A stretch of 64,000 nt of DNA from an uncultured Gammaproteobacteria bacterium (GTDB taxonomy: Bacteria > Pseudomonadota > Gammaproteobacteria > Arenicellales > JAANXG01): the NCBI GenBank assembly GCA_947258975.1, contig CAMYKK010000022.1, forward strand, positions 29,895 through 93,894, given 5' to 3'. Below the pieces are notes generated by a model. That model searched no databases. It was given only the letters and a program-made list of their open reading frames with translations, and was not told the origin of the DNA. Made by a program: the position numbers and the translations under genes. Below are positions 1 through 64,000 of this stretch, one piece after another; the stretch's first letter is position 1; the number at the start of each line of letters is the position of its first letter.

Positions 1-1
1 G

Positions 2-1495
2 CCCGCCGATAAGCACATCGCCGATTGCTCCGGCGGTATACGCCGGCAAGTGATGTTGGCACAGGCGCTGGTAAGCGACCCGGGGTTATTGTTGTTGGAC
101 GAGCCGACCAATCATATGGATATAGCTGCGATCAACTGGCTGGAAGGATATCTGGCGGCTTTTCAAGGCGCGTTGGTGTTCATCACCCATGACCGTACTC
201 TGCTCAGACACCTGGCGACACGCATTATTGAACTGGATCGGGGAAACCTGACATCGTTCCCCGGTGACTACGCCTATTACCAACGCAAGAAAGAAGTATT
301 AATTGAGATCGAAACCCGGGCGAACGAAAAATTCGACAAAAAAGTGGCAGCGCACGAAGCGTGGATACGTCAGGGAATCAAGGCGCGGCGCACACGTAAC
401 GAGGGCCGGGTCAAAACCCTGCAAGCAATGCGCCGGGAACGAAGCCAACGTCAAATGATGCCGGGGAGGGTCAGCTTGGACGTTGACGGCAGCGATGTGT
501 CAGGAAAGCGGGTGGCAGATCTTGAGCATGTCAATTTCCAGTATGGTGATCATTTGGTGATCCGTGATTTGTCGACACGCATCATGCGTGGGGATCGCGT
601 CGGAATCATTGGTCCCAACGGCTGCGGCAAGAGTACTTTGTTGAGACTGATTTTGGGGGAATTAAATTCCGATTCGGGCCGCATTATCATGGGCAGCCGT
701 CTGCAAATGGCTTACTTTGACCAACAGCGGATGCGGTTGGATGCTAACAAGACGGTCAGAGAGAACGTCAGTGAAGGGAATGATCACATTCTCGTACGTG
801 GCCGCTCACGCCATGTCATCAGCTATCTGAAAGACTTCTTGTTTCCGCCGGAGCGCGTTGATTCGCCGGTCAACAGCTTGTCCGGCGGCGAGCGAAACCG
901 CTTGCTGTTGGCAAAGATGTTTACGCAGCCGGCGAATATCATGATTCTCGATGAGCCAACCAACGATCTCGACGTCGACACATTGGAATTGCTCGAGGAG
1001 CTGTTAATCGAGTTCGATGGCACCGTGCTGTTGGTTAGCCACGATCGGACCTTTCTAGACAACGTGGTGACCAGCACCCTTGTGTTTGAAGGCGACGGCA
1101 CGGTGGAACAATATGTGGGTGGGTACGAGGACTGGTTGCGGCAGAAAAAGACATCGTTGGCCAAGGAACGACCCGCTGTTGGCGGGCTGCGGCAAGATGC
1201 CAAGCGGCGCCATAGCGAAGACAGGCATTCCGCCGGTGGGAAGAAATTGAGCTATAAGGAACAGCGGGAGTTGGATGGGATCCCTGCTTTTATTGAAGCG
1301 TTGGAGCAAGAACAACACCAGCTTACGGAAAAAGTCAGTCACGCCGAGTTCTATCAACAGGACCGGGATATTATCACCGCAACGCTGGGCCGCCTGCACC
1401 AGATTCGCGACGAGTTGAGCGAAGCCTACGAGCGCTGGGACTATCTGGACGCAAGGAGTCGAAGCGCGTCGGATTCAAGCACCAAAAAGCCGTAG
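2..1495 (+). CDS. ABC-F family ATPase (Uup-like), 5' truncated by window edge
   Basis: The reading frame is open from base 2, so the first half of the first ATPase domain lies outside the window. The visible part starts at a degenerate signature (CSGGIRRQ, bases 29-52), followed by Walker B LLLLDEPTNHMD and the switch His of FITHDR. The linker is basic and charged. A complete second ATPase domain follows, with Walker A GPNGCGKST, signature NSLSGGERNR and Walker B MILDEPTNDLD, then a C-terminal charged coiled-coil-like extension. Two cytosolic ATPase domains without membrane segments define ABC-F proteins, which act on ribosomes; the C-terminal coiled coil is typical of Uup. The exact subfamily is an inference. 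It converges with the next gene. Confidence 0.9.
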   Translation, partial: PADKHIADCSGGIRRQVMLAQALVSDPGLLLLDEPTNHMDIAAINWLEGYLAAFQGALVFITHDRTLLRHLATRIIELDRGNLTSFPGDYAYYQRKKEVLIEIETRANEKFDKKVAAHEAWIRQGIKARRTRNEGRVKTLQAMRRERSQRQMMPGRVSLDVDGSDVSGKRVADLEHVNFQYGDHLVIRDLSTRIMRGDRVGIIGPNGCGKSTLLRLILGELNSDSGRIIMGSRLQMAYFDQQRMRLDANKTVRENVSEGNDHILVRGRSRHVISYLKDFLFPPERVDSPVNSLSGGERNRLLLAKMFTQPANIMILDEPTNDLDVDTLELLEELLIEFDGTVLLVSHDRTFLDNVVTSTLVFEGDGTVEQYVGGYEDWLRQKKTSLAKERPAVGGLRQDAKRRHSEDRHSAGGKKLSYKEQRELDGIPAFIEALEQEQHQLTEKVSHAEFYQQDRDIITATLGRLHQIRDELSEAYERWDYLDARSRSASDSSTKKP

Positions 1496-1513
1496 CTCAT
1501 ACGTTGAGCACGA

Positions 1514-1888
1514 TTACTGAAGCTTCTTGATGTCTGCCTTCTCTAGCAGAACCGGATACGCGTATCCCGCCCCGAAATCGACGTCGGTGGCAACGCGCCC
1601 GGTCACGGCCACTTTGTCGCCGATCTGAGCGGTTTGTTCACTGGTGACAGTGATATCGTTACTGCCCACCGCGCCGGTGCCGTCCTGAACATGAAGAAAG
1701 TTTCTGTACATGATCCCGTTGTTTACCTTTACTACCTTACCCGTAATCTGGACCTGTTTGCCGCTCAATGCGCTCTTTTCCGCAAACAGGGCTTCTACGG
1801 TTTTGTTCACGGGTTCCTCAGCGAAACCCGTGGCGGCGATTGAGACCAGGGCAACTGTTGTAAAGAAGAAGGTGGCCGATTTCAGCAT
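1514..1888 (-). CDS. Periplasmic OB-fold (NrfJ-like) protein
   Basis: This 124-residue protein has a clear Sec signal peptide (hydrophobic stretch at residues 5-21, then GFAEEP). The rest reads as a single OB-fold: alternating strands around GKQVQITGKVVKVN, the turn NFLHVQDGTG, and the closing strand KVAVTGRV. Small exported OB-fold proteins of this type (NrfJ-like, 'tRNA_anti-like') occur near c-type cytochrome or metal-handling genes, but their function is poorly defined. It has no obvious partner here; rpoS lies upstream on the same strand across about 330 bp holding a tandem repeat. Confidence 0.7.
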   Translation of the reverse strand: MLKSATFFFTTVALVSIAATGFAEEPVNKTVEALFAEKSALSGKQVQITGKVVKVNNGIMYRNFLHVQDGTGAVGSNDITVTSEQTAQIGDKVAVTGRVATDVDFGAGYAYPVLLEKADIKKLQ

Positions 1889-2070
1889 GTCAAAATCCTC
1901 CAGAAATTGGCAGAGTAAGTTCCGTTGCCCGCATCAATATGCCTGCCCCTACTATCACGGTTTGACATCCTCATTCGCAACGAAAGACGACGAGTATGAG
2001 AGTTTAGACGGTCTTTTGTATTAATGCGATCTGAAAAATCACCGCGTTAGTAACTCGTGCTTGATCAGGC

Positions 2071-2183
2071 TGCGCGGAGTCGCAGTGCTTGTGCTGCGCG
2101 GAGTCGCAGTGCTTGTGCTGCGCGGAGTCGCAGTGCTTGTGCTGCGCGGAGTCGCAGTGCTTGTGCTGCGCGGAGTCGCAGTG
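2071..2183. repeat. 24-bp tandem repeat, about 4.7 copies, each with a small hairpin
   Basis: Units start at 2071, 2095, 2119, 2143 and 2167 (last one partial) and are identical over TGCGCGGAGTCGCAGTGC plus six more bases. Each copy with its preceding C contains the inverted repeat CTGCG-CGGAGT-CGCAG (5-bp stem, 6-nt loop). The array lies 34-146 bp downstream of the rpoS stop codon, so rpoS mRNA would carry five hairpins in its 3' region unless it terminates earlier. Open frames run through it because 24 is a multiple of 3, but none looks like a gene. Confidence 0.9.
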
Positions 2184-2216
2184 TGCGCCAGCCTTCCGGA
2201 TACTGGTGCAATATGT

Positions 2217-3179
2217 CTAGGAGAGATTCTCGAGCGTGTAGCCACGGATCTCGAGCATTTCACGAAGTTTCGCCAGCGACTCCACTTGAATCTGTCTGAC
2301 CCGCTCACGTGTGACGCCGACGTCCTTGCCAACCTGTTCCAGGGTGGATACGTTTCTTCCACCGAGTCCAAATCGGCGTTCTATTACTTCGCGCTGTTTC
2401 TCGTTCAGTGTTCCCAGCCACTCATTGATGTGTACCAGAACCTTTTTGTTCTGCAGTAGATCGGCGGGGTCGTTGATCGATTCATCGGGAATGATCTCGA
2501 CCAAGGTCCGGTCGGAATCGGAGTCCATAGGTGCGTCAATTGACGTGACGCTTTCTTCGAGTCCCAGCATGCGTTTGACGTCACCGACCGGCACGTCGAG
2601 TTTTGACGCAATTTCATCGGCGCTCGGTTCATGATCCAATTGTTGCGCCAGTCGCTTGGCCGCACGGTGATAGACATTCATTTCCTTGACGATGTGCACC
2701 GGCAGTCGAATGGTACGGGCTTGATTCATGATCGCCCGTTCTATGGTCTGCCGGATCCACCAAGTTGCATAGGTGGAAAAACGAAATCCCCGCTCGGGGT
2801 CAAATTTCTCGACTGCTCGGATCAAGCCGAGATTTCCCTCCTCAATGAGGTCCAATAGGGACAAGCCGTGGCTGATATAACGGCGTGCGATCTTCACCAC
2901 CAGACGCAGGTTACTTTCTATCATGCGGTCGCGTGCTGCCGGGTCTCCCTGCTGGCAAAGGCGTCCGTAATAAACTTCCTCATCGGCAGACAACAGGGGA
3001 GAATGGCCGATCTCCCGCAGATAGATTTGTGTGGCATTGGAACTGGAAGACTGTGAGTTGCGCAGTGTTTTCTTAGACCCGCGACCAGTGTCATCATCCG
3101 CAGCCCGCGACTTTACGTACGCACCCGCTGGATCGGGACGATCAACATCATCGCAACGCGCTTGTACACCCCTCGCCAT
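2217..3179 (-). CDS. rpoS: RNA polymerase sigma factor RpoS
   Basis: This 320-residue protein is a group 2 sigma-70 factor and the stationary-phase/general stress sigma factor. After a variable N-terminus (1-50) come region 1.2 (QIYLREIG, about 51-75), region 2 (about 83-165, with the core-binding [18 protein letters not shown] and the -10 recognition segment [17 protein letters not shown]), region 3 (170-230) and region 4 (264-311, with [11 protein letters not shown] as the helix-turn-helix). The length is close to other RpoS proteins. The usual neighbours nlpD, pcm, surE and mutS are absent here; upstream is a 321-bp gap and a sulfur transporter gene. Downstream lies the 24-bp hairpin array. 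Confidence 0.97.
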
Positions 3180-3500
3180 GTTCTCACCCTCTCAAGTTGT
3201 TTCCCAAACAGCGACCGCGGACCGATATTTCATGGCGGCGCCGTCAGCCTTTTGTATTTAATAAAGCACATTGCGTGCCAATACCAGGACTTTGCCGCGC
3301 AACGAGCAAAAAACTGCTACAGAACAATTGCTTACTGCTGGCTAGGGTGAGGTCGGCTGGATTCCGATGGGCGGTATGTTTCAGACGTATGGACGGTAAT
3401 TGGCAACCCGACTAACAAATATTGTCGCCCCCGGGTGAAGTGGGGTAACACGCCCGGTGCGTGGATTCGGCGGGAAATCCGCGCGCGGCACATGGTTCGG
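3180..3500. other. Intergenic region upstream of rpoS
   Basis: This is about 320 bp between rpoS and the transporter gene, both transcribed leftward, so it must hold the rpoS promoter and leader. Short open frames on the + strand have no recognisable sequence or good ribosome-binding sites. I could not pick a promoter with confidence. Confidence 0.4.
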
Positions 3501-4541
3501 TTAGCCACTTTCGATGTGTTGCAGCCAGGCCAAGCCCAGCCGCATGCCCGCGATGATCGCGGTGGTGGCGATCATGGGCTCGAGTGAACACGTGGAGATG
3601 CCGCTCAGTCCGTTACCGATATTGCAGCCGCCGGCGAACACCGCGCCCACCCCCATCAACAGTCCGCCGGTTAGATGATGACCAATCCGGCTCACTTGTG
3701 GCGGTCGCCACCTGAGCGTGCGGTTCAACCACGCACTGCCGGCGGACCCCAGTAATACCCCGACGAGCAGCGGGATGCTGAAGTTGTTGATCGAGCTGCC
3801 TTTGCTCACGAGGTAGATGCCGGCGCGGGCCACGGGTCCCGCGAAAGACACTGAGGATGGACGATGAACGTGATAGTCGAACTCGTCGACGGACAGATAA
3901 CCAGTGATAAACCAACCAGCTACGATCAACCCGCCTACCATAAGGCCGGCGGCCGTCAGATCGTTGCCGAGTGCGCGGCGACCGAGTGCCAAAATTACCG
4001 CCAGGCTCACAACGGCGATCGCCACGGCAAACAGCCACGGCGATAACCCCAGGATGATGGCCACGGAGGCATCCCCCGAGGGGACCACCACACTGGTGGT
4101 CGCTGCCAGCCATTGACGCGCCGGGGCCATGACGCCGTAAAGGGATACCATCGCGCCCATGGCCAAGGCCATCAGCGTCAGCAGCGCGCCGCCGTTACCT
4201 TCGGCCGCACCAACCACCGTGCGCCCCGCACATCCGCCGGCGAGCATGGCACCGCAACCGAACATCAACCCACCTCCAATCGCTCCGACCCAGTCGATTT
4301 GTGCCGACCGATAGCCGGAATCTGCAACCGCGACCCAGCTGGCGGATTCCAGAGCCTGCGTGCCCAGCAACGCCACCGCCACCGCTGCGACGAACGCTCG
4401 CAACTGCCGGGTATCGCCTATCAGCACCAGATTGCTGACCGCCGCCACCAGGCAGAACCGGGAACGCTGCACAACAACTCCGAAGGCGAGGCCAACCATC
4501 AAGCCGCCCACGATCAGCCAGAGGTTGAACTCTTCGCTCAT
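3501..4541 (-). CDS. YeeE/YedE-family sulfur-compound importer (TsuA-like)
   Basis: The protein is polytopic with 346 residues and about nine to ten hydrophobic segments. It carries the family's paired Gly/Cys motifs: an N-terminal RSRFC (about residue 30), GCGAMLAGGCAGRTV (about 95-109) and GAVFAGGCNIGNGLSG near the C-terminus. In characterised YeeE/TsuA proteins these conserved cysteines relay thiosulfate through the membrane. The substrate here is probably thiosulfate or another reduced sulfur species, which is family knowledge rather than something the sequence proves. The next gene upstream on the same strand encodes a D-cysteine desulfhydrase relative, so the two may serve sulfur acquisition, although about 190 bp separates them. 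Confidence 0.85.
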   Translation of the reverse strand: MSEEFNLWLIVGGLMVGLAFGVVVQRSRFCLVAAVSNLVLIGDTRQLRAFVAAVAVALLGTQALESASWVAVADSGYRSAQIDWVGAIGGGLMFGCGAMLAGGCAGRTVVGAAEGNGGALLTLMALAMGAMVSLYGVMAPARQWLAATTSVVVPSGDASVAIILGLSPWLFAVAIAVVSLAVILALGRRALGNDLTAAGLMVGGLIVAGWFITGYLSVDEFDYHVHRPSSVSFAGPVARAGIYLVSKGSSINNFSIPLLVGVLLGSAGSAWLNRTLRWRPPQVSRIGHHLTGGLLMGVGAVFAGGCNIGNGLSGISTCSLEPMIATTAIIAGMRLGLAWLQHIESG

Positions 4542-4732
4542 ATACCGGTTAGGGGCAAGGTGCTACAGCCAAATTGACGCGCGGACCGCGCATGAATGAT
4601 CATCGCAAATGTGATAGCGGAATTGTTCATCGAAGCACTCGAAATGACGAAACACGAAAGCAAATCACCGGCGTTGGTTGGGGATCATATCAGCTCAGCA
4701 GGAATTGCGCTTCGCTCACCCCCTAGCTGAGG

Positions 4733-5857
4733 CTAGGTATTTCGTTCCCGCATGTCCGGATCTAACTTGGCTGCGAGTTGATTCAACTGGCTGATTAATG
4801 CCGGTTCATAGGCGAACAAGGCTGGTATCCCGCCGGTATGTACGAACAGAACGCCGTTTAAATGGTCGTACTTTCTGGATCGTATCATCGCCAACAGTCC
4901 GGCCATGGCTTTGCCCGTGTAGACGGGATCCAAAAGAATGCCCTCGGTCCGGCCCAGCAATCCGATTGCCTCGATGAGCTCTGGATTCAAGCGGCCATAG
5001 CCCGGGGCCAAGGTACGGTCGTAGGCGCGAATATCCGCCGCTGTGACCACAGGTCGGGATAGATTCAGCAGTCGTCCCAATGCTTGAACACAGCGACCAA
5101 CCCGTTCGACCTGTAATTCTGCACTGCGTCGCACGCACACGCCGGTAACCGGAATCTCGCTGTCTCGTGCGCGCAGGCCCAGTAATAATCCACTGTGTGA
5201 GAGCGCGCTCCCGGAGGCGATAACAATATGCTCTATGGGAAGCCGCTGCTGTTTCATTTGGGTCAATATTTCATCCGCCGCGTGCACATATCCCAATGCC
5301 CCCAGCGGCGGATGATCAGCGGAAAGATAAATAATATATGGCCGTTTTCCCTGGGCTCGCAGCTCCCTCGCGATTCCCTCGAGGCACCGGTCGGCACCCA
5401 TTTCATCTTCCCCCTCCGGATACGAATGGATCGATGCGCCAAGAATACGATCCAGCAATACATTTCCAGAGCGGCGGTAGATTTCGTCGACATCAGGGAC
5501 CCGTTCTTCGAGTTGTATATGACACGCCATGCCTAATTTGGCCGCGGCCGCGGCCGCCATGCGCACATAATTCGACTGCACTGCCCCGGTGATGAGCAAA
5601 GTATCGGCCTTCTGTTGCATTGCCTCGCCGAGATAATATTCCAGTTTTCGTGCCTTGTTACCACCCAGCGCAAGTCCGGTGCAGTCGTCTCGCTTCATAA
5701 ACAGCCTCGGGCCGCCCACTGCGTTATTGAGATTGACCAATTCATCGATGGGCGTTGGCAGGTGCGCCAGCCGGGCGCGCGGGAAAGGTGCCAGTAATTT
5801 CGAAACCGTGTTCAAATGTGTCCTTTGATTGACTGGAACGTTAACAGGCGCAGACAT
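4733..5857 (-). CDS. D-cysteine desulfhydrase / ACC deaminase-family PLP enzyme
   Basis: The 374-residue fold-type II PLP enzyme contains KRDDCTG followed by GGNKARKLEYY, with the Schiff-base lysine at about K68, and the substrate-loop motif TGAVQSNYVR. The family includes D-cysteine desulfhydrase (DcyD: D-cysteine to pyruvate, H2S and ammonia) and 1-aminocyclopropane-1-carboxylate deaminase. The wording around the lysine and the GAVQSN loop resemble DcyD more, so that is the preferred call. The N-terminus is about 17 residues longer than E. coli DcyD; a later start is possible, but no internal Met precedes the conserved FPRARLAHLPTPI. It is co-directional with the YeeE-like importer. Confidence 0.8.
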   Translation of the reverse strand: MSAPVNVPVNQRTHLNTVSKLLAPFPRARLAHLPTPIDELVNLNNAVGGPRLFMKRDDCTGLALGGNKARKLEYYLGEAMQQKADTLLITGAVQSNYVRMAAAAAAKLGMACHIQLEERVPDVDEIYRRSGNVLLDRILGASIHSYPEGEDEMGADRCLEGIARELRAQGKRPYIIYLSADHPPLGALGYVHAADEILTQMKQQRLPIEHIVIASGSALSHSGLLLGLRARDSEIPVTGVCVRRSAELQVERVGRCVQALGRLLNLSRPVVTAADIRAYDRTLAPGYGRLNPELIEAIGLLGRTEGILLDPVYTGKAMAGLLAMIRSRKYDHLNGVLFVHTGGIPALFAYEPALISQLNQLAAKLDPDMRERNT

Positions 5858-5998
5858 TGTCCAATTAGCTCCTCGCCGCTCACATCCATTCGGGTTAGAT
5901 TCGCTTGCTGCGCTGCGTCGGGATGATTATGAGTCATTCCAGAGAGAAATACACAGAGTGCGTGCCAACCCAATGCGCTCGATGGGCTTTAGCCCGCA

Positions 5999-6043
5999 TA
6001 TTGCACCAAGCATCCCGGATGATGGCGAAAAGATGATCGGGCA
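5999..6043 (+). repeat. Dispersed repeat copy (ATGATGGTGAAGGGATCGGG family), diverged
   Basis: The text TTGCACCAAGCATCCCGGAT followed by GATGGCGAAAAGATGATCGG matches, with changes, the copies at 46522-46560 and 56691-56730. It lies in a 291-bp intergenic stretch that contains no other supported feature. Confidence 0.5.
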
Positions 6044-6149
6044 GTTTGTTTGTGATTGCAAATTTGGCAAAGGCTTGGTATCGCGTTTTGTAACCGGAAT
6101 TGAGCCTACCCGTCGCTCGGCGCGCGATGCCGTATTGAGACCTACGAGG

Positions 6150-6566
6150 TCATTTCTTCGGTTTCTTGAGCAGGTCCTTGAGGCCGGTGAACGGACTGTG
6201 TGTAGCCGGCTTTGATTTAGATTGGGTCAACCCGAAACTTGCATTATCTCCGCGCACTTGCTGTGAATATTTCTGATGCTCCCAGTCGTGGCAGTAAAGG
6301 CAAAGGTTTTCCCAATTGCTGCCGTCAGCCGGATTGTTGTCGTGATCGTGGTCTTTGTGATGCACGGTGAGTTCATGCAGGTTTTTACGCGTGAATTCAC
6401 GTCCGCATCGCGCGCATACCCAGGGGTGGATGCGTAATGATCGCTCGCGATAACCGCGCATACGCTCGTGAGCGTTGCGCCGTGCGTGGGCGACGACGTC
6501 ATCCAACCTGCTGGCGTTGATCTTGCCACCGGGTGGACGGCGTTTCTTTGAATCGAAGGTGGGCAT
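6150..6566 (-). CDS. yajD: YajD-family HNH nuclease
   Basis: A 138-residue HNH endonuclease-fold protein. The zinc knuckle CARCGREF (about 52-59) is followed by the HNH core TVHHKDHDHDNNP (about 69-81), then DGSNWENLCLYCHDWEH, which carries the second CxxC pair and the final His. This arrangement is characteristic of the small YajD family of Gammaproteobacteria, whose biological role is not established. The C-terminus is basic (LKDLLKKPKK), fitting nucleic-acid binding. No operon partner is visible. Confidence 0.9.
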   Translation of the reverse strand: MPTFDSKKRRPPGGKINASRLDDVVAHARRNAHERMRGYRERSLRIHPWVCARCGREFTRKNLHELTVHHKDHDHDNNPADGSNWENLCLYCHDWEHQKYSQQVRGDNASFGLTQSKSKPATHSPFTGLKDLLKKPKK

Positions 6567-6848
6567 CCCGCGTTTGTCGGTGGAGTGCGAAACCTGAATG
6601 ATACGATCGTAGATCGACGCATTTCAAATTTTCAAGGTAGTGTCCGGTCTCGCGACAGGACACCGCGTTCGGAGTTTACGCTGCGGATCCCAGAGGGCGG
6701 CGATAGCTTGGACTGTATGCACGCCTCTTAATCAAGGGCGAAGGCGTTAGGTCCCCGGAGAAAATCGCGGCCGGAGTCGCCGGCGGTGATACCGGTTCTT
6801 GGGCCGAACCTTGTTATGCGGTTTGGCCGAAGCTTGGATCTGTTGGTC

Positions 6849-8417
6849 TCACTCCTCCCTCAGCAGCAATTGGGGCCGGAGTCTTTGGATTTGATCCCGA
6901 TCCATATTGGTGGGAGATCGCAATTCATGAGCAAGCAGATCCATAACGCGCCTGCCGATGTATTCATCCGCGGCATTTCCGTGACTCATCGCCAGTGCCT
7001 TGAGATACGCTCTGCCGATCAGGGAGCCTAACGGTGGCGGGTTGTAGAGCAGTTTCTTTATGACAAAGGGATTCAAGGTCAGCGGGTTGTAACCCTTGGT
7101 CAGATAACCGTCCTTGATCAGAAAGTTCTCAACGGGCGTGCCGGGTTGAATGCCTATGAAGAAAATAAACGGTAAGACATTATCGCGCCCGAACATCGCA
7201 TATAGCTCGTCAATTTTGTCGGTGGTCTCGAGGAGCGTTTCGCGGGTTTCACCCGGGGCATTGAGTGGTATGTACAGCTTGACTTTTTGATTGGTATGTC
7301 CGCCTTCCTTGAACATCTTGAAGGCGTCCATCTGTTGATTCAATTTATATCCCAAAGTGAGATTGTCAATGACATCCTGTGACCCGGTAAACGACAAATC
7401 TATGCTGCACAAACCGGTTGCCAGCATTTTCCTCGCAACGGCAGGTGTCAGGTGATTCAACCGCAAATAGCCCGACCACTGTATATCCGTTTTTCGCGTC
7501 AGCAATTCATCCATAATCTTGTCGACGTGCTTTGTGCTTCTCAGTGTCGAGCAGAATTGAGCGTCGGTAAACCAGATTTTTTTGGCGCCGTAGTGCTTAT
7601 TGAGTATTTCTACTTCCTTGGCGATTTCCGCAGGGTCACGGTAGCGCTGGCGATGTCCTTCTATTTTGTTGTACAAACAGAAATGACACTGGTAGGGGCA
7701 GCCGCGTTTGGTTTGTACACCGATATAGTCATCCAGGTAACTATGAAATTCCGGAAAAATCAATTCTATATACTCAAAGTCCACTGCTTTCATCTGCGGT
7801 AGATCGAATTGCTTTTGCCGACAGCCCTGGGTGATGCCGCCGTTGCGGTCCTTGTAATAGTAGTCCCCCACGGGTTCGGTGAATCCGTTGACTGCCGACA
7901 GCATGGCGTCTTCGCCTTCGCCCACCACTACCAGAGAATCATTCGGACATTTCTCGACAATGTGCTTGGCGAAGATGGACACAGCAGTACCGCCGACTAT
8001 TATCTTGGAGCCTGGAAGCAGCCGTCTGACCATACGCATGAAACGGAAATTGTTGATCCGCGCCGAGGCGTAGTCATGGATGATTGCGACCGCATCCTTG
8101 ATCGCTTTGGCGCGGGCAAGGACGCTTGGCGAATAGTCATAATTCATCACCACATCCAGGGCATCGTTTTCCGGATGCGGCCCAAAGGTCTGCATGTTGC
8201 GCCAGGAAAATGCCACGATATCCGGTTGCAACTGTTTGATGCGTTCTTTGAGGGTCTGCCTGCGCAGCGCTGGTGCGATCAATGACATATCCAGGATCTC
8301 TTGGTGCACGTCGGGGCGGTGCTTATGGATATAATCAGCGACGTAGACCACACCGCCGGGATAGATCTTCCAGCAGGGTAGGCGGACATAAAGAACGGAT
8401 TTCGGGTTCGTCGACAT
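6849..8417 (-). CDS. B12-binding-domain radical SAM protein, function unknown
   Basis: The 522-residue protein has an N-terminal Rossmann-like B12-binding region (residues 1-190; IIVGGTAVSI and VVGEGEDAM are typical strands and turns) and a radical SAM barrel with the cluster motif C240-PYQ-C244-HF-C247. GYLRLNHLTP and the strand-rich FIFFIGIQPGTPVE lie in the barrel. The strict DxHxxG cobalamin motif is not seen, so cobalamin binding is uncertain although the domain layout is that of the class. The family modifies diverse small molecules, peptides or lipids. No precursor peptide, methyltransferase or biosynthetic cluster is nearby, so the substrate cannot be inferred. It is a single-gene unit. 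Confidence 0.85.
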   Translation of the reverse strand: MSTNPKSVLYVRLPCWKIYPGGVVYVADYIHKHRPDVHQEILDMSLIAPALRRQTLKERIKQLQPDIVAFSWRNMQTFGPHPENDALDVVMNYDYSPSVLARAKAIKDAVAIIHDYASARINNFRFMRMVRRLLPGSKIIVGGTAVSIFAKHIVEKCPNDSLVVVGEGEDAMLSAVNGFTEPVGDYYYKDRNGGITQGCRQKQFDLPQMKAVDFEYIELIFPEFHSYLDDYIGVQTKRGCPYQCHFCLYNKIEGHRQRYRDPAEIAKEVEILNKHYGAKKIWFTDAQFCSTLRSTKHVDKIMDELLTRKTDIQWSGYLRLNHLTPAVARKMLATGLCSIDLSFTGSQDVIDNLTLGYKLNQQMDAFKMFKEGGHTNQKVKLYIPLNAPGETRETLLETTDKIDELYAMFGRDNVLPFIFFIGIQPGTPVENFLIKDGYLTKGYNPLTLNPFVIKKLLYNPPPLGSLIGRAYLKALAMSHGNAADEYIGRRVMDLLAHELRSPTNMDRDQIQRLRPQLLLREE

Positions 8418-9082
8418 TGGTTTATTGTAGCCGTCAAATGAGCGGTGATCTGGTTGGCGTAATGTTTGAGAATACAGTTAGCGCCGCCTCATGCCCCATT
8501 CCATTATAGTTGCTCAACGCAACACCAGAATTGACGACAGTCAAGAAATTCTCGGCGGATAAGTTGCCAAGCACACAAATCGTCGGGTGCACGAGGTGGC
8601 AGGTCCGCACTCGCATTAGACGGTCCTGCAGCCCGGTCGCAGTATTTCGGGAAAATTCCCCTGCCGGGGGTGCTGTTTAGCTCGATAACGACGACTGCGA
8701 GTAAATTCGGCGCGATCCGTCCGGTATTCTAACAAACATGAAGCACGAAGTTCATGTGGGTAAGGTGTCGAGGATTCCGGAGGATGGTGCGGAGATCGTG
8801 GAGCGGACGCCGTGCTGGAGTGCGATGCATAGCCGCGGTCATGGAACGGGTGAAGCGCACATTCAACAGTCCGTCACCGAATCGGCACCGGGATAGGCGC
8901 GACCTTGAGCGGGAAGTGTCACACATCATTGATGACTTTATGTGTTCTAAACAACACTGTTTCTTTTCTGCTACCTTGTAGCAACGTGCGGATTATCGCT
9001 AACATGATGGTTGTGTTGTCTTCAACGCTGCGTATGGGACACATATGAAATTATGCTCAATATTTGATGAGGAGGACAGAAT
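8418..9082. other. Intergenic region between divergent radical SAM and CMD genes
   Basis: About 665 bp that must contain both promoters. Apart from one weak small open frame (8738-8896, listed separately), I see nothing coding. A strong Shine-Dalgarno (GAGGAGG at 9069-9075) closes the region before the CMD gene. Confidence 0.4.
8738..8896 (+). CDS. Possible small ORF, 52 residues, doubtful
   Basis: An ATG-initiated frame encodes MKHEVHVGKVSRIPEDG and continues to a TAG at 8894. Composition is plausible for a small cytosolic protein, but there is no clear ribosome-binding site and no family is recognised. Another frame on the + strand and one on the - strand overlap it. It could be noncoding. 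Confidence 0.2.
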   Translation: MKHEVHVGKVSRIPEDGAEIVERTPCWSAMHSRGHGTGEAHIQQSVTESAPG

Positions 9083-9481
9083 ATGTCGACGGAACTATTT
9101 GATATCGGCCGTAAGATTCGTACCGATGTTTTGGGTGAGGAACGGGTCACGAAGACGTTGGACCAAGCTGATGACTTCAACCGTGATTTTCAGCGTTTGG
9201 TGACCGAATATTGCTGGGGTTTTTGCTGGGACCGGAATGGATTGAGTCGTAAGCAACGTAGCTTGCTTAATCTCGGAATGTTGGCGGCGTTAAACCGTGG
9301 TCCGGAGTTCGAATTGCATTTTCGCGGCGCGTTCAAGAATGGGCTTACGCTCGATGAGCTGCAGGATACATTGATACAAATCGCAATTTATTGCGGTATC
9401 CCTGCCGGCGTCGAGGCGTTCAAAATTGCGAACAAAGTGTTGACGGAAATGAGGAATGCCGGGGAGCTTGATGGGGCATAA
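9083..9481 (+). CDS. Carboxymuconolactone decarboxylase (CMD) family protein
   Basis: This 132-residue all-helical protein matches the PcaC branch of the CMD/AhpD superfamily: GLSRKQRSLLNLGMLAALNR, then the HFRGAFKNGLTLDEL segment, with H and N at the conserved helix positions, and IYCGIPAGVEAF. The AhpD CxxC redox pair is absent, so it is not an AhpD-type peroxidase partner. No other beta-ketoadipate pathway genes are nearby, so true 4-carboxymuconolactone decarboxylase activity is uncertain; related proteins often act on other beta-keto acids. A strong Shine-Dalgarno (GAGGAGGA) lies 7-8 bases before the ATG. Confidence 0.85.
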   Translation: MSTELFDIGRKIRTDVLGEERVTKTLDQADDFNRDFQRLVTEYCWGFCWDRNGLSRKQRSLLNLGMLAALNRGPEFELHFRGAFKNGLTLDELQDTLIQIAIYCGIPAGVEAFKIANKVLTEMRNAGELDGA

Positions 9482-9514
9482 CCCCTGACAAGGCTGATCG
9501 AAAATGATTCGGAA

Positions 9515-10234
9515 TCACCTCGGCCATGCGTCGCGGAACAAGCGCACCGGGTTCACGTTTTGCGGGTTGATGCCCTCTGCCCGCGCTTGTACCCGCCATG
9601 CTGTATTTACAATCTGATACAGGCGTTCCACGATGAGTCTGCCCGCCTTGCCGTGCTTGGCACTTATGACGAATGCATCGCCGAGCAACCCCCACATGTG
9701 ATCTAAATCCATCAGAGTAAGATCTACGTCGACGTGTATTTTTCCCAAGCGATTCAATAGGCGAATCTTATGAGCCGCAGCCAGTGTGTCTAAATCACCG
9801 ACGAGCACGCGCAACTCATGCAGCGCATTTTTGACATGATTGCGGTCTTCATCTGTAAATCTAAAAAACGTGGTCTTGTTAAACTTGTCTGCATAATCGC
9901 GCCGAAAGTCAGAAAGTTTCTGCTGAACAATGAGTTCATTGAGATTGGCTTTGAGTTTTTCGAAAAAATCAGTAATCGCTTTGGAATTTTTTTCCGCATC
10001 CGTGCCCAGGTTGGGTGTCTCATAACGGATGTTGAGCGCATGGGTTTCACTATAAACTTCAAACATTGCCAAGGCGTTCAAGTAGGCATGCTGATCTTCG
10101 ATCAGGCTGGATCTACCGGTCTCCTGTAGACGCCGGCGGTTGAAGTCCAGCACCGTCTCACAGATCGCGTAACCGGCCAAGACCACGTCGGCGGGTAATG
10201 TGTCAGTAAAATCCTCTGCGAAAATGTCAGTCAT
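9515..10234 (-). CDS. Hypothetical protein, 239 residues
   Basis: I do not recognise the family. The protein is soluble, predicted largely helical, and rich in charged residues, with no signal peptide or membrane segment. Features include the N-terminal acidic stretch MTDIFAEDFTDTLPAD, a central lysine/asparagine-rich helix around FFEKLKANLNELIVQQKL, and a C-terminal segment around RLIVERLYQIVNTAWRVQAR. Codon use is less GC-rich than its neighbours, suggesting possible transfer. It converges with the CMD gene (33-bp gap). Confidence 0.65.
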   Translation of the reverse strand: MTDIFAEDFTDTLPADVVLAGYAICETVLDFNRRRLQETGRSSLIEDQHAYLNALAMFEVYSETHALNIRYETPNLGTDAEKNSKAITDFFEKLKANLNELIVQQKLSDFRRDYADKFNKTTFFRFTDEDRNHVKNALHELRVLVGDLDTLAAAHKIRLLNRLGKIHVDVDLTLMDLDHMWGLLGDAFVISAKHGKAGRLIVERLYQIVNTAWRVQARAEGINPQNVNPVRLFRDAWPR

Positions 10235-10419
10235 CGTCGACTACGGGAATAGGGCGTACGATTGATAGTCCGGTTAGTATAAGTTATTAAATACCAGAAC
10301 AACCGACGAGCGTTGCCCTGTCTTCCCCAGGCGTCCGGCGGTGACCAACAACCATACACCTTACGCCACTCGCCAACAGCCGTCCAAGTGTAGGACGCTG
10401 TAAAAACATTGTTAATTTG

Positions 10420-10641
10420 TCAATCTAGATAGCATGTGCTGCGGATACGAATCGCAAAATCGTCAAAATCCGAGACTAATCCACGGGCTTTCATGTACTT
10501 GGCGTGTATTCGATATGCTTCGCCCTGGAGCTCGCTGATACAGGCGGCTTCCTCACGCTTACCCTGTGCGAATTGTAAGACATGCACCAATTCATGCATC
10601 AGAACCGATTTTCCGCAGCGATTAGCCGAGCAGGATGAGTT
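10420..10641 (-). pseudogene. C-terminal fragment of a HExxH metallopeptidase-like protein (DUF6647-like)
   Basis: The open frame between TGA codons reads CGKSVLMHELVHVLQFAQGK and then a segment with SELQGEAYRIHAKYMKARG, ending RIRSTCYLD. HELVH is a gluzincin-type zinc-binding motif, and the following E/A-Y-R-I-H helix is typical of small secreted DUF6647-like proteins of about 150 residues. Everything N-terminal of the motif is missing: upstream sequence is blocked by stops in this frame and shows no matching continuation. A 58-codon ORF could start at the ATG just before HELVH, but it would lack a signal peptide. The family assignment is from memory of motif layout. Confidence 0.5.
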
Positions 10642-10650
10642 TCATTGTCG

Positions 10651-11073
10651 CGCACCTTTCTCCAGTTGCCGCACTTAAAGTAGAAAGCGATATTTGCGCC
10701 GTGTCGTGGACTTCCGCGCTGCGTGGTGCACCCGCGCCGGGACAAAACTGGTCTTTGAATCGAGTGTTCGAAGCCGGTGACGGTGCCAACCGCTAAACTG
10801 CGATTGCCGCCGGGCAGTAAATGACGTCACCTGGCACCGTTTGGCGCTTGTTGTAGGCCGCCTATCGGGTTTGTGAGCGATTGATGACATCGGATTGCGG
10901 CACGGGCCCTGCCACGGGTCGTCGATCACGCCGCGTCGGGTCGGCACGTCGTGAACGGTTCGGTCGATATGGGCGCCATGCCTTACGACTATTATCGTGA
11001 TGTCGCTTGTGGGATTTTCATGGAATTTATAAACTTGTCGGCAAGAACGGTTCGATAGAAAGGCGATCAAACG
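10651..11073. other. Intergenic region with no supported gene
   Basis: About 420 bp. A 131-codon open frame on the - strand is arginine/histidine/serine-rich with no protein-like pattern and is judged spurious. The region may hold decayed upstream sequence of the metallopeptidase fragment and the promoter of the next gene. Confidence 0.35.
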
Positions 11074-11262
11074 ATGGGATCAACAACTCGTGAGCCAGAA
11101 CGGCGCAAACGCGATCGGCGCAAAATCAGTGAACGGCGTTCGGGTGGCGATCGGCGCGAGCGAATCGGTGCCGTGAACGTGGATCAGCGGTCGGGAATGG
11201 ACAGGAGGTCAGGGCGAGACCGGCGTTCCGGTAAAAACCGGCGATCCGGCGATGGCCGGTAA
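11074..11262 (+). CDS. Small arginine-rich protein with RRSGxDRR repeats
   Basis: The 62-residue product is extremely basic (about one third Arg) and built from near-repeats: ERRSGGDRR, QRSGMDRRSGRDRRSG, KNRRSGDGR. The 'RRSGxDRR' pattern occurs at the termini of some bacterial signalling proteins, such as PilZ or GGDEF proteins, but here nothing else is attached. It could be a nucleic-acid- or polyanion-binding peptide, or a remnant of a larger gene. Upstream, AGAAAGG (11057-11063) is a possible Shine-Dalgarno. The repetitive pattern and consistent frame favour real coding. Confidence 0.5.
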   Translation: MGSTTREPERRKRDRRKISERRSGGDRRERIGAVNVDQRSGMDRRSGRDRRSGKNRRSGDGR

Positions 11263-11372
11263 TATTCTTCGACTTTGATTCGCGCTCCCAATTGCAGCCA
11301 AGTATCCCAGATGTCTTGCGCTGAGTGACTGTCCGGTTTAAAACAAAAAACACGACGATGCGTGATCCAACC

Positions 11373-11912
11373 ATGTCAGACAAACGGTTAGCGTGGACGC
11401 TGCTTTGTTCAGCGCTTCTATTTCAAACCTCGATCGCGAAATCGGTCGATATTATCGATCCTTTTGTCGGTGAATACGAAGGACAAGTAAAACTTCTCGA
11501 CGGGGACAGGGAAGTCGAACGCGACCTTGGCGTGACAATCTCGAAGACGAAGAAAGGATTTAATATCAAATGGAAGTCTACAACCCGTAAGCCGAACAAC
11601 AAGCTCAAGACCAAAGTATATACAATCGATTTCTCACCCACTAGTCGCAGCAACGTGTTTGCGGCGGCGATGAAAAGCAATGTGTTCGGCGGCAAGGAAC
11701 CCCTTGATCCGATGCAGGGAGATCCCTACGTCTGGTCACGAATTACCGGACAAACCCTGACCTTGTTTGCACTGTTGATTCGCGATGACGGTGGATATGA
11801 GTTGCAGATCTACGATAGAACGCTCGTCGCGGATGGAATGCAACTTCGGTATTCGCGGACTCGTGATGGCAAGCCGTTGAGGACTATCGAGACATTACTG
11901 CGTCGTAAGTGA
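11373..11912 (+). CDS. Exported hypothetical protein (lipocalin-like beta protein)
   Basis: The chosen ATG gives MSDKRLAWTLLCSALLFQTS, a normal Sec signal peptide with cleavage near SIAKS; GTG 11325 and ATG 11358 are in-frame alternatives that would bury it. The mature part begins DPFVGEYEGQV, a G-x-Y/W-x-G-like opening found in small beta-barrel proteins, and continues with alternating strands (VTISKTKKGFNIKWKS, YELQIYDRTLV). It probably acts in the periplasm. No family is named and no partner is evident. Confidence 0.65.
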   Translation: MSDKRLAWTLLCSALLFQTSIAKSVDIIDPFVGEYEGQVKLLDGDREVERDLGVTISKTKKGFNIKWKSTTRKPNNKLKTKVYTIDFSPTSRSNVFAAAMKSNVFGGKEPLDPMQGDPYVWSRITGQTLTLFALLIRDDGGYELQIYDRTLVADGMQLRYSRTRDGKPLRTIETLLRRK

Positions 11913-11952
11913 GAATAGTTGACGGGTCACGAGAATCTGACACTCCGAACGG

Positions 11953-12270
11953 CTACCGTTGCTGAGTCGAGCTTTGGGGCCGACTCGGTTTACGGCCGGC
12001 GCTGCGCGCCGATTTGCGGGTATTCATCCTTTCCTCGAGTTTACTCGTACATTCGGTCAGGTACTCGAGGATATCGCTCTTGGCGCCACGGCGATATCCG
12101 GTAATCGGCGATCCTGGGCTGTCGATGACATATCGGTACCAGTCATTGCCGTCCGCCCCGCCGGGGCCGTCTGACTTTTCAACTGAAATCACGGTGCAGC
12201 GCAATGCATATTCCTGTACTTCCGTATCCTTGGAATTCTGAAGTGCAATATCGGATGCTGGTTGAGTCAT
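11953..12270 (-). CDS. Hypothetical protein, 105 residues
   Basis: The first 75 residues look like a compact alpha/beta domain (ALRCTVISVEKSDG, DWYRYVIDSPGSPITGYRRG), then a helix SDILEYLTECTSKLEERM and a basic tail rich in Arg/Ser. It has no signal peptide. AGGA lies about 10 bases upstream of the ATG. I do not recognise the family; an intracellular DNA- or RNA-associated role would be speculation based only on the tail. Confidence 0.55.
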   Translation of the reverse strand: MTQPASDIALQNSKDTEVQEYALRCTVISVEKSDGPGGADGNDWYRYVIDSPGSPITGYRRGAKSDILEYLTECTSKLEERMNTRKSARSAGRKPSRPQSSTQQR

Positions 12271-12741
12271 GTTGACATGTCCTGAAATTTGAGTGATGAA
12301 TTCGAATTTCGAGCCTTTAGTTGTGCAAAGCTGGCCGCACTTATCACCGGTTTAGCCGGGAGGATGCAAAATGAACGATCACAACCTGAATTCCGGATAT
12401 CAATCAAGAGAATGAAGTAAGACTTGATGAGGAGCGCTACATTGGCATGTTATTGTACCATAAAATTAAACCCGGTTCCGCGTGGCTCCCGGATAATTTG
12501 GAACATTACACGAATTTCATGCTATTCCGGGATGACGCCGTGTGCTTGAAGTTTGCGACACCGGATTCCGGCGCTACACGATAGAGTAACCGCCGCTATG
12601 ACGGAGATCGGTGGTTCCGCCAGTGCGAGACGGCTCCATTTCCGTATCGGCGACGAAATGACGTAGCATGGGACGGATGCCGGATATAACTTGTAGACGC
12701 TGCTTAAGTCACACCGCAGCACGCCACGACGGAGCGGGCGG
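12271..12741. other. Intergenic region with no supported gene
   Basis: About 470 bp between a leftward small gene and the rightward DUF2130 gene. It should contain both promoters. Reading frames in both directions are short and unconvincing, and no strong palindrome stands out. Confidence 0.35.
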
Positions 12742-14010
12742 ATGAGCAACCCGAAAACACAGATCACGTGTCCCAACTGCGGTCATCGGTTTTATGCCGA
12801 GGAGGCATTGGAAAAGCAGTTATTGGCGAAACTCGAACGAGATCATCAGCAAAAGGCTGCGCAGCAAGTCGAAATACTCAATAGACAACGCGAGGCGCTA
12901 GAACAGGAAAAACAAAAATTTGCCCAGCAGCTGCTGGATCAGGATCAGCTCATCAAGCACAAGGTCGAAGAGGAAAAGAAATCACTATTCGAGCTGGCGC
13001 GAGCCAAGGCGGAGGAGGGCGTCGCACAACGGCTGCGGTCGCTGGAAGAGGAAAACAAGACACGCCGCGAAGAGAACTTGAAGTTGCAAAAGATGGAAGT
13101 CGAATTACTGAAGCGGGAGGGCCAGCTCAAAGAGGAGCAGGAGCGAATGCAGATCGAGATTGACAAGCGGCTTTTCGAGCAGCAGTCAACGATAGAAGCT
13201 AAAGTCCGCGCGGCGGAAGCGGACAAAAGTGAGTTGCGGTTCAAAGAATATGAAAAAAAACTTCACGATCAAAGAAAGCTGGTTGAAGAGATGAAGCGCA
13301 GAGCCGAACAAGGTTCCATGCAGCTGCAAGGCGAGGTTCAAGAGCTTGCCCTGGAGGACTTCTTAAATAGACATTTCCCTTTCGATCAGGTAGCACAGGT
13401 TCCCAAGGGAGTTCGCGGTGCCGATGTGATACAAACAGTGATTGACCCCCTGCAGCGAGAATGCGGCAAAATCATCTTTGAAAGCAAACGCACTAAGACT
13501 TTCAGCAACGATTGGATTGGCAAGTTGAAAGCGGATCAACTCGAACAACGTGCGGAACTTGCCGTGATCGTCACCGAAGCGTTGCCAAGCGGCATGACTC
13601 GATTTGGCGAGAAGGAAGGGATCTGGATATGCAGCTTCCCCGAGGTCAAGAGCCTGGCATTCGTGTTGAGGGAAATGTTGTTGCGTACACAGTCAGTGAA
13701 AGCGGCGCAGGAGAACAAGGGTGACAAGATGGAGATGCTCTATCGGTACTTGACCGGAGTTGAATTCAAGCAGCGTGTGGAGGCGATCGTAGATGGGTTC
13801 TCTGAATTGCGAACTGAGCTGGATCGTGAGAAGAACGCGATGCAGCGACTCTGGAAAACGCGGGAGAAGCAGATCGAAAGGATCGTTAACAACACCATCG
13901 ACATGTACGGCTCCATCAAAGGGATCGCCGGGAGTGCAATTGAGAGTATTCCCTCGTTGGAACTCCCTCAACCCGAAGAGAACGGGAATACCGATGAAGA
14001 TCAAGGCTGA
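12742..14010 (+). CDS. DUF2130 domain protein with zinc ribbon and long coiled coil
   Basis: The 422-residue protein opens with a zinc-ribbon-like ITCPNCGHRF (residues 8-17), then a charged coiled coil from about 25 to 195 rich in E/K/Q. The DUF2130 core follows (about 200-385), with EDFLNRHFPFDQVAQVPKGV, GADVIQTV and the strand/helix IIFESKRTKTFSNDW. The last contains an E-x-K pattern like PD-(D/E)xK nuclease folds, with upstream D in GADV. Function is not established in the family; a nuclease-like role is inference. The C-terminal helices include VDGFSELRTELDREKNAM. A NYN-domain gene follows 162 bp downstream on the same strand. Confidence 0.85.
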   Translation: MSNPKTQITCPNCGHRFYAEEALEKQLLAKLERDHQQKAAQQVEILNRQREALEQEKQKFAQQLLDQDQLIKHKVEEEKKSLFELARAKAEEGVAQRLRSLEEENKTRREENLKLQKMEVELLKREGQLKEEQERMQIEIDKRLFEQQSTIEAKVRAAEADKSELRFKEYEKKLHDQRKLVEEMKRRAEQGSMQLQGEVQELALEDFLNRHFPFDQVAQVPKGVRGADVIQTVIDPLQRECGKIIFESKRTKTFSNDWIGKLKADQLEQRAELAVIVTEALPSGMTRFGEKEGIWICSFPEVKSLAFVLREMLLRTQSVKAAQENKGDKMEMLYRYLTGVEFKQRVEAIVDGFSELRTELDREKNAMQRLWKTREKQIERIVNNTIDMYGSIKGIAGSAIESIPSLELPQPEENGNTDEDQG

Positions 14011-14085
14011 TCCCGGAATGACGGTGTTTTGTTGGTTGAGTTCGGCGGGAGCATGCCTACTAACGGTAGATCCCCTGGTATCTGT

Positions 14086-14098
14086 GGGGTCTGGCCCC
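14086..14098 (+). repeat. GGGGTCTGGCCCC palindromic element copy
   Basis: GGGGTCTGGCCCC in the gap between the DUF2130 and NYN genes matches the core of the larger hairpins at 48065-48107 and 49414-49451 and the half copy at 15009-15030. It lies upstream of the start chosen for the NYN gene. Confidence 0.5.
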
Positions 14099-14172
14099 AC
14101 GATCTTTGGGGCGATCCTCGTCACCGACTCGGGTTGTTTATACTTAATTTATCCATATTGGCCGTTAATATT

Positions 14173-14994
14173 ATGACCGCAAAGAGCAATATTCAGAATA
14201 TGGCGCTGTACTGCGACTTCGAAAACGTGGCGCTCGGTGTGCGTGATGCCAAGCACGCCAAGTTCGACATGCAACTGGTATTGGAACGTTTACTGCTCAA
14301 GGGAAGTATTGTCGTGAAGAAAGCGTATTGCGACTGGATCCGTTATAAGGAGTTCAAGTACGCCATGCACGAGGCTTCTTTTGAGTTGATTGATATCCCG
14401 CATGTGCGTCAATCCGGCAAGAATTCCGCGGACATCAGGATGGTTGTTGATGCCCTCGACCTTTGTTACACCAAGTCCCATGTGGATACGTTCGTCATTA
14501 TCAGCGGTGACTCCGACTTTTCGGCCTTGGTCAGCAAACTGCGCGAAAATAATAAGGTAGTGATAGGTGTGGGCGTCAAGGAGTCCACTTCCGATCTACT
14601 CATCGCAAACTGCGATGAGTTCATTTATTACGACGACCTCGCACGTGAATCTGAGAAGCATCGCAAAAAGACCAAGAAAAAAACAGGAAAGACGACAGCG
14701 GTTCGCAAACACACCGCGGAGGGGGAGGAAGACAGAAAACAAGCGGCAATGGAGCTGGTCCTGGAGACCATTGATCATTTGTTCGAGGAGCGCGGTGCCG
14801 AGGAGAAAATCTGGGGCTCGATGGTGAAGCAAACCATCAAACGGCGCAAACCCGGATTTAATGAGACCTATCACGGCTTTCGCACCTTTGGGAAATTATT
14901 GGAGGACGCGCAGCAGCGCAAGCTATTGGAACTGGAATACGACGAAAAGTCCGGTGGATACATTATTACACGAGTGACTCGGGAAGACTCTTAA
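14173..14994 (+). CDS. NYN-domain RNase-like protein with C-terminal OST-HTH/LOTUS-like domain
   Basis: The start at ATG 14173 gives MTAKSNIQNMALYCDFENV; the frame is open further upstream but only through repeat-like DNA. Residues 10-160 form a NYN/PIN-like domain with conserved acidic residues: ALYCDFENVAL (first Asp), NSADIRMVVDAL, and FVIISGDSDFSALV (the GDSDF catalytic signature). A lysine-rich linker (about 170-195) precedes a helical domain (about 205-265) with WGSMVKQTIKRRKPGF, typical of OST-HTH/LOTUS RNA-binding modules attached to NYN domains. The expected role is RNA binding and cleavage in the cytosol. It is probably transcribed with the DUF2130 gene. Confidence 0.88.
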   Translation: MTAKSNIQNMALYCDFENVALGVRDAKHAKFDMQLVLERLLLKGSIVVKKAYCDWIRYKEFKYAMHEASFELIDIPHVRQSGKNSADIRMVVDALDLCYTKSHVDTFVIISGDSDFSALVSKLRENNKVVIGVGVKESTSDLLIANCDEFIYYDDLARESEKHRKKTKKKTGKTTAVRKHTAEGEEDRKQAAMELVLETIDHLFEERGAEEKIWGSMVKQTIKRRKPGFNETYHGFRTFGKLLEDAQQRKLLELEYDEKSGGYIITRVTREDS

Positions 14995-15008
14995 AAGATC
15001 GAACCGAT

Positions 15009-15030
15009 GGGGGTCTGATCTCCAACTACT
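15009..15030 (+). repeat. Half copy of the GGGGTCTGACCCC-type element
   Basis: GGGGGTCTGATCTCCAACTA with the following CT matches the right arm and flank (CCAACTACT) of the hairpins at 48065-48114 and 49414-49457. It lies between the NYN and rhodanese genes. Confidence 0.5.
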
Positions 15031-15049
15031 ACGGTGAGAAAGTTTTCAG

Positions 15050-15505
15050 ATGTTGTCCGGTTATGAATACGGCGTTGTCGTTGCGGTGCTCCTGATCTAC
15101 GGTACGATCCGCCTATTGCCGCGGTTCATTGCCGGGTTTGGCGCCTACGTATCAGCGCCCCAGGTCAAACATGAGATGGATCAGGGTCAACCCATGGTGT
15201 TGCTCGATGTTCGATCCCCGCGCGAATTCTCGGCGCAACCGGGACATATACCGGGGGCTATCAATGCACCGCTGACACAGATCGAGGATCGGTTGGCGGA
15301 CGGTGAGTTCCTGCGACAACGGCGCAGTCAGCGCGTTATCACCATATGCCAGACCGATTCACGCGCCGCATTTGCGGTGCGCAAATTGAGGCGCTTGGGG
15401 TTTATGCACCCCCGGATATTGAGCGGGGGAATGAACGCGTGGGCGCAGGAAGGCTATCCGATCGTGGCCACAGCCAAATCACACGCGGTGGGCGATGACA
15501 GATAA
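15050..15505 (+). CDS. Membrane-anchored rhodanese-like sulfurtransferase
   Basis: A 151-residue single-domain rhodanese with an N-terminal membrane anchor (residues 8-23, VVVAVLLIYGTIRLLP). The domain has the entry motif VLLDVRSPREF and GHIPGAINAPL, and the active-site loop C100-QTDSR, followed by GGMNAWAQEGYPI. The catalytic Cys and loop Arg are present, so persulfide transfer is plausible. The domain is probably cytoplasmic or periplasmic near the membrane; topology is not resolved. The GIY-YIG gene starts within its last codons (11-bp overlap), suggesting translational coupling. Confidence 0.88.
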   Translation: MLSGYEYGVVVAVLLIYGTIRLLPRFIAGFGAYVSAPQVKHEMDQGQPMVLLDVRSPREFSAQPGHIPGAINAPLTQIEDRLADGEFLRQRRSQRVITICQTDSRAAFAVRKLRRLGFMHPRILSGGMNAWAQEGYPIVATAKSHAVGDDR

Positions 15506-15863
15506 GGCTAGCGTATTACCCAGAGCGGCGAACCTGGATGACGCGAAGAGTTGGTGTGTCTACATAGTACTGTGTACAGACAACTCGCTGTATACGGGCA
15601 TCACCAACAATGTTCAAGCACGTTTGTCGAAACACGCCCATCAGCGCGGTGCTAAGTACTTTCGTGGCCGTAAACCGCGGCGGTTGGTCTACATCGAAAG
15701 GGGGCATACCCGCAGTTCCGCAAGCAAAAGGGAAGCGCAGATAAAGCATATGCGGCGCGTCCAGAAGGATCGCCTCATCGCTTCGTGGATCAACGAAGCA
15801 TCAATCGTGGATCCGCAGACCCGGTTACAATCTATTCACGCTAAAGGTCCGCGACGCGTTTAG
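15495..15863 (+). CDS. GIY-YIG nuclease domain protein (YhbQ/UPF0213-like)
   Basis: The 122-residue protein contains the GIY-YIG module: VYIVLCTDNSLYTGITNN, the conserved Arg in NNVQARLSKH, RKPRRLVYIE, and the metal-binding Glu in SKREAQIKHM. It resembles small stand-alone YhbQ-type nucleases of about 100 residues, with an N-terminal extension of about 20 residues and a C-terminal one of about 20. It overlaps the rhodanese gene and is presumably co-transcribed. The biological substrate is unknown. Confidence 0.85.
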   Translation: MTDKASVLPRAANLDDAKSWCVYIVLCTDNSLYTGITNNVQARLSKHAHQRGAKYFRGRKPRRLVYIERGHTRSSASKREAQIKHMRRVQKDRLIASWINEASIVDPQTRLQSIHAKGPRRV

Positions 15864-16014
15864 CGCGTTATCATGATGCAAAACCGGCGTTGGAGTCCGT
15901 GACTCCGACCCCAGTGATTCTATCCAGCGCCGGGTTAAAAACGCACCGGGGCACAAAGCGGCGTCGGCAAACCGCCGGTTGGTAGTTTGCACACCGATCC
16001 GCATGCATATCCTT

Positions 16015-18813
16015 TTAACCGCCACCCATTTGCATTCTCATCGGCGCATTGCTGGAGATATCTAATTGCCGACTCTGCCACGTCTTCCACCACGGAATGA
16101 CGTGATCGGACGGAATCGGCCGCGAGATTAAATACCCTTGGACCAAATCACACCCCATGTCCTGGAGTCGTCGATAGGTATCTTTGGTCTCGACGCCCTC
16201 GGCGACGATCTGTAGACCTAGCCCATGGGCCAAGGTGATGATCGCATCGACGATGAACTCATCTGCCCGGCTGCCGGCCATATCGTAAATGAAGGATTTG
16301 TCGATCTTGAGTTTATGCACCGGCAGGTTCTTAAGATACGCAAAGGAAGAATAACCCTTTCCAAAATCGTCGATCGCCAGTTGGATGCCGAGCCGGTCGA
16401 TCTGTGCGGTGGTTTGGCGTGCGCGCGCCGGATCGCTCATAAACGCGTTTTCCGTGATTTCCACGGTGAGCCAGTCGGGTTCGACACCGTGTTTGTCGAG
16501 GTTTTTCATTAGTGCTTCGGGTAATGCCGCATCCTGCATGAGGCGTGCCGAGATATTGGCCGCAATGACCGCGTTGTGACCACTCCGTCTCCAGGCGGCG
16601 CACTGGGCCAGGCTCTTGTTCAACGTCCAATCGGTCAACAATCCTATTAGATCGGATGTCTCTGCGAGTTCGATGAACTCATCGGGCATCACCAACCCGA
16701 ATTCCGGATCTTCCCAACGGACCAGCCCCTCGACGCCAAGATAGGGAGGCCCGTCCAGACGAACAATCGGCTGATAATGCATAATGAAGCGGTCGTGGTC
16801 GATGGCGGACCGCAGTTTTCCCGCGAGTTTCAGTCGCCGCAGCGTATTGTGATCCGACGCCGGATCGTAGGCTTGGTAGCCGGCGCTGGAGCGTTTGGCC
16901 GCGTACATCGCTACATCGGCGTGTTGCAGCAGCAGATTCGGGCGCTCACCGTGTTCGGGATAATAGGCGATGCCGATGCTCACTGCCGTCCGCAGTGCGA
17001 TGCCCTTCGCGTAAAACGGCTGCTCGAGGCTGTCCAGAAGGCGCTGCGCCAACTCGATCACCGCTTTGTGATCGTCCTGCACGAACACCGCGAACTCATC
17101 GCCGCCGATTCTGGCGAGGGTAGCGTTATCGGGTACCGCGGACGCGAAGCGCCCCCCGACCTGCTTGAGGATAACATCACCAGTGTCATGCCCCAGTGTA
17201 TCGTTGATTTCCTTCAGTTGATCTAGGTCCAGCATCAACAGCGCGGCGGTTTGGTCTGGCGCGTGGTGGATGGCTTCCGTGATCCGGCTCGTCAGCAGGT
17301 CGCGGTTGGGTAGATCGGTCAAGCTGTCGTGGGTTGCCTTGTAGCGAAGCTGAGCTTCTTGCTCTTTGCGCACACTGATGTCGCGCACTATGGCGGTGAT
17401 CAAAGAATTGCCCTCTACGTCCATGCGACTCATTGCGAGATCGATCGGGAACACGCCACCGGCCGAGGTGCGCGCCGTCAGTTCATGCACCTGACCGCGA
17501 ATGAGGTCTTCGTTCCAGTGGATACCGGAGTCGTGCTCATCGACCAACTGCGGAATGAAGGAACTTATCGATTGGCCAAAAAACGATGCGCGAGTGCAGC
17601 GAAACATGTCTTCAGCAGCGGGGTTCATGGATTCGATCATCCCCTTCGAGTTGATGGTCATGATCGCATCCAGACTGTTGCCGACAATGTCGGCGATGAG
17701 TTGCTCCTTCTTCATGAGTTCCAGTTTTTGCCACCACAGGCGAACGGATTGCTGATCCAACCGTGCTAGTTGTTGCAAAACATAAGCGAGCACGACGGCG
17801 AGCACGATGGGCGAAGTGTCCAACAACAGGCGTTGCCCATGAAATAGAAAAATCTGGGCGGCGAACGCCGCCACCGCCGAGCCCGCGGCAATAAACAGCC
17901 CCCAACGCCATGACATGCGCCGGTAGATCGGTGTCAAACCGACCGCGGCCAGCAGACAAATCGTGAGCACCTGCCAGCGGCGGATATGCCATAACATGCC
18001 GCTATTGACCGACTGAAACGCCAATGCTTGCAGCACCGCGCCAGGCAATGACCGATATAGCGGCACCGGCACCATGTCGCCCAGTTCTACGGCAGTGGCG
18101 CCGATGACGACTTGCTTGTCCTCGACTGCGTCGGCCGCGAATCGGCCGGCCATCACGTCCGCATAGGAGAGCCGGGCGAAGGACCGGGGTGCGATGCTGA
18201 AATCGATCCATGCGTCTGCGAACGGTGGATCATGCCAATCGTTCAATACCGCGGCCGCCGAGGGCAGTGCTTCGCGGCCGCCGGGATCGCGCAGCGAAAT
18301 GTGCCGCACCAAGGCGTCGCGTCCCGGCCGGACATTTACCGAAACGAGATCGGCGTGCTGACGGAAACGTTCCAGCGGCTGTATCAACAGCAACTGCGGG
18401 CTGCCGGACGTGACGGGCTGGTGAAAGGCGGGCAGCAAGATCTGGCCGGGAGCGCCACGCGCGAACGCCGATTCGAGTTTTTGATCCTGCTCGGGGTCAG
18501 AGGACGAGCTGAAGTCGATGTCCACGAATAACCGCTTGCCCCCGGCCGCGAGCAGCCGATCGATGACCTCCGCGTGATATCCCCTCGGCCACGGCCACGA
18601 CGGCAACGCGCGCAGGCTTCTTGCGTCTATCTCGACAATGACGAGGTCAGTGGAGATGACACGGGTTGTCAACCAGGCCGACGCATCGTGTAACGCATTG
18701 TTGACCGGCACCAGCGCCGCGGACAGATACAACAACGCCGCAACTACAAAGGCGGCAAGCGCTGGACTCTGCGCTTTGAACCGTGACTTATGCGTTTTGG
18801 TATTGCTTTCCAC
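16015..18813 (-). CDS. CHASE2-PAS-GGDEF-EAL signalling protein
   Basis: A 932-residue membrane sensor. An N-terminal TM (about 17-35) leads into an extracytoplasmic CHASE2 domain (about 40-270; VIVEIDARSL, KQVVIGATA), then three TM segments (about 280-345). Cytosolic parts are PAS (about 370-490), GGDEF (about 492-655, intact GGDEF at 570-574) and EAL (about 670-915). The EAL signature reads EGL (695-697), keeping the Glu, and the DDFGKGYSS loop is present, so phosphodiesterase activity remains possible. The canonical I-site Arg is not evident. It makes or degrades c-di-GMP in response to an external cue. CHASE2 genes are often paired with FecR genes, as here (168-bp gap, same strand). Confidence 0.95.
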   Translation of the reverse strand: MESNTKTHKSRFKAQSPALAAFVVAALLYLSAALVPVNNALHDASAWLTTRVISTDLVIVEIDARSLRALPSWPWPRGYHAEVIDRLLAAGGKRLFVDIDFSSSSDPEQDQKLESAFARGAPGQILLPAFHQPVTSGSPQLLLIQPLERFRQHADLVSVNVRPGRDALVRHISLRDPGGREALPSAAAVLNDWHDPPFADAWIDFSIAPRSFARLSYADVMAGRFAADAVEDKQVVIGATAVELGDMVPVPLYRSLPGAVLQALAFQSVNSGMLWHIRRWQVLTICLLAAVGLTPIYRRMSWRWGLFIAAGSAVAAFAAQIFLFHGQRLLLDTSPIVLAVVLAYVLQQLARLDQQSVRLWWQKLELMKKEQLIADIVGNSLDAIMTINSKGMIESMNPAAEDMFRCTRASFFGQSISSFIPQLVDEHDSGIHWNEDLIRGQVHELTARTSAGGVFPIDLAMSRMDVEGNSLITAIVRDISVRKEQEAQLRYKATHDSLTDLPNRDLLTSRITEAIHHAPDQTAALLMLDLDQLKEINDTLGHDTGDVILKQVGGRFASAVPDNATLARIGGDEFAVFVQDDHKAVIELAQRLLDSLEQPFYAKGIALRTAVSIGIAYYPEHGERPNLLLQHADVAMYAAKRSSAGYQAYDPASDHNTLRRLKLAGKLRSAIDHDRFIMHYQPIVRLDGPPYLGVEGLVRWEDPEFGLVMPDEFIELAETSDLIGLLTDWTLNKSLAQCAAWRRSGHNAVIAANISARLMQDAALPEALMKNLDKHGVEPDWLTVEITENAFMSDPARARQTTAQIDRLGIQLAIDDFGKGYSSFAYLKNLPVHKLKIDKSFIYDMAGSRADEFIVDAIITLAHGLGLQIVAEGVETKDTYRRLQDMGCDLVQGYLISRPIPSDHVIPWWKTWQSRQLDISSNAPMRMQMGGG

Positions 18814-18981
18814 CAGCGGTGTTTCCGGGATATCAGAGATGTCGTCAGCCGCCTATAATCAAGGCTGGTCTGATCTTCTCCTTGGCCGGTGCCTAATGAC
18901 CCGCGCATTAAACGAATCGTTGTGCGACCCACCGTGTCTTACATAGCGATGTTAATGGCTATTCCTTGGTCGTCGCCATCT

Positions 18982-20118
18982 TCATCCTTGGCTGTTACCA
19001 TCTTCTCCTTGGCTGTTACCATCTTCTCCTTGGCTGTTACCATCTTCTCCTTGGTTGTCATCAAACGGCTCGTTGGTGACATGATCGTCGTTAACATTAT
19101 CGTCCGGCGGATCGGTCACCGGCGGTTCGACATCGCCTCCCGGATCGATGCTGCCGACGGGGTCCGACCTGACATTATCCACGTCCGGTTTGGTGCGCAA
19201 ATCCACATCCGGTTTGGTGCGCACATCCTCGTCCACCCCCACACGGGATGGGGCGACCACCGCCACACCGCCGGATTTATCCCGTTCTCCGCGGTCCATC
19301 TTATCCCGCATGTCTGGTAGCCGTGGTTGTTCGGCCGTGCCGGCGCTTTCGGCCTCGACGGCGTTCACGTCGGCAGCCACATCGGCCTTGACGGTGCCGG
19401 TGTCGGTTCGCCCGGTGTTGACGGGTAGCTTCACCACCTCGACGGCGACCGGCTCCAGGTCCTTCAATGCCTCGTTTAATCGCTTCAGGTTTTCTTCCAT
19501 CGGCAACGACGGCTCGATCATCTGCGATGATGGTTCGAGCACCTGGATGTCGGTCTTGCCCTGGCCGAAGATCGCTACCTCTCCCGGATGGATCTGTTCT
19601 TCGTGCCGCTTGTTCATCTGATCCGTCGCGAACACGTCCACCAGGCCTTCCAGCAACGACACCGTGGCGTACTCGTCGGTGACTTGCACCGTGAAGGTTG
19701 TGCCCTTGACCACCGAGACCAGATACGGCGTGTGCACCTCGAAGCGCCGCATCTTACCCGGCAGCACCTGGTAGAGCAGGTTGCCGAGGGACTGTACCGC
19801 CTTGGTCAACCGGTCCGTGACGTCAATGGAAATCTCAACCCGGCTGCTTTCATTGATGGTCATCACGTCGCTGCCGTTGCCCAGCACCGCGTGACCGTTG
19901 TTTCCGGTCTCGACCACGAACGGTGATGGTAAGCTTTCCCCCGCCGCCGCCGAGCGCCACGTTTGCGTTCCCCGCGCAGCCGCTGCTTGATAACGCACGA
20001 CCCCGGACAGCTCGCTGATTGTCCACGCGGATCCATCGGCATACGCCTGCCACGGCAGGAGCAGGCATGCCAGGGCAAAAGCCGTCACGCCCTGCATCAG
20101 TGGTCTTTGAATTGTCAT
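18982..20118 (-). CDS. FecR-domain periplasmic protein with repetitive acidic tail
   Basis: From ATG 20118 the protein has 378 residues and a Sec signal peptide (cleavage near QAYADGS). A longer frame to 20295 exists but would bury the signal. Residues about 30-200 form a FecR domain: strands around VVETGNNGHAVLGNG, then FEVHTPYLVSVVKGTTFTV, the family hallmark. A disordered acidic Pro/Asp/Val-rich region follows, ending in GEDGNSQ repeats. FecR domains bind or sense at the periplasmic face. The neighbours, a CHASE2 c-di-GMP protein downstream and a divergent TpsB transporter, suggest a surface-sensing or secretion role. Confidence 0.88.
   Translation of the reverse strand: MTIQRPLMQGVTAFALACLLLPWQAYADGSAWTISELSGVVRYQAAAARGTQTWRSAAAGESLPSPFVVETGNNGHAVLGNGSDVMTINESSRVEISIDVTDRLTKAVQSLGNLLYQVLPGKMRRFEVHTPYLVSVVKGTTFTVQVTDEYATVSLLEGLVDVFATDQMNKRHEEQIHPGEVAIFGQGKTDIQVLEPSSQMIEPSLPMEENLKRLNEALKDLEPVAVEVVKLPVNTGRTDTGTVKADVAADVNAVEAESAGTAEQPRLPDMRDKMDRGERDKSGGVAVVAPSRVGVDEDVRTKPDVDLRTKPDVDNVRSDPVGSIDPGGDVEPPVTDPPDDNVNDDHVTNEPFDDNQGEDGNSQGEDGNSQGEDGNSQG
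18985..19056. repeat. 21-bp tandem repeat encoding GEDGNSQ
   Basis: About 3.3 copies of CCTTGGCTGTTACCATCTTC plus one base encode the C-terminal GEDGNSQ heptads of the FecR protein. The last copy ends in a TGA stop created by a phase change; a diverged copy continues in another frame. Confidence 0.85.
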
Positions 20119-20455
20119 TCGCTGGCCCCCAAGGTAGGTTCCCGGCAAACCGCCCACGACATGCATGTACGCATCCGCTGCGACAGCACGGCGCAGTAGG
20201 CTTGAGGCCCCCACCTCATTAGATTGTCTAGATAACAAAAGTATGGCACGTAGGAGCGGATTTTCAATCGTCGCTTCCGAAATGAGGCGGCTCACGAAGC
20301 GGTATCAGATCGGTTCTTGACAGGCCGCAAAATCCCACCACACTTTAATGATCAGATGCGGTTTGGCCAATGGTCGATCGAGGATCGTCGGAGGCGAGGT
20401 GGGGAATATCAACTACGTCACCCTGGGGCGGTGGTGCGCGCTTTGGCAGAGCACC
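20119..20455. other. Divergent promoter region between fecR-like and tpsB-like genes
   Basis: About 336 bp upstream of two divergent genes. A long extension of the fecR frame covers part of it but lacks coding character. It presumably holds both promoters; none could be assigned. Confidence 0.35.
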
Positions 20456-21960
20456 ATGAGTGAGATATGGCTGCGGGTTCATACGCGCTCGAAACTCAGC
20501 GGCCCGTTTCCGCGGGCGTTTCTGGTTTGCATCACGAGCGGCATGCTCGCGTTACATATAATGAAAATGGACGTTGGCAACGCGGCGCCTGAACAACCAT
20601 TTATCCTCGGCGGCGTCATCGTGTCCGGCGCCACGGCGTTCGCACCGCAGGCGTTCCTGCCGCTCTACCAGCATCTGCTCGGACGCCAAGTCACCCGGGA
20701 ACAACTACAACAAGTCGCGGATGCGATTACCCAGCACTATCGCGATACGGGCTTTCTCTTGTCACAAGCGATCCTCGCGGCGCAACCGGCCAGCTTCGGT
20801 ATCGTCCAGGTACAAGTGGTGGAAGGCTATATCAGCCGTGCGCAGCTGGCTGGAGACGCCGGGGATCGGGGCGTCATCAAGGCCTATCTCGACAAGATCT
20901 CTGCGATTCGTCCACTGCGTGCCATGCGCCTGCAACGCTACCTGTTGCTGATCAACGATTTACCGGGCGTCAGTGCCCACTTCAAGATGCGGCCGCTACC
21001 GCAGGCCGGCGCCTACGAGCTCACCGCATTCGTCAACCGCAGGAAGCACCATGTGGCGCTCGGCATTGATAACCGCGGCAGCGAACGTCTCGGGCCGGGA
21101 ACGCGACAGCGGCGGCTGCGTGGCCGGTGGGCGCGAAGGGGCAAATGCTCCTGGTCTCGGGTTCTTATACCGATGCCGAGCCCGGTGGCGCGCTTCAAGA
21201 CACGCAAACCGAAATCACCGCGGCGCGATTTATGCTCGGTTACGAGTTTTCGGCGCTTCGCCGGCGCGGCCATTCTCTGGCATTGCGCGGCCGGTTGAAG
21301 TTCTATGACTCCAAGACCGATCAGCGCGGATCCCGCATCCGGGGGGACAATCTGCGCAGCCTCAAACTTGCCAGCGACTATATCTGGTCGAGCAAGAAAA
21401 CGGCGGTGCGCGGTTTTGTGCAGTTGAGCCAGGGCATAGATGGACTGGGCGCGGAGAAGTTCACGGCTCCGGGCCGTTCCAACGCGGACCGTGATATCGC
21501 TTTCACCAAAGCGGAAATGGAGTTGACCTATGTTACCGAGCTGACGTCGAGCACCAGTGCGTTGTTGCAGCTCATGGCACAATACACCGACGACGTCCTG
21601 CCGTTTTCGGAATATTTCACCTTTGGTGGCCGTTATGTCGGGCGTGCTTATGACCCCGCGGAACTCAGCGGCGACCGCGGCGCGGCCTTCAAACTGGAAC
21701 TGCGTTATGACACCAAGGTTCGCGCCGGGCCGGTGTCCAAGATCCAGTTCTATGCCTTCTACGATACCGGCGCGATCTGGCGGCGTGATCCCAACCGCAG
21801 CTGGCGACGCGAATCGGCCGCCGCCGCCGGGGGCGGCCTGCGTTTCAGGTTGATGAAATCCTTGACCGGTTACCTGGAAGCCGCCAAACCCCTGACCCGG
21901 CCCAGCGAGGAAGACGGCGACGACGTCCGGTTTTTCGCGCGGCTGGAATATCATTTTTGA
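20456..21960 (+). pseudogene. ShlB/FhaC/HecB-family TpsB outer-membrane transporter, frameshifted
   Basis: ATG 20456 gives a signal sequence ending near VGNAAPEQP. The POTRA region follows (VTREQLQQVADAITQHYRDT, VQVVEGYISRAQLAG). The frame then runs into non-family sequence after NRGSERLGP near 21100, while the matching barrel continues in another frame: NATAAAAWPVGAKGQMLLVS through to a C-terminal FFARLEYHF. One missing base near 21097-21105 (CGGGCCGGGAACG) explains the break. The barrel carries GGRYVGRAYDPAELSGDRG, the VRGY/RG-like L6 motif region. The role would be secretion of a TpsA exoprotein, but none is encoded here. A sequencing or assembly error is possible. Confidence 0.85.
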
Positions 21961-22409
21961 TAACAGGCCACAGAGCGTAAAGCGGAGTTCGGAGGGCGGA
22001 GATCGCTGTGCGTGTGATCTTCGAACCCCGAAAGAAGGTCCGGACACCGTTCCCCGATCCCCGGCACTGTGGTGCATTATTCCGCGGTGAGCGGATATCT
22101 GCATACCACGAAGCTCGCCCGGATTGGGTGCGCCTGGTGCTCAACATGACACCGCAACGGCCCTTGGAGATCGAAAATGCGGACAACCGGCTGCGCAACG
22201 AGGATCGGATGTGATACAACGTATAGGCGCGGTCTGGTTGGTGGCCGCGGATGCCGTGGCCGGCGCGACGCGGAATATAATCTATGCAATATAATATACA
22301 CTGGATAATTTTTTGATATCGCGAACAAATCGATGCGAACCGCCGCTAAATCTCTGCAAATTCTGAATCTCGTGTCTGCAACCGGAAGGTTGCTCGGGGG
22401 AAATAGGCG
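21961..22409. other. Intergenic region upstream of dsbB
   Basis: About 450 bp. It contains an AT-rich stretch (22276-22310) with two TATAAT hexamers (22276-22281, 22290-22295) that could form dsbB promoter -10 elements; no good -35 is visible. A segment at 22043-22076 on the - strand vaguely resembles the ATGATGGTGAAGGGATCGGG repeat family. A 68-codon + frame (22008-22214) is not convincing. Confidence 0.35.
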
Positions 22410-22898
22410 ATGTTGACCGCAAGACGGGTGTACGGCGCGTGCCTGTTGGCGTGTATCGTACTGATGGGCTTCGCGCTCTATCTGCAACACGTCGAGGGCC
22501 TGGAACCATGCCCATTGTGCATCTTTCAACGCATCGTCTTTGTTACGCTCGCGGTCGTTTGCCTCATTGCACTGGTGCATAACCCGCCGGGATGGGGGCG
22601 CCGTGTGTATGGTGGTGCGGTGCTGGTGTTATCCGCCGCCGGTGCGGCCTTGGCGGCCCGGCACGTGTGGATCCAAATGTTTCCCGAGGTCGCGGAATGC
22701 GGGCCGGGTCTTGGTTACATGCTCGACCGTTTCCCATTGACCGAAGTCTTCAGCAACGTATTGAAGGGCACCGGCGACTGCGCCGATGTCCTGTGGACCT
22801 TGTTGGGTCTTTCAATCCCCGCCTGGACCCTGGTCGTGTTTGTCGTGTTTTTTTTCGTATCGCTGGCCTTTGTGATCCGGCCACCGATGTCTACATAA
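22410..22898 (+). CDS. dsbB: Disulfide bond formation protein DsbB
   Basis: This 162-residue inner-membrane quinone reductase reoxidises DsbA. Four TM segments are visible (about 8-26, 41-57, 66-84, 136-156). The first periplasmic loop carries C34-PL-C37 and the second the C97/C124 pair in AECGPGLGYML and TGDCADV. Arg near the first pair (FQR), linked to quinone binding, is present. All key residues are intact. It stands alone, ahead of a decayed convergent queD-like gene. Confidence 0.95.
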   Translation: MLTARRVYGACLLACIVLMGFALYLQHVEGLEPCPLCIFQRIVFVTLAVVCLIALVHNPPGWGRRVYGGAVLVLSAAGAALAARHVWIQMFPEVAECGPGLGYMLDRFPLTEVFSNVLKGTGDCADVLWTLLGLSIPAWTLVVFVVFFFVSLAFVIRPPMST

Positions 22899-22965
22899 CC
22901 GGGAACATCCATGGGGTGGTTGTGAGCGGTTCTGAACACCGTAATAAATTGCGTGTGTTCCGCCG

Positions 22966-23321
22966 TTATTGGTCAACTATCAGGTCTCCACTCGGGAAAT
23001 CAGCGTAACTGTTTGGGGTTTCGTAGACGCGGATCTTTTTTGCGTGCACATGTCCATTCGTGCGTGTTTTGAGCGCATCCGACATTATTGCATACCAGTG
23101 TTTGGCTAGGTGCTCACAGGTAGGAGGGAACGGCACGAGATACACTTTGAAACCGGGTACGTTCGATACTGCCCCCGCTCCGGACCAGAGTTGTGTAGAT
23201 TTCGGGCCTGACATGTCGCATGGATTTCATACCGGTGCCCATGCAAGCTGCGGCATTCAGAAGTATGGTCCGGGATACGGTGTCCGGCATCTATGTATAC
23301 TTTTCTAGTTATCTCGTACAT
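22966..23321 (-). pseudogene. Decayed QueD / 6-pyruvoyl-tetrahydropterin synthase-like gene
   Basis: Two overlapping frames hold the two ends of one protein. The first (from ATG at 23321) reads YIDAGHRIPDHTSECRSLHG then HRYEIHATC, the zinc-binding N-terminal half. The second, in another frame and ending at 22966, reads VYLVPFPPTCEHLAKHWYAI and KIRVYETPNSYADF, the C-terminal half with the catalytic His/Glu region. The middle, which should include the MDFGDLK and LDH motifs, is missing, and the halves are out of frame. An internal deletion with frameshift explains this. A functional gene would make 6-carboxy-tetrahydropterin for queuosine. Confidence 0.82.
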
Positions 23322-23449
23322 TGAATGTCGACGGTGAGGTATTCAGTATCGATTACATGCATATATCTAATCAAGTAAAAGATATCGTACACTACCCACG
23401 AAATGCGTGTTTATCCGTTGTACAGCGGCGTGATCCGAAATTCAATCTA

Positions 23450-23812
23450 ATGTTCGATGAGGCAAGTCTGACGGCGTTGCGAGAGCTGCTGTTGCGTCAA
23501 CAGCAGGAATTGCGGAGCCTGGACAAGACCTGTAGCGACGCGGCGAAGCCTGTCGAACTCGATCAAACCCGGGTCGGGAGGTTGTCGCGGATGGACGCCC
23601 TGCAAGGACAGGCCATGTCTCTCGAACTGAGAAGGCGAAGGCAAGCCGATTTGGAGAGGATCGCAAAGGCGTTGCAGCGTATGGATGAGGGTGAGTACGG
23701 GTATTGCGAGCATTGCGGTCTGGCGATAGCGATCAAACGGCTCGAAATCGATCCCGCGGTCGATCTATGTATCGACTGCGCGAGCCACTTAGAGCGAGAA
23801 GCACCGCGCTAA
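23450..23812 (+). CDS. TraR/DksA-family zinc finger protein
   Basis: From ATG 23450 the product has 120 residues; an upstream extension of the frame overlaps the queD remnant and lacks coding character. An N-terminal coiled coil (about 5-80) includes the conserved RVGRLSRMDALQ tip. The C-terminal C4 zinc finger is CEHCG-x14-DLCIDC. Short DksA-like proteins of this layout bind RNA polymerase through the secondary channel or act as stress regulators. The acidic tip of true DksA (DxxDxA) is not exact, though a D in SRMDA is kept, so transcriptional activity is uncertain. Confidence 0.85.
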   Translation: MFDEASLTALRELLLRQQQELRSLDKTCSDAAKPVELDQTRVGRLSRMDALQGQAMSLELRRRRQADLERIAKALQRMDEGEYGYCEHCGLAIAIKRLEIDPAVDLCIDCASHLEREAPR

Positions 23813-23832
23813 AATTACCTATCACCGGCCCG

Positions 23833-25143
23833 CTAGCCGGTCTTCCCGATAGAGGCGTTAAGGGTGAGGTGGGCTGCAGCTTGCCGTACGCAGTTCCGTC
23901 CCGCCGCCTTGGCGCGGTACAGAGCTTGATCTGCGGCCTCGATCAAGGCTTCCATGGCGTTACCGTGTTGCGGGAATGTGGCAACTCCCACGCTGATGGT
24001 GGCGGAGATCATATTCCCGCTCGCGGTGTGCACTTTTTTTGCGGCCGCCATGCCGCGAACACGTTCGGCGGTTTCCATCGCGGCATCCCCATCTGTGTCC
24101 GGCATGATGACCGCGAATTCTTCACCGCCAATGCGGGCTACCCTATCCACCGCTCGCATGTCGCGATTCAGTACTAGGGCGAGGGTACGTAGCGCCCGGT
24201 CCCCGGCGCGGTGACCGTGGCGATCGTTTATGTCCTTGAAGTGATCGACGTCGACCAGCAACAGCGAAAACGGGTGCCCGCTGCGCGTCGCACGGCTGAT
24301 CTCTTCGCGGAAGAAGCGATCGAATTCACGGCGCACATACAGGCCGGTCAATTCGTCTCGTGTGGCCAACGTTTCGATCCTGGTCGCCATAGCGTTGAGC
24401 GTTTTCCCGAGTTTACCCAGCTCGTCATCAGTTGGCAGCGCGACGCGGTGATCCAGGTGCCCTTCCCGCAATTGCGAGACCCCCTCGTCCAAGGTGCGAA
24501 GTGGATTGAGGATCGTGCTTGCGAGCACGAGTCCGCCAATGACGGCAATGAGGATCGCCATCGCGAAGGCCAACAGGGTGGTCACATTGGCATCGGTCTT
24601 GGTGTTTTCGACTCGTTCGACATGTTCTCCCAATTCATCAATAACATATCGATACAGATGGTCGAGCTCGACGATCGCATCATCGATAATTTCGTCGAAT
24701 AGCTCCATGCGATTAGCGGAAGCCCGAGGATCTTCGAAAGGATAGGGGGTGGCGACGAGTTCCGCTCCCAGCGCACGGGCCCGTTGCCAACGTTCCGCTA
24801 TACGGCGCAAGGCATCGCGTTCTTCCTCTTCGCCAAAATGCGACCCATCCAGCGCCGTGAGGGCCTGATCGATTTCATCAGCAAGACGCGAGAAATTCTG
24901 CTGTTCTTCTGGGTTGCCATGGATCAAGTAGTCATTGGGAGGCATCACTGCCTTGAGCAAAAGGGTCTGCAGCTCGATTACGGGCATCAGTTCCTGGCGC
25001 ACCTCTTCTTCCGCCTCGCCGACGTCTTCGACTATTTTTGCAAGATAAAAAGTCCCGGACGCCGCCAGCAGCAGCATGGGTACCAGCATGACGCTTGTGG
25101 CGAGGACGGTACGCGCGCCAACGGACGAGGAAAGGTGTTTCAT
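23833..25143 (-). CDS. HAMP-GGDEF diguanylate cyclase
   Basis: From ATG 25143 the product has 436 residues. TM1 (about 10-34) and TM2 (about 187-208) flank a helical periplasmic sensor (about 35-185, four-helix-bundle-like). HAMP (about 209-260) precedes the GGDEF domain (about 265-420), with LLVDVDHFKDINDRHGH, the active site GGEEF, and an RxxD inhibitory I-site (RAVD) five residues before it. It is therefore expected to be an active, product-inhibited c-di-GMP synthase. The frame extends to 25275 but without a signal for translation. Confidence 0.92.
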   Translation of the reverse strand: MKHLSSSVGARTVLATSVMLVPMLLLAASGTFYLAKIVEDVGEAEEEVRQELMPVIELQTLLLKAVMPPNDYLIHGNPEEQQNFSRLADEIDQALTALDGSHFGEEEERDALRRIAERWQRARALGAELVATPYPFEDPRASANRMELFDEIIDDAIVELDHLYRYVIDELGEHVERVENTKTDANVTTLLAFAMAILIAVIGGLVLASTILNPLRTLDEGVSQLREGHLDHRVALPTDDELGKLGKTLNAMATRIETLATRDELTGLYVRREFDRFFREEISRATRSGHPFSLLLVDVDHFKDINDRHGHRAGDRALRTLALVLNRDMRAVDRVARIGGEEFAVIMPDTDGDAAMETAERVRGMAAAKKVHTASGNMISATISVGVATFPQHGNAMEALIEAADQALYRAKAAGRNCVRQAAAHLTLNASIGKTG

Positions 25144-25570
25144 GTTTACAAGCCACCTGCGCAAGGTCGTATCCGCGGAGAAACCGTGTGCTATTGAGTC
25201 CTCCCATGTGAAACCCCATGCCCGATGAGCGTTACGAGTGTTGGGACGAATTCCGCCGCCGGGATTTCGGATCAAATATCCTATCGAATTAGTATGGCTT
25301 AACTTAAGGTATTCGCAAATGCGTCAAGTGCCGCATCCATGCGATACGGAACACAGGTGTGGGTGCACCGTCATGGACTGCGATAATACTATGCGCAGCA
25401 TGCCGGATGCGCTGAGTAGAAATCGAATCGGCCCCCCAAGAGGGCCTGGGCGTAAAGGTCCCGATCTTTTCTAATCGCCACAGCGCAGCGCCCGCCAATC
25501 GCATCGCCGTCAATCGGGATCTGGTGCATTAGGCGGCTGGTTAGTCCACCGTCTGAGTGCGCAATGCGCC
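25144..25570. other. Intergenic region upstream of the diguanylate cyclase
   Basis: About 427 bp between two leftward genes. A GC stem (GGCCC-x7-GGGCC, near 25433-25449) followed at a distance by CTTTTCT could be a weak terminator on the + strand, but no + gene ends here. No gene is supported. Confidence 0.3.
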
Positions 25571-25963
25571 TCAGGGCATCTGGATCTTGCCGCCCCCCGG
25601 AAGATCACCGGGTCCGCCGGGACCTACTTGCGGCATCACGATAGATGAACTCGCCTGACGCCTGAATTCCTTGAGCTCTTCCACGGTCTGGTCGACGGCC
25701 TTCTTGGCTTCCTCGGCGAATCGCTCAATCGCTTCATCGAGCGAGCCTGCACCGATCTCGAAGCTGACCGGCACTGTGCCCACCGGTGTGAGCAGTTGTG
25801 CCTGACCGACATACAGCGCTGATCGGCTCGTATCCGCTGATCCGTCGGCTTTGACCGGTGTGAGCCGGCGTACGGTTCCCATCTTCCTATCGGTGAACGT
25901 CTCCTCATGATAAAGATCGGTGGGATCCATCTCGAGGTCGGTTGCGTTGACATTAGGTTCCAC
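25571..25963 (-). CDS. Conserved hypothetical protein (cytosolic, ~130 residues)
   Basis: The GTG at 25963 gives an N-terminus EPNVNATDLEMDPTDLYHEE, which looks like the natural start; a TTG at 25981 would add six residues. The protein has a beta-rich first half (GTVRRLTPV, ALYVGQAQLLTPVGTVPVSF) and a charged helix (LDEAIERFAEEAKKAVDQTV), then a Pro/Gly-rich tail. It lacks a signal peptide or membrane segment. The pattern resembles a small family of unknown function seen in Gammaproteobacteria; no role is assigned. Confidence 0.6.
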   Translation of the reverse strand: MEPNVNATDLEMDPTDLYHEETFTDRKMGTVRRLTPVKADGSADTSRSALYVGQAQLLTPVGTVPVSFEIGAGSLDEAIERFAEEAKKAVDQTVEELKEFRRQASSSIVMPQVGPGGPGDLPGGGKIQMP

Positions 25964-26326
25964 GATGCTTCTACACTCCAAGTTCGCTGGGGATACGGGC
26001 TAGAGGGTACCATCTGATGGCGGTCGGTTTCGATAGGAGGCCATCGGAATCCGCTCCCGGTCGATTCGCATCGCTGGGCTGGAGACGGACCGACGGGCGC
26101 AGACCGGCCGGATAATCGTCCGCCACTACGCGGGTTTGGCATTAGTTTTTCACGACCCTCCCGGGTGGTGGTATTGTTAGTTGATTCGGGCCATACCTAG
26201 GTTATCGCCTGTGTTGCGGCCATCTGGTCCGGCTAGTAATACGTGTATAGTATTCAGCCGAGATTCCCCCCGGCGGCGCCACGCGCCGAGTCCACAACAG
26301 AACTCGAGGCATTGAAGGAGGCAGTA
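25964..26326. other. Divergent intergenic region before gloA
   Basis: About 360 bp upstream of two divergent genes. A good Shine-Dalgarno AAGGAGG (26315-26321) sits 5 bases before a TTG start for the glyoxalase gene. Promoters were not identified. Confidence 0.35.
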
Positions 26327-26767
26327 TTGGAATACTTGCATACAATGATCCGCATCAGCGATATCGACGCATCGTTGGATTTCTTTTGTAATAAATTGAG
26401 CCTGGTGGAAATCAGCCGCAGAGAATCCCCCGAGGGCCGTTACACTCTGATATTCCTCGCGGCGCCCAACGATAGCGATCGTGCGAAGCGAGACAAAGCG
26501 CCGATGGTGGAGTTAACTTATAACTGGGATCCCGAGCAGTACTCGGGCGGCCGTAACTTCGGGCACTTGGCGTACCGAGTCGATAATATCTACGAGGTTT
26601 GTCGGCGTTTGATGGAGGGCGGCGTGACGATAAACCGGCCGCCCAGAGACGGTCACATGGCTTTCGTCCGCTCGCCCGATCAAATCTCCATTGAGTTGCT
26701 GCAAAAAGGAGAACCGCTGCCAGCGCAGGAACCGTGGGCATCCATGGCGAACACGGGTGATTGGTAG
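26327..26767 (+). CDS. gloA: Glyoxalase I (lactoylglutathione lyase) family protein
   Basis: The TTG at 26327, preceded by AAGGAGG, gives the family start [19 protein letters not shown]; the upstream open frame has no family character. All four glyoxalase I metal-ligand positions are present: H5 (YLHTM), E62 (MVELTYNWD), H80 (FGHLAYRV) and E123 (ISIELLQ). The enzyme isomerises the hemithioacetal of methylglyoxal and glutathione to S-lactoylglutathione. The length (146 residues) and C-terminal tail with [12 protein letters not shown] match a proteobacterial subgroup. It is a single-gene unit. Confidence 0.85.
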
Positions 26768-26862
26768 TGCCAAGGCGGGTGACTGATTGATCAATTCCGG
26801 CACTGTGCGGCCACTCGCGTGTGCCAAAACCGCGCGTTGCGAGGAGAGTTTCTTTAAGCGGG

Positions 26863-26875
26863 ATTGTGTTATACT
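26863..26875 (+). promoter_or_regulatory. Candidate extended -10 promoter for the cold-shock gene
   Basis: TGT-TATACT (26867-26875) is an extended -10 element. A start of transcription near 26882 would give a leader of about 170 nt before the csp ATG, similar to cspA-type leaders. No strong -35 is required with an extended -10 and none is obvious. Confidence 0.4.
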
Positions 26876-26881
26876 GGTACG

Positions 26882-27054
26882 CTAGGCGGTAGGCTCAAAA
26901 AATTGACGTTCACCGTCGTATAAATAAAGTTGGCACTAGTTCTAAATTGCATGTTATTCAGGTCATCTACAAAGTACCCTCCCGGTTCTATCCCTGTATG
27001 CCTCGTATGATTTGCAATAGGACGGATATATATTTAATACAGAGGTAAGATTAC
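26882..27054 (+). promoter_or_regulatory. Long 5' leader of csp mRNA with cold-box-like sequence
   Basis: The leader contains TGACGTTCACC (26904-26914), which matches E. coli cspA cold box TGACGTACAGA at 8 of 11 positions, within a small GACG-TTCAC-CGTC hairpin. AGAGGTAAG precedes the ATG. Thermosensing is inferred from cspA precedent only. Confidence 0.4.
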
Positions 27055-27261
27055 ATGGCTACAGGTACCGTCAAATGGTTTAACGAATCCAAAGGCTACG
27101 GCTTTATTTCCCCATCCGACGGCAATCAGGATGTATTTGTACATTATTCCGCTATCGTAGGAAGTGGATACCGGTCCCTGGCAGAAGGTCAGACCGTGAC
27201 CTTTGAGGTGGAAAACGGTCCAAAGGGCCTGCAAGCGGCTCAGGTCAAAGTCGACGGTTAA
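27055..27261 (+). CDS. cspA: CspA-family cold shock protein
   Basis: A 68-residue cold-shock domain with RNP1 KGYGFISP and RNP2 DVFVHYSAI, and the aromatic nucleic-acid-binding face (W11-F12, F20, F31, H33, F-rich). It is an RNA chaperone that melts secondary structure. A long leader precedes it, and an RRM protein gene follows 101 bp downstream on the same strand. Length and motifs are entirely typical. Which csp paralog this is cannot be told from the sequence alone. Confidence 0.95.
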
Positions 27262-27290
27262 TTCTTCATCCACTTCTATCATACGTGCTC

Positions 27291-27308
27291 CCCGCAACAG
27301 TTTGCGGG
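27291..27308 (+). terminator. Stem-loop between csp and RRM genes
   Basis: CCCGCAA-CAGT-TTGCGGG is a perfect 7-bp stem, 30 bp after the csp stop. No T-run follows, so it may be a processing or attenuation hairpin rather than an intrinsic terminator. Confidence 0.35.
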
Positions 27309-27362
27309 CGGCAATTATTGTCCTAACTGGTGTTGGTTCTCATCGATTGGCGAGGGTGAGTT

Positions 27363-27641
27363 TTGAAAAAAATGTTCGTGGGTAATTTACCAAGCGATGC
27401 ATCCGAAGACGGGGTTCGCGAGTTGTTCTCAGAGTTTGGAACGGTGCGTTCAATTCAACTGGCCTCCGATGTTTTTACCGGAAGATGCCGGGGCTTTGGT
27501 TTCATAGAAATGGAAGGGCACGAGGCCAGAGCGGCTATCGCCGGTCTCGACGGTAAGACCTTTGGCGGAAAATCGCTGAAGGTCCGCTATGAAGACACCC
27601 GTGGCCGCGGACGGGGCAGTAAGAAAAGACGGCGTCGCTGA
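27363..27641 (+). CDS. RRM-domain RNA-binding protein
   Basis: The 92-residue protein is a single RNA recognition motif with RNP2 MFVGNLP and RNP1 CRGFGFIEM, then an Arg/Gly-rich basic tail (RGRGRGSKKRRRR). Starts at TTG 27363 or ATG 27372 are both possible; GAGGGTGAG lies just upstream. Such RRM proteins occur in Cyanobacteria and some Proteobacteria and are often cold-induced. Its position directly after a cspA-type gene suggests a two-gene cold-response RNA chaperone unit, though the intervening stem-loop may uncouple them. Confidence 0.92.
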   Translation: MKKMFVGNLPSDASEDGVRELFSEFGTVRSIQLASDVFTGRCRGFGFIEMEGHEARAAIAGLDGKTFGGKSLKVRYEDTRGRGRGSKKRRRR

Positions 27642-27697
27642 CACGGAAATCAAGGGTAAATGCGGCGATTGACGGTACGGCGTGTACCTGAGCTTTC

Positions 27698-27716
27698 CAC
27701 GGATTGAATATCCGTG
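27698..27716 (+). terminator. Candidate terminator hairpin after RRM gene
   Basis: CACGGAT-TGAAT-ATCCGTG forms a perfect 7-bp stem 57 bp after the RRM stop. The downstream sequence (ACACTATCTCTT) is only weakly T-rich. Confidence 0.3.
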
Positions 27717-28060
27717 ACACTATCTCTTAGCCCATCTGAAGTAAACGCCAGGAAGTAGTTTGCTCTAGTTTTCTCTGGGCGTACCCTTTTTCACGCTCGA
27801 CCGGAATCCGTGGGCCTGCAATCACCTCGATATTTTTTCCGGTAAACGCGAACGTGTCCCATCGTCCACGGGGAGTTGACGCCGGATAACTTCTTGTAAG
27901 CAATGATGGTTAATCGTCTTTCGGGCGCACAGCGCGCTGGATGGAATTCAATTTTTTGCAAATATTCAAACGACGAGGGATGCGGCCAAGGAGTGGAGTG
28001 ATCTCTGCAGACGTTGAGTTTAAACTTTATCATTCAGGTGTATAACAGGAGCTGATCGAA
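27717..28060. other. Intergenic region before Spy/CpxP-like gene
   Basis: About 345 bp without a supported gene. An 80-codon - frame (27791-28033) has no recognisable features. CAGGAG (28047-28052) is the ribosome-binding site of the next gene. Confidence 0.35.
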
Positions 28061-28645
28061 ATGAAACATTCTTTAGCCATGACGCTGTTTTTGTTACTGA
28101 CGTCGGCGGGGATTTTCTCCGCCGGTGCGGCATTTGGTGAGACAGAGCATGACGCGCGCCATCATAAACGCCATATGGCCGGAGGCGAGCACCATGGTGC
28201 TGGCGGCAGGCATGGCGAACAACACGCAATGCACCATGGTCGTGACGGACGTGCGGGGCACCACGGGGAGCACGGCCGATCTATGGGCAAGGAGTTGTTT
28301 GCGCGGCATTGGAAACAAACGCTTAGTCCAGAACAACGAGCACAGGTGGATCAACTGCGCGTCAACCATGCCAAGGCTGATACGCCGCTTCGGGCGAAGA
28401 TGAGTTGGATCAAGGCTGATCTGGCAGTGCTCGCTACAGCGCACGAGCCCGACACCGCGGCGATCCAGCAACACATCGACGAACTGCTCGCACTGAAAAA
28501 AGAGGTCATGCAACAGCGCTACGGTCACATTGCGGCGGTCCGCACGGTCCTAACGGAGGATCAACGCGCCTCCTACGACATGATGATTCTGAAACATGCC
28601 AATCAATCGAAACGGGGCGGGCGGTGGAAAACCCGCCTGGACTGA
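28061..28645 (+). CDS. His-rich Spy/CpxP-family periplasmic protein
   Basis: The 194-residue protein has a Sec signal peptide (cleavage near AFGETEH), a His/Gly-rich segment (about 28-75, many HH and GHH clusters) and a helical Spy/CpxP/CnrX-like domain (about 80-185) with two LTxxQ-type motifs: LSPEQRAQV and LTEDQRASYD. Members act as periplasmic chaperones or metal-stress sensors. The His cluster suggests binding of Ni, Zn or Cu; this is inference. No two-component or efflux gene is adjacent. Confidence 0.82.
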   Translation: MKHSLAMTLFLLLTSAGIFSAGAAFGETEHDARHHKRHMAGGEHHGAGGRHGEQHAMHHGRDGRAGHHGEHGRSMGKELFARHWKQTLSPEQRAQVDQLRVNHAKADTPLRAKMSWIKADLAVLATAHEPDTAAIQQHIDELLALKKEVMQQRYGHIAAVRTVLTEDQRASYDMMILKHANQSKRGGRWKTRLD

Positions 28646-28854
28646 CGAACGTTTTCGCTTCTGCCCCGGCACCGCGGCTCGGATCATGCCCCCGAATCGG
28701 TGCCGGGGAGGTGGCCCGCCCGGGAATCGCCGCCAACCCCTGCGCGGTCATCACGCCATAGAGACGAGATACCAGAAGCGAACTTCAAAATCCTGTTCGT
28801 CGCGCCACGCACCGCTTTTATTCGGCGCGGGTGTGTTGCGGATATTTGATACCC

Positions 28855-30702
28855 ATGACCGGCCTTTCCATCAACCGCATTCGCAATATCGCCATTATTG
28901 CCCACGTCGATCACGGTAAGACCACCCTGGTTGATAAGTTGTTGCAGCAGTCGGGCACCTTGAAGACCCGTGGCGTCGCCATAGAGCGAGTGCTCGATTC
29001 TAATGATCTCGAGAAAGAACGAGGCATCACAATTCTTTCTAAGAATACCGCCATTGCTTGGCAAGATTACCGGATCAATATCGTGGATACCCCGGGTCAT
29101 GCGGATTTCGGTGGCGAAGTCGAGCGTATACTGTCGATGGTGGACTCGGTACTGTTGTTGGTAGATGCCGTGGAGGGCCCGATGCCTCAAACACGCTTCG
29201 TCACCCAGAAAGCGTTTGCACACGGTCTGATCCCGATTGTGGTGATCAATAAAATCGATCGCGATGGTGCACGTGCGCATTGGGTTTTGGATCAGACATT
29301 CGAACTCTTCGATCGTTTGGGCGCTACTGACGAGCAGCTGGATTTTCCAGTCGTTTATACCTCGGCACTCCAGGGAACGGCAACCCTGGATATTGCCCAG
29401 CCGGGGGTCGATCTCACGCCGCTTTTCGACACCATTGTTACCTACACGCCGCCGCCGGAAGTTGATGTCGAGGGACCATTTCAAATGCAGATCTCGTCTT
29501 TGGACTTTTCCACTTACGTCGGCGCGATTGGTATCGGCCGTATCAAGCGAGGCACCGTCCAACGCAACGCGTCGGTGGTCATTCTTGATCGCGACGGGCG
29601 CGACCGCCCCGGACGCATTCTGCAGATATTCGTGTTTATGGGCTTGAACCGTGTGGAGGTCGAGCGCGCGCAGGCCGGTGACATCATCGCGGTGACCGGT
29701 ATCGAAGACGTGGGCATTTCCGATACCTTGTGCGATCCAGAACATCCTGATCGCTTAGAGATGCTGCGCGTGGACGAGCCGACTATTAGCATGACCTTCC
29801 AAGTCAACAATTCCCCGTATTGCGGCCGGGATGGTAAGTACCTGACCTCTCGACAGCTCGACGAACGGTTACAGCGGGAGGCGGTTCACAATGTCGCACT
29901 TCGCGTGAGCGCAACCGATGATCCCGAGAAGTTCGTCGTAGCCGGGCGTGGTGAATTGCATCTTGCTATCCTGTTGGAGAACATGCGCCGCGAGGGCTAC
30001 GAAGTTGCGGTGTCGCGCCCGGAGGTTATCTACCGGGAACGCGAAGGGGTACGCGAAGAACCCTGGGAGCAACTGACGGTAGAGGTCGAGGAACAACACC
30101 AGGGCACGACCATGGAAGCCATAGGTCAGCGCCGGGGCGAAGTCACGGAATTGCGGCCGGACGGCCGTGGTCGGGTGCGGCTGGATTATCTGATACCGGC
30201 CAGGGGACTCATTGGTTTCCAGTCGGATTTTTTGACCCTGACCTCCGGCAGCGGAACGCTGTATCACGTGTTTGATTGTTACCGCCCCGCGCTGCCGGAG
30301 GAGCTCGCGGAGCGCCGCAACGGCGCACTAATTTCCAACGCGACCGGTAAGACGCTGGCGTACGCGTTGTTTAATCTTCAAGCGCGCGGCCGTCTGTTGA
30401 TCGGTGCCGGAGAGGAGGTGTACGAAGGTCAGGTCATCGGCATTCACAGTCGTAATAACGATCTGACGGTAAATCCCATGAAGGCAAAACAACTCACTAA
30501 TGTTCGTGCGGCGGCCAAAGACGACAATGTGTTACTGAATCCACCGCTGCGCATGGGGCTTGAGCAGGGACTGGAATTCATCGACCGGGATGAATTATTG
30601 GAGATCACCCCAGCGCACATCCGTGTACGCAAACGGCACTTAAAGGAATACGAGCGCAAACGCGCTTCCCGTGGGAGCGGCATGGTGCCGCGAAGATCTT
30701 GA
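28855..30702 (+). CDS. typA: Ribosome-associated GTPase TypA/BipA
   Basis: From ATG 28855 the protein has 615 residues. G-domain motifs: P-loop AHVDHGKTTL, switch ERGITILSK, DTPGHADF, and VINKIDRDGAR. Domain II, EF-G-like III and V (GELHLAILLENMRREGYE) and the BipA-specific C-terminal domain (SRNNDLTVNPMKAKQLTN) follow. BipA acts in ribosome assembly and stress adaptation. An upstream extension to 28831 is possible but lacks support. It stands as a single gene. Confidence 0.97.
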   Translation: MTGLSINRIRNIAIIAHVDHGKTTLVDKLLQQSGTLKTRGVAIERVLDSNDLEKERGITILSKNTAIAWQDYRINIVDTPGHADFGGEVERILSMVDSVLLLVDAVEGPMPQTRFVTQKAFAHGLIPIVVINKIDRDGARAHWVLDQTFELFDRLGATDEQLDFPVVYTSALQGTATLDIAQPGVDLTPLFDTIVTYTPPPEVDVEGPFQMQISSLDFSTYVGAIGIGRIKRGTVQRNASVVILDRDGRDRPGRILQIFVFMGLNRVEVERAQAGDIIAVTGIEDVGISDTLCDPEHPDRLEMLRVDEPTISMTFQVNNSPYCGRDGKYLTSRQLDERLQREAVHNVALRVSATDDPEKFVVAGRGELHLAILLENMRREGYEVAVSRPEVIYREREGVREEPWEQLTVEVEEQHQGTTMEAIGQRRGEVTELRPDGRGRVRLDYLIPARGLIGFQSDFLTLTSGSGTLYHVFDCYRPALPEELAERRNGALISNATGKTLAYALFNLQARGRLLIGAGEEVYEGQVIGIHSRNNDLTVNPMKAKQLTNVRAAAKDDNVLLNPPLRMGLEQGLEFIDRDELLEITPAHIRVRKRHLKEYERKRASRGSGMVPRRS

Positions 30703-30792
30703 CAACATGTCACTCACGCATCTATTTAGTGTCATTCTCCGACATCCCTGACTATCTGCGAACGGGCGGGGTCGTAGACCCCAATGTTGCGC

Positions 30793-33246
30793 TCAGCCCA
30801 ACCGTAACGGCAGCGTGCGCAGGCGCTGGCCGGTGGCCGCGTAAACCGCATTGGCGACGGCCGGCGCTACCGGCGGTACACCGGATTCACCGACCCCGCC
30901 TGGCGCTTCGGTGCTGTCCACGATGTGCACCTCGACCGCCGGCATCTCTTTCAGCGTCAGAATAGGATAATCCTCGAGGTTCGCCTGCAATACCCTTCCC
31001 GCTACAATGTTGATCTCTTCGTGTAAAGCGGCGGACAGACCAAACGCGATCCCGCCCTCCATTTGCGCACACACGGTGTCGGGATTCACCGTGATGCCGC
31101 AGTCGACCGCGCATACCACCCGACGCACGACAATCTCAGCGTCCGCGATTTCGACTTCGGCGACCTGCGCGACGATCGTTCCAAATGAGCGATAGAGCGC
31201 GACGCCGCGGCCATAGTTAGCCGGCAGCTCGCGGCCCCAGCCGGCGTTTTCGGCAGCAAGTTCCAGGACTGCTTGATAGCGGGGTGCGTGCGCCAACAGT
31301 CGGTGGCGGTAAGCGTAAGCGTCTTGCCCCGCGGCGTGCGCCAATTCATCGATAAAGCATTCGATGGGGAACGCATTCTGTCCGGCACCCACCGAACGCC
31401 AGTTGCCGATCGGTACTTCGTTCTCGATGATCCGGTGCTCCTCGCGAAAGTTGGGGATCATGTAGGGCACTGAGATCATCTCCAATGCCAGACCCGGTCC
31501 GGCGGCGCGCAGCCGCCAGGCGGTGGGTCGTCCATCGACATCCAACGCCGCGATCAGCGCGACGTAATGAGCAGGCCGGTAGACATCGTGTTGCAAATCG
31601 TCCTCTCGCGTCCATATGACCTGTACCGGTTGCCGCACATTTTGCGCCAGTTGTACGGCATCGGCCACCATATCGGTTTCCAGCCGGCGGCCGAACCCGC
31701 CGCCACAGAATTGGCTGTGGACATTGATCATTCGCCTGGGCAGGCCGGTCAGTCCGGCTGCGGTCTTTTGTACAGCGCTTTGGTTTTGCGTGCCCACCCA
31801 CACGTCGCACTGTTGGTCATGCAGATGTGCGATACAGTTCATCGGCTCCAAGGTCGCGTGCGCGAGATATACGGTTCCGTACCCTGCGCTAACACGGATG
31901 TGCGCCTCCTCCAGCGCTCGTTTTACGCTTCCGCGACGATGAATCAGTCTGCCGGGTTGTTCCGTAGATTGTTGCAACCGCCGATAATGCGTTCCGGTGT
32001 CGAGCGTGGACAGGCCCTCGGACCATTCGACCTGCAGTGCCTGGCGGCCGCGCATAGCGGTATAGGCATCGTCCGCCAGCACCGCCACGCCGCTATCGAT
32101 GACATGCACCGCGCGCACCCCGGGAATCGCCAGGGTGTCGTCAGCCACCACGCTTTGCACGCGGCTTCCCAACACCGGGGATCTCTGCACACTGGCGACG
32201 AGCATGTTGGTTTGTCGAAGATCAAACCCATACATTGTCGTCCCCCGCACCATGTCGAGTACATCCAATCTGGCAGCGGGCCGGCCCAGCAGCCGCCACT
32301 GATCCCTGGGTTTGTAGCTTGCGCGCTTCGGAGCAGGCAGTTTGGACGCCTGATCAGCTAACGCCGCGTACTGCGCGCGCCGTCCACTGCGTTCATGGAT
32401 GACCGTGCATGCTTCGGCACGGCAGTCACCCACACGCACGCGCCATCGTTGCGCGGCGGCTCTGAGCAACGTCATTCGCGCGCTGGCGCCGGCGTGGCGA
32501 AGTGGATTCCACTGACTGGATACCGCGGTGGAGCCGCCGGTCACCTGTACGCCAAACCGAGGATTGACATACACCTTTGCCGCTGGCGCGAAGCTTATGC
32601 GAACCTGTCTCCAATCGGCCTCCAACTCTTCACTGATAAGCATGGCGAGGGCGGTACTCACGCCTTGTCCCATTTCGGCGAAGTTGATCGTTAACGTCAC
32701 GGTGTTGTCGCCATGAATCCGCAACCAAGGATTGAGCGCCGTGCCTGCATCGGGTGGAGGCTGTAGCGAGGCCGGGAGCGGCATCTGATCCTGCCCGTTA
32801 ACGAGTTCAACGGTACGCGCAATTGCGCGGCGAATTCTTTGGTAGGTACCGCAGCGACACAGCACCTTTGACATCGCGGTTTCCAGCTCTGTATCTGCCG
32901 GATTCGAGTGCCGGTTGAGCAATCCCGCCGCGGCCAAGATTTGGCCGGGTTGACAATAACCGCACTGCGGTACCTGTTCCTCGATCCACGCAGTCAGGAG
33001 TGGATGGCCGCTTTGCGCCAGGCCCTCAATAGTGGTGACTTTTCTTCCCTGTGCTTTTTCCAATGGCACCATACAGGAACGGTTGGATTCCCCGTCGATC
33101 AAGACCGTGCAGATCCCGCAGATGCCCACGCCGCATCCAAATTTGGTGCCCTTGAGTCCGAGGACATCGCGCACGACCCATAGTAGCGGGGTGTCTGGGT
33201 CCACCGAAACCGAGTGCGTTTTCTCGTTCACGGTTATTTCTATCAT
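30793..33246 (-). CDS. Fused IorA-IorB-type molybdenum hydroxylase (2Fe-2S plus Moco)
   Basis: The 817-residue chain starts with an IorA-like module: plant-type 2Fe-2S cysteines C38, C43, C46, C58 and the second cluster C95, C98, C130, C132. A short linker (about 150-165) leads to an IorB-like Moco domain with EMGQGV (about 191-196), CGGGFGRR and the C-terminal GVGESGVPPVAPAVANAV, whose Glu is the catalytic base position. These are normally two subunits; no Tat signal or FAD subunit is present. Related enzymes oxidise N-heterocycles or aldehydes. It is downstream of and co-directional with the methanethiol oxidase and SCO-MauG genes (138-bp gap). Confidence 0.9.
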   Translation of the reverse strand: MIEITVNEKTHSVSVDPDTPLLWVVRDVLGLKGTKFGCGVGICGICTVLIDGESNRSCMVPLEKAQGRKVTTIEGLAQSGHPLLTAWIEEQVPQCGYCQPGQILAAAGLLNRHSNPADTELETAMSKVLCRCGTYQRIRRAIARTVELVNGQDQMPLPASLQPPPDAGTALNPWLRIHGDNTVTLTINFAEMGQGVSTALAMLISEELEADWRQVRISFAPAAKVYVNPRFGVQVTGGSTAVSSQWNPLRHAGASARMTLLRAAAQRWRVRVGDCRAEACTVIHERSGRRAQYAALADQASKLPAPKRASYKPRDQWRLLGRPAARLDVLDMVRGTTMYGFDLRQTNMLVASVQRSPVLGSRVQSVVADDTLAIPGVRAVHVIDSGVAVLADDAYTAMRGRQALQVEWSEGLSTLDTGTHYRRLQQSTEQPGRLIHRRGSVKRALEEAHIRVSAGYGTVYLAHATLEPMNCIAHLHDQQCDVWVGTQNQSAVQKTAAGLTGLPRRMINVHSQFCGGGFGRRLETDMVADAVQLAQNVRQPVQVIWTREDDLQHDVYRPAHYVALIAALDVDGRPTAWRLRAAGPGLALEMISVPYMIPNFREEHRIIENEVPIGNWRSVGAGQNAFPIECFIDELAHAAGQDAYAYRHRLLAHAPRYQAVLELAAENAGWGRELPANYGRGVALYRSFGTIVAQVAEVEIADAEIVVRRVVCAVDCGITVNPDTVCAQMEGGIAFGLSAALHEEINIVAGRVLQANLEDYPILTLKEMPAVEVHIVDSTEAPGGVGESGVPPVAPAVANAVYAATGQRLRTLPLRLG

Positions 33247-33384
33247 CGCTCGGTATTCATTCCCACGTTATCGGTCGTCGAGCTCGCTCCAGCGCGCATA
33301 CGTCGTCCGAATGCGATAGGCGTTCAAGGAGATGTTCCATCGACGACGCGACCTTGTGAACAAAAGCCCCCATGGATTCGGCGG

Positions 33385-35292
33385 TTAATGCCGGACGTCG
33401 CCAATCGGTGTCGCGAACGCGTCGGAAACCAGGACATCCACGTTGTCACCGGTGAGGGACTTCAGGAACGCCACCAAGTCGTCGATGTCATTGTCGCTGA
33501 GTCCCAACTCTCCCAGCAAGGGATCCTGTCCCTCGTTGGGTATGCCGCCCCGGTTGTAGAATTCCATCACAGCACGCAGTGTCGGTATCGAGCCGTTATG
33601 CATATACGGGGCGGTCAGCGACACGTTGCGTAAACTGGGTGTCTTGTATTTCCAGCGGTCCGCCGGATCTTGGGTGATTTCATAGCGTCCTAGATCGTTC
33701 GGTGGGGTTTCCGATGCCGCCGCGACAACATGGCCGTCGACCTCAATAATCACGCCGGGGGCCACGGTTAGCTTGTGCGTTTGCGGCGTCTTATGCATCG
33801 ATGCAGCGTACCCGACTCCGGTGTTATGCAAGCGATTATCGGTAAATAGGGCATCATTCGTCCCGATCAAATGACAACCGCTGCAGCGGGCCTTGCGGGT
33901 AAACAACCGGAATCCGCGCTTTGCGCTGTCACTAACCGCCGCGCCTTGCTTGCCGTAATACCAGCGGTCGAAGGGCGACGCTGCCGAGACCAACGCGCGC
34001 TCATAGCTCGCTATCGCCATGCCGATGGTTTCGATGTCCGGCGGTCGGCCGTTGAACGCGCCTTCGAACAACCCATCATAATCCCGCATTTCCTTGAGTT
34101 TCTCGATCACAAATCCAATCGACGGGTTGGCCATCTCGTTCTTGGCCAGCAGCGGGCCCCATATTTGATTCTCTAAGGTGGTCTCGCGGCCATCATGAAA
34201 CAGCGAGTCCATGTAAGCCACGTTGTACAGGGTCGGCGTGTTTCGCCTTACCGTGCGGCCTTCCACTCCCACTGCGGTCGCCAATTCATTACTGGTGAAG
34301 CCTTGCTCGGGAATGTGGCACATGGCGCATGAGAACGTGTTGTTGAATGATAAACGGCGATCGAAAAACAATTTACGGCCGAGTATGATTTTTTCCACAG
34401 TTAAGATGTTGCCGGCGGGTACGAGGATTGCCGGCAGACCCAGCGGACGACGTTTCACCAGTGTGTCGAGATCCGCAAATTGCCCCTTGCGATTCTGCAG
34501 GCTGCGGGTGCGGGTTTGATAGGTCGAAGATTCGTAGCCTGTCTTGTCGTCTCCTGCGCCTTGGACGCTTGTCAGTGGTGCGGTGGTTCCGGACTCCTCC
34601 ATGGCCAGGGTTTTGATATCGTTGACGAGCGTGTCCGCATGGAGGAAGCCGGCGCTGTAGATGTTGCGGATGCGATGCGAGGAATCGATGAGGAATACTC
34701 TGAGCACATGTGCAAACGTCCCCAAAAAAACGCCTTTTGCATTTCGTTCCTTAATGATCGACTGACCATAGTGCGACAGAATCGGGGCGAGCTTGGTTTC
34801 CGAGGCGGTGGTGAGGAACCGCCAGTCGGGATCGATGTCCCGGAACCCGGCCCCATAGCGGCTCATCACCGCCGGATTATCACGTAGCGGGTCAAAACTC
34901 AAGCTGACAAGCCGCACCCGACCGCCCATCGCCGGCTGGGCGTTCAATCGCCGTTGTACCTGTTGTAACACAGCCAGGGCCAGTGGACAGCCACGGGCAT
35001 CGCTGCAGGATGTATAGATAAGGCTCAGGAGGACGATCCGGTTGCCGAACACGTCATGCAAACGGGTTGTTGACCCGTTGTCGGTGAGTACGCTGCCGTC
35101 GTAGGCGGGTTTTAGAATCGGTAGTGAATAGGTGCCGGGGGACGGAGGAGTGAAGTCGAGCAGCGCGCCGCCCGGAGCCTCGACCTGCGGCTCGCTTTGT
35201 GGTTGGTCGCGCTGGTCCCCACCGTGTGCCTCGGCCAGCGAACTCACCAACGCGATCGTCAGCGCGAACAACCACAGCGTTGGCATGTTCAT
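33385..35292 (-). CDS. SCO1/SenC - MauG-like di-heme fusion protein
   Basis: The 635-residue protein has a signal peptide (cleavage near AEAHGG). Residues about 55-230 form a thioredoxin-like SCO domain with C96 and C102 in TSCSDARGCP (six-residue spacing by position, longer than the usual CxxxC) and a His near 195 in FAHVLRVFLID. Residues about 270-620 form a MauG/cytochrome c peroxidase-like di-heme domain with CAMCH (322-326) and CSGCH (470-474). SCO proteins deliver copper; MauG modifies protein residues by peroxide chemistry. It lies 50 bp after mtoX, so maturation of that oxidase is the likely job. The fusion is the unusual point. Confidence 0.93.
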   Translation of the reverse strand: MNMPTLWLFALTIALVSSLAEAHGGDQRDQPQSEPQVEAPGGALLDFTPPSPGTYSLPILKPAYDGSVLTDNGSTTRLHDVFGNRIVLLSLIYTSCSDARGCPLALAVLQQVQRRLNAQPAMGGRVRLVSLSFDPLRDNPAVMSRYGAGFRDIDPDWRFLTTASETKLAPILSHYGQSIIKERNAKGVFLGTFAHVLRVFLIDSSHRIRNIYSAGFLHADTLVNDIKTLAMEESGTTAPLTSVQGAGDDKTGYESSTYQTRTRSLQNRKGQFADLDTLVKRRPLGLPAILVPAGNILTVEKIILGRKLFFDRRLSFNNTFSCAMCHIPEQGFTSNELATAVGVEGRTVRRNTPTLYNVAYMDSLFHDGRETTLENQIWGPLLAKNEMANPSIGFVIEKLKEMRDYDGLFEGAFNGRPPDIETIGMAIASYERALVSAASPFDRWYYGKQGAAVSDSAKRGFRLFTRKARCSGCHLIGTNDALFTDNRLHNTGVGYAASMHKTPQTHKLTVAPGVIIEVDGHVVAAASETPPNDLGRYEITQDPADRWKYKTPSLRNVSLTAPYMHNGSIPTLRAVMEFYNRGGIPNEGQDPLLGELGLSDNDIDDLVAFLKSLTGDNVDVLVSDAFATPIGDVRH

Positions 35293-35342
35293 GACGCGGC
35301 CAACTTCAAGACTAACGATGTATCACGTCACAGCTTGCTGTC

Positions 35343-36731
35343 CTAACGCGTGTGCTGTGCGACACCTATACCCAAATCGGGATGCACCTGACCGTACAGC
35401 GCATGAGAGCCAAAACGCATCTGATGAGGGCGCCCGAGCTTCTCCGCGGTAAAGTCCACGCTGAATTCAGGCTTCAGTTTTTTTCCATCCCACTTATAGG
35501 CCTTGAAAAACTGCAGGTCTTGGCCTTGTTTCTTGTCCCAATTCGCGAGCAATGACGAGGTAAAGTAAACACGCTTACCATCCCAGCTTTGGGACAGCAT
35601 GTTGATTTGTCCACCGATCTTTTCCTCGTAAACCTGCTTGGGCGCGAACGGATCGGAGATGTCGAACAGGCGGGTTTTGCCGTCGTTCCAGGTATCCACC
35701 CACAAGGTCTTGTCGTCCGCGGAGATCGAAATGTCCACCGGCAGCGGGAGCTGCTTCGGATCGCCGATATCAGCGACCTCCATCGCCTGCCATTGTTGAT
35801 TATCGTCTTCGTAGATCAGCCAGATCTTGGAGGTGAGTGCGGTGGTGGTGAAACAATAATTGTGGAACGACCCCCAGGCGCAGCGGATCTCGAGCGGTGC
35901 GCCCGGCACATCCAAGATCTTTTTTGGCTTGCGGGCGTGCAAGTCCCAAACCACCACCGTATTGCCGAAGCGTTTCATCGCTTCTTGATCCCCCATCAGT
36001 TTCCCAAGATCCATCATATAGTTGTTCCATCCGGTAAATGAGGAGGTAATCATCACGTTTCGGCGCGGAAGTACACGCACGTCGTAACCATACCCATCCG
36101 CGAACTGGCCCGATTTAAGCGCACCTTGCGGATTTTCATCGGTCGGCATCCAATGCGTTGCCACATACTCACCTTCATTGGTGTATTCCACGAGTGCCGT
36201 GCGTCCGCCATGATCCTTGTTGTTGGATAATCCGGTCACCATCATGCGTCCGGGAAGCGCGTAGGTAGTGTGTGGTCCAACAACACCGGCGGACTTGGCA
36301 ACGAAATCGGTAACGACTTTATGGAGTTTCGGTTTGGCCGGGTTGGTGTGGACGTCGAAGATGAAGATCTTGCTGGTATCGAGCCCTGCTGCCCACAGGT
36401 AACGCCGGTCATCGGTAAACCCGGAGTGATGGGCTTCATTACGGCCGCCCACGGACAGGGTATGGATCACCTTTCCGTAGTTTGTCGAATTTGGATTGAC
36501 GTCGATGGTGACCAGTTTGTCTTGTTCATCTCCAATACCCATGGTGCCCAATGTCCATACGTAGACATAGTCCTCTTGACCGACGATCTTGGCCATGTAC
36601 GGCGACATGCAGGTCTCATCGGCATGCGCGATCGACGGTTTAAGGAGTGTCATGGCGCTCAATGCGGAGGCCAGAGTGATTGCAGTGATGGTGCCGAACG
36701 CAGAAGAATAGTAGGGTTGGTTAACGCGCAT
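35343..36731 (-). CDS. mtoX: Methanethiol oxidase (SBP56 family)
   Basis: The 462-residue protein has a Sec signal peptide (cleavage near AHADET) and a full SBP56 beta-propeller: CMSPYMAKIVGQEDYVYVWT, GGRNEAHHSGFTDDRRYLW, PHTTYALPGRMMVTGLSNN, ADGYGYDVRVLPRRNVMITS and the C-terminal GRPHQMRFGSHALYG. In Hyphomicrobium this periplasmic copper enzyme converts methanethiol to formaldehyde, H2S and H2O2. A very strong Shine-Dalgarno (GGGAGGAGG) precedes the ATG. It is first in a likely operon with SCO-MauG and a Mo hydroxylase. Confidence 0.93.
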   Translation of the reverse strand: MRVNQPYYSSAFGTITAITLASALSAMTLLKPSIAHADETCMSPYMAKIVGQEDYVYVWTLGTMGIGDEQDKLVTIDVNPNSTNYGKVIHTLSVGGRNEAHHSGFTDDRRYLWAAGLDTSKIFIFDVHTNPAKPKLHKVVTDFVAKSAGVVGPHTTYALPGRMMVTGLSNNKDHGGRTALVEYTNEGEYVATHWMPTDENPQGALKSGQFADGYGYDVRVLPRRNVMITSSFTGWNNYMMDLGKLMGDQEAMKRFGNTVVVWDLHARKPKKILDVPGAPLEIRCAWGSFHNYCFTTTALTSKIWLIYEDDNQQWQAMEVADIGDPKQLPLPVDISISADDKTLWVDTWNDGKTRLFDISDPFAPKQVYEEKIGGQINMLSQSWDGKRVYFTSSLLANWDKKQGQDLQFFKAYKWDGKKLKPEFSVDFTAEKLGRPHQMRFGSHALYGQVHPDLGIGVAQHTR

Positions 36732-37065
36732 AATTCGTTCCTCCTCCCAGGCGAGTTTCAGTTTGCGGGGGCGCGGTTGCGCACGAAGTCGATCCCGGCA
36801 TTACTTATGACCACCGCTCATGTCGGCGCCAAACAACCGCGCCGCGCAGTTTTCCCGTCGGTACAGCTCCTTCGTTTGCGTAGATTCTTAACCGTATTTA
36901 GGTCGTCGCAACTCTGGATAGTTTCGTGTGCGCCGACGAACGGTGTGATAGCCCCGTGGGACGCGGGGCTACGGTTATGGTTCGACAATACGCGCACCAA
37001 TGCAAGACCTTTATCGGTGGCCGGAAACCGTGGCGGCTGCCGATTTTCACGCGGTGGTATCGGAG
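36732..37065. other. Promoter region of mtoX cluster
   Basis: About 333 bp upstream of mtoX. It contains the perfect hairpin at 36949-36971. A long + frame crossing it is the antisense shadow of mtoX. The promoter itself was not located. Confidence 0.4.
36949..36971. terminator. Perfect 8-bp stem-loop upstream of mtoX
   Basis: TAGCCCCG-TGGGACG-CGGGGCTA. It could terminate the upstream leftward CDP-alcohol phosphotransferase gene (about 95 bp after its stop) or regulate mtoX. No T-run is present on either strand, so its function is uncertain. Confidence 0.35.
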
Positions 37066-37683
37066 CTAAGTCGGTTCGTGCTCTTCAGATTCTGAAGGCA
37101 GATGTCTGTAGACGTTGTGGATGCGTTGTCCAGCGGTCCACAGGGTGAGAACCGCCAGCACAAAAGCCATGAATACCAGCTCATGGGTAATCAGGCCCAG
37201 GCAGAGCAGGATGACGCGTTCCGCCCGCGTTACCCAACCTCCACTGCACTGCAGGCCAAGCGCCTCCGCGCGCGCGCGGGTGTAGCTGGTGAGCATACTA
37301 CCGAGCATTGCCAGGACTAATGCGGCTACCGCCCAAGAATTGCCCTGGGTTGCCAACCACCAGGCGATGGCGGCAAAGATTGCACCTTCACAGACTCGGT
37401 CCAGCGTGGAGTCCAAAAATCCGCCAAACGGCGTAGCCTGGCTCTTCGATCTGGCCAGCATACCGTCCAGCATGTCCAAGGTGCTGCCAAACAGAAACAC
37501 AATGCCGGCCCACGTAAGTTGATCGCCGATTATCAGCCATGCGGCAAGCACGGAGAAAACGACATTGCCAGCGGTGAGCAGGTTAGGGTGAACCGCTGTC
37601 GCCGCAAGCCAATTCACGACCGGATCCAGCCATGCCTGCAGGCGTTGTCGCTGTTGCTCTCTCAAGCGCTCTATTGGTCCCAA
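37066..37683 (-). CDS. CDP-alcohol phosphatidyltransferase family protein
   Basis: This 205-residue integral membrane enzyme shows the full CDP-alcohol motif D-x2-DG-x2-AR-x8-G-x3-D-x3-D in LDMLDGMLARSKSQAT and FGGFLDSTLDR (D70 to D95). Several hydrophobic helices flank it. The family makes phospholipid head groups from CDP-diacylglycerol and an alcohol. The subtype (phosphatidylglycerophosphate, phosphatidylinositol-phosphate or another) cannot be settled, though the length and layout resemble archaetidylinositol/phosphatidylinositol-phosphate synthase-like members. It stands alone. Confidence 0.88.
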   Translation of the reverse strand: MGPIERLREQQRQRLQAWLDPVVNWLAATAVHPNLLTAGNVVFSVLAAWLIIGDQLTWAGIVFLFGSTLDMLDGMLARSKSQATPFGGFLDSTLDRVCEGAIFAAIAWWLATQGNSWAVAALVLAMLGSMLTSYTRARAEALGLQCSGGWVTRAERVILLCLGLITHELVFMAFVLAVLTLWTAGQRIHNVYRHLPSESEEHEPT

Positions 37684-37902
37684 TTTGCCCGCCTTATGGA
37701 AAGATGATCATCTGCACCGTTGCTCATTTGTCCTAACGCAGTCGTGAAACGTTCAGACCGGTATTTCCGAATGGCACAGTTTGCATGAATACGTCGCGTT
37801 TAGCTCGTCAACATTTGCCGAAGATCTAGGAAATTGTACCCGGCACCTTGGCTGGAAACACATGCATTGGGATCTCTCCGCACCTGGAAAAAATCGCAAC
37901 GA

Positions 37903-38448
37903 CTATCTATTAACGGCCGTCCCAGGTGTGCCTATCCGGGGTCGAGCACGGTAGCGGTGAGAGGAGGCGTGGCTAGCGCCTCGGACCCTGTGGACCTGGC
38001 CACGCCGGCTTGACGGCCGCGGATGGGGGCGATGTGGCGACACGCGCGTCCCGGGTACCGCGCCCGGGTAGTGAATAAAAGCCCACCGTGGCGGGAGCTG
38101 CGTGTGGACATACACTGTGGCCGGATTCCATGGTTCCCGTGCGCGTCCTCGTTGCACTGCACGCTGCTCCAGCCAATCCTGTATGCGCGCGTTCGCTTCC
38201 ATCGTATCCTGCCATCGGCGTTCCTGTTCTTCCAAACACCCTTGAGTGCTGCATTCAAAAGTATCTATGATCTCGACGCCTGTGGTTTCGGTAGGCGATT
38301 CATCGCCGTAATGGATTTGTCCGGAAGCGTCTGTCCATTTGAAAATGTCGGCTTGGACCGCACTACCGGTCACTAAGAACAATATAGTCAGCCAGTATGG
38401 AACAAAGATCTTGATACACATGCTCATGTACCATTGCGGGACGCTCAT
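37903..38448 (-). CDS. DUF4124-domain exported protein
   Basis: ATG 38448 gives a short N-region and a hydrophobic signal (FVPYWLTILFLVTGSAVQA). The DUF4124 motif follows at the mature N-terminus: DIFKWTDASGQIHYGDESP. A charged helix with two Cys (TFECSTQGCLEEQERRW) and a Pro/Arg/His-rich tail complete it. DUF4124 is a small periplasmic domain common in Gammaproteobacteria, with unknown function. An in-frame start at 38529 adds 27 residues and is less likely. Confidence 0.72.
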   Translation of the reverse strand: MSVPQWYMSMCIKIFVPYWLTILFLVTGSAVQADIFKWTDASGQIHYGDESPTETTGVEIIDTFECSTQGCLEEQERRWQDTMEANARIQDWLEQRAVQRGRAREPWNPATVYVHTQLPPRWAFIHYPGAVPGTRVSPHRPHPRPSSRRGQVHRVRGASHASSHRYRARPRIGTPGTAVNR

Positions 38449-38653
38449 TGTATGACGGGAGCGGTCCGCACGGCAACTCGCGTTGTCTTCTTGCGCTAAT
38501 CCGGCAAATCCTTTGTGAGCCGTGCTCATAATGGCGGCTGCGGACCGATAACACGCCGAGCTCGTGTTTTCAATTTGTGGCTCCGAATAATACGGTTGAT
38601 CTATCCTGATAGAGCTAATAATGTCTAAGTCCCGGAATACCGACTGAACGACT

Positions 38654-39457
38654 ATGGCTCACTCCATTGACGATCTGTTGACAATCATGAGGCGGTTGCG
38701 GGATCCGGAGCATGGTTGCCCTTGGGATCGCAAGCAGACTTTCTCGACTATCGCACCGTACACCATCGAGGAGGCCTACGAGGTCGCCGATGCTATTGAC
38801 CGTGGTGACATACAGGACCTGCGTGATGAACTTGGTGATCTATTGTTTCAGGTCGTGTTCTACGCCCAGATGGCCCAGGAGCTGCAGATATTTTCCTTTG
38901 CTGAAATCGTCAATTCGATCTGCGAGAAAATGCTGCGCCGTCATCCACACGTCTTCGGCGATGCCGAATACACAACTGATCGCGAGCTGCGAAGTGCATG
39001 GGATTACCACAAACAACGCGAGCGGGAGGACAAAGCTGAGCACGATGCGAGTGTATTGGCTGGTGTGGCGCGAGCCTTGCCGGCGTTGATGCGGGCTGAG
39101 AAGTTACAGCATCGGGCTGCGCGTGTTGGATTCGACTGGTCGGATATCGGTGGTGTCATCGCAAAGTGCAAGGAAGAGATCAGTGAGTTGGAGGCGGAAT
39201 TAAAGGACCGTCGTGAGTCTGCCGGGGTCTGTCAGGAACTTGGTGACTTGTTGTTTTCTTGTGTCAATTTGGCGCGCCATGCCGGTGTGACCGCAGAGCA
39301 GTCACTGCGCTCGGCGAACGAAAAGTTCGAACGCCGTTTTCGGGCAATGGAAGCGTCGCTGACAATGAAAGGTCGCCGCTTCGAAGATATGGATCTCCAA
39401 GCGCTGGATCGGCTATGGGACGAGGTAAAACAGAACGAAGATACGGAAGCCCGGTGA
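38654..39457 (+). CDS. mazG: Nucleoside triphosphate pyrophosphohydrolase MazG
   Basis: The 267-residue protein has two MazG domains. The first has GCPWDRKQTF, TIEEAYEVADAI and DELGDLLFQVVFYA (ExxE and ExxD metal sites); the second has VGFDWSDIGGVIAKCKEEIS and QELGDLLFSCVNLARHAG. It hydrolyses (d)NTPs and lowers (p)ppGpp or removes non-canonical nucleotides. Length and domain order match E. coli MazG (263 residues). The toxin-antitoxin pair mazEF is not adjacent. Confidence 0.97.
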   Translation: MAHSIDDLLTIMRRLRDPEHGCPWDRKQTFSTIAPYTIEEAYEVADAIDRGDIQDLRDELGDLLFQVVFYAQMAQELQIFSFAEIVNSICEKMLRRHPHVFGDAEYTTDRELRSAWDYHKQREREDKAEHDASVLAGVARALPALMRAEKLQHRAARVGFDWSDIGGVIAKCKEEISELEAELKDRRESAGVCQELGDLLFSCVNLARHAGVTAEQSLRSANEKFERRFRAMEASLTMKGRRFEDMDLQALDRLWDEVKQNEDTEAR

Positions 39458-39552
39458 CGATACTTCTAATCAAGATTCCCGTTGTGAACATCTGGTCTGA
39501 ACTCAAATCAGCTTCCATTTACTTCCAGATACCATGATGAGGGCGAAACAAC

Positions 39553-39966
39553 ATGCGTGAGATTATCACTGCCGAGACCGCCAGTCGTGAAATGCTCGTT
39601 GATATAACCGCGTCGGTGCGTAAAATCGTCGAGCGCAGCCGCATTCAGAACGGTCTGGTATCATTGTATGTGCAAGGGGCGACCGCGGCGATCATGATCC
39701 AGGAAAACTGGGATGAAAGCGTGCAGACGGATGTGGTCAACTTTCTGCGCCAGGTCATTCCACGAGGGGTGTGGTTGCATGATGCGCAGGACGGCAATGG
39801 CGACGCCCACCTCAAGGCGGGATTAGTTGGACCCTCGGAGACAATTCCGTTGATGGACGGGAAATTGGGATTATCGACGTGGCAGAATATCTTTTTGTGC
39901 GAGTTCGATGGACCGCGTGATGATCGAAAAGTCGTGTGCACGATTATCGCCGAAGACCGTGTGTAG
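39553..39966 (+). CDS. YjbQ / UPF0047 family protein
   Basis: A 137-residue compact protein of the YjbQ family. Hallmarks: the VSLYVQGATAAIMIQENWDE segment, DGNGDAHLKAGLVGPSETIP with the conserved His, and WQNIFLCEFDGPRDDRKVVC near the C-terminus. The family has been linked to a secondary thiamine-phosphate synthase activity, but its normal role is unclear. It follows mazG by 95 bp on the same strand and may be co-transcribed. Confidence 0.92.
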   Translation: MREIITAETASREMLVDITASVRKIVERSRIQNGLVSLYVQGATAAIMIQENWDESVQTDVVNFLRQVIPRGVWLHDAQDGNGDAHLKAGLVGPSETIPLMDGKLGLSTWQNIFLCEFDGPRDDRKVVCTIIAEDRV

Positions 39967-40071
39967 CCAAAGACCTTGGGATATGAATTGAATTCAGCCC
40001 CCAATTTTTTCTGGATACTGGATCAATCCAATATAGACAAAACCGCCGCATCAGCGGTGCTCTAAGCCACG

Positions 40072-41622
40072 TTGCCTGTTTACTCGCACGATACCTTGCC
40101 TCCGAACCGGCTTGCGGTAATGGTTATACTCTCCGGTCGCCGACGGGGGCATATGGTGCATCTGGGCGAAAAGACCATTCACGTCGTTCGTGGCGCCAAT
40201 GGGGATGTGAGCTTCATCCCACCCGACGGGGAGCCGGAGCGCGATGTTCACGCCACCATGCATCGCGCCGGTGACAGCTATGAGATTGAAGTCGCCGCCG
40301 GGTGCCGCATCTGGGTAAATGGCCGCTTAGTCGATGAGAGCCAGACTTTGAATTCCGGAGATTTATTGGAGATTGGACAGGGCGGTCCGATGATTCGCTT
40401 CCGCACGCACCTGCCGGGGATAACACCGACGAAGACCTTGGCTGAGGCGTTCGCTGACTCCCGCGACGGGGCACGGGTGGATGGACAGTCGCGATTGGGC
40501 AGGATGGCCCGATTCGTGAGCAACATCACCAAGGACCTGGCGACTCAGACATCTTTTTGGTTCCGGCTTTGGGTATTGGTGCTGCTCACCGCGTTGGTCG
40601 TGAGCGTGGTGGCATTGGTCACCCAGAACATCCGTTTACAAAAGCGGGTAGCTGTCGAGGGCACACGCATCGAGGGCATAGCCGAATTGCTCGAACGCAC
40701 CGGTGCCGAGGCAATGACTCGCGAAGACCTGTTGACGCTGCAATCGCGCATGGAAGCGCGGCTGGCCGCCACCGTGGATCGCATCGAATCACTGGAGGCA
40801 CGCTCCGATTTGGTGGCCCGCCTCATCTCCAGCGTGAGCCCCTCCGTGGTTTTTATCCAAGGATCCTTCGGGTTTGTCGATCCCACCACCCAACGACCGT
40901 TACGTTATATTGAAGGGGAAGACGGGATCGTTGTGTTTACATTGGAACAGGCCGGACAGGAGTTACACCTGATGTTCTCCGGCACCGCGTTCGTCGTATC
41001 CCAAGAGGGTTTGCTGTTGACCAATAAGCATGTTGCCGTACCGTGGCAGGACGATCCACAGGTGGAAGCGCTAACCGCGCGTGGACTGACGCCGGTGATC
41101 TCGCGCTTATTGGCATATTTCCCGGGCGTCGAAGCGCCGCTCGAGCTGCGCGTGCTGAATGTCAGCACGCGAGCAGATCTTGCGTTGATGCGGATCGTCG
41201 GATCGATGCCCAAGGTGAAGGTCCTGCGTTTGGAGGCCGCGCAGCCCCGGCCGGGCGACGAGGTGCTGGTGCTCGGTTATCCTCTGGGCACCAAGGGATT
41301 GATCGTGCGAGCGAGCGCCGAGTTCATCGAAGCCATCACTCCGGACGGTGACACCGACCTGTGGACCATCGCCCGGCGTTTGTCGGCGGCTGATTACATC
41401 AAACCGCTGGCTACCAGGGGGATCGTCAGCCAGGTTTCCGAGGATGTTGTGGCCTATGACGCCGAGACCACGGTAGGTGGCAGCGGCGGACCGGTGCTGA
41501 ACATGGAAGGCTCGGTGGTAGCAATTACTGCCGCAATCATCACGCAATTTGGCGGTTCCAATCTGGGTGTGCCAGCGCGCATCGCACGGGAGTTGCTGCA
41601 AAACACACAGCGGGCACAATGA
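40072..41622 (+). CDS. FHA-like domain - TM - trypsin-like serine protease
   Basis: A 516-residue protein. Residues about 15-112 look like a forkhead-associated domain (AVMVILSGRRRGHMVHLGEK, then RIWVNGRLVDES). One TM segment lies at about 163-184 (LWVLVLLTALVVSVVALV), then a coiled coil (about 190-245) and a trypsin/HtrA-like protease domain (about 250-515) with H320 (LLLTNKHVAV), D369 (STRADLALM) and S471 (GGSGGPV). Topology implies cytosolic phosphothreonine reading joined to periplasmic proteolysis. No PDZ domain is seen and no partner kinase is encoded in the window. Confidence 0.85.
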   Translation: MPVYSHDTLPPNRLAVMVILSGRRRGHMVHLGEKTIHVVRGANGDVSFIPPDGEPERDVHATMHRAGDSYEIEVAAGCRIWVNGRLVDESQTLNSGDLLEIGQGGPMIRFRTHLPGITPTKTLAEAFADSRDGARVDGQSRLGRMARFVSNITKDLATQTSFWFRLWVLVLLTALVVSVVALVTQNIRLQKRVAVEGTRIEGIAELLERTGAEAMTREDLLTLQSRMEARLAATVDRIESLEARSDLVARLISSVSPSVVFIQGSFGFVDPTTQRPLRYIEGEDGIVVFTLEQAGQELHLMFSGTAFVVSQEGLLLTNKHVAVPWQDDPQVEALTARGLTPVISRLLAYFPGVEAPLELRVLNVSTRADLALMRIVGSMPKVKVLRLEAAQPRPGDEVLVLGYPLGTKGLIVRASAEFIEAITPDGDTDLWTIARRLSAADYIKPLATRGIVSQVSEDVVAYDAETTVGGSGGPVLNMEGSVVAITAAIITQFGGSNLGVPARIARELLQNTQRAQ

Positions 41623-41744
41623 GTGTGGCTGCTTGGCTGGCTAAAATGGAATCCGTATCGAATACTGCTTGCTGACGGGTCCCAGCCCCCTTGGAACGCA
41701 TGGTTCTGTCTCTCGCGATGATGGCGGTGTATCGCCGGGATCTT

Positions 41745-42878
41745 TTACAGCGCTTTTTGGTACAGCCGGTATCGCCGGGTTAGTTCGGCATTCATTGCCT
41801 CCAGGCTTTGGAGCATTTCACGATTGTCCTCGAGTATCCACGAGGCCTCGCCGACGGGCATGCCCAGGGCGGGAGAACGGTGAATATACTCGGCGTACAA
41901 CAGTGCCCCGAGCGCCAGCGATCGGTATTCTTTCTTGATTCCCACGGCCAATTGTCGTGACTCGGTGACGGTCGATTTGCGCCCGGGGCCGAAGAAATAC
42001 CATAACAATTTAAAAATACCGGATGGGAACAAGGATCCGCTTGGAATTTTCTTCAGGACCTGATTGATGTTGGGCAACGTGAGCCCAAATGCGGCCGGCT
42101 TTCCCGCCACCTCAATGATCATGCAGAGCCTGGGATCCAGGATTAGTTTCATGTCGTTGGCCATATGGCGGAACTCGATCTCATCCATGGGCACAAAGCC
42201 CCAATTTTTCTCCCAGGCGTGATTGTAGATTTCAAGAATCGTGTCGACTTCCCGGTCGAATTTCCGCATATCGACATCGCGAACGGTAATTTGCGAACGC
42301 CGCTTTTGTCGTTCCGCTATTTTGATCAAACGATTGGTGAAGTGTTTCGTGGAATCAACGTCCCATGCCGATAGGTCTTTGGCTGTCTTGAATCCATGAC
42401 CGGTAATGAGGTCAACATAATAAGGTGGATTGTACGGCATCATGACGCGGGGGTCTTTGTCGAATCCTTCGATCAACAGCCCACACTCGTGATTGGTGCT
42501 TGGGCTCACGGGTCCGAGCAAGCGCTTCATGCCCTGGTCCCGAGCCCAACGAGAGACCGTTTCCAACAGCGCGTTGCACGCCTGCTGTTCGTTGATGCAC
42601 TCGAAAAATCCGAAAAACGCCGTTTGTTCCTCATGATAATCGTTGTGTGCCTGGTCAATGATCCCTGTTACTCGACCGATCAGCTGGCCGTCGCGCAAGG
42701 CCAATAGCGGTAGCATTTGTGCGTGACGGAAGAACGGATTCTTGTTGGTGTTCAGCAGGTCCCGTACCGCCAGGCGTAGTGGCGGCACCCAATGCGGATA
42801 GTCTTTATAGATCGACCAGGGCAGGGATATGAAATCATTCCACTCCCGCTTTGACACAACGTGTTTGATTTCCAACAT
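41745..42878 (-). CDS. YghO-like GNAT-fold protein
   Basis: The 377-residue protein resembles the YghO family: an N-terminal LPWSIYKDYPHWVPPLRLAV segment, HAQMLPLLALRDGQLIGRVT, and GFFECINEQQACNALLETVS, then a C-terminal lipid- or acyl-related half with PSGIFKLLWYFFGPGRK. The middle (about 55-130) looks like a GNAT acetyltransferase core. Substrate is unknown. The family is often found near lipid metabolism genes; here it has no clear partner. Confidence 0.72.
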   Translation of the reverse strand: MLEIKHVVSKREWNDFISLPWSIYKDYPHWVPPLRLAVRDLLNTNKNPFFRHAQMLPLLALRDGQLIGRVTGIIDQAHNDYHEEQTAFFGFFECINEQQACNALLETVSRWARDQGMKRLLGPVSPSTNHECGLLIEGFDKDPRVMMPYNPPYYVDLITGHGFKTAKDLSAWDVDSTKHFTNRLIKIAERQKRRSQITVRDVDMRKFDREVDTILEIYNHAWEKNWGFVPMDEIEFRHMANDMKLILDPRLCMIIEVAGKPAAFGLTLPNINQVLKKIPSGSLFPSGIFKLLWYFFGPGRKSTVTESRQLAVGIKKEYRSLALGALLYAEYIHRSPALGMPVGEASWILEDNREMLQSLEAMNAELTRRYRLYQKAL

Positions 42879-43144
42879 TCAGCCGCTATATCCTACCGAG
42901 GCGTCCCGCCCCTATTCTGTTCTGATATCGCGAATAATCCAATATGGCCGTTTCCAGTGCCGGACACAGTCAGGGTGTGCGTATTCACACAACGAGTGGG
43001 GCAGGGACTGCCCCGCCCGATCTAGGTCGCGGACCACTGAACTTACCCAATAATCCGAATATTGCACCAAGGCGCCCCGCGTTTGGTCATGGTATGCACT
43101 CGACGAACCCGAAACCGCACATTGCCGCAGTATGCCGCTTGCGT

Positions 43145-43681
43145 CTATCGTTGTACTTTCCGCTGCTTTGGGGATGAGCGCGCAGTCTTTCTAGCAGAGA
43201 GGGTGAACCAGTATTCTTCTTTTAGCTCATGAAAATAGTCAGCGTCGTCAATCAGAAGATTTGATGTCGTCCTAAGCACGGCGGCAATTTCCACCCGCAC
43301 ACCCTCAGATTTCAAGTGCCTGACCAGCTCGATAAAGTCTGAATCGCCGGACATAATGATGATCGTATCGACCTTGCTCGCGAGTTGCATCGCTTTGATG
43401 GTCAACGGGATGTCGGCGCTTTTGTGACAAGGCCGCACCGACCCGTGGTAATGGAAGTGCAGGCGTTCACGGAGTTTCGATGAAATTTGTTTACCTTCGC
43501 GGAAATACACCAGTCGATTTAGTCCCCGGTTGTCTAGCAACTTGGGTACCAGTTTGTCGAAATTGAGCATGGTATTGGAATCGCCGGTCTCTTCGTGGAT
43601 GCTGCGTTCAATGTTGTTGCCGTCCACCAGGATGGCGACGGACTGGCTGATATTGACGTCGTCCGAGTAGTGGTCATTCAT
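43145..43681 (-). CDS. NYN-domain (LabA/DUF88-like) protein
   Basis: A 178-residue single NYN domain. VAILVDGNNIERSI carries the first catalytic Asp, SADIPLTIKAMQLA the second, and DTIIIMSGDSDFIELVRHLK the GDSDF signature; RTTSNLLIDDADYFHEL closes the fold. It is expected to be a metal-dependent RNase-like protein. The C-terminal tail is basic. Unlike the NYN protein at 14173 it has no OST-HTH domain. Confidence 0.9.
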   Translation of the reverse strand: MNDHYSDDVNISQSVAILVDGNNIERSIHEETGDSNTMLNFDKLVPKLLDNRGLNRLVYFREGKQISSKLRERLHFHYHGSVRPCHKSADIPLTIKAMQLASKVDTIIIMSGDSDFIELVRHLKSEGVRVEIAAVLRTTSNLLIDDADYFHELKEEYWFTLSARKTARSSPKQRKVQR

Positions 43682-44017
43682 AGTTTTCGGATCCCATGTT
43701 CGTGATGGAACGATTGACAGCGCTTACCCTAACATCGCTAAGCGAGCAATCATACTCAGCGTGCGCGGCAGTTGAACAAACCGTTTGACGAATCACGTCC
43801 AATTGAATTGTAATTCGCAGATAGCGCAATTCACAACATGCCTGGACTGCGTTTTAGAACGACCATTCACCAAATACGGTTAGCGCTGAATCGAGATAGA
43901 ATTCACGGGACCGTCGCCGGGACGGCGGCCGGCAGCCGTTTCTAAACAAACGTTGCATTCAGCATCCTGCAACGGCTATCCGGTTCAAACGACTGGCACC
44001 TTACAGAGGAGACACAC
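43682..44017. other. Intergenic region before DsrC-like gene
   Basis: About 335 bp between divergent NYN and DsrC-like genes, AT-rich in part. CAGAGGAGAC (44004-44013) is the ribosome-binding site for the DsrC-like gene. No other feature is supported. Confidence 0.35.
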
Positions 44018-44383
44018 ATGACGGAATCAATGGATGACATCTTGCACCCCGGGGATGACGCGGGCCGGAATCCGGAATTTCCACACGCCCCCGATGGCTG
44101 GACCCTCGATGCCGCGATGCTCAGGGCGGGCGAAGATGGCCTAACGCCAAGCGATGATCTGTGGGAGGCGGTGCGGGCGCTACAGGAATATTTCGCGAAG
44201 AACGAGCACCACGTCAACGTGCGCGAGTTGCACGATGCGATGGATGAAAAATTCTACCAGAAAGGCGGCATAAAATTTCTCTACCGGCTGCTTCCCGGCG
44301 GACCGGTCGCCCAAGGCTGTAGGATTGCGGGACTTCATCCACCACCCGGCAGTAATGATCCCTCGTTTGGAAGCGTTCAATAG
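44018..44383 (+). CDS. DsrC/TusE-family protein with CysA replaced by Ser
   Basis: The 121-residue protein shows the DsrC/TusE fold: GWTLDAAMLRAGEDGLTPSD, the helix LWEAVRALQEYF, VRELHDAMDEKF, GIKFLYRLLPGGPVAQGCRIAGL. The inner cysteine CysB is present (C101), but the position 11 residues later, where the essential penultimate CysA normally sits, is Ser112 and is followed by nine extra residues (NDPSFGSVQ). This loses the redox pair used for persulfide carriage. It could be a regulatory paralog. Neighbours are a DUF2892 protein and a c-type heme protein. Confidence 0.88.
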   Translation: MTESMDDILHPGDDAGRNPEFPHAPDGWTLDAAMLRAGEDGLTPSDDLWEAVRALQEYFAKNEHHVNVRELHDAMDEKFYQKGGIKFLYRLLPGGPVAQGCRIAGLHPPPGSNDPSFGSVQ

Positions 44384-44675
44384 CGCTCGGTGCGGTTGCA
44401 TAACAAGTCTGCGCTCATGCGCGGAAGACGGTGACTCAGCATCGATGGATTCCGCGTTGGACAGAACAGGTCGATTTGATCTTGCAGTAGTTTTGGCGTG
44501 AACGGGTTGGCGATCGACCATCGTGCTGCTTGCAGGGGCCATGCTGGCGCCCTCCCTGGCCGGCAGCGGCACATAACCGGTTGGTACCTGGTTTTCTACT
44601 GCTCGGGGCCATTACTGATCAGCCGGTATCGTTGCGCAGTGACGGATTCGTTGGGTCGATGATAGCTAAGGGGGT
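44384..44675. other. Intergenic region with no supported gene
   Basis: About 290 bp between the DsrC-like gene and the next promoter. Short frames in both directions show no protein character. Confidence 0.35.
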
Positions 44676-44676
44676 G

Positions 44677-44705
44677 TTGACCGGGGATGGATAGAATATT
44701 AGAAT
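44677..44705 (+). promoter_or_regulatory. Candidate sigma-70 promoter for the DUF2892 gene
   Basis: TTGACC (44677-44682), a 17-bp spacer, then TAGAAT (44700-44705) in a very AT-rich tract that also holds TATAAT at 44705-44710. The gene start is 34 bp downstream of the -10, with AGAAGGA as ribosome-binding site. Confidence 0.5.
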
Positions 44706-44738
44706 ATAATATAATACTAATCAGAAGGAATCCTCATC

Positions 44739-44942
44739 ATGTCTATCGACCGCATCGTGCTCGCGTTTTCCGGCACAGTGATTTTACTCAGCGTCGCTTT
44801 GGCGCACTATCATCACCCCTATTGGCTGTGGGTGACTGTCTTTGTCGGTGTCAATCTTTTCCAGGCCGCGTTTACGGGATTTTGTCCGCTCGCGAAAATC
44901 CTGAAACACTTCGGAACCAGGCCCGGCGCCGCATTTAACTAG
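44739..44942 (+). CDS. DUF2892 / YgaP-transmembrane-like inner-membrane protein
   Basis: The 67-residue protein has two TM segments (about 6-20 and 29-46). [35 protein letters not shown] and the C-terminal PGAAFN match the DUF2892 family, which is also the membrane anchor of the YgaP rhodanese. Here no rhodanese domain is attached. A DUF3365 heme protein gene follows 20 bp downstream, so the two are probably co-transcribed. Confidence 0.88.
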
Positions 44943-44962
44943 CAAAACCTTCGGAGATTATA

Positions 44963-45547
44963 ATGAAACCTTCATTCCAAGTGTTCACGTCCGGTTTATT
45001 GCTTGCGGTAATGAGTATCACATTTGCCGCCGGCGAGACTTCTATCGACGACCGCGTAAAGATGAGTCGTCAGACTGCCAAGCAATTCATGCAATCACTA
45101 AAGGGCGAACTGCAAGCGGCAATGAAGGCCGGTGGGCCGGTCAATGCGCTGGATGTGTGTCACACCAAGGCGATGGTGATCACCCAGCAGCACTCAGATG
45201 CCAAAGGTTGGCGCGTAGCCCGTACCAGCTTGAAGACCCGGAATCCCGCCAATGCACCGGATTCCTGGGAACGTTCCGTGCTAAACGAATTCGATGCGCG
45301 CCAAAAAGCAGGAGAGGCGCCGCAGACCATGGAGCATCACGAGGTGGTGGAGCAGGGTGGTACCAAGGTGTTTCGATGGATGAAGGCGATTCCCACGCAA
45401 GCGGTGTGCCTCAATTGCCATGGCGGTGATTCGGTAGCCCCGGCGGTCGACGCGAAGTTGAAACAGCTGTATCCAACGGACCAGGCCCGTGGATATGCGG
45501 TGGGAGATATTCGCGGCGCTTTCACGATCACCCAGCCCATAGACTGA
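44963..45547 (+). CDS. DUF3365 (Tll0287-like) c-type heme protein
   Basis: The 194-residue protein has a Sec signal peptide (cleavage near FAAGETS). The DUF3365 domain includes VNALDVCHTKAMVITQQHS and ends with the heme motif CLNCH (149-153), then GDSVAPAVDAKLKQLYPTDQ and YAVGDIRGAFTITQ. Tll0287-like domains bind heme in the periplasm and are proposed redox or gas sensors. It sits in a short operon after a DUF2892 gene, near the DsrC-like gene. Confidence 0.9.
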   Translation: MKPSFQVFTSGLLLAVMSITFAAGETSIDDRVKMSRQTAKQFMQSLKGELQAAMKAGGPVNALDVCHTKAMVITQQHSDAKGWRVARTSLKTRNPANAPDSWERSVLNEFDARQKAGEAPQTMEHHEVVEQGGTKVFRWMKAIPTQAVCLNCHGGDSVAPAVDAKLKQLYPTDQARGYAVGDIRGAFTITQPID

Positions 45548-45621
45548 GAAGCGCGGACGGTAAGTTTTGGGATCGGATTTGGGACTGTGACCCTAAGTGT
45601 TTATTCCGAAAAGGTGCAGCC

Positions 45622-46038
45622 ATGACACAACGGACCTTTGAGCTGCGTTTATCCAGTATTCATGAAACCCATGAGAACACGCTGATAAAGCTGGATGTAG
45701 AGGTGCTCGCTGACGGTGTGTGGGAGACGCTCGACTTGACCCTCAAGACCCGCGGGTTCTTGATTTTCGTTTATTCAGTGTTCATCTGTCAGCACATGTA
45801 TCTCCACAGCAATGCAACTGAGTTTGGTCTGGCGATCGATAGGGTGACCGGGAGGTGCAAGTTGACCACATCGGAAGACTGGTTTGTTCATGAAATTCAC
45901 ACAAGCTTCGATGTAGCTTTACGCTCTGGAACCGTCGCTACCGATGACGTTGCCTGTATTGTTGAACGAATGAAAAACTGTCCGGTATCGCGCAACTTAA
46001 AGGACACCGTCAAGCACACGCAGGTGCAGTTCGTATAG
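45622..46038 (+). CDS. OsmC-like family protein (tentative)
   Basis: The 138-residue product is soluble. The pattern DVEVLADGVWETLDLTLKTR, GFLIFVYSVFICQHMYLHSN and IVERMKNCPVSRNL matches short OsmC-like proteins, in which the C of CPVS is one of the peroxidase-type cysteines; a second Cys lies at about 53 in FICQH. Two Cys on OsmC-fold positions would permit hydroperoxide reduction, but I am unsure of the family. It is the next gene after the heme protein (74-bp gap). Confidence 0.6.
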   Translation: MTQRTFELRLSSIHETHENTLIKLDVEVLADGVWETLDLTLKTRGFLIFVYSVFICQHMYLHSNATEFGLAIDRVTGRCKLTTSEDWFVHEIHTSFDVALRSGTVATDDVACIVERMKNCPVSRNLKDTVKHTQVQFV

Positions 46039-46201
46039 TGCCGGGCGCCGTCTCTCCGCGGACCTCGATACGATGTTCTATCACTTGCAGCACACTCGTT
46101 GTACACTAAGCGGGAAAGATTCGGGACGCCCCGGCCGCGGGTAACGTCGATGTTTCTGAAAGAGTCCTAACCGCATCCATCCATCAGAGTGAGCGCCGCC
46201 C

Positions 46202-46510
46202 ATGTTTCAAGAATACGACGAGTCAGAAAGTTATGACAATGCCGCTCGCGAAGCCATTGATCTTGCCAACCGTTTAGCGGACAGTGACCAGGAGGCTGAC
46301 GTATGGGATATCGCCGATGGATTGCTCGCCGGGGCCGTACAGTACTGGCTCTACACGCGGCAACCCTGCGGTGATCCGAGATGTGAGGATTGCGAACCGA
46401 TCAATACCGCGGAAAAGCGGCTCGCCGAGCTTATTGGTTATACGCAGGAACTGGTCAAAGAGAGTGAGTATTATCACTCGCCTCACGATATCAACACTGG
46501 GACCGCGTAG
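46202..46510 (+). CDS. Conserved-looking hypothetical protein with Cys cluster
   Basis: The 102-residue acidic helical protein has the motif CGDPRCEDCE (about 56-65), which could bind a metal, preceded by VWDIADGLLAGAVQYWLYTR and followed by AEKRLAELIGYTQELVKE. It has no signal peptide. I do not recognise the family. It is on the same strand as the sulfur/heme cluster but 163 bp downstream. Confidence 0.6.
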   Translation: MFQEYDESESYDNAAREAIDLANRLADSDQEADVWDIADGLLAGAVQYWLYTRQPCGDPRCEDCEPINTAEKRLAELIGYTQELVKESEYYHSPHDINTGTA

Positions 46511-46521
46511 TTAACCCGTGG

Positions 46522-46560
46522 ATTGCCCCTGGGATCCCGGATGATGGTGAAGGGATCGGG
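46522..46560 (+). repeat. Dispersed repeat copy (ATGATGGTGAAGGGATCGGG family)
   Basis: The core GGATGATGGTGAAGGGATC plus GGG appears just 12 bp after the preceding stop codon and is close to the copy at 56691-56730. Confidence 0.6.
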
Positions 46561-46715
46561 AATTGGACACCGCGCCGGAGTGACATACATGGACGTGGCT
46601 GTGGGTTGAGTGTCGCGTGTGTGGCGGTGTCCCGCACCGAGCCGGAGCGCTTTCGCGCAATCGTAATGTACGGGTTGAGACGCGAACATCACGGATTTCG
46701 CGCTTCGTACTTGAG

Positions 46716-47756
46716 TTATTTCGTATGTAACTCAATCACGTCACGATCGTCGACAATGTGATCGGAACCTACTTGCTGCCCGTCAAATTGCCCGCTGCCC
46801 CATATGCGGGCAAATTTGAACTTTTCCGCCATTTCTTTGTGTACCAAACGGGCCACGTCGCGCACGGTGTCGCCGCGATAAACGGTAAACGGCCGGCCGA
46901 CGTCGGGCTCTTTGCCCGGAGCCTTGGTGTAAACGCGCACGATTTGCAGTCCCTTGAACAGCGCCGGGCCAATCCGTTCGAGGCCGGCGCCGGTCTCAAT
47001 GGAGGTGGCTATGGCAGGGAAGCGCACTTCCAGTAGTTCCTCCAACACCTTCACTTCGTCTGGATCGGGATTGAGATCGCACTTATTGGCGACCAGTAGC
47101 GTTGGTAAGATCACTTGGAACGGATCCGCCAATTCATCATCGGTCTCCGGCCGATCAGGAACCACATCGCCGCCATTAAGTCCGGGCCATTGTTCCGCGA
47201 GGATTATCTTTTTTTCAGCGAGGCGCCGGCGGATAGCCTGGACGTGGTCCATACAGTTCGGATCATTGATATCGACGATCAGTAGCGTCGCACCGGCGGT
47301 CTGTAACGCGTTGGCCATCCAAGGTTCCATGAATTCGTCCGACACCGGTGGGAGATCGACCAATTGAAAGTGCATGTCTTCAAATGCCAGCATGCCCGGT
47401 ACCGGCAGTTTGGTGGAGTAGGGATATGGCCCGACCGCGGTGTGGGATCCGGTCAATTTGGCGTGCAAGCTCGATTTGCCGGCGTTGGGTGGACCCACCA
47501 GCGCGATCTGTGCCGCACCCTCTGGACGCACGGTGTAGCTTGGGCCTTTGCGGCCAGCCCCCTTCTTAGGCCCGGTTAGTTCCTCGGTGAGTTGCTTTAT
47601 GCGGGTCTTGATGTCCGCTTGAAGATGTTCGGTTCCTTTGTGCTTGGGTATAGTACGTAACATCTCCTTGAGGCACGCCAAGCGTTCTCGCGGTTCCTGG
47701 GCCTGACGAAAAGCCTGTTCGGCTTTCTTGTATTCAGCGGTGACATTTGTCGGCAT
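46716..47756 (-). CDS. DRG/Obg-type GTPase with TGS domain
   Basis: The 346-residue protein has an N-terminal helical region (about 1-65), then a GTPase domain: G1 GPPNAGKSSL, YPYSTKLPVPGM, G3 DLPPVSDEF, G4 VANKCDL, and a C-terminal TGS domain (about 275-345; RPFTVYRGDTVRDVARLVHK). The order helix-G-TGS is that of the DRG subfamily, known best from archaea and eukaryotes and rarer in bacteria. A role on ribosomes or RNA is probable. It is a single-gene unit. Confidence 0.87.
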   Translation of the reverse strand: MPTNVTAEYKKAEQAFRQAQEPRERLACLKEMLRTIPKHKGTEHLQADIKTRIKQLTEELTGPKKGAGRKGPSYTVRPEGAAQIALVGPPNAGKSSLHAKLTGSHTAVGPYPYSTKLPVPGMLAFEDMHFQLVDLPPVSDEFMEPWMANALQTAGATLLIVDINDPNCMDHVQAIRRRLAEKKIILAEQWPGLNGGDVVPDRPETDDELADPFQVILPTLLVANKCDLNPDPDEVKVLEELLEVRFPAIATSIETGAGLERIGPALFKGLQIVRVYTKAPGKEPDVGRPFTVYRGDTVRDVARLVHKEMAEKFKFARIWGSGQFDGQQVGSDHIVDDRDVIELHTK

Positions 47757-47976
47757 GGATATTGAAATGTGTTACTACAGGTGGATGATGAATACAAGCG
47801 TTAACCCGGTGTCAATTATTCATGAGCGGTAGCGCACTATCGGAAGTGGTCACCGCAGGTGTTCCATTACCGATAATCGGAGACAGACCCGAATGGCACT
47901 TACGTAAGGGAATACGGCACGCTGAACCGAGTGACAATTCCCGGGACGCGCCGTCAATACATCCATGTAGGCTCGA

Positions 47977-47996
47977 CGCCAGCATCCATGCTGGCG
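47977..47996. repeat. Perfect palindrome CGCCAGCAT-CC-ATGCTGGCG
   Basis: This is a 9-bp stem with a 2-nt loop in intergenic DNA, preceded by TCCATGTAGGCTCGA. The wording resembles a widespread intergenic repeat of Proteobacteria (from memory). Confidence 0.6.
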
Positions 47997-48064
47997 ACGG
48001 TCCAGGAAATTCTCCCTCAATTCAGCACTTTTTGGCCTCTGTCAGGCTTAAGTAAGTGCCAGTC

Positions 48065-48107
48065 GGGGCAGATCCCAATTTAATTTACTAAATCGGGATC
48101 TGTCCCC
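48065..48107. repeat. GGGGCAGATCCC / GGGATCTGTCCCC hairpin element
   Basis: Left arm 48065-48076, right arm 48095-48107, with one bulged base, flanked on the right by AACTACT. It belongs to the same family as 49414-49451. Confidence 0.6.
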
Positions 48108-48230
48108 AACTACTCAAACTCGTTTAATGGGGAATTTGTTAGGCTTCATAGGAAGACTTGAAAAGTCCTACGTGCCGGGCGCATGCTGATGCCTGTTAAC
48201 CCTGTGTCGGGAGGAGGAGAATCGTAGCTT

Positions 48231-49388
48231 ATGGCGCTCCCCGATTACCGTGATGGCAGTATTGTCAATCTAATGAGTTCCATCATTCAGGCCGCTGATG
48301 GAGTCGCGCCGCAATATCCGGCGCTTACTCACCTCGATGCTCTGGATTTGCGCGAGCACAGAAATATGCTTCTGTTGGTGCTTGATGGGCTCGGTTATGA
48401 ATTTCTGATGCAGCGCGATGCCGGGGTTCTGCGCCGGCATCTCGAAGGGAAATTGACCTCAGTGTTCCCGTCAACCACAGCAGCTGCGATCACCACGTAT
48501 TTGACGGGAGATGCCCCGCAGCAACATGCTGTTACCGGTTGGTTCATGTATTTCCGCGAGTTGGGCGCGGTCATGACGGTACTGCGTGGATCGCCCCGAT
48601 TCGGCGGCGTGGATTTCAGTCACAGCGGTATCGACGCCCAGCGGTTGTTCGGTCATATACCGATTTGCAACCGCTTGAGCGTGCCCACCTATATGGTGAC
48701 ACCGCGGGACATCGCAGACTCGGACTTCAATATAGCGCACAAAGGCAGCGCCGAGGTGCATAGCTATGCGTCATTGTCGCAAATGTTCGCAGCGACAGCG
48801 ACGATCATACGGTCTCGTGCAAAGCGTAAATTCATCTACTGTTACTGGCCGGGTCTAGATCACGTTGGACATAGTTACGGCATCGACAGCCCCCGGGCCT
48901 TGGCGCATTACCAAGAGGTCGATGCCGCCTGTGGTGAATTTCTCGAGAGCATCCGGGGTAGCGGCACCATGATGTTGGTGACCGCCGATCACGGTATGAT
49001 CGATGTGCCCGATGCTGACAACATCGAATTGGACGATCATCCTGATCTAGCGGAAACCCTTGCCTTACCCTTGTGCGGCGAACGGCGGGTCGCCTATTGT
49101 TATGTTAGGCCCGGCCGGCGTGACGCGTTTGAACAATACGTGACCGGGAACTTAGGGGAGAGCGTGGAACTTCTGGCGAGCAGCGATCTGATTGATAACG
49201 GATACTTCGGGTTCGGCGACCCACATCCACGGCTTCGTGACCGGATTGGAGACTATACCCTGATCATGAAACAGAGGTTTGTGATCAAGGACTGGCTGCC
49301 GGGAGAAGCCCGCCATAGGCAAATCGGCGTGCACGGCGGTACCAGTGACGCGGAGATGTACGTGCCATTGATCGTGGCGACGGCATGA
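48231..49388 (+). CDS. Alkaline phosphatase-superfamily enzyme (type I phosphodiesterase/nucleotide pyrophosphatase-like)
   Basis: The 385-residue protein has LLLVLDGLGYEFLM (first metal Asp), SVFPSTTAAAITTYLTGDAP (Thr nucleophile), GLDHVGHSYG, TADHGMID and GVHGGTSDAEMYVPLI, the metal ligands of the NPP/phosphopentomutase-like superfamily. There is no signal peptide, so it appears cytosolic. Substrate could be a phosphodiester or nucleotide. A long purine-rich Shine-Dalgarno precedes ATG 48231. It is a single gene between two copies of a hairpin repeat. Confidence 0.88.
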   Translation: MALPDYRDGSIVNLMSSIIQAADGVAPQYPALTHLDALDLREHRNMLLLVLDGLGYEFLMQRDAGVLRRHLEGKLTSVFPSTTAAAITTYLTGDAPQQHAVTGWFMYFRELGAVMTVLRGSPRFGGVDFSHSGIDAQRLFGHIPICNRLSVPTYMVTPRDIADSDFNIAHKGSAEVHSYASLSQMFAATATIIRSRAKRKFIYCYWPGLDHVGHSYGIDSPRALAHYQEVDAACGEFLESIRGSGTMMLVTADHGMIDVPDADNIELDDHPDLAETLALPLCGERRVAYCYVRPGRRDAFEQYVTGNLGESVELLASSDLIDNGYFGFGDPHPRLRDRIGDYTLIMKQRFVIKDWLPGEARHRQIGVHGGTSDAEMYVPLIVATA

Positions 49389-49413
49389 ATTAAACGAGAG
49401 GCAATAGGGAACG

Positions 49414-49451
49414 GGGGTCAGACCCAATTTGTTTAATTGGGGTCTGACCCC
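49414..49451. repeat. GGGGTCAGACCCAATT hairpin element
   Basis: Left arm 49414-49429, loop TGTTT, right arm AATTGGGGTCTGACCCC (49435-49451), with one extra G. It is flanked by AACTACT as in the copies at 48065 and 15009. It sits between convergent genes and could act as a terminator. Confidence 0.65.
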
Positions 49452-49473
49452 AACTACTCCGGACGCTAATTAA

Positions 49474-50238
49474 TTAGTCACTTTTCCTTGTGTCAGCGAT
49501 GCCCTTGATCATGCTCAGCATTTCGATGGGAAATGGAAAGAAGATCGTCTGGTTCTGCTCGTGGGACATATCGATCATGGTCTGTAAGTAGCGCAGCGTG
49601 ATGGCGTGCGGTTCGTGACGTAACACCCCCGCGGCTTCGGTCAATTTGTATGACGCCTGCAGTTCACCTTCGGCGCTGATTATTTTTGCGCGCCGCATCC
49701 GTTCCGCCTCCGCCTGCTTGGCGATGGCGCGGATCATGCTCTCATCGAGATCTACGTGTTTGATCTCGACATTAGCCACCTTGATTCCCCAGGCGTCGGT
49801 TTGTTTATCCAGAATCACTTGAATATCCGAATTGAGCTTCTCCCGTTCCGACAACATCTCGTCCAGTTCGTGTTGACCCAGTACTGACCGCAAGGTGGTC
49901 TGGGCCAGTTGACTGGTGGCTACGTGAAATTGTTCGACCTGGATGACCGCTCGCTCCGGATCGACCACCCGGTAGTAGACCACGGCATTGACCTTGACCG
50001 AGACGTTATCGCGCGAGATGACGTCCTGGGTCGGTACGTCCAACACCCGGGTGCGCAAATCGATACGCACCATTTGCTGAATTGGAGGGACGACGATGAT
50101 GAGCCCAGGTCCCTTGACCTTCTGAAAACGTCCCAGAAAAAAGATTACGCCACGTTCGTATTCTCGCAAAACCTTGATGACAAAGAAGACGATAACAACA
50201 AGGGCGGCCAGAATCGCGACAATATATATACTCATCAT
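49474..50238 (-). CDS. Slipin (stomatin/SPFH family)
   Basis: The 254-residue protein has an N-terminal membrane hairpin or TM (about 3-25), [14 protein letters not shown], and an SPFH domain (about 30-190) with [38 protein letters not shown] and [17 protein letters not shown]. Slipins form oligomers organising membrane microdomains. Its partner gene, nfeD, ends immediately before it with no gap, the classic slipin-NfeD pair. Protease NfeD is known to cleave the slipin C-terminus in archaeal relatives. Confidence 0.95.
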
Positions 50239-51663
50239 TTACTCCTCATTCGCTAGCGGTTCCACCAACAGGATCAGTCCTTGCATATCAACTACTTTCA
50301 CTTGCTGTCCGTGATCGACGGGGCCCGTGCTATGTGCTTCCCATAATTCTCCGTGGACACGGATTTGACCGATATTGTCGAAGCCGGCGGTAGCCTCGCC
50401 CACGCTGCCGATCATTTGTTCCTTGCCGCTTACCACCGGTTTGTGGCGTTGTTTGATTGCCAGGGAAACAAGGGCGACCACGAACAAGGTGGTGAAGATC
50501 GCAACAAAAATGATCAACGGCATGGATATTCGAAACGCCTCGATCTCGGTATCGATGAGAATCATTGAGCCGATCACGAACGCGACCGCGCCCCCGATCC
50601 CCAGAATCCCGAAACTCGGCGCGAACAGCTCGGCGACCATGAGTGCGATGCCGAGCAGTATCAAAGCGACGCCCGCGTAATCCACCGGCAGCACATGAAA
50701 CGCATACAAAGCCAACAGGATACAGATGCCTCCTACGACTCCCGGGAAGATACTTCCCGGATTGGACAGTTCAAAGAACAAGCCGTAGATCCCCAGCAAC
50801 ATGAGGATATACGCGACGTTGGGATTGGTGATGATGGCAAGCAGCCGGTTACGCCAGTCAGGCTCCAGGATGTCAATCTTCAAATCGGTGGTTTGCAGCT
50901 TGACCTTCTTGTCGTCGATGACAACCTCGCGCCCATCCAACTGCGTCAACAGGTCGTCTATATCCTTTGCGATGAGGTCAATCACACCTTCATCGAGAGC
51001 ATCCTCGGCGGTCAGGCTGACGCCTTCGCGCACCGCCTTTTCCGCCCACTCGGCGTTACGTCCGTATAGTTTGGCGAGCCCACGGATGTAGGCCACTGCG
51101 TCGTTGATGATCTTGCGTTCCATGGCGCCACCCGCCGTGGCGTCGTCTTGTTTTTCTTCGTCTTTCTTTGCTTTGTCCTTTGACTCCGGCGGCTTCGGTG
51201 TCCCCAGTCCACCGGGGGTGAGTTTGACCGGCGTGGCGGCCCCGAGATTGGTGGCCGGGGCCATGGCCGCTACATGACTCGCATACATCATGTAAGTCCC
51301 CGCGCTGGCGGCCCGCGAACCCGCCGGCGATACATAGGAGACCACTGGGACGGGACTCGCGAGGATGTGTTTGATAATCTCGCGCATCGAGGTGTCGAGT
51401 CCGCCTGGTGTGTTTATGCGAATGATCAACACCCGGGCATTGGCTTCCTCGGCCTTACGCATTCCGCGAACTAAAAAATCACTTGTAGCTGGGCCGATGA
51501 TGCCGTCGAGCTCGAGCAACAACACGCGACCTTCATCGGCCTTGAGCGTTACCGCCGATAACAACGCAAGCGACAACGCACCAATGACCCATGCCGCGCG
51601 GACGCCGCGTTCGTAGCCCGACTGATTATTGAACTTCACAACACTCTTATTGTACTTCGTCAT
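50239..51663 (-). CDS. NfeD-family membrane protease (NfeD1b type)
   Basis: ATG 51663 gives a 474-residue protein; an earlier ATG at 51717 adds 18 residues. TM near 18-38. Then a ClpP-class serine protease domain: LELDGIIGPATSDFLVRGM, RINTPGGL, catalytic Ser in SRAASAGTYMMYASHVAAMA and Lys in the RKIINDAVAYIRGL region. After a linker come about four TMs (about 290-400) and a C-terminal OB-fold NfeD domain (GEATAGFDNIGQIRVHGELW). It co-operates with the adjacent slipin. Confidence 0.95.
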   Translation of the reverse strand: MTKYNKSVVKFNNQSGYERGVRAAWVIGALSLALLSAVTLKADEGRVLLLELDGIIGPATSDFLVRGMRKAEEANARVLIIRINTPGGLDTSMREIIKHILASPVPVVSYVSPAGSRAASAGTYMMYASHVAAMAPATNLGAATPVKLTPGGLGTPKPPESKDKAKKDEEKQDDATAGGAMERKIINDAVAYIRGLAKLYGRNAEWAEKAVREGVSLTAEDALDEGVIDLIAKDIDDLLTQLDGREVVIDDKKVKLQTTDLKIDILEPDWRNRLLAIITNPNVAYILMLLGIYGLFFELSNPGSIFPGVVGGICILLALYAFHVLPVDYAGVALILLGIALMVAELFAPSFGILGIGGAVAFVIGSMILIDTEIEAFRISMPLIIFVAIFTTLFVVALVSLAIKQRHKPVVSGKEQMIGSVGEATAGFDNIGQIRVHGELWEAHSTGPVDHGQQVKVVDMQGLILLVEPLANEE

Positions 51664-51744
51664 GGTGGGTCGGTGATGACTTTTTTGGGTTTGGGAACCT
51701 GTGGCCGGATCGTCCACAAAATCGTCATCGACTGTTGTTTGTGA

Positions 51745-52473
51745 TTATGATGCGGTGTCCAAGGTACGGATATCGACGAAGCTACCGCTTGGATAGTCCT
51801 TGATCCTTGGCATCACATGCGCCAACCGACGCGCCGCCGTCCGAGGTGTGGGCATGCTGTCTGTTCCCCGGGCGTTCCGCAGTTTTTGCACCGATGGGTA
51901 TTGATCGACGTCGACTTCGTTGGGGTTGCAAAGGTGATCCTGCATTGCCGTGTCGATCAGGCCGGGCGCCAGGGCGCATAGATGAGTATCTGGATATTCG
52001 GGTGCGTACAACTGGTTGAGCATGTTTAATGTGGCCTTCGATAATGAATATGCGCCCCAACCTTTGTGACTATTGACCGCGGCGCCGGACGAAATCAACA
52101 CGATCTGCTCGATTCCGAGTTCCCGCGCACGCAGCCAGTCGAGAATTATTTTGTTGGCCCACACGTTGATATCCATCACCGGCAGTATGTCCTCGAGCGC
52201 TGTATCGGCGATATCGCGAATCTCACCGAGAACGCCGGCGTTCAGGAAAACCAGATTCAAGCGGCTGACCGCGCCGAGTAACGAGTCCAAGGAGGGTACG
52301 ATCGTCGAGCTTTGCGACAAGTCGCAGCGCACGTCGTGAAGCGCTTGGTTGTCGATGCCAGTACAACCGCGGCGGCTCAGGCCGTAGACCTCAAAACCGC
52401 GAGACAAGTATTCCTCCGTCAGTCCATAACCGAGACCGCTGCTGTTTCCAGTGATAAAAACCGATTTTTTCAT
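51745..52473 (-). CDS. Short-chain dehydrogenase/reductase
   Basis: From ATG 52473 the protein has 242 residues: cofactor-binding TGNSSGLGYGL, LNAG (FLNAGVLG), catalytic Ser in VLISSGAAVNS and YSLSK (YxxxK). The SDR fold is complete. The Asp-rich position after strand 2 (LSRRGCTG) suggests NADP(H) rather than NAD(H). Substrate is unknown. ATG 52494 would add seven residues. Confidence 0.9.
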   Translation of the reverse strand: MKKSVFITGNSSGLGYGLTEEYLSRGFEVYGLSRRGCTGIDNQALHDVRCDLSQSSTIVPSLDSLLGAVSRLNLVFLNAGVLGEIRDIADTALEDILPVMDINVWANKIILDWLRARELGIEQIVLISSGAAVNSHKGWGAYSLSKATLNMLNQLYAPEYPDTHLCALAPGLIDTAMQDHLCNPNEVDVDQYPSVQKLRNARGTDSMPTPRTAARRLAHVMPRIKDYPSGSFVDIRTLDTAS

Positions 52474-52612
52474 GGACGGAATGCAACCCAGCATAAAGTG
52501 ACCGCATTGTACCCGGTTCAGCGGCCGGAGTGCCGCGAAGATTGTGACACTTGTCCCCGCAAAGCGGCGGAAAAGCAGGGGAAAATGTCACTCCCACATG
52601 TGGAAGCGAACC

Positions 52613-52637
52613 TGTGGGAGCGGCTTCTAGCCGCGAT
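52613..52637 (+). repeat. REP-like element TGTGGGAGCGGCTTCTAGCC
   Basis: The element continues GCGAT and forms GCGGCT-TCT-AGCCGC hairpins. It is the same family as 52677-52700 and several copies at 60368-60538. Confidence 0.7.
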
Positions 52638-52676
52638 AATCGTGCCAGGATGTCACTCCCACATGAGCACATGGTC

Positions 52677-52700
52677 TGTGGGAGCGGTTTCCAGCCGCGA
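52677..52700 (+). repeat. REP-like element TGTGGGAGCGGTTTCCAGCC
   Basis: A near-identical neighbour of 52613-52637, in the same orientation and 64 bp apart. Confidence 0.7.
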
Positions 52701-52855
52701 AGACTGTGGCAGGATGGCAGGGCCTGGGGGGACTTTTGAGCCGATTGGAGTGTAGTTGAATCTCAAATCGAAAGTCGTCTCTTACCCGTTTTTTCAATTT
52801 GTGCCCTTTCCCAGTATGGTGGTTTGATGAGTATCATCTTCGGTCTGCGATAGCG

Positions 52856-54184
52856 GTGTCGATATCCAATCACTCAATACCCGGCCGGTTGAGTCGACTC
52901 GTCTCCGCCGAACCCCACGAGTGGCGCGCGCTGGGTTGGTCGTTTCTGTATTTCTTCGTGCTGCTCTGCGCCTACTACATCCTGCGCCCGATTCGCGATG
53001 AGATGGGTATACGCGGCGGCGTCGAGAATCTGCAATGGTTGTTTACCGCGACATTCGTGGCCATGTTGTGCGTTGTCCCTTTGTTTGGCTGGGTGTCTTC
53101 ACGCTATTCGCGTGGAAAACTTCTGGTCGTGGTGTATGGGTTTTTCATTGCCAATATCGTCTTGTTTTATTTCCTTTTAGCAAGCGGAATCAATCCCGCT
53201 CTGGTGGCGCGGGTGTTTTTTGTATGGCTTAGTGTTTTCAACCTGTTCGTAATATCGGTGTTTTGGTCGTTTATGGTGGAGCTATACGATGACGGGCAGG
53301 CCAAGCGGCTGTTCGGGTTCATCGCGGCGGGGGGAAGTGCCGGAGCAGTGGTGGGACCGGTATTGACAGCCAGCTTGGCGGTGCCGCTTGGAACGACGAA
53401 TCTGTTGTGGGTATCGGCATTGTTGCTTTCCATTGCGCTGATTTGTATTCATCGTTTGCGGGCCTGGGCGGTTCGCCAGGATCGGCCGGAACATCACTTG
53501 GACAATCATCCGATTGGCGGTGACTGGTTTGACGGTATGAAACGAGTGGCGCGATCGCCGTATCTGCTGGGAATCTGTCTATTCATATTGCTGTATACGA
53601 CGTTGGCAACGTTTCTATACTTCACCCAGGCGGGGATCGTGCGAGATGCCTTCGACACGTCCGAAGAACGCACACGGGTGTTTGCGCTGATCGATTTCGG
53701 CACCAACGCCTTGACCATTGGACTGCAGCTATTCGTAACCGGTCGGCTGGCCAGCCGATTCGGATTGTCGGTGACGCTTGCCGTAGTGCCGCTTTTTCTT
53801 ATTATTGGGTTTATGGCGCTGGCCACGGCGCCGGTGTTGATCGTGTTACTCGTTGTGCAGATTCTAAGACGTGCCGGAAACTACGCCATCGCCCGACCGG
53901 GCCGCGAGATGTTGTACACGGTGATGCCGGTGGCCGATAAGTACAAATCGAAAAACTTCATCGACACTGCCGTATACCGTGGCGGAGACGCGGTCAGTGG
54001 CTGGGCGTATGCGGGACTCACCGCTGTGGGCCTGACCGCGGGGGGTATCGCATGGGTGGCGGTACCGGTGGCGGTGATTTGGTTGCTTTCCGGGTGGCAG
54101 TTGGGTAAGGCGCGGGACCGGCAGGAGCATCGCGCTGATATACTGGGCAAGGACTCCGCGTCAATTGAAGATCAAACAAGATGA
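52856..54184 (+). CDS. MFS-like / NTP-NDP-antiporter-like transporter
   Basis: GTG 52856 is the chosen start (442 residues); a TTG at 52799 adds 19 residues lacking character. About 12 hydrophobic segments are visible, starting LGWSFLYFFVLLCAYYILRP. The opening PIRDEMGIRGG and FWSFMVELYD resemble the AmpG/TLC-NTP transporter-like MFS branch annotated as 'MFS transporter / NTP/NDP exchange'. The substrate is unknown. Its stop overlaps the start of the aldo-keto reductase gene (ATGA), implying an operon. Confidence 0.85.
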   Translation: MSISNHSIPGRLSRLVSAEPHEWRALGWSFLYFFVLLCAYYILRPIRDEMGIRGGVENLQWLFTATFVAMLCVVPLFGWVSSRYSRGKLLVVVYGFFIANIVLFYFLLASGINPALVARVFFVWLSVFNLFVISVFWSFMVELYDDGQAKRLFGFIAAGGSAGAVVGPVLTASLAVPLGTTNLLWVSALLLSIALICIHRLRAWAVRQDRPEHHLDNHPIGGDWFDGMKRVARSPYLLGICLFILLYTTLATFLYFTQAGIVRDAFDTSEERTRVFALIDFGTNALTIGLQLFVTGRLASRFGLSVTLAVVPLFLIIGFMALATAPVLIVLLVVQILRRAGNYAIARPGREMLYTVMPVADKYKSKNFIDTAVYRGGDAVSGWAYAGLTAVGLTAGGIAWVAVPVAVIWLLSGWQLGKARDRQEHRADILGKDSASIEDQTR

Positions 54185-55125
54185 TGCAAACTAATAAATC
54201 GCCGCGGAATTTAGGCCGCCGTCAGGCATTGAAGCGGTTGTCCGCTCTTGCCGCGTGGGCCGTGATCGGGCCTTACAGCGTGAACGCAACCGCCGCGGAA
54301 CAGCGCAAGCGCAAGATACCGTCCTCGGGTGAAGCCATACCGGTCATGGGATTGGGCACAGCACGTACGTTTGATGTGGGCAGCGACGAGAAATCCCGTG
54401 CCCCGCTGCGTGAAGTCTTGCGGTTGTTCGTCGAACACGGCGGAACCATGATCGATTCGTCGCCGATGTACGGCAGCGCCGAGGAAGTGGTAGGCGATTT
54501 GGTTTCGGAACTCGAGTTGCACGGCGCGGTGTTCTACACGACCAAGGTCTGGACTTCCGGGCGCGCACCAGGCATCGAGCAGATGGAGAAGTCTTTCCGG
54601 TTGATGCGCACGCCGGTAATCGATCTCATGCAGATCCACAATCTTGTGGACACGCAAACCCAGCTCGCAACGATACGCGAATGGGTCGCACGAAAACGAA
54701 TTCGCTACGTCGGGATCACCCATTACACCGCGAGCGCATTTGATGATCTGGAGCGATTGATAAGCGCGGAAACACTGGATTACGTGCAGTTTCCGTATTC
54801 GATCGTCAACCGGCAAGCTGAGGAACGTCTGATTCCGGCGGCTGCGGACTACGGGGTGGCGGTGATCGCGCATCGCAATTTTGAAAAGGGTGCCTTGTTC
54901 CGCAAAGTGCGCGGGAAGCCACTGCCCGCTTGGGCTACTGAAATCGATTGCAAGAGCTGGGGTCAGTTCGTTCTCAAATACCTGATCGGTGATCCCCGTG
55001 TTACCAACGTGATACCGGCGACGCGCAAACCGAAACACCTGATCGACAACATGGGGGCGGGACTAGGACGGTTGCCCGACGCGTCTATGCGCCGCCGCAT
55101 GGCGCAGTTCGTCGACGATTTATGA
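54181..55125 (+). CDS. Tat-exported aldo/keto reductase
   Basis: The 314-residue protein has a twin-arginine signal (GRRQALKRLSALAAWAVI, cleavage near NATAAE). AKR motifs follow: VMGLGTARTF, the tetrad Asp in MIDSSPMY with Tyr in MYGSAEEV, Lys in YTTKVW and His in QIHN, and the cofactor-end GDPRVTNVIPATRKPKHL. All four catalytic residues are present. An exported NADPH enzyme is odd unless folded with cofactor, as Tat permits. It overlaps the transporter gene by four bases. Confidence 0.9.
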   Translation: MMQTNKSPRNLGRRQALKRLSALAAWAVIGPYSVNATAAEQRKRKIPSSGEAIPVMGLGTARTFDVGSDEKSRAPLREVLRLFVEHGGTMIDSSPMYGSAEEVVGDLVSELELHGAVFYTTKVWTSGRAPGIEQMEKSFRLMRTPVIDLMQIHNLVDTQTQLATIREWVARKRIRYVGITHYTASAFDDLERLISAETLDYVQFPYSIVNRQAEERLIPAAADYGVAVIAHRNFEKGALFRKVRGKPLPAWATEIDCKSWGQFVLKYLIGDPRVTNVIPATRKPKHLIDNMGAGLGRLPDASMRRRMAQFVDDL

Positions 55126-55286
55126 ATCGCATACTGTCCAGGGAGAACCTGCGACGAATCGTGCGACGCACTGTATAATGGCCCGCCGTTTTCCAGGGAG
55201 TAACCGGTATTCTTCAGGCTGTCTGCGTTACAATCCTATGCTTATGCCGTGAGCAATACTTAAACAAACTTAAAGCGATACGAGTA

Positions 55287-56633
55287 ATGATGACCCAACA
55301 GAACGCGACACTACTCTCACTCGATCAACAGCACCTGATTCACCCGCTGCACAATCCTCCGGGCCATGAAAAGGCCCGCGTGTGGGTTCGCGGCGAGGGG
55401 TCGATCTTGACTGACGCCGACGGTAACGCCTGCATTGACGGGCTGGCTGGATTGTGGAACGTCACGGCCGGTCATGGACGGCAGGAACTGATCGATGCGG
55501 CAAGCGAGCAATTGGCGACTTTGCCCTACGTCTCGGGTTACACCGGGAGCTCCAATCCCAAGGCGATCGAGCTCGCCGAGGGTCTTGCGTCAATCACGTA
55601 CCCGAGTATCAACCGCTTCTTTTTCACGTCCGGGGGCGGGGAAAGCACGGACAGTAATATTAAGATGGCGCGTTATTACTGGAAGCTCAAGGGCAAACCC
55701 GAGAAGACCAAGGTCATATCCCGTCAGTGGGGCTACCATGGCGTCACCTTGGCGGCAATGTGCGCCACCGGTATGAGTGTCTATTGGCCGATGTTCGAGC
55801 CGCGGGTGCCCGGATTTGTTCATATACCATCGCCGTATCCCTATCGTTACCAAGCACCCCAAGGTGTGAGTCAAGGCATTGCCGCGGCCAATGAGCTGGA
55901 GCGCGCGATTCTGAGCGAAGGACCGGAAACCGTGGCCATGTTTATCGCCGAACCGGTGCAGGGAGCGGGCGGATTAATTGTGCCCCAGGATGATTATTTT
56001 CCCAGGATCCGCGAGATCTGCGATCAAAACGAGGTATTGCTCGTCTCCGACGAGGTGATCACCGGTTTCGGACGTACCGGCAAGCTTTTCGGTCTCCAAC
56101 ATTGGGATGTCGAACCGGATCTGATGCAGTTCGCCAAGGCGATCACTTCCGGTTATTTCCCGCTTGGTGGTATCGGTGTCAGCGACGAGATCGCGCAAAC
56201 CATGAATGAAAGCGGGCAGGCGTGGATGCACGCCTATACCTACAGCGGGCATCCGGTGGGATGCGCCATCGGTTGCGCGATGCTGGATGTCATTGACAAA
56301 GAGAACTTCCCGCAACAAGCCGCAGACAAGGGCCAATATTTGCTCGACAAGCTGCGCGCTACACTTGCCGATCACCCGAACGTGGGGGATATCCGCGGTC
56401 TGGGGCTCATGTGCGGCGTCGAGATCGTCGAAGATCGGGCAGGCAAGCAGTCTTTTGATGCCAGTAAGAAAATTGGCGCGCAAATTCAAATTGCGATGAC
56501 CCAACGCGGTCTGTTTACGCGGGTCCGTGACGACATCATCTTGTTGGCGCCGCCGATTGTGATCGAGCGTGACCAACTCGACCGGATAGTCGAAATCGTT
56601 GACGACGCGATAAACAGCGTCCTGAAAACCTGA
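55287..56633 (+). CDS. Class III (omega) aminotransferase
   Basis: The 448-residue PLP enzyme has DGLAGLWNVTAGHG, FFFTSGGGESTDSNIKMAR, SDEVITGFGRTG (Asp255 for the PLP ring) and the Schiff-base Lys284 in QFAKAITSGYFPLGG. The AEPVQGAGGLIVP segment is typical of class III. Subgroup resembles putrescine/omega-amino acid:pyruvate aminotransferases (about 450 residues); exact substrates are not determinable. It is a single gene. Confidence 0.92.
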   Translation: MMTQQNATLLSLDQQHLIHPLHNPPGHEKARVWVRGEGSILTDADGNACIDGLAGLWNVTAGHGRQELIDAASEQLATLPYVSGYTGSSNPKAIELAEGLASITYPSINRFFFTSGGGESTDSNIKMARYYWKLKGKPEKTKVISRQWGYHGVTLAAMCATGMSVYWPMFEPRVPGFVHIPSPYPYRYQAPQGVSQGIAAANELERAILSEGPETVAMFIAEPVQGAGGLIVPQDDYFPRIREICDQNEVLLVSDEVITGFGRTGKLFGLQHWDVEPDLMQFAKAITSGYFPLGGIGVSDEIAQTMNESGQAWMHAYTYSGHPVGCAIGCAMLDVIDKENFPQQAADKGQYLLDKLRATLADHPNVGDIRGLGLMCGVEIVEDRAGKQSFDASKKIGAQIQIAMTQRGLFTRVRDDIILLAPPIVIERDQLDRIVEIVDDAINSVLKT

Positions 56634-56690
56634 TTCACTTCAATGAGCTGATCTGGCTGCGCGCGTGTGTTGGCGGCCGCCTAACCCACA

Positions 56691-56730
56691 ATTTGCACCA
56701 AGGATTCCGCATGATGGTGAAGGGATCGGG
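56691..56730 (+). repeat. Dispersed repeat copy (ATGATGGTGAAGGGATCGGG family)
   Basis: The segment ATTTGCACCAAGGATTCCGC followed by ATGATGGTGAAGGGATCGGG matches 46522-46560 almost exactly in the second half. It lies in the 280-bp gap after the aminotransferase. Confidence 0.6.
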
Positions 56731-56911
56731 CGGCTGACCTTCGCGCTGAAGCTTAATGCATGACCGCAGTGATGCGTTGCGTGACGCATACGTGCGGGGA
56801 TTCGAGGCCGGGTCAGGGCCGGGTTAATCCTGTCGCTCTTCATCGCCCGTACCGGAGAGACCTGCGGTGTTTCGTCCGTGAATTGGCGGCATTCAATCTA
56901 AGATACATAAT

Positions 56912-58873
56912 ATGGACGTCTTCTTTCTTGCTTCGCTTATCTCTTTCTATTTCGCCCTGTACGGATTCGGAGTTGGTGTTACCTCCATATTGAACACCAA
57001 ACTCCCTATCGGCGCCGCTCCGTCTATTGGGTTGACTGTTTTATTGTTTTTCGGGGGGATCCTGAATGTTCTTGGCTTCGCGTATGCGGGAGCTCTTTTG
57101 GGTCTTACGTTGGTCGGATGGTTGATCGGACTGTGGCATCTATCTCATATGTTGAGGGGCACATTAGAGCAATCACATAATGACTGGCCAAAAGTAATGA
57201 CTATTCTTTTCAAGGAATCATTACATTATTGGCCGGTAATCATTTTTGGTTTGATCGCCTATGTATTTTATGCAAACCCCACTGCCTTTAATTTTCATGA
57301 CGATTTCGAGAAATATTTAAAATATCCGGTTCGCATGCTGCAGCAGGGAATGTTGCCGGCCAGCAAGTTCGACGCGTTGGGGACCGAAGCCATGGGGGGG
57401 ATGAGCTTTCTCCAGAGCTTTGCCTATATGGTTCGTCCGATCGCATATGTGAACGCCGTTGATGCAGTTTTGGGCTTGATCCTTTGCATGGCTACTGTGG
57501 CGGCGTTTCTGAAGTCTCTGGGAAGACATTGGGGTTGGTCCGTACTATTTAGCGCCATGATCGCTTCTATTGATCCTTTCTACGTCAATACATCGGCGAT
57601 CTATATGGGTGCGGCTGTTGTGATATTGGTTTTCACAATACCGTTTTTCTGCGATTCAATTGATGATTGTTTTAACTGGCGGCACTCAATTTTGTTTGGT
57701 TTGGGTTATGCCGCTTTGCTTTCTTTGAAGACGTCTTTGGCGTTGTTCATTCCGGTGCATTATGCATTCTTTCTCGGCGCCTCTATCTTGGGATCGCGCA
57801 AACGACTACGTTTTCTCGGTTGGGGATTGCGAATTCCGTTCCTATCGCTGCTTTTTGCGGTCCCATGGTTAGGAAGCCACAGAGACAAGTTGTTCGCAAT
57901 GATGGGCGCAACTGACAAGGAAGTCATGTCGATTGATGAACTTCAAGTCTCACCCCTATTGCCGGGTTGGGAACCGTTTTCCACGAAAATTCTTTTTTAC
58001 GGATTCACGGTTTCCAATATGCATTTCTCATTTTTCGTACTCGCTTTGCTTGCGGTGAGCAGCATCGCTGCGTATTTCACGAGAAAGCCCGATTCCAAGA
58101 ATTCGATCCTGCTCTCGGCCGCCTTGTCCTTGGCGATCTTTTACGCGGTAGGCATGTGGATTCTTGCCCCGATCATGTCGGGGCATAACGCAGGTCTTCG
58201 ATACGTCGGCCCAGTATTAATTGCCGGGTGTGCCGTATTTGCGTTGTCCGTTGGTTCCTGGGGGCATGGGAATTTGAAAAACGCCCGCGAGACAATTTTT
58301 CGTTGGGTAACCATACTTGCCAGCTGCAGTGTGTTGGTAGCGTTCGCTCCCTCCGTGTTAGCGCGATACGCGCAGGCTTTGCGTCTTGGACACTCTCTGG
58401 CGATTCCAACGCTTAAGCATAGGGACTATGTACGTTATTGTAATTTTGTCATGGGACCGCAGGGCAGGCGATGGGTGCAGGGCGCGCAAGCCGCTATTCC
58501 GGCAGGTGAAACAGCGTTGGTGTGGACCAAAGCCTCCTTCCAACTGGATTATGCCCGCAACAACATTGTCGATGTGGACCCGGCAGGCTTGACCAGCCCT
58601 GGGTTGGATTTTCCATTTGCGTCTGAGCTCCACGCTGGTGTCGAATACCTGAAAAGTCAAGGTATCTCACATGTGCTTTGGCAATACGCGGGTGCGGCTG
58701 TCCGGTCAAAAAAAGCAATGCAATTTGCGTTAAAAAACGAATTTCCCCGACGGCGCATGATCGCGCTGCGGCACCAACAATTCGTGTCGTTTTTGTCTAA
58801 GATTTCAGCTCGTGAAGATAACGCAGACGTCATATACGATAACGGTCAGATCAGGGTATTGCGCATCAAATGA
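56912..58873 (+). CDS. Large polytopic membrane protein, function unknown
   Basis: The 653-residue protein has many TM helices (about 10-12 between residues 5 and 475) and a C-terminal globular part (about 490-653) with GETALVWTKASFQLDYARNN and GISHVLWQYAG. The short loop NFHDDFEKYLKYP (about 130) and later patterns recall GT-C fold glycosyltransferases (acidic loop after TM), but no confident assignment is possible. Codon use is visibly more A/T-rich than its neighbours, hinting at horizontal transfer. Both flanks carry dispersed repeats. Confidence 0.75.
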   Translation: MDVFFLASLISFYFALYGFGVGVTSILNTKLPIGAAPSIGLTVLLFFGGILNVLGFAYAGALLGLTLVGWLIGLWHLSHMLRGTLEQSHNDWPKVMTILFKESLHYWPVIIFGLIAYVFYANPTAFNFHDDFEKYLKYPVRMLQQGMLPASKFDALGTEAMGGMSFLQSFAYMVRPIAYVNAVDAVLGLILCMATVAAFLKSLGRHWGWSVLFSAMIASIDPFYVNTSAIYMGAAVVILVFTIPFFCDSIDDCFNWRHSILFGLGYAALLSLKTSLALFIPVHYAFFLGASILGSRKRLRFLGWGLRIPFLSLLFAVPWLGSHRDKLFAMMGATDKEVMSIDELQVSPLLPGWEPFSTKILFYGFTVSNMHFSFFVLALLAVSSIAAYFTRKPDSKNSILLSAALSLAIFYAVGMWILAPIMSGHNAGLRYVGPVLIAGCAVFALSVGSWGHGNLKNARETIFRWVTILASCSVLVAFAPSVLARYAQALRLGHSLAIPTLKHRDYVRYCNFVMGPQGRRWVQGAQAAIPAGETALVWTKASFQLDYARNNIVDVDPAGLTSPGLDFPFASELHAGVEYLKSQGISHVLWQYAGAAVRSKKAMQFALKNEFPRRRMIALRHQQFVSFLSKISAREDNADVIYDNGQIRVLRIK

Positions 58874-59204
58874 AGAATCTTCCCGATTTGCAATGAAGGT
58901 GACTGCCCTTTAGACGGTAAGATCCTTCCTCGTTACACTCGTCAGGATGACAAAGCATACTTTGTGACTTACCAGGACAAGATCCTTTACTGCGCTTGTC
59001 CCCCCACAGCAGGAGAACTGCTGGCTGCACAAGCGGTTTAGCGCCTCAGGCTGACATGCAGAGTTTAGAATTTCGGTCAGTCCAAACTCATGCATGTAAT
59101 TGACGATATTGACGGGGTGCGCCCCCTGTTCGCTTGCGTGGGAGAAAATTGCCGAATCTATGGTAATGTGGTTTTGCCCATTCAGATGAACAGGAGATAA
59201 ACAC
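58874..59204. other. Intergenic region with dispersed-repeat fragment
   Basis: About 330 bp. The segment 58920-58952 (AGATCCTTCCTCGTTACACT and CGTCAGGATGACAA) is homologous to the end of 61731-61821. The - open frame (58910-59251) runs across it and is not a convincing gene. Confidence 0.5.
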
Positions 59205-59474
59205 ATGGCGACTGTAAATAGAATAGGTGTTTCGATTCTATTGTTCTTCAACCTGTTATTGGTAGCGCTGCTTTTCTATCAGAATCCCTGGGCGGCTTCG
59301 CACGCCGATGAGGCGCCGATCGTGACGCATATGGCCGGCGACAGCGAGGGGGTTTGGTTTACTATGAGCAACAGGAGGCTTGTCTATTGTTGGAGACCAG
59401 CCGATCGGCAACGGCGGGATAGACAGGCAGAGTGCCGGGTGATGAATGAATGGGGGATCACAAGGATTCAGTAA
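59205..59474 (+). CDS. Small single-TM hypothetical protein
   Basis: The 89-residue product has a hydrophobic N-terminal helix (about 7-24, ISILLFFNLLLVALLFY), which is a signal-anchor, then a short soluble domain with two Cys (VYCWRPADRQ, QAECRVMNEWG). AGGAGA lies 8 bases before the ATG. I do not recognise the family; it may be exported and disulfide-containing. Confidence 0.6.
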   Translation: MATVNRIGVSILLFFNLLLVALLFYQNPWAASHADEAPIVTHMAGDSEGVWFTMSNRRLVYCWRPADRQRRDRQAECRVMNEWGITRIQ

Positions 59475-59621
59475 CACACTAGAGCGTGTCGGCATCGGCA
59501 GCGTGGCGGCTGAAGCACGGCTCGAGTCGATCGGCTATTCAGGGAGGCATAGCGAACATTCCGGTGCTCAGCATGTTGTGGCTGAAATCGGCGGGGAACC
59601 GACATATTGTGGAGGCCATTG

Positions 59622-60308
59622 ATGATCCACGATGAAACAACCGAGGTTGCTAGTGAACAACCACGGCATGTCTATTTGTACTTGTTACTGTCGCAAGTGG
59701 CGTATACCGTAATTTATCCGTTCATCGGCGATGCGGTGCGGGTGGCGATCCTGATAGAGGTGTTCTTGGTGGCCGCGTTAGTGGGTGGCGTGTTGGCCAG
59801 TATTACCGACCGGCGCGGGTTACTGGTGACCACTGCCCTTGCCGTGCTTTTTCTGTTGACGCGTTGGGCCGGCATATTAATGAACATTGATGCTCTGATT
59901 CCGCTGAGCGCCATGTTCGCCCTGGTATTCTTCGGTTATGTGGCGGTCGTGATGATCCGGCATATCTTCCTTGCCAGTCAGCAGGTGAATGCGGATCTCG
60001 TCTACGGGGCGATCAGCGTGTATCTGTTGATCGGCGTGACCTTTGGATTTGCCTATGTGTGCCTTGATGCGGTGGTGCCCGGATCTTTCGCCGGTATCGA
60101 AGCAGACCTCGGCAGACCGCATGAGTTGGTTCGAGACTTCAATTACTTCAGTTTCGTTACCCTGACGACCTTGGGTTACGGCGACATCACGCCGCAGTCA
60201 TATCAGGCCGGAGTGCTGGCCTACCTGGAGGCGATCATCGGGCAGGTCTATCTCACCGTTCTCGTGGCGCGGTTGGTGGGGATGCACATCGCGCAAAAGC
60301 GGTTCTAG
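59622..60308 (+). CDS. Two-pore-type potassium channel (ion channel family)
   Basis: From ATG 59622 (GGAGG 6 bases upstream) the protein has 228 residues. Several TM segments (about 20-35, 40-60, 68-82, 95-117, 128-147) precede the pore: NYFSFVTLTTLGYGDITPQS with selectivity filter TLGYGD (183-188), then a final TM (about 195-222). One pore per chain means a tetramer. No RCK/TrkA-N regulatory domain is attached. The ATG at 59607 adds five residues and has a weaker ribosome site. Confidence 0.9.
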   Translation: MIHDETTEVASEQPRHVYLYLLLSQVAYTVIYPFIGDAVRVAILIEVFLVAALVGGVLASITDRRGLLVTTALAVLFLLTRWAGILMNIDALIPLSAMFALVFFGYVAVVMIRHIFLASQQVNADLVYGAISVYLLIGVTFGFAYVCLDAVVPGSFAGIEADLGRPHELVRDFNYFSFVTLTTLGYGDITPQSYQAGVLAYLEAIIGQVYLTVLVARLVGMHIAQKRF

Positions 60309-60367
60309 CCTGTCTAGTTTTGGGAGTGGCATTCACCCACACTATGCGGGGATAAGTGTCATGATCT

Positions 60368-60390
60368 TCGCGGCTGAAAGCCGCTCCCAC
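60368..60390 (-). repeat. REP-like element (reverse of TGTGGGAGCGGCTT family)
   Basis: TCGCGGCTGAAAGCCGCTCC followed by CAC is the reverse complement of the REP consensus. Confidence 0.7.
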
Positions 60391-60450
60391 TGATAATTTG
60401 TAGATGTGGGTGTTACATCAGAAGCTGTACATGTGACATCCTGGCATAGT

Positions 60451-60497
60451 TGTGGGAGCGGCTTGCTCCCCTGCTATGCGGGGACAAGAGCCGCGAA
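60451..60497 (+). repeat. REP-like element interrupted by a second hairpin
   Basis: TGTGGGAGCGGCTT is followed by an insert of about 20 bases containing CCCCTGCTATGCGGGG, then AGAGCCGCGA. The outer arms match the REP family. Confidence 0.65.
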
Positions 60498-60515
60498 ACC
60501 CTCGTTATAAAGATT

Positions 60516-60538
60516 CATGGCTAGAAGCCATTCCCACA
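60516..60538 (-). repeat. REP-like element, diverged reverse copy
   Basis: CATGGCTAGAAGCCATTCCC plus ACA matches the reverse of the family with two changes. It sits 26 bp from the 3' end of the next gene. Confidence 0.6.
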
Positions 60539-60563
60539 AAGCTCAGCACTGGGACTGACAGAT

Positions 60564-61643
60564 TTATTCCTCGATCTTTGCCGCGCTCATTGGTGTCTGG
60601 CCGAAGTTGATTTCCACCCGGAACCGCGCGCCCAGGTTGAGGTCGTAATCGCGCTCTTCGGGCCAGCTGACGATGGGCCAGAATTCGAGGAACAACCATT
60701 TCCTCCACACGTTAGTCCGGTAACGTACTCTTAATTGATAACCTTTGTAGTTGTCGCGAAGCGGAACCGTAATCTCGTCGTCGTCGAACAGCGAATCTTC
60801 CGCAGCGTAGCGCTCGAACAGAGCTTCGTAGGCGAGGGCGTGGCGGCCGTTGAGGGTATGGAACAGCGTGAACTTCTGTTCGGAGGTCGGGTTGTAGTCG
60901 TTTTCCTCGAAATACTGCATCCGGGTTCTGGACCGGAACAGCAGCTTATCGCTGATCTGCCGATCGAAATATTGCCGGAAATCGTTGCGAAACCCGGTGT
61001 CAGAATAAGCATACATACGATTCGACGTTCCTCCCGTCCACTTCCCCGCGAGCGGATATCTGAGGGCGGCGTTGATGCGTCCGAATCCCGCCAGGTTGCT
61101 GTCTTTGATGCGTACGCCCAGATCAAAGCTCAGGCCAAATCGGTCGGTCCTGATTCCGAGCCATCTGAGCGCTATATCCGATTCGTCCCCCGAGGCGACG
61201 GCTTGCGACGCAGTATCGTTGTTGTCATCGGCGTCGTTCATGACCAATCGCAAGCGTTGGTCCCATCCGGGCATCACCAGATGGAGCTTAATGTTTCCTG
61301 CCACATCCCAACCGGAATTTTCGACGTAATCGGTATTGACGCGCAGGCGCAGCCGGCTTTGGTTGTCTTCGTGTGTGGCGTACTCATCGCTCACGAAAAA
61401 GCGGTCGACGCGACCCGCAGTGCCTTGAAACCAGCGCGAGGCGGTTGCATGCATGCGGTCAATCGTCGTGTCGCCGCTCTGTGGCGCTTCCGTTTTGTCG
61501 GCCTTCTGCTGGGCAGACACCATTCCAGCGTATCCGAGTGACGCGGCAAGAAAAGCCGCGGTTATGATGCTAACAAATGACTTACGAGCGCATTGACTTT
61601 GGGTAATGATACTCACCGATGCGGTACGAAACAGCGCATACAT
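60564..61643 (-). CDS. Outer-membrane beta-barrel-like protein, function unknown
   Basis: ATG 61643 (AGGGAG 7 bases upstream) gives 359 residues with an N-terminal signal near 22-45 (VSIITAAFLAASLGYAGMVS, cleavage near SAQQK). The mature protein (from about 70) is rich in alternating-residue strands with aromatic ends (RLRLRVNTDYVENSGWDVAG, YKGYQLRVRYRTNVWRKWLF, LNLGARFRVEINFG). It probably forms a barrel. Family is unknown. Earlier in-frame Met codons at 61658 and 61700 are less likely starts. Confidence 0.7.
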   Translation of the reverse strand: MYALFRTASVSIITQSQCARKSFVSIITAAFLAASLGYAGMVSAQQKADKTEAPQSGDTTIDRMHATASRWFQGTAGRVDRFFVSDEYATHEDNQSRLRLRVNTDYVENSGWDVAGNIKLHLVMPGWDQRLRLVMNDADDNNDTASQAVASGDESDIALRWLGIRTDRFGLSFDLGVRIKDSNLAGFGRINAALRYPLAGKWTGGTSNRMYAYSDTGFRNDFRQYFDRQISDKLLFRSRTRMQYFEENDYNPTSEQKFTLFHTLNGRHALAYEALFERYAAEDSLFDDDEITVPLRDNYKGYQLRVRYRTNVWRKWLFLEFWPIVSWPEERDYDLNLGARFRVEINFGQTPMSAAKIEE

Positions 61644-62095
61644 ACATGCTCCCTTCATATTTTTGGTTATTTTCAATTCGTTTGATGTTGGCGCCGTCAT
61701 GTATTCAATATGACCAAGAGAACAATGCCTGTCATCCTGAGGAATGTAATGCCGCTTGTGCTGGTGCAGTTGCAGTAAAGAATCTTGAGATTCTTCACGT
61801 GCTACGCTCGTTCAGAATGACAATTTTGGGCCCGACACAACATACAGGTCTTTCACTTTGATGGCCAAACGTGCCACGCCGACATCTATCAGCGCACAAG
61901 TACATGGCAATCTATACAGCAAACCTGGGCTGTGGTGGCAAATGAATCGATGAACTAACATTCCATGACGACGATTGCGTCTGTGGGTAACCACAGCCAA
62001 GACCCGAAGTCCCTGCAAGGCAATATGCATGCGGTCGACTTCAACGTGACGACAAAAGTGAGTATAATGCCCAAGTCGCAAACCGCGATATTGCG
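61644..62095. other. Intergenic region with MITE-like element
   Basis: About 450 bp between divergent genes; holds the 91-bp element at 61731-61821. The rest lacks a supported gene; it should contain the promoter of the efflux operon. Confidence 0.45.
61731..61821. repeat. MITE-like element with GTCATCCTGA terminal inverted repeats
   Basis: The left end GTCATCCTGA and right end TCAGAATGAC are inverted at 9 of 10 positions. An inner arm AAGAATCTTGAGATTCTT is itself palindromic. The end sequence matches 58920-58952. Confidence 0.65.
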
Positions 62096-63787
62096 ATGAA
62101 TAAAACACAAGAGACCCCACGTCCAAGCTCAGCCGAAGGAGGCACTCCGTTGCCAAAAAAACCCTCACGTGGAGGTGAACCTGTCGTAATTGATGCGATT
62201 GTAGGTTGCCTAGGGCTGGTGCGGGTTGGACTGTTAAGCTTGAGTGTGCTGACCACGGCCTGTACCACCCTCGGCCCCGATTTTCAAAAGCCCGAGGCGC
62301 CGGTTGCCGGGAACTGGCAGGACATCGACGCCCCCGAGCTGAAGACCGAGACCGTCGATCACGGCGAATGGTGGTCGCTGTTCGGCGACCCGGTATTGAG
62401 CAAGCTGATCGACACCGCCTATCAGCAAAATCTCGGCCTGCGCATCGCCGCGATCCGCATCCTGGAAGCGCGCGCGCAACTCGGCATTGCGGTGGGCAAT
62501 CTCTATCCCCAACAGCAGCAGGGCAGCGGCGGGGTGATCTACCAAACCACCAGTGAAAACCAGGCCAACACCGCGTTTGCGGATATTTCTTTCACCAACT
62601 TCGACATCGGGCTCGATGTCGCCTGGGAGGTGGATTTTTGGGGCAAGTTCCGGCGCGGCATCGAATCTGCGGATGCGAATTTCTTCAGTTCAATCGCCGA
62701 TTACGACGATGTGCTGGTGAGCCTGACAGCTAATGTCGCGAACACCTATGTTTTGATCCGGACCTTTGAAGAGCGGTTGAACCTCGCACGTTCGAACGTC
62801 GCGATCCAACAGCGCAGCATGGAGATCGCCGATGTGCGTTTTCGCAACGGCGCGACCACCGAATTGGACGTCCAGCAGGCGAAGACGCTGCTGTTCAATA
62901 CCCAGGCTTCGATACCGCGGCTCGAAGCCGGGTTGCGTCAGGCCAAAAACGCGTTGGGCATCCTGCTCGGTCTGCCGCCGGGCGATCTGCAGGGCCTGCT
63001 CGGTGGGCCGGCCGCCATCCCCTCGGCGCCCGATTCGGTGGCCGTGGGCATACCGGTGGATCTGTTGCGCCGGCGCCCGGACGTGCGCCGCGCGGAATTG
63101 CAGGCCGCGGCGCAAAGCGCCTTGATCGGTGTGGCCAAGGCCGATTTGTATCCCAGTTTCTCTTTGTTTGGTTCCATCGGGGTGGCGGCAAGCAGCGGCA
63201 CCACTACCACCAAGACCGGGCAAAGCGGCGTCGACGAGCTGTTCAACTCCGACAGCCTGTTCTTCGTCGGCGGCCCAAGCTTTAATTGGCCGCTGTTCAA
63301 TTACGGCCGCATCAAAAATAACGTGCGCGTGCAGGACGCACGCCTGCAGCAGTTGTTGGTGAATTACCAGAACGCAGTACTGCGTGCGGCACAGGAAGCG
63401 GAGGATTCCATGACCGCATTTTTACGCTCCCGCGAGGAGGTGGCGTTCCGCACGCAAAGCGAACAGGCGGCGCAGCGTTCGGTGAACCTGGCGCTCACCC
63501 AATATCGCGAAGGCGCCACCGACTACACCACGGTTCTGAACACTCAGCAAACGCTGGTGTTACAACAGGATCAGCTCACCGGGGTGCGCGGCGACATCGC
63601 GCAAAGTCTGATTGCGTTGTACAAGGCGTTGGGCGGCGGTTGGCAAATCCGTCAAGGCAAGGAAATACTTCCCGAGCGAACCAAAGAACAGATGCGCGAG
63701 CGCACCAACTGGGGCGGTTTGTTGGCGCCCGATTTGGAAATGAAAACCTCCCCCGGGAGTGAACTGCCAATAAGTCCCGATTGGTGA
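62096..63787 (+). CDS. NodT-family RND efflux outer-membrane lipoprotein
   Basis: The protein has up to 563 residues. A lipoprotein signal ends at the lipobox LTTAC, then TTLGPDFQKPEAPV, typical of OprM/CusC/NodT proteins. Two OEP domains follow with GLRIAAIRILEARAQLGIAV, VSLTANVANTYVLIRTFEER and the repeat RRRPDVRRAELQAAAQSALI, GATDYTTVLNTQQTLV. It forms the TolC-like exit duct. TTG 62150, preceded by AAGGAGG, may be the real start. It is first in an operon with an MFP gene 9 bp downstream. Confidence 0.93.
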   Translation: MNKTQETPRPSSAEGGTPLPKKPSRGGEPVVIDAIVGCLGLVRVGLLSLSVLTTACTTLGPDFQKPEAPVAGNWQDIDAPELKTETVDHGEWWSLFGDPVLSKLIDTAYQQNLGLRIAAIRILEARAQLGIAVGNLYPQQQQGSGGVIYQTTSENQANTAFADISFTNFDIGLDVAWEVDFWGKFRRGIESADANFFSSIADYDDVLVSLTANVANTYVLIRTFEERLNLARSNVAIQQRSMEIADVRFRNGATTELDVQQAKTLLFNTQASIPRLEAGLRQAKNALGILLGLPPGDLQGLLGGPAAIPSAPDSVAVGIPVDLLRRRPDVRRAELQAAAQSALIGVAKADLYPSFSLFGSIGVAASSGTTTTKTGQSGVDELFNSDSLFFVGGPSFNWPLFNYGRIKNNVRVQDARLQQLLVNYQNAVLRAAQEAEDSMTAFLRSREEVAFRTQSEQAAQRSVNLALTQYREGATDYTTVLNTQQTLVLQQDQLTGVRGDIAQSLIALYKALGGGWQIRQGKEILPERTKEQMRERTNWGGLLAPDLEMKTSPGSELPISPDW

Positions 63788-63796
63788 TCACAATTC

Positions 63797-64000
63797 ATGC
63801 AAAAGCTGATGACAACATTGCGCAAACCATACATACGTCAAGCGACGATGGACGGAACGAATACTTCGCACCCTAGACAACACGTGGCGGCGCGTCGCAC
63901 CTATTTTTTGTTCGCGAGCCTGTGTACGTTGGTGTTGATTTCTGGGTGCGGACAAGAACCGGTGGAATCCGCGCCGGTGGTGCGTCCGGTGAAGATCGTG
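63797..64000 (+). CDS. RND efflux periplasmic adaptor (MFP), 3' truncated by window edge
   Basis: ATG 63797 starts 9 bp after the NodT stop. The visible 68 residues include a signal/lipoprotein region (RTYFLFASLCTLVLISGC, lipobox LISGC) and a mature start GQEPVESAPVVRPVKIV, the typical N-terminus of HlyD/AcrA-like membrane fusion proteins. The rest and the RND pump gene should lie beyond the window. Confidence 0.85.
   Translation, partial: MQKLMTTLRKPYIRQATMDGTNTSHPRQHVAARRTYFLFASLCTLVLISGCGQEPVESAPVVRPVKIV

Follow-up and report, generated by a model that had tools for sequence, protein, structure and literature searches.

The window, by which we mean the whole 64,000-nucleotide stretch of DNA analyzed here, carries on its minus strand mtoX, the gene for a methanethiol oxidase of the SBP56 family, followed by a single gene in which a SCO1/SenC domain is joined to a di-heme domain of the MauG/MbnH type. 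This arrangement had been described in an earlier note, and both open reading frames, their domains, coordinates and strand were confirmed. MtoX breaks down methanethiol, a foul-smelling gas whose oxidation plays a significant part in sulfur cycling, and the enzyme may carry a protein-derived cofactor. The locus comprises:

35343..36731, minus strand: mtoX, methanethiol oxidase, SBP56 family, 462 amino acids (open reading frame at these positions)
36621..36731, minus strand: MtoX residues 1-37, likely Sec signal peptide (from sequence)
36609..36611, minus strand: MtoX C41 (in TCQSPYM), motif equivalent of catalytic Cys28 of Ruegeria MtoX (motif and PMC10936201)
36426..36431, minus strand: MtoX H101-H102, two of the four predicted copper ligands, the others being H154 and H436 (PMC5739008)
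33385..35292, minus strand: SCO1/SenC plus di-heme fusion protein, 635 amino acids, starting 50 bp after the mtoX stop

MtoX scored 768.6 bits against NCBIfam model NF052453, above the curated cut-off of 650. Its first 37 residues likely form a Sec signal peptide; A37, D38, T40 and C41 are invariant in an alignment of 8 MtoX sequences, and the native Hyphomicrobium enzyme begins with DETX. Residue counts for MtoX refer to 209 rows (89 loci and 120 proteins, with gene neighbors checked in the loci only, 83 of which show both the SCO and the di-heme partner in view), and those for remote SBP56 proteins to 23 rows. Both sets predate the removal of duplicates (found, for example, between L003 and L069, L004 and L070, and L007 and L073), which left 86 of the 89 MtoX locus rows and 22 of the 23 remote ones. 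All four His residues predicted to bind copper (H101, H102, H154 and H436) are present, with H101 found in 209 of 209 and H102 in 208 of 209 MtoX rows, and in 23 and 22 of the 23 remote rows, respectively. C41 is likewise found in 209/209 MtoX rows versus only 4/23 remote ones; according to the authors of PMC10936201, its Ruegeria equivalent, Cys28, is the methanethiol-binding Cys.

The fusion gene lies between mtoX and a molybdenum hydroxylase gene, its direct neighbors. A domain search of this second open reading frame matched SCO1-SenC (residues 70-207) and CCP_MauG (residues 300-449), so that both domains share a reading frame immediately after mtoX, as in the published mtoX-associated fusions. 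The protein is likely exported to the periplasm. An assembly slip does not account for the single frame, since two relatives (83-84% identity; 635 and 633 amino acids) show no stop in the matched frame and 55 of the 80 named mtoX loci are fused. A frameshift or assembly artefact is ruled out by an open frame common to relatives and by 60 distinct fused loci, the one in the window included.

The earlier note was mistaken, however, in holding that described mtoX loci have SCO1/senC and mauG as separate genes: SCO1-MauG fusions beside mtoX were reported from Methylophaga thiooxydans in 2017 and 2019 (PMC5739008, PMC6548844), and the Methylophaga fusions are induced on dimethylsulfide (PMC6548844). 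These reports rule out the fusion as a novelty, and in the 80 named loci it is also more frequent than any other arrangement; the locus in the window is a further example of it. The M. thiooxydans fusion, likened here by description, shares the gene order, domain order, predicted periplasmic location and proposed maturation role, whereas the Methylophaga clusters continue with a TlpA-like protein, a persulfide dioxygenase and sqrB, and the next gene on the strand in the window encodes the molybdenum hydroxylase. The mtoX operons of Hyphomicrobium sp. VS and Ruegeria pomeroyi comprise the same three functions with mtoX first, but SCO1/SenC and MauG are two polypeptides there and one in the window.

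Genomic coupling of the SCO and di-heme partner to mtoX is near-absolute. Apart from the 55 fused loci, 19 of the 80 carry a separate SCO gene and then mauG on the same strand; five of the other six end at contig ends, and in the sixth (L143) the SCO gene adjoins mtoX, with a di-heme gene of the same type elsewhere in the genome. Of the 109 genomes covered in the order, 21 encode a full-length MtoX, and in every one of these (G444 included) the contig with mtoX also carries the partner; both partners are present in all 5 of the genomes with a close MtoX among 398 of the phylum. Neither a SCO nor a di-heme match above 45 bits was found within about 1.5 kb of the 23 remote SBP56 loci (26-30% identity, 21 genomes). 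That the fusion might occur mostly without mtoX, which the earlier note would have counted against its reading, is ruled out in the 109-genome sample. In keeping with the coupling, the one truncated di-heme remnant in this sample lies in a genome without an mtoX match (G007, 86% complete). Two cases run counter to it: G284 carries a solitary di-heme gene of the same kind and no close mtoX, and in G499 no di-heme match at 1e-60 accompanies an MtoX fragment, which lies at a contig end. A quick tree of the di-heme domains (LG+G4) gave a support of 93 to the split holding all linked domains and implies at least four changes between the fused and separate states, which, depending on the root, may have run in either direction. 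Joining in one chain is not essential, since 35 of the 95 distinct linked di-heme domains come from loci with separate SCO and di-heme genes. Such tight coupling is what a dedicated maturase would show.

The SCO half has the following features:

34672..35085, minus strand: SCO1/SenC domain, residues 70-207
34987..35007, minus strand: SCO motif C96-SDARG-C102 (C-x5-C), within TSCSDARGCP
34708..34710, minus strand: H195, likely SCO copper-ligand His (invariant in the aligned fusions)

This domain scored above the Pfam cut-off for SCO1/SenC (PF02630) and models as a SCO fold. Its motif has a two-residue insertion relative to Sco of B. subtilis and departs from the canonical CxxxC copper motif. 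The longer spacing of C96 and C102 highlighted in the earlier note is therefore real, but it is not a peculiarity of the window gene: all 98 distinct SCO domains encoded next to mtoX have C-x5-CP and none has CxxxCP, which makes the former a clade signature (a stricter motif pattern for C-x5-C had missed 4 of 89). C96, C102 and H195 are invariant in 52 aligned fusions (that of the window and 51 of the 120 listed), and by analogy with known SCO proteins we take H195 to be a copper ligand. The clade-wide C-x5-C (98/98), unlike the CxxxC of known SCO, together with the invariant C41 (209/209), equivalent to the methanethiol-binding Cys of Ruegeria (PMC10936201), could fit a turnover partner instead of a maturase, in which the SCO-type Cys pair would take sulfur or electrons from a persulfide on MtoX C41 and pass electrons to the hemes. 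We regard this as very improbable, given that the SCO domain keeps the conserved His and models as a SCO fold, and that the native enzyme was highly active when purified as a single 46 kDa polypeptide.

In the di-heme half, the features of interest are:

33412..34422, minus strand: di-heme MauG/MbnH-type domain, residues 291-627
34315..34329, minus strand: heme-1 motif CAMCH, residues 322-326 (from sequence)
34195..34197, minus strand: H366, where MauG and bacterial peroxidases have the inter-heme Trp (FWDGR in peroxidase chains versus FHDGR)
33871..33885, minus strand: heme-2 motif CSGCH, residues 470-474 (from sequence)
33556..33558, minus strand: Y579, likely heme-2 Tyr ligand as in MauG (conservation and presumed equivalence)

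The best NCBIfam match of this half, TIGR04039 (MbnH), reached 233.7 bits, below the curated cut-off of 362.85, and TIGR03791 (MauG) reached 195.4 bits, below its cut-off of 443.85. Where peroxidase chains have FWDGR, the window protein has FHDGR, and by spacing we take H366 to occupy the position of MauG Trp93. To compare linked and unlinked domains, 125 rows were reduced to 116 distinct ones (95 linked to mtoX, 21 unlinked), tandem loci sharing a best-match gene being removed as well. The inter-heme Trp is present in 17 of the 21 unlinked domains (a stricter alignment puts it at position 366 in 8 of them and at the preceding residue in 9; an earlier alignment, before duplicate removal, gave 20 of 23) but in only 4 of the 95 linked ones, the others having mostly His instead. 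Four unlinked domains carry His; the tree places three of them (L013, L021 and L164) within the MtoX-type clade and the fourth, L015, outside it. Q376, P380 and E386, presumably the distal residues of di-heme enzymes, are found in 95 of 95 linked domains. Y579, which we take to correspond to MauG Tyr294, consistent with the match range of the alignment with peroxidase chains, is Tyr in 90 of the 91 linked domains (of 95) that have a residue there and is a likely heme-2 ligand. Classical peroxidases have Met as the heme-2 ligand. The structure models contain neither metal nor heme, and that of the fusion was of low confidence in its di-heme half; the 50 fold-comparison matches listed for the fusion are filled by SCO-domain matches, with no di-heme chain among them; because the model is poor there, we place no claim on that half of it.

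MauG, which acts in the synthesis of tryptophan tryptophylquinone (TTQ) in Paracoccus methylamine dehydrogenase, resembles the window protein in its di-heme PF03150 domain and in what we take to be its heme-2 Tyr and distal Q/P/E residues. The window protein differs in scoring below the MauG cut-off, in its His at the inter-heme position, in the fused SCO domain and in lacking a Trp two residues before the second CxxCH, which is presumably Trp199 in MauG. Loss of the inter-heme Trp weakens the analogy with MauG. Among PDB sequences, the di-heme half matched 6e1c best ('Di-heme enzyme', MbnH family TIGR04039), which has a Trp one residue before the H366 position and no SCO domain, and the window protein falls below the MbnH cut-off. 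BthA, a di-heme enzyme of Burkholderia, likewise has a Tyr ligand and no inter-heme Trp, but it carries Ser at the inter-heme position instead of His and is a peroxidase (PMC6405878); no link to SCO or methanethiol was found in the passages of that paper that were examined.

Conceivably, then, the di-heme half could be a peroxidase removing the H2O2 made by MtoX, with the SCO half supplying copper or thiol-based electrons and no MtoX residue being modified. Native MtoX is reported to make H2O2, although the amount was not quantified, the distal Q, P and E are kept in all 95 linked domains, and the related enzyme BthA turns H2O2 into water without an inter-heme Trp (PMC6405878). We nonetheless consider a peroxidase role rather unlikely, as strict coupling with SCO would be unusual for a scavenger, recombinant MtoX made no H2O2 that its authors trust (PMC10936201), and the Tyr at the heme-2 position is MauG-like, although BthA also has Tyr.

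On balance, we favor the fusion being a dedicated periplasmic maturase of MtoX that combines copper delivery with peroxide-driven oxidation of at least one MtoX residue. The SCO half would pass copper to MtoX via C96, C102 and H195, and the di-heme half would use peroxide to oxidize one or more putative target residues of MtoX. The single chain would couple the two activities without being essential to them. Against a maturase, human and other remote SBP56 proteins are likewise called methanethiol oxidases and, to our knowledge, have no MauG partner. Native Hyphomicrobium MtoX contains copper (PMC5739008), although only 1.4 Cu per tetramer, and its Vmax is about 16 umol/min/mg. Ruegeria MtoX made alone in E. 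coli consumed 77 uM methanethiol in an assay at 0.3 mg/mL for 30 min (PMC10936201), from which we calculate about 9 nmol/min/mg. This rate, far below the native one, points only weakly to a need for maturation, because two remote (GGDCS-type) methanethiol oxidases were equally slow in the same study (44 and 111 uM consumed) and also gave sulfane sulfur; slowness and product may thus belong to the assay and not to immaturity. As for the earlier proposal that MtoX needs both activities, the need may not be strict, as MtoX expressed without the fusion still consumes methanethiol (PMC10936201, from 2024).

Three Trp residues of MtoX stand out as candidate targets:

36555..36557, minus strand: MtoX W59, candidate target Trp (model strand 55-61)
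36393..36395, minus strand: MtoX W113, candidate target Trp (model strand 111-116)
35700..35702, minus strand: MtoX W344, candidate target Trp (conservation)

Each is found in 209 of 209 MtoX rows and in none of the 23 remote SBP56 rows, the position of W344 being Tyr in 23 of 23 of the latter. From the strand order in the model, all three may lie near the copper-ligand strands. W194, W286 and W383 were also considered as clade-only Trp and ruled out, being kept in 0, 0 and 99 of 120 MtoX proteins, respectively.

According to a published proposal (PMC5739008), repeated for Trp223/Trp386 of Ruegeria (PMC10936201), the MauG-type domain makes TTQ from a pair of Trp residues corresponding to W235 and W398. 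MtoX keeps both residues (in 209 and 208 of 209 rows), but remote SBP56 lacking SCO or MauG neighbors have them too (W235 in 23/23, although one other alignment placed it differently, and W398 in 18/23), and 91 of the 95 linked domains lack MauG's inter-heme Trp. TTQ formation is therefore unlikely in our view. The native mass lies 281 Da above that calculated for the polypeptide; the authors assign this excess to 4 Ca and 2 Cu, and TTQ alone would by our arithmetic add about 28 Da, so the mass is uninformative about TTQ.

Returning to maturation, the modification need not be TTQ, since another residue, mostly His, stands where MauG has its inter-heme Trp, and most uncoupled SBP56 also have the pair proposed for TTQ. 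W59, W113 or W344 would be better candidates than this pair because they are restricted to the coupled clade, although that restriction could reflect shared descent only, if all MtoX belong to one lineage, as they may. In a more specific and quite unlikely version, a di-heme enzyme without an inter-heme Trp would modify W59, W113 or W344 instead of the TTQ pair, and the published conflict over products (H2S and H2O2 from the native enzyme versus sulfane sulfur and no H2O2 from the enzyme made in E. coli) would arise because the former had been matured and the latter had not. In studies of MtoX in the absence of its partner, the enzyme may be largely immature. The clade-wide loss of the inter-heme Trp, the C-x5-C motif of the SCO domain and the three clade-only Trp residues make the cofactor question testable at named residues.

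MtoX and the neighbouring SCO1-MauG-like protein form a real, well-conserved pair, the second probably serving maturation of the first, encoded in the window next to a molybdenum hydroxylase gene:

36731-35343, minus strand: MtoX, SBP56 protein, 462 residues
35292-33385, minus strand: fusion, 635 residues, 50 bp from the MtoX ORF; key residues C96, C102, H195, CAMCH 322-326, H366, CSGCH 470-474 and Y579
30793-33246, minus strand: single-chain molybdenum hydroxylase, 817 residues, 138 bp past the fusion on the same strand

With 768.6 bits, the MtoX ORF lies above the cut-off (650) of the NCBIfam methanethiol oxidase model, and the fusion carries SCO1-SenC (residues 70-207), CCP_MauG (300-449) and cytochrome c-like matches (up to 613) in a single frame, bearing out the gene order and single-chain architecture described in the earlier note. 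The top family model for the di-heme half was MbnH (233.7 bits, cut-off 362.85), followed by MauG (195.4 bits, cut-off 443.85); since both scores lie below the cut-offs, this half is formally a member of neither family. In both proteins, an N-terminal hydrophobic stretch looks like a signal peptide, and D38-E-T-C41 of MtoX agrees with the DETX N-terminus of the native Hyphomicrobium enzyme (PMC5739008). The claim that SCO1/senC and mauG are separate genes in described mtoX loci was wrong: fusions are in print (PMC5739008; PMC6548844), including two SCO1-MauG fusions each induced by dimethylsulfide (PMC6548844). The window thus adds a further member to a published kind, and what is new here is the clade-wide residue set.

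The spread of the fusion and its co-occurrence with mtoX, a search suggested by the earlier note, were assessed by searching the contigs of GTDB genomes with aligned MtoX sequences. Among the best 80 of 534 mtoX loci retained, SCO and di-heme domains were encoded downstream on the same strand, fused in 55 and as separate genes in 19; five of the remaining six were cut at a contig border, and the sixth had SCO only, with a di-heme gene of the fusion type elsewhere in the genome. Full-length MtoX was found in 21 of the 109 genomes of the order, coupled to a di-heme gene on the same contig in 20; in the 21st, SCO lies at the contig end together with the beginning of the di-heme gene. One more genome of the order (G499) yielded a fragment of MtoX, located where a contig ends, but nothing matching the di-heme gene at 1e-60. 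A relative, G007, lacks an mtoX match and carries what looks like decay following mtoX loss:

1468-2367 of locus L013: truncated di-heme remnant, missing the SCO portion as well as heme motif 1

In the phylum sample, close MtoX occurred in 5 of 398 genomes, all five with both partners, and one genome (G284) had a lone di-heme gene of the fusion type without an mtoX match. Another 21 genomes carried only remote SBP56 (23 loci, 26-30% identity by tblastn); in the ~1.5 kb flanks of these loci, no match to SCO or MauG exceeded 45 bits. In the fusion homology search (7998 proteins scored, 5854 at E <=1e-30), both domains were present in all 120 matches listed. Separately, L022-L025, L015, L016 and L037-L040, loci with no mtoX nearby, showed MauG/MbnH-like di-heme matches in tandem pairs.

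The proposal that MtoX needs both partners found weak support. Three MTOs were produced alone in Escherichia coli (PMC10936201). Of these, Ruegeria pomeroyi MtoX consumed 77 µM methanethiol and formed sulfane sulfur, with no H2O2 that the authors trusted; our arithmetic (0.3 mg/mL and 30 min stated) gives ~9 nmol/min/mg. The native Hyphomicrobium enzyme reached ~16 µmol/min/mg, with at least 75% of sulfur recovered as H2S and H2O2 reported without a quantity, and induced Ruegeria lysate 139 nmol/min/mg total protein (PMC5739008). The gap between native and made-alone MtoX, a comparison across different species, assays and laboratories, fits an immature enzyme, which would also account for the product conflict (H2S and H2O2 versus sulfane sulfur). 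However, MtoX made alone was active, and the two remote GGDCS-type MTOs of the same study behaved alike (44 and 111 µM consumed, sulfane sulfur too), so that the assay itself may cause the slow rate and the products.

The residue pattern points to an enzyme that resembles MauG without being one, and to a target other than the proposed TTQ pair. This pair, Trp223/Trp386 in Ruegeria (PMC10936201), corresponds by position to W235/W398, which are also present in remote SBP56 (23/23, alignment-dependent, and 18/23, respectively); its conservation therefore does not follow the MauG partner. In contrast, W59, W113 and W344 do track the partner, being present in 209/209 MtoX rows (83 of them seen with both partners) and 0/23 remote SBP56. 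The four predicted copper-ligand His are common to both groups. In the MtoX structure model (mean pLDDT 82.7), W59 and W113 lie on strands next in propeller order after those of H436 and H101/H102, which would place them near copper. C41 is invariant (209/209), and its motif agrees with that of Cys28, the catalytic Cys of Ruegeria MtoX (PMC10936201). C284 and C293 were both found in 85 of 89 MtoX loci and in none of the 120 proteins near the query L044; their equal counts suggest perhaps a lineage-specific disulfide.

The domain matches listed for the molybdenum hydroxylase comprise Fer2, Fer2_2, MoCoBD_1 and MoCoBD_2, with no FAD domain among them; it might oxidise formaldehyde produced by MtoX. 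A homologue (84% identity) follows the fusion in 2 of the 80 loci (L069 and L070), many of the others ending too early to reveal one. At 40072-41622 on the plus strand, the window also encodes a trypsin-like protease with a weak, below-cut-off N-terminal Yop-YscD_cpl match.
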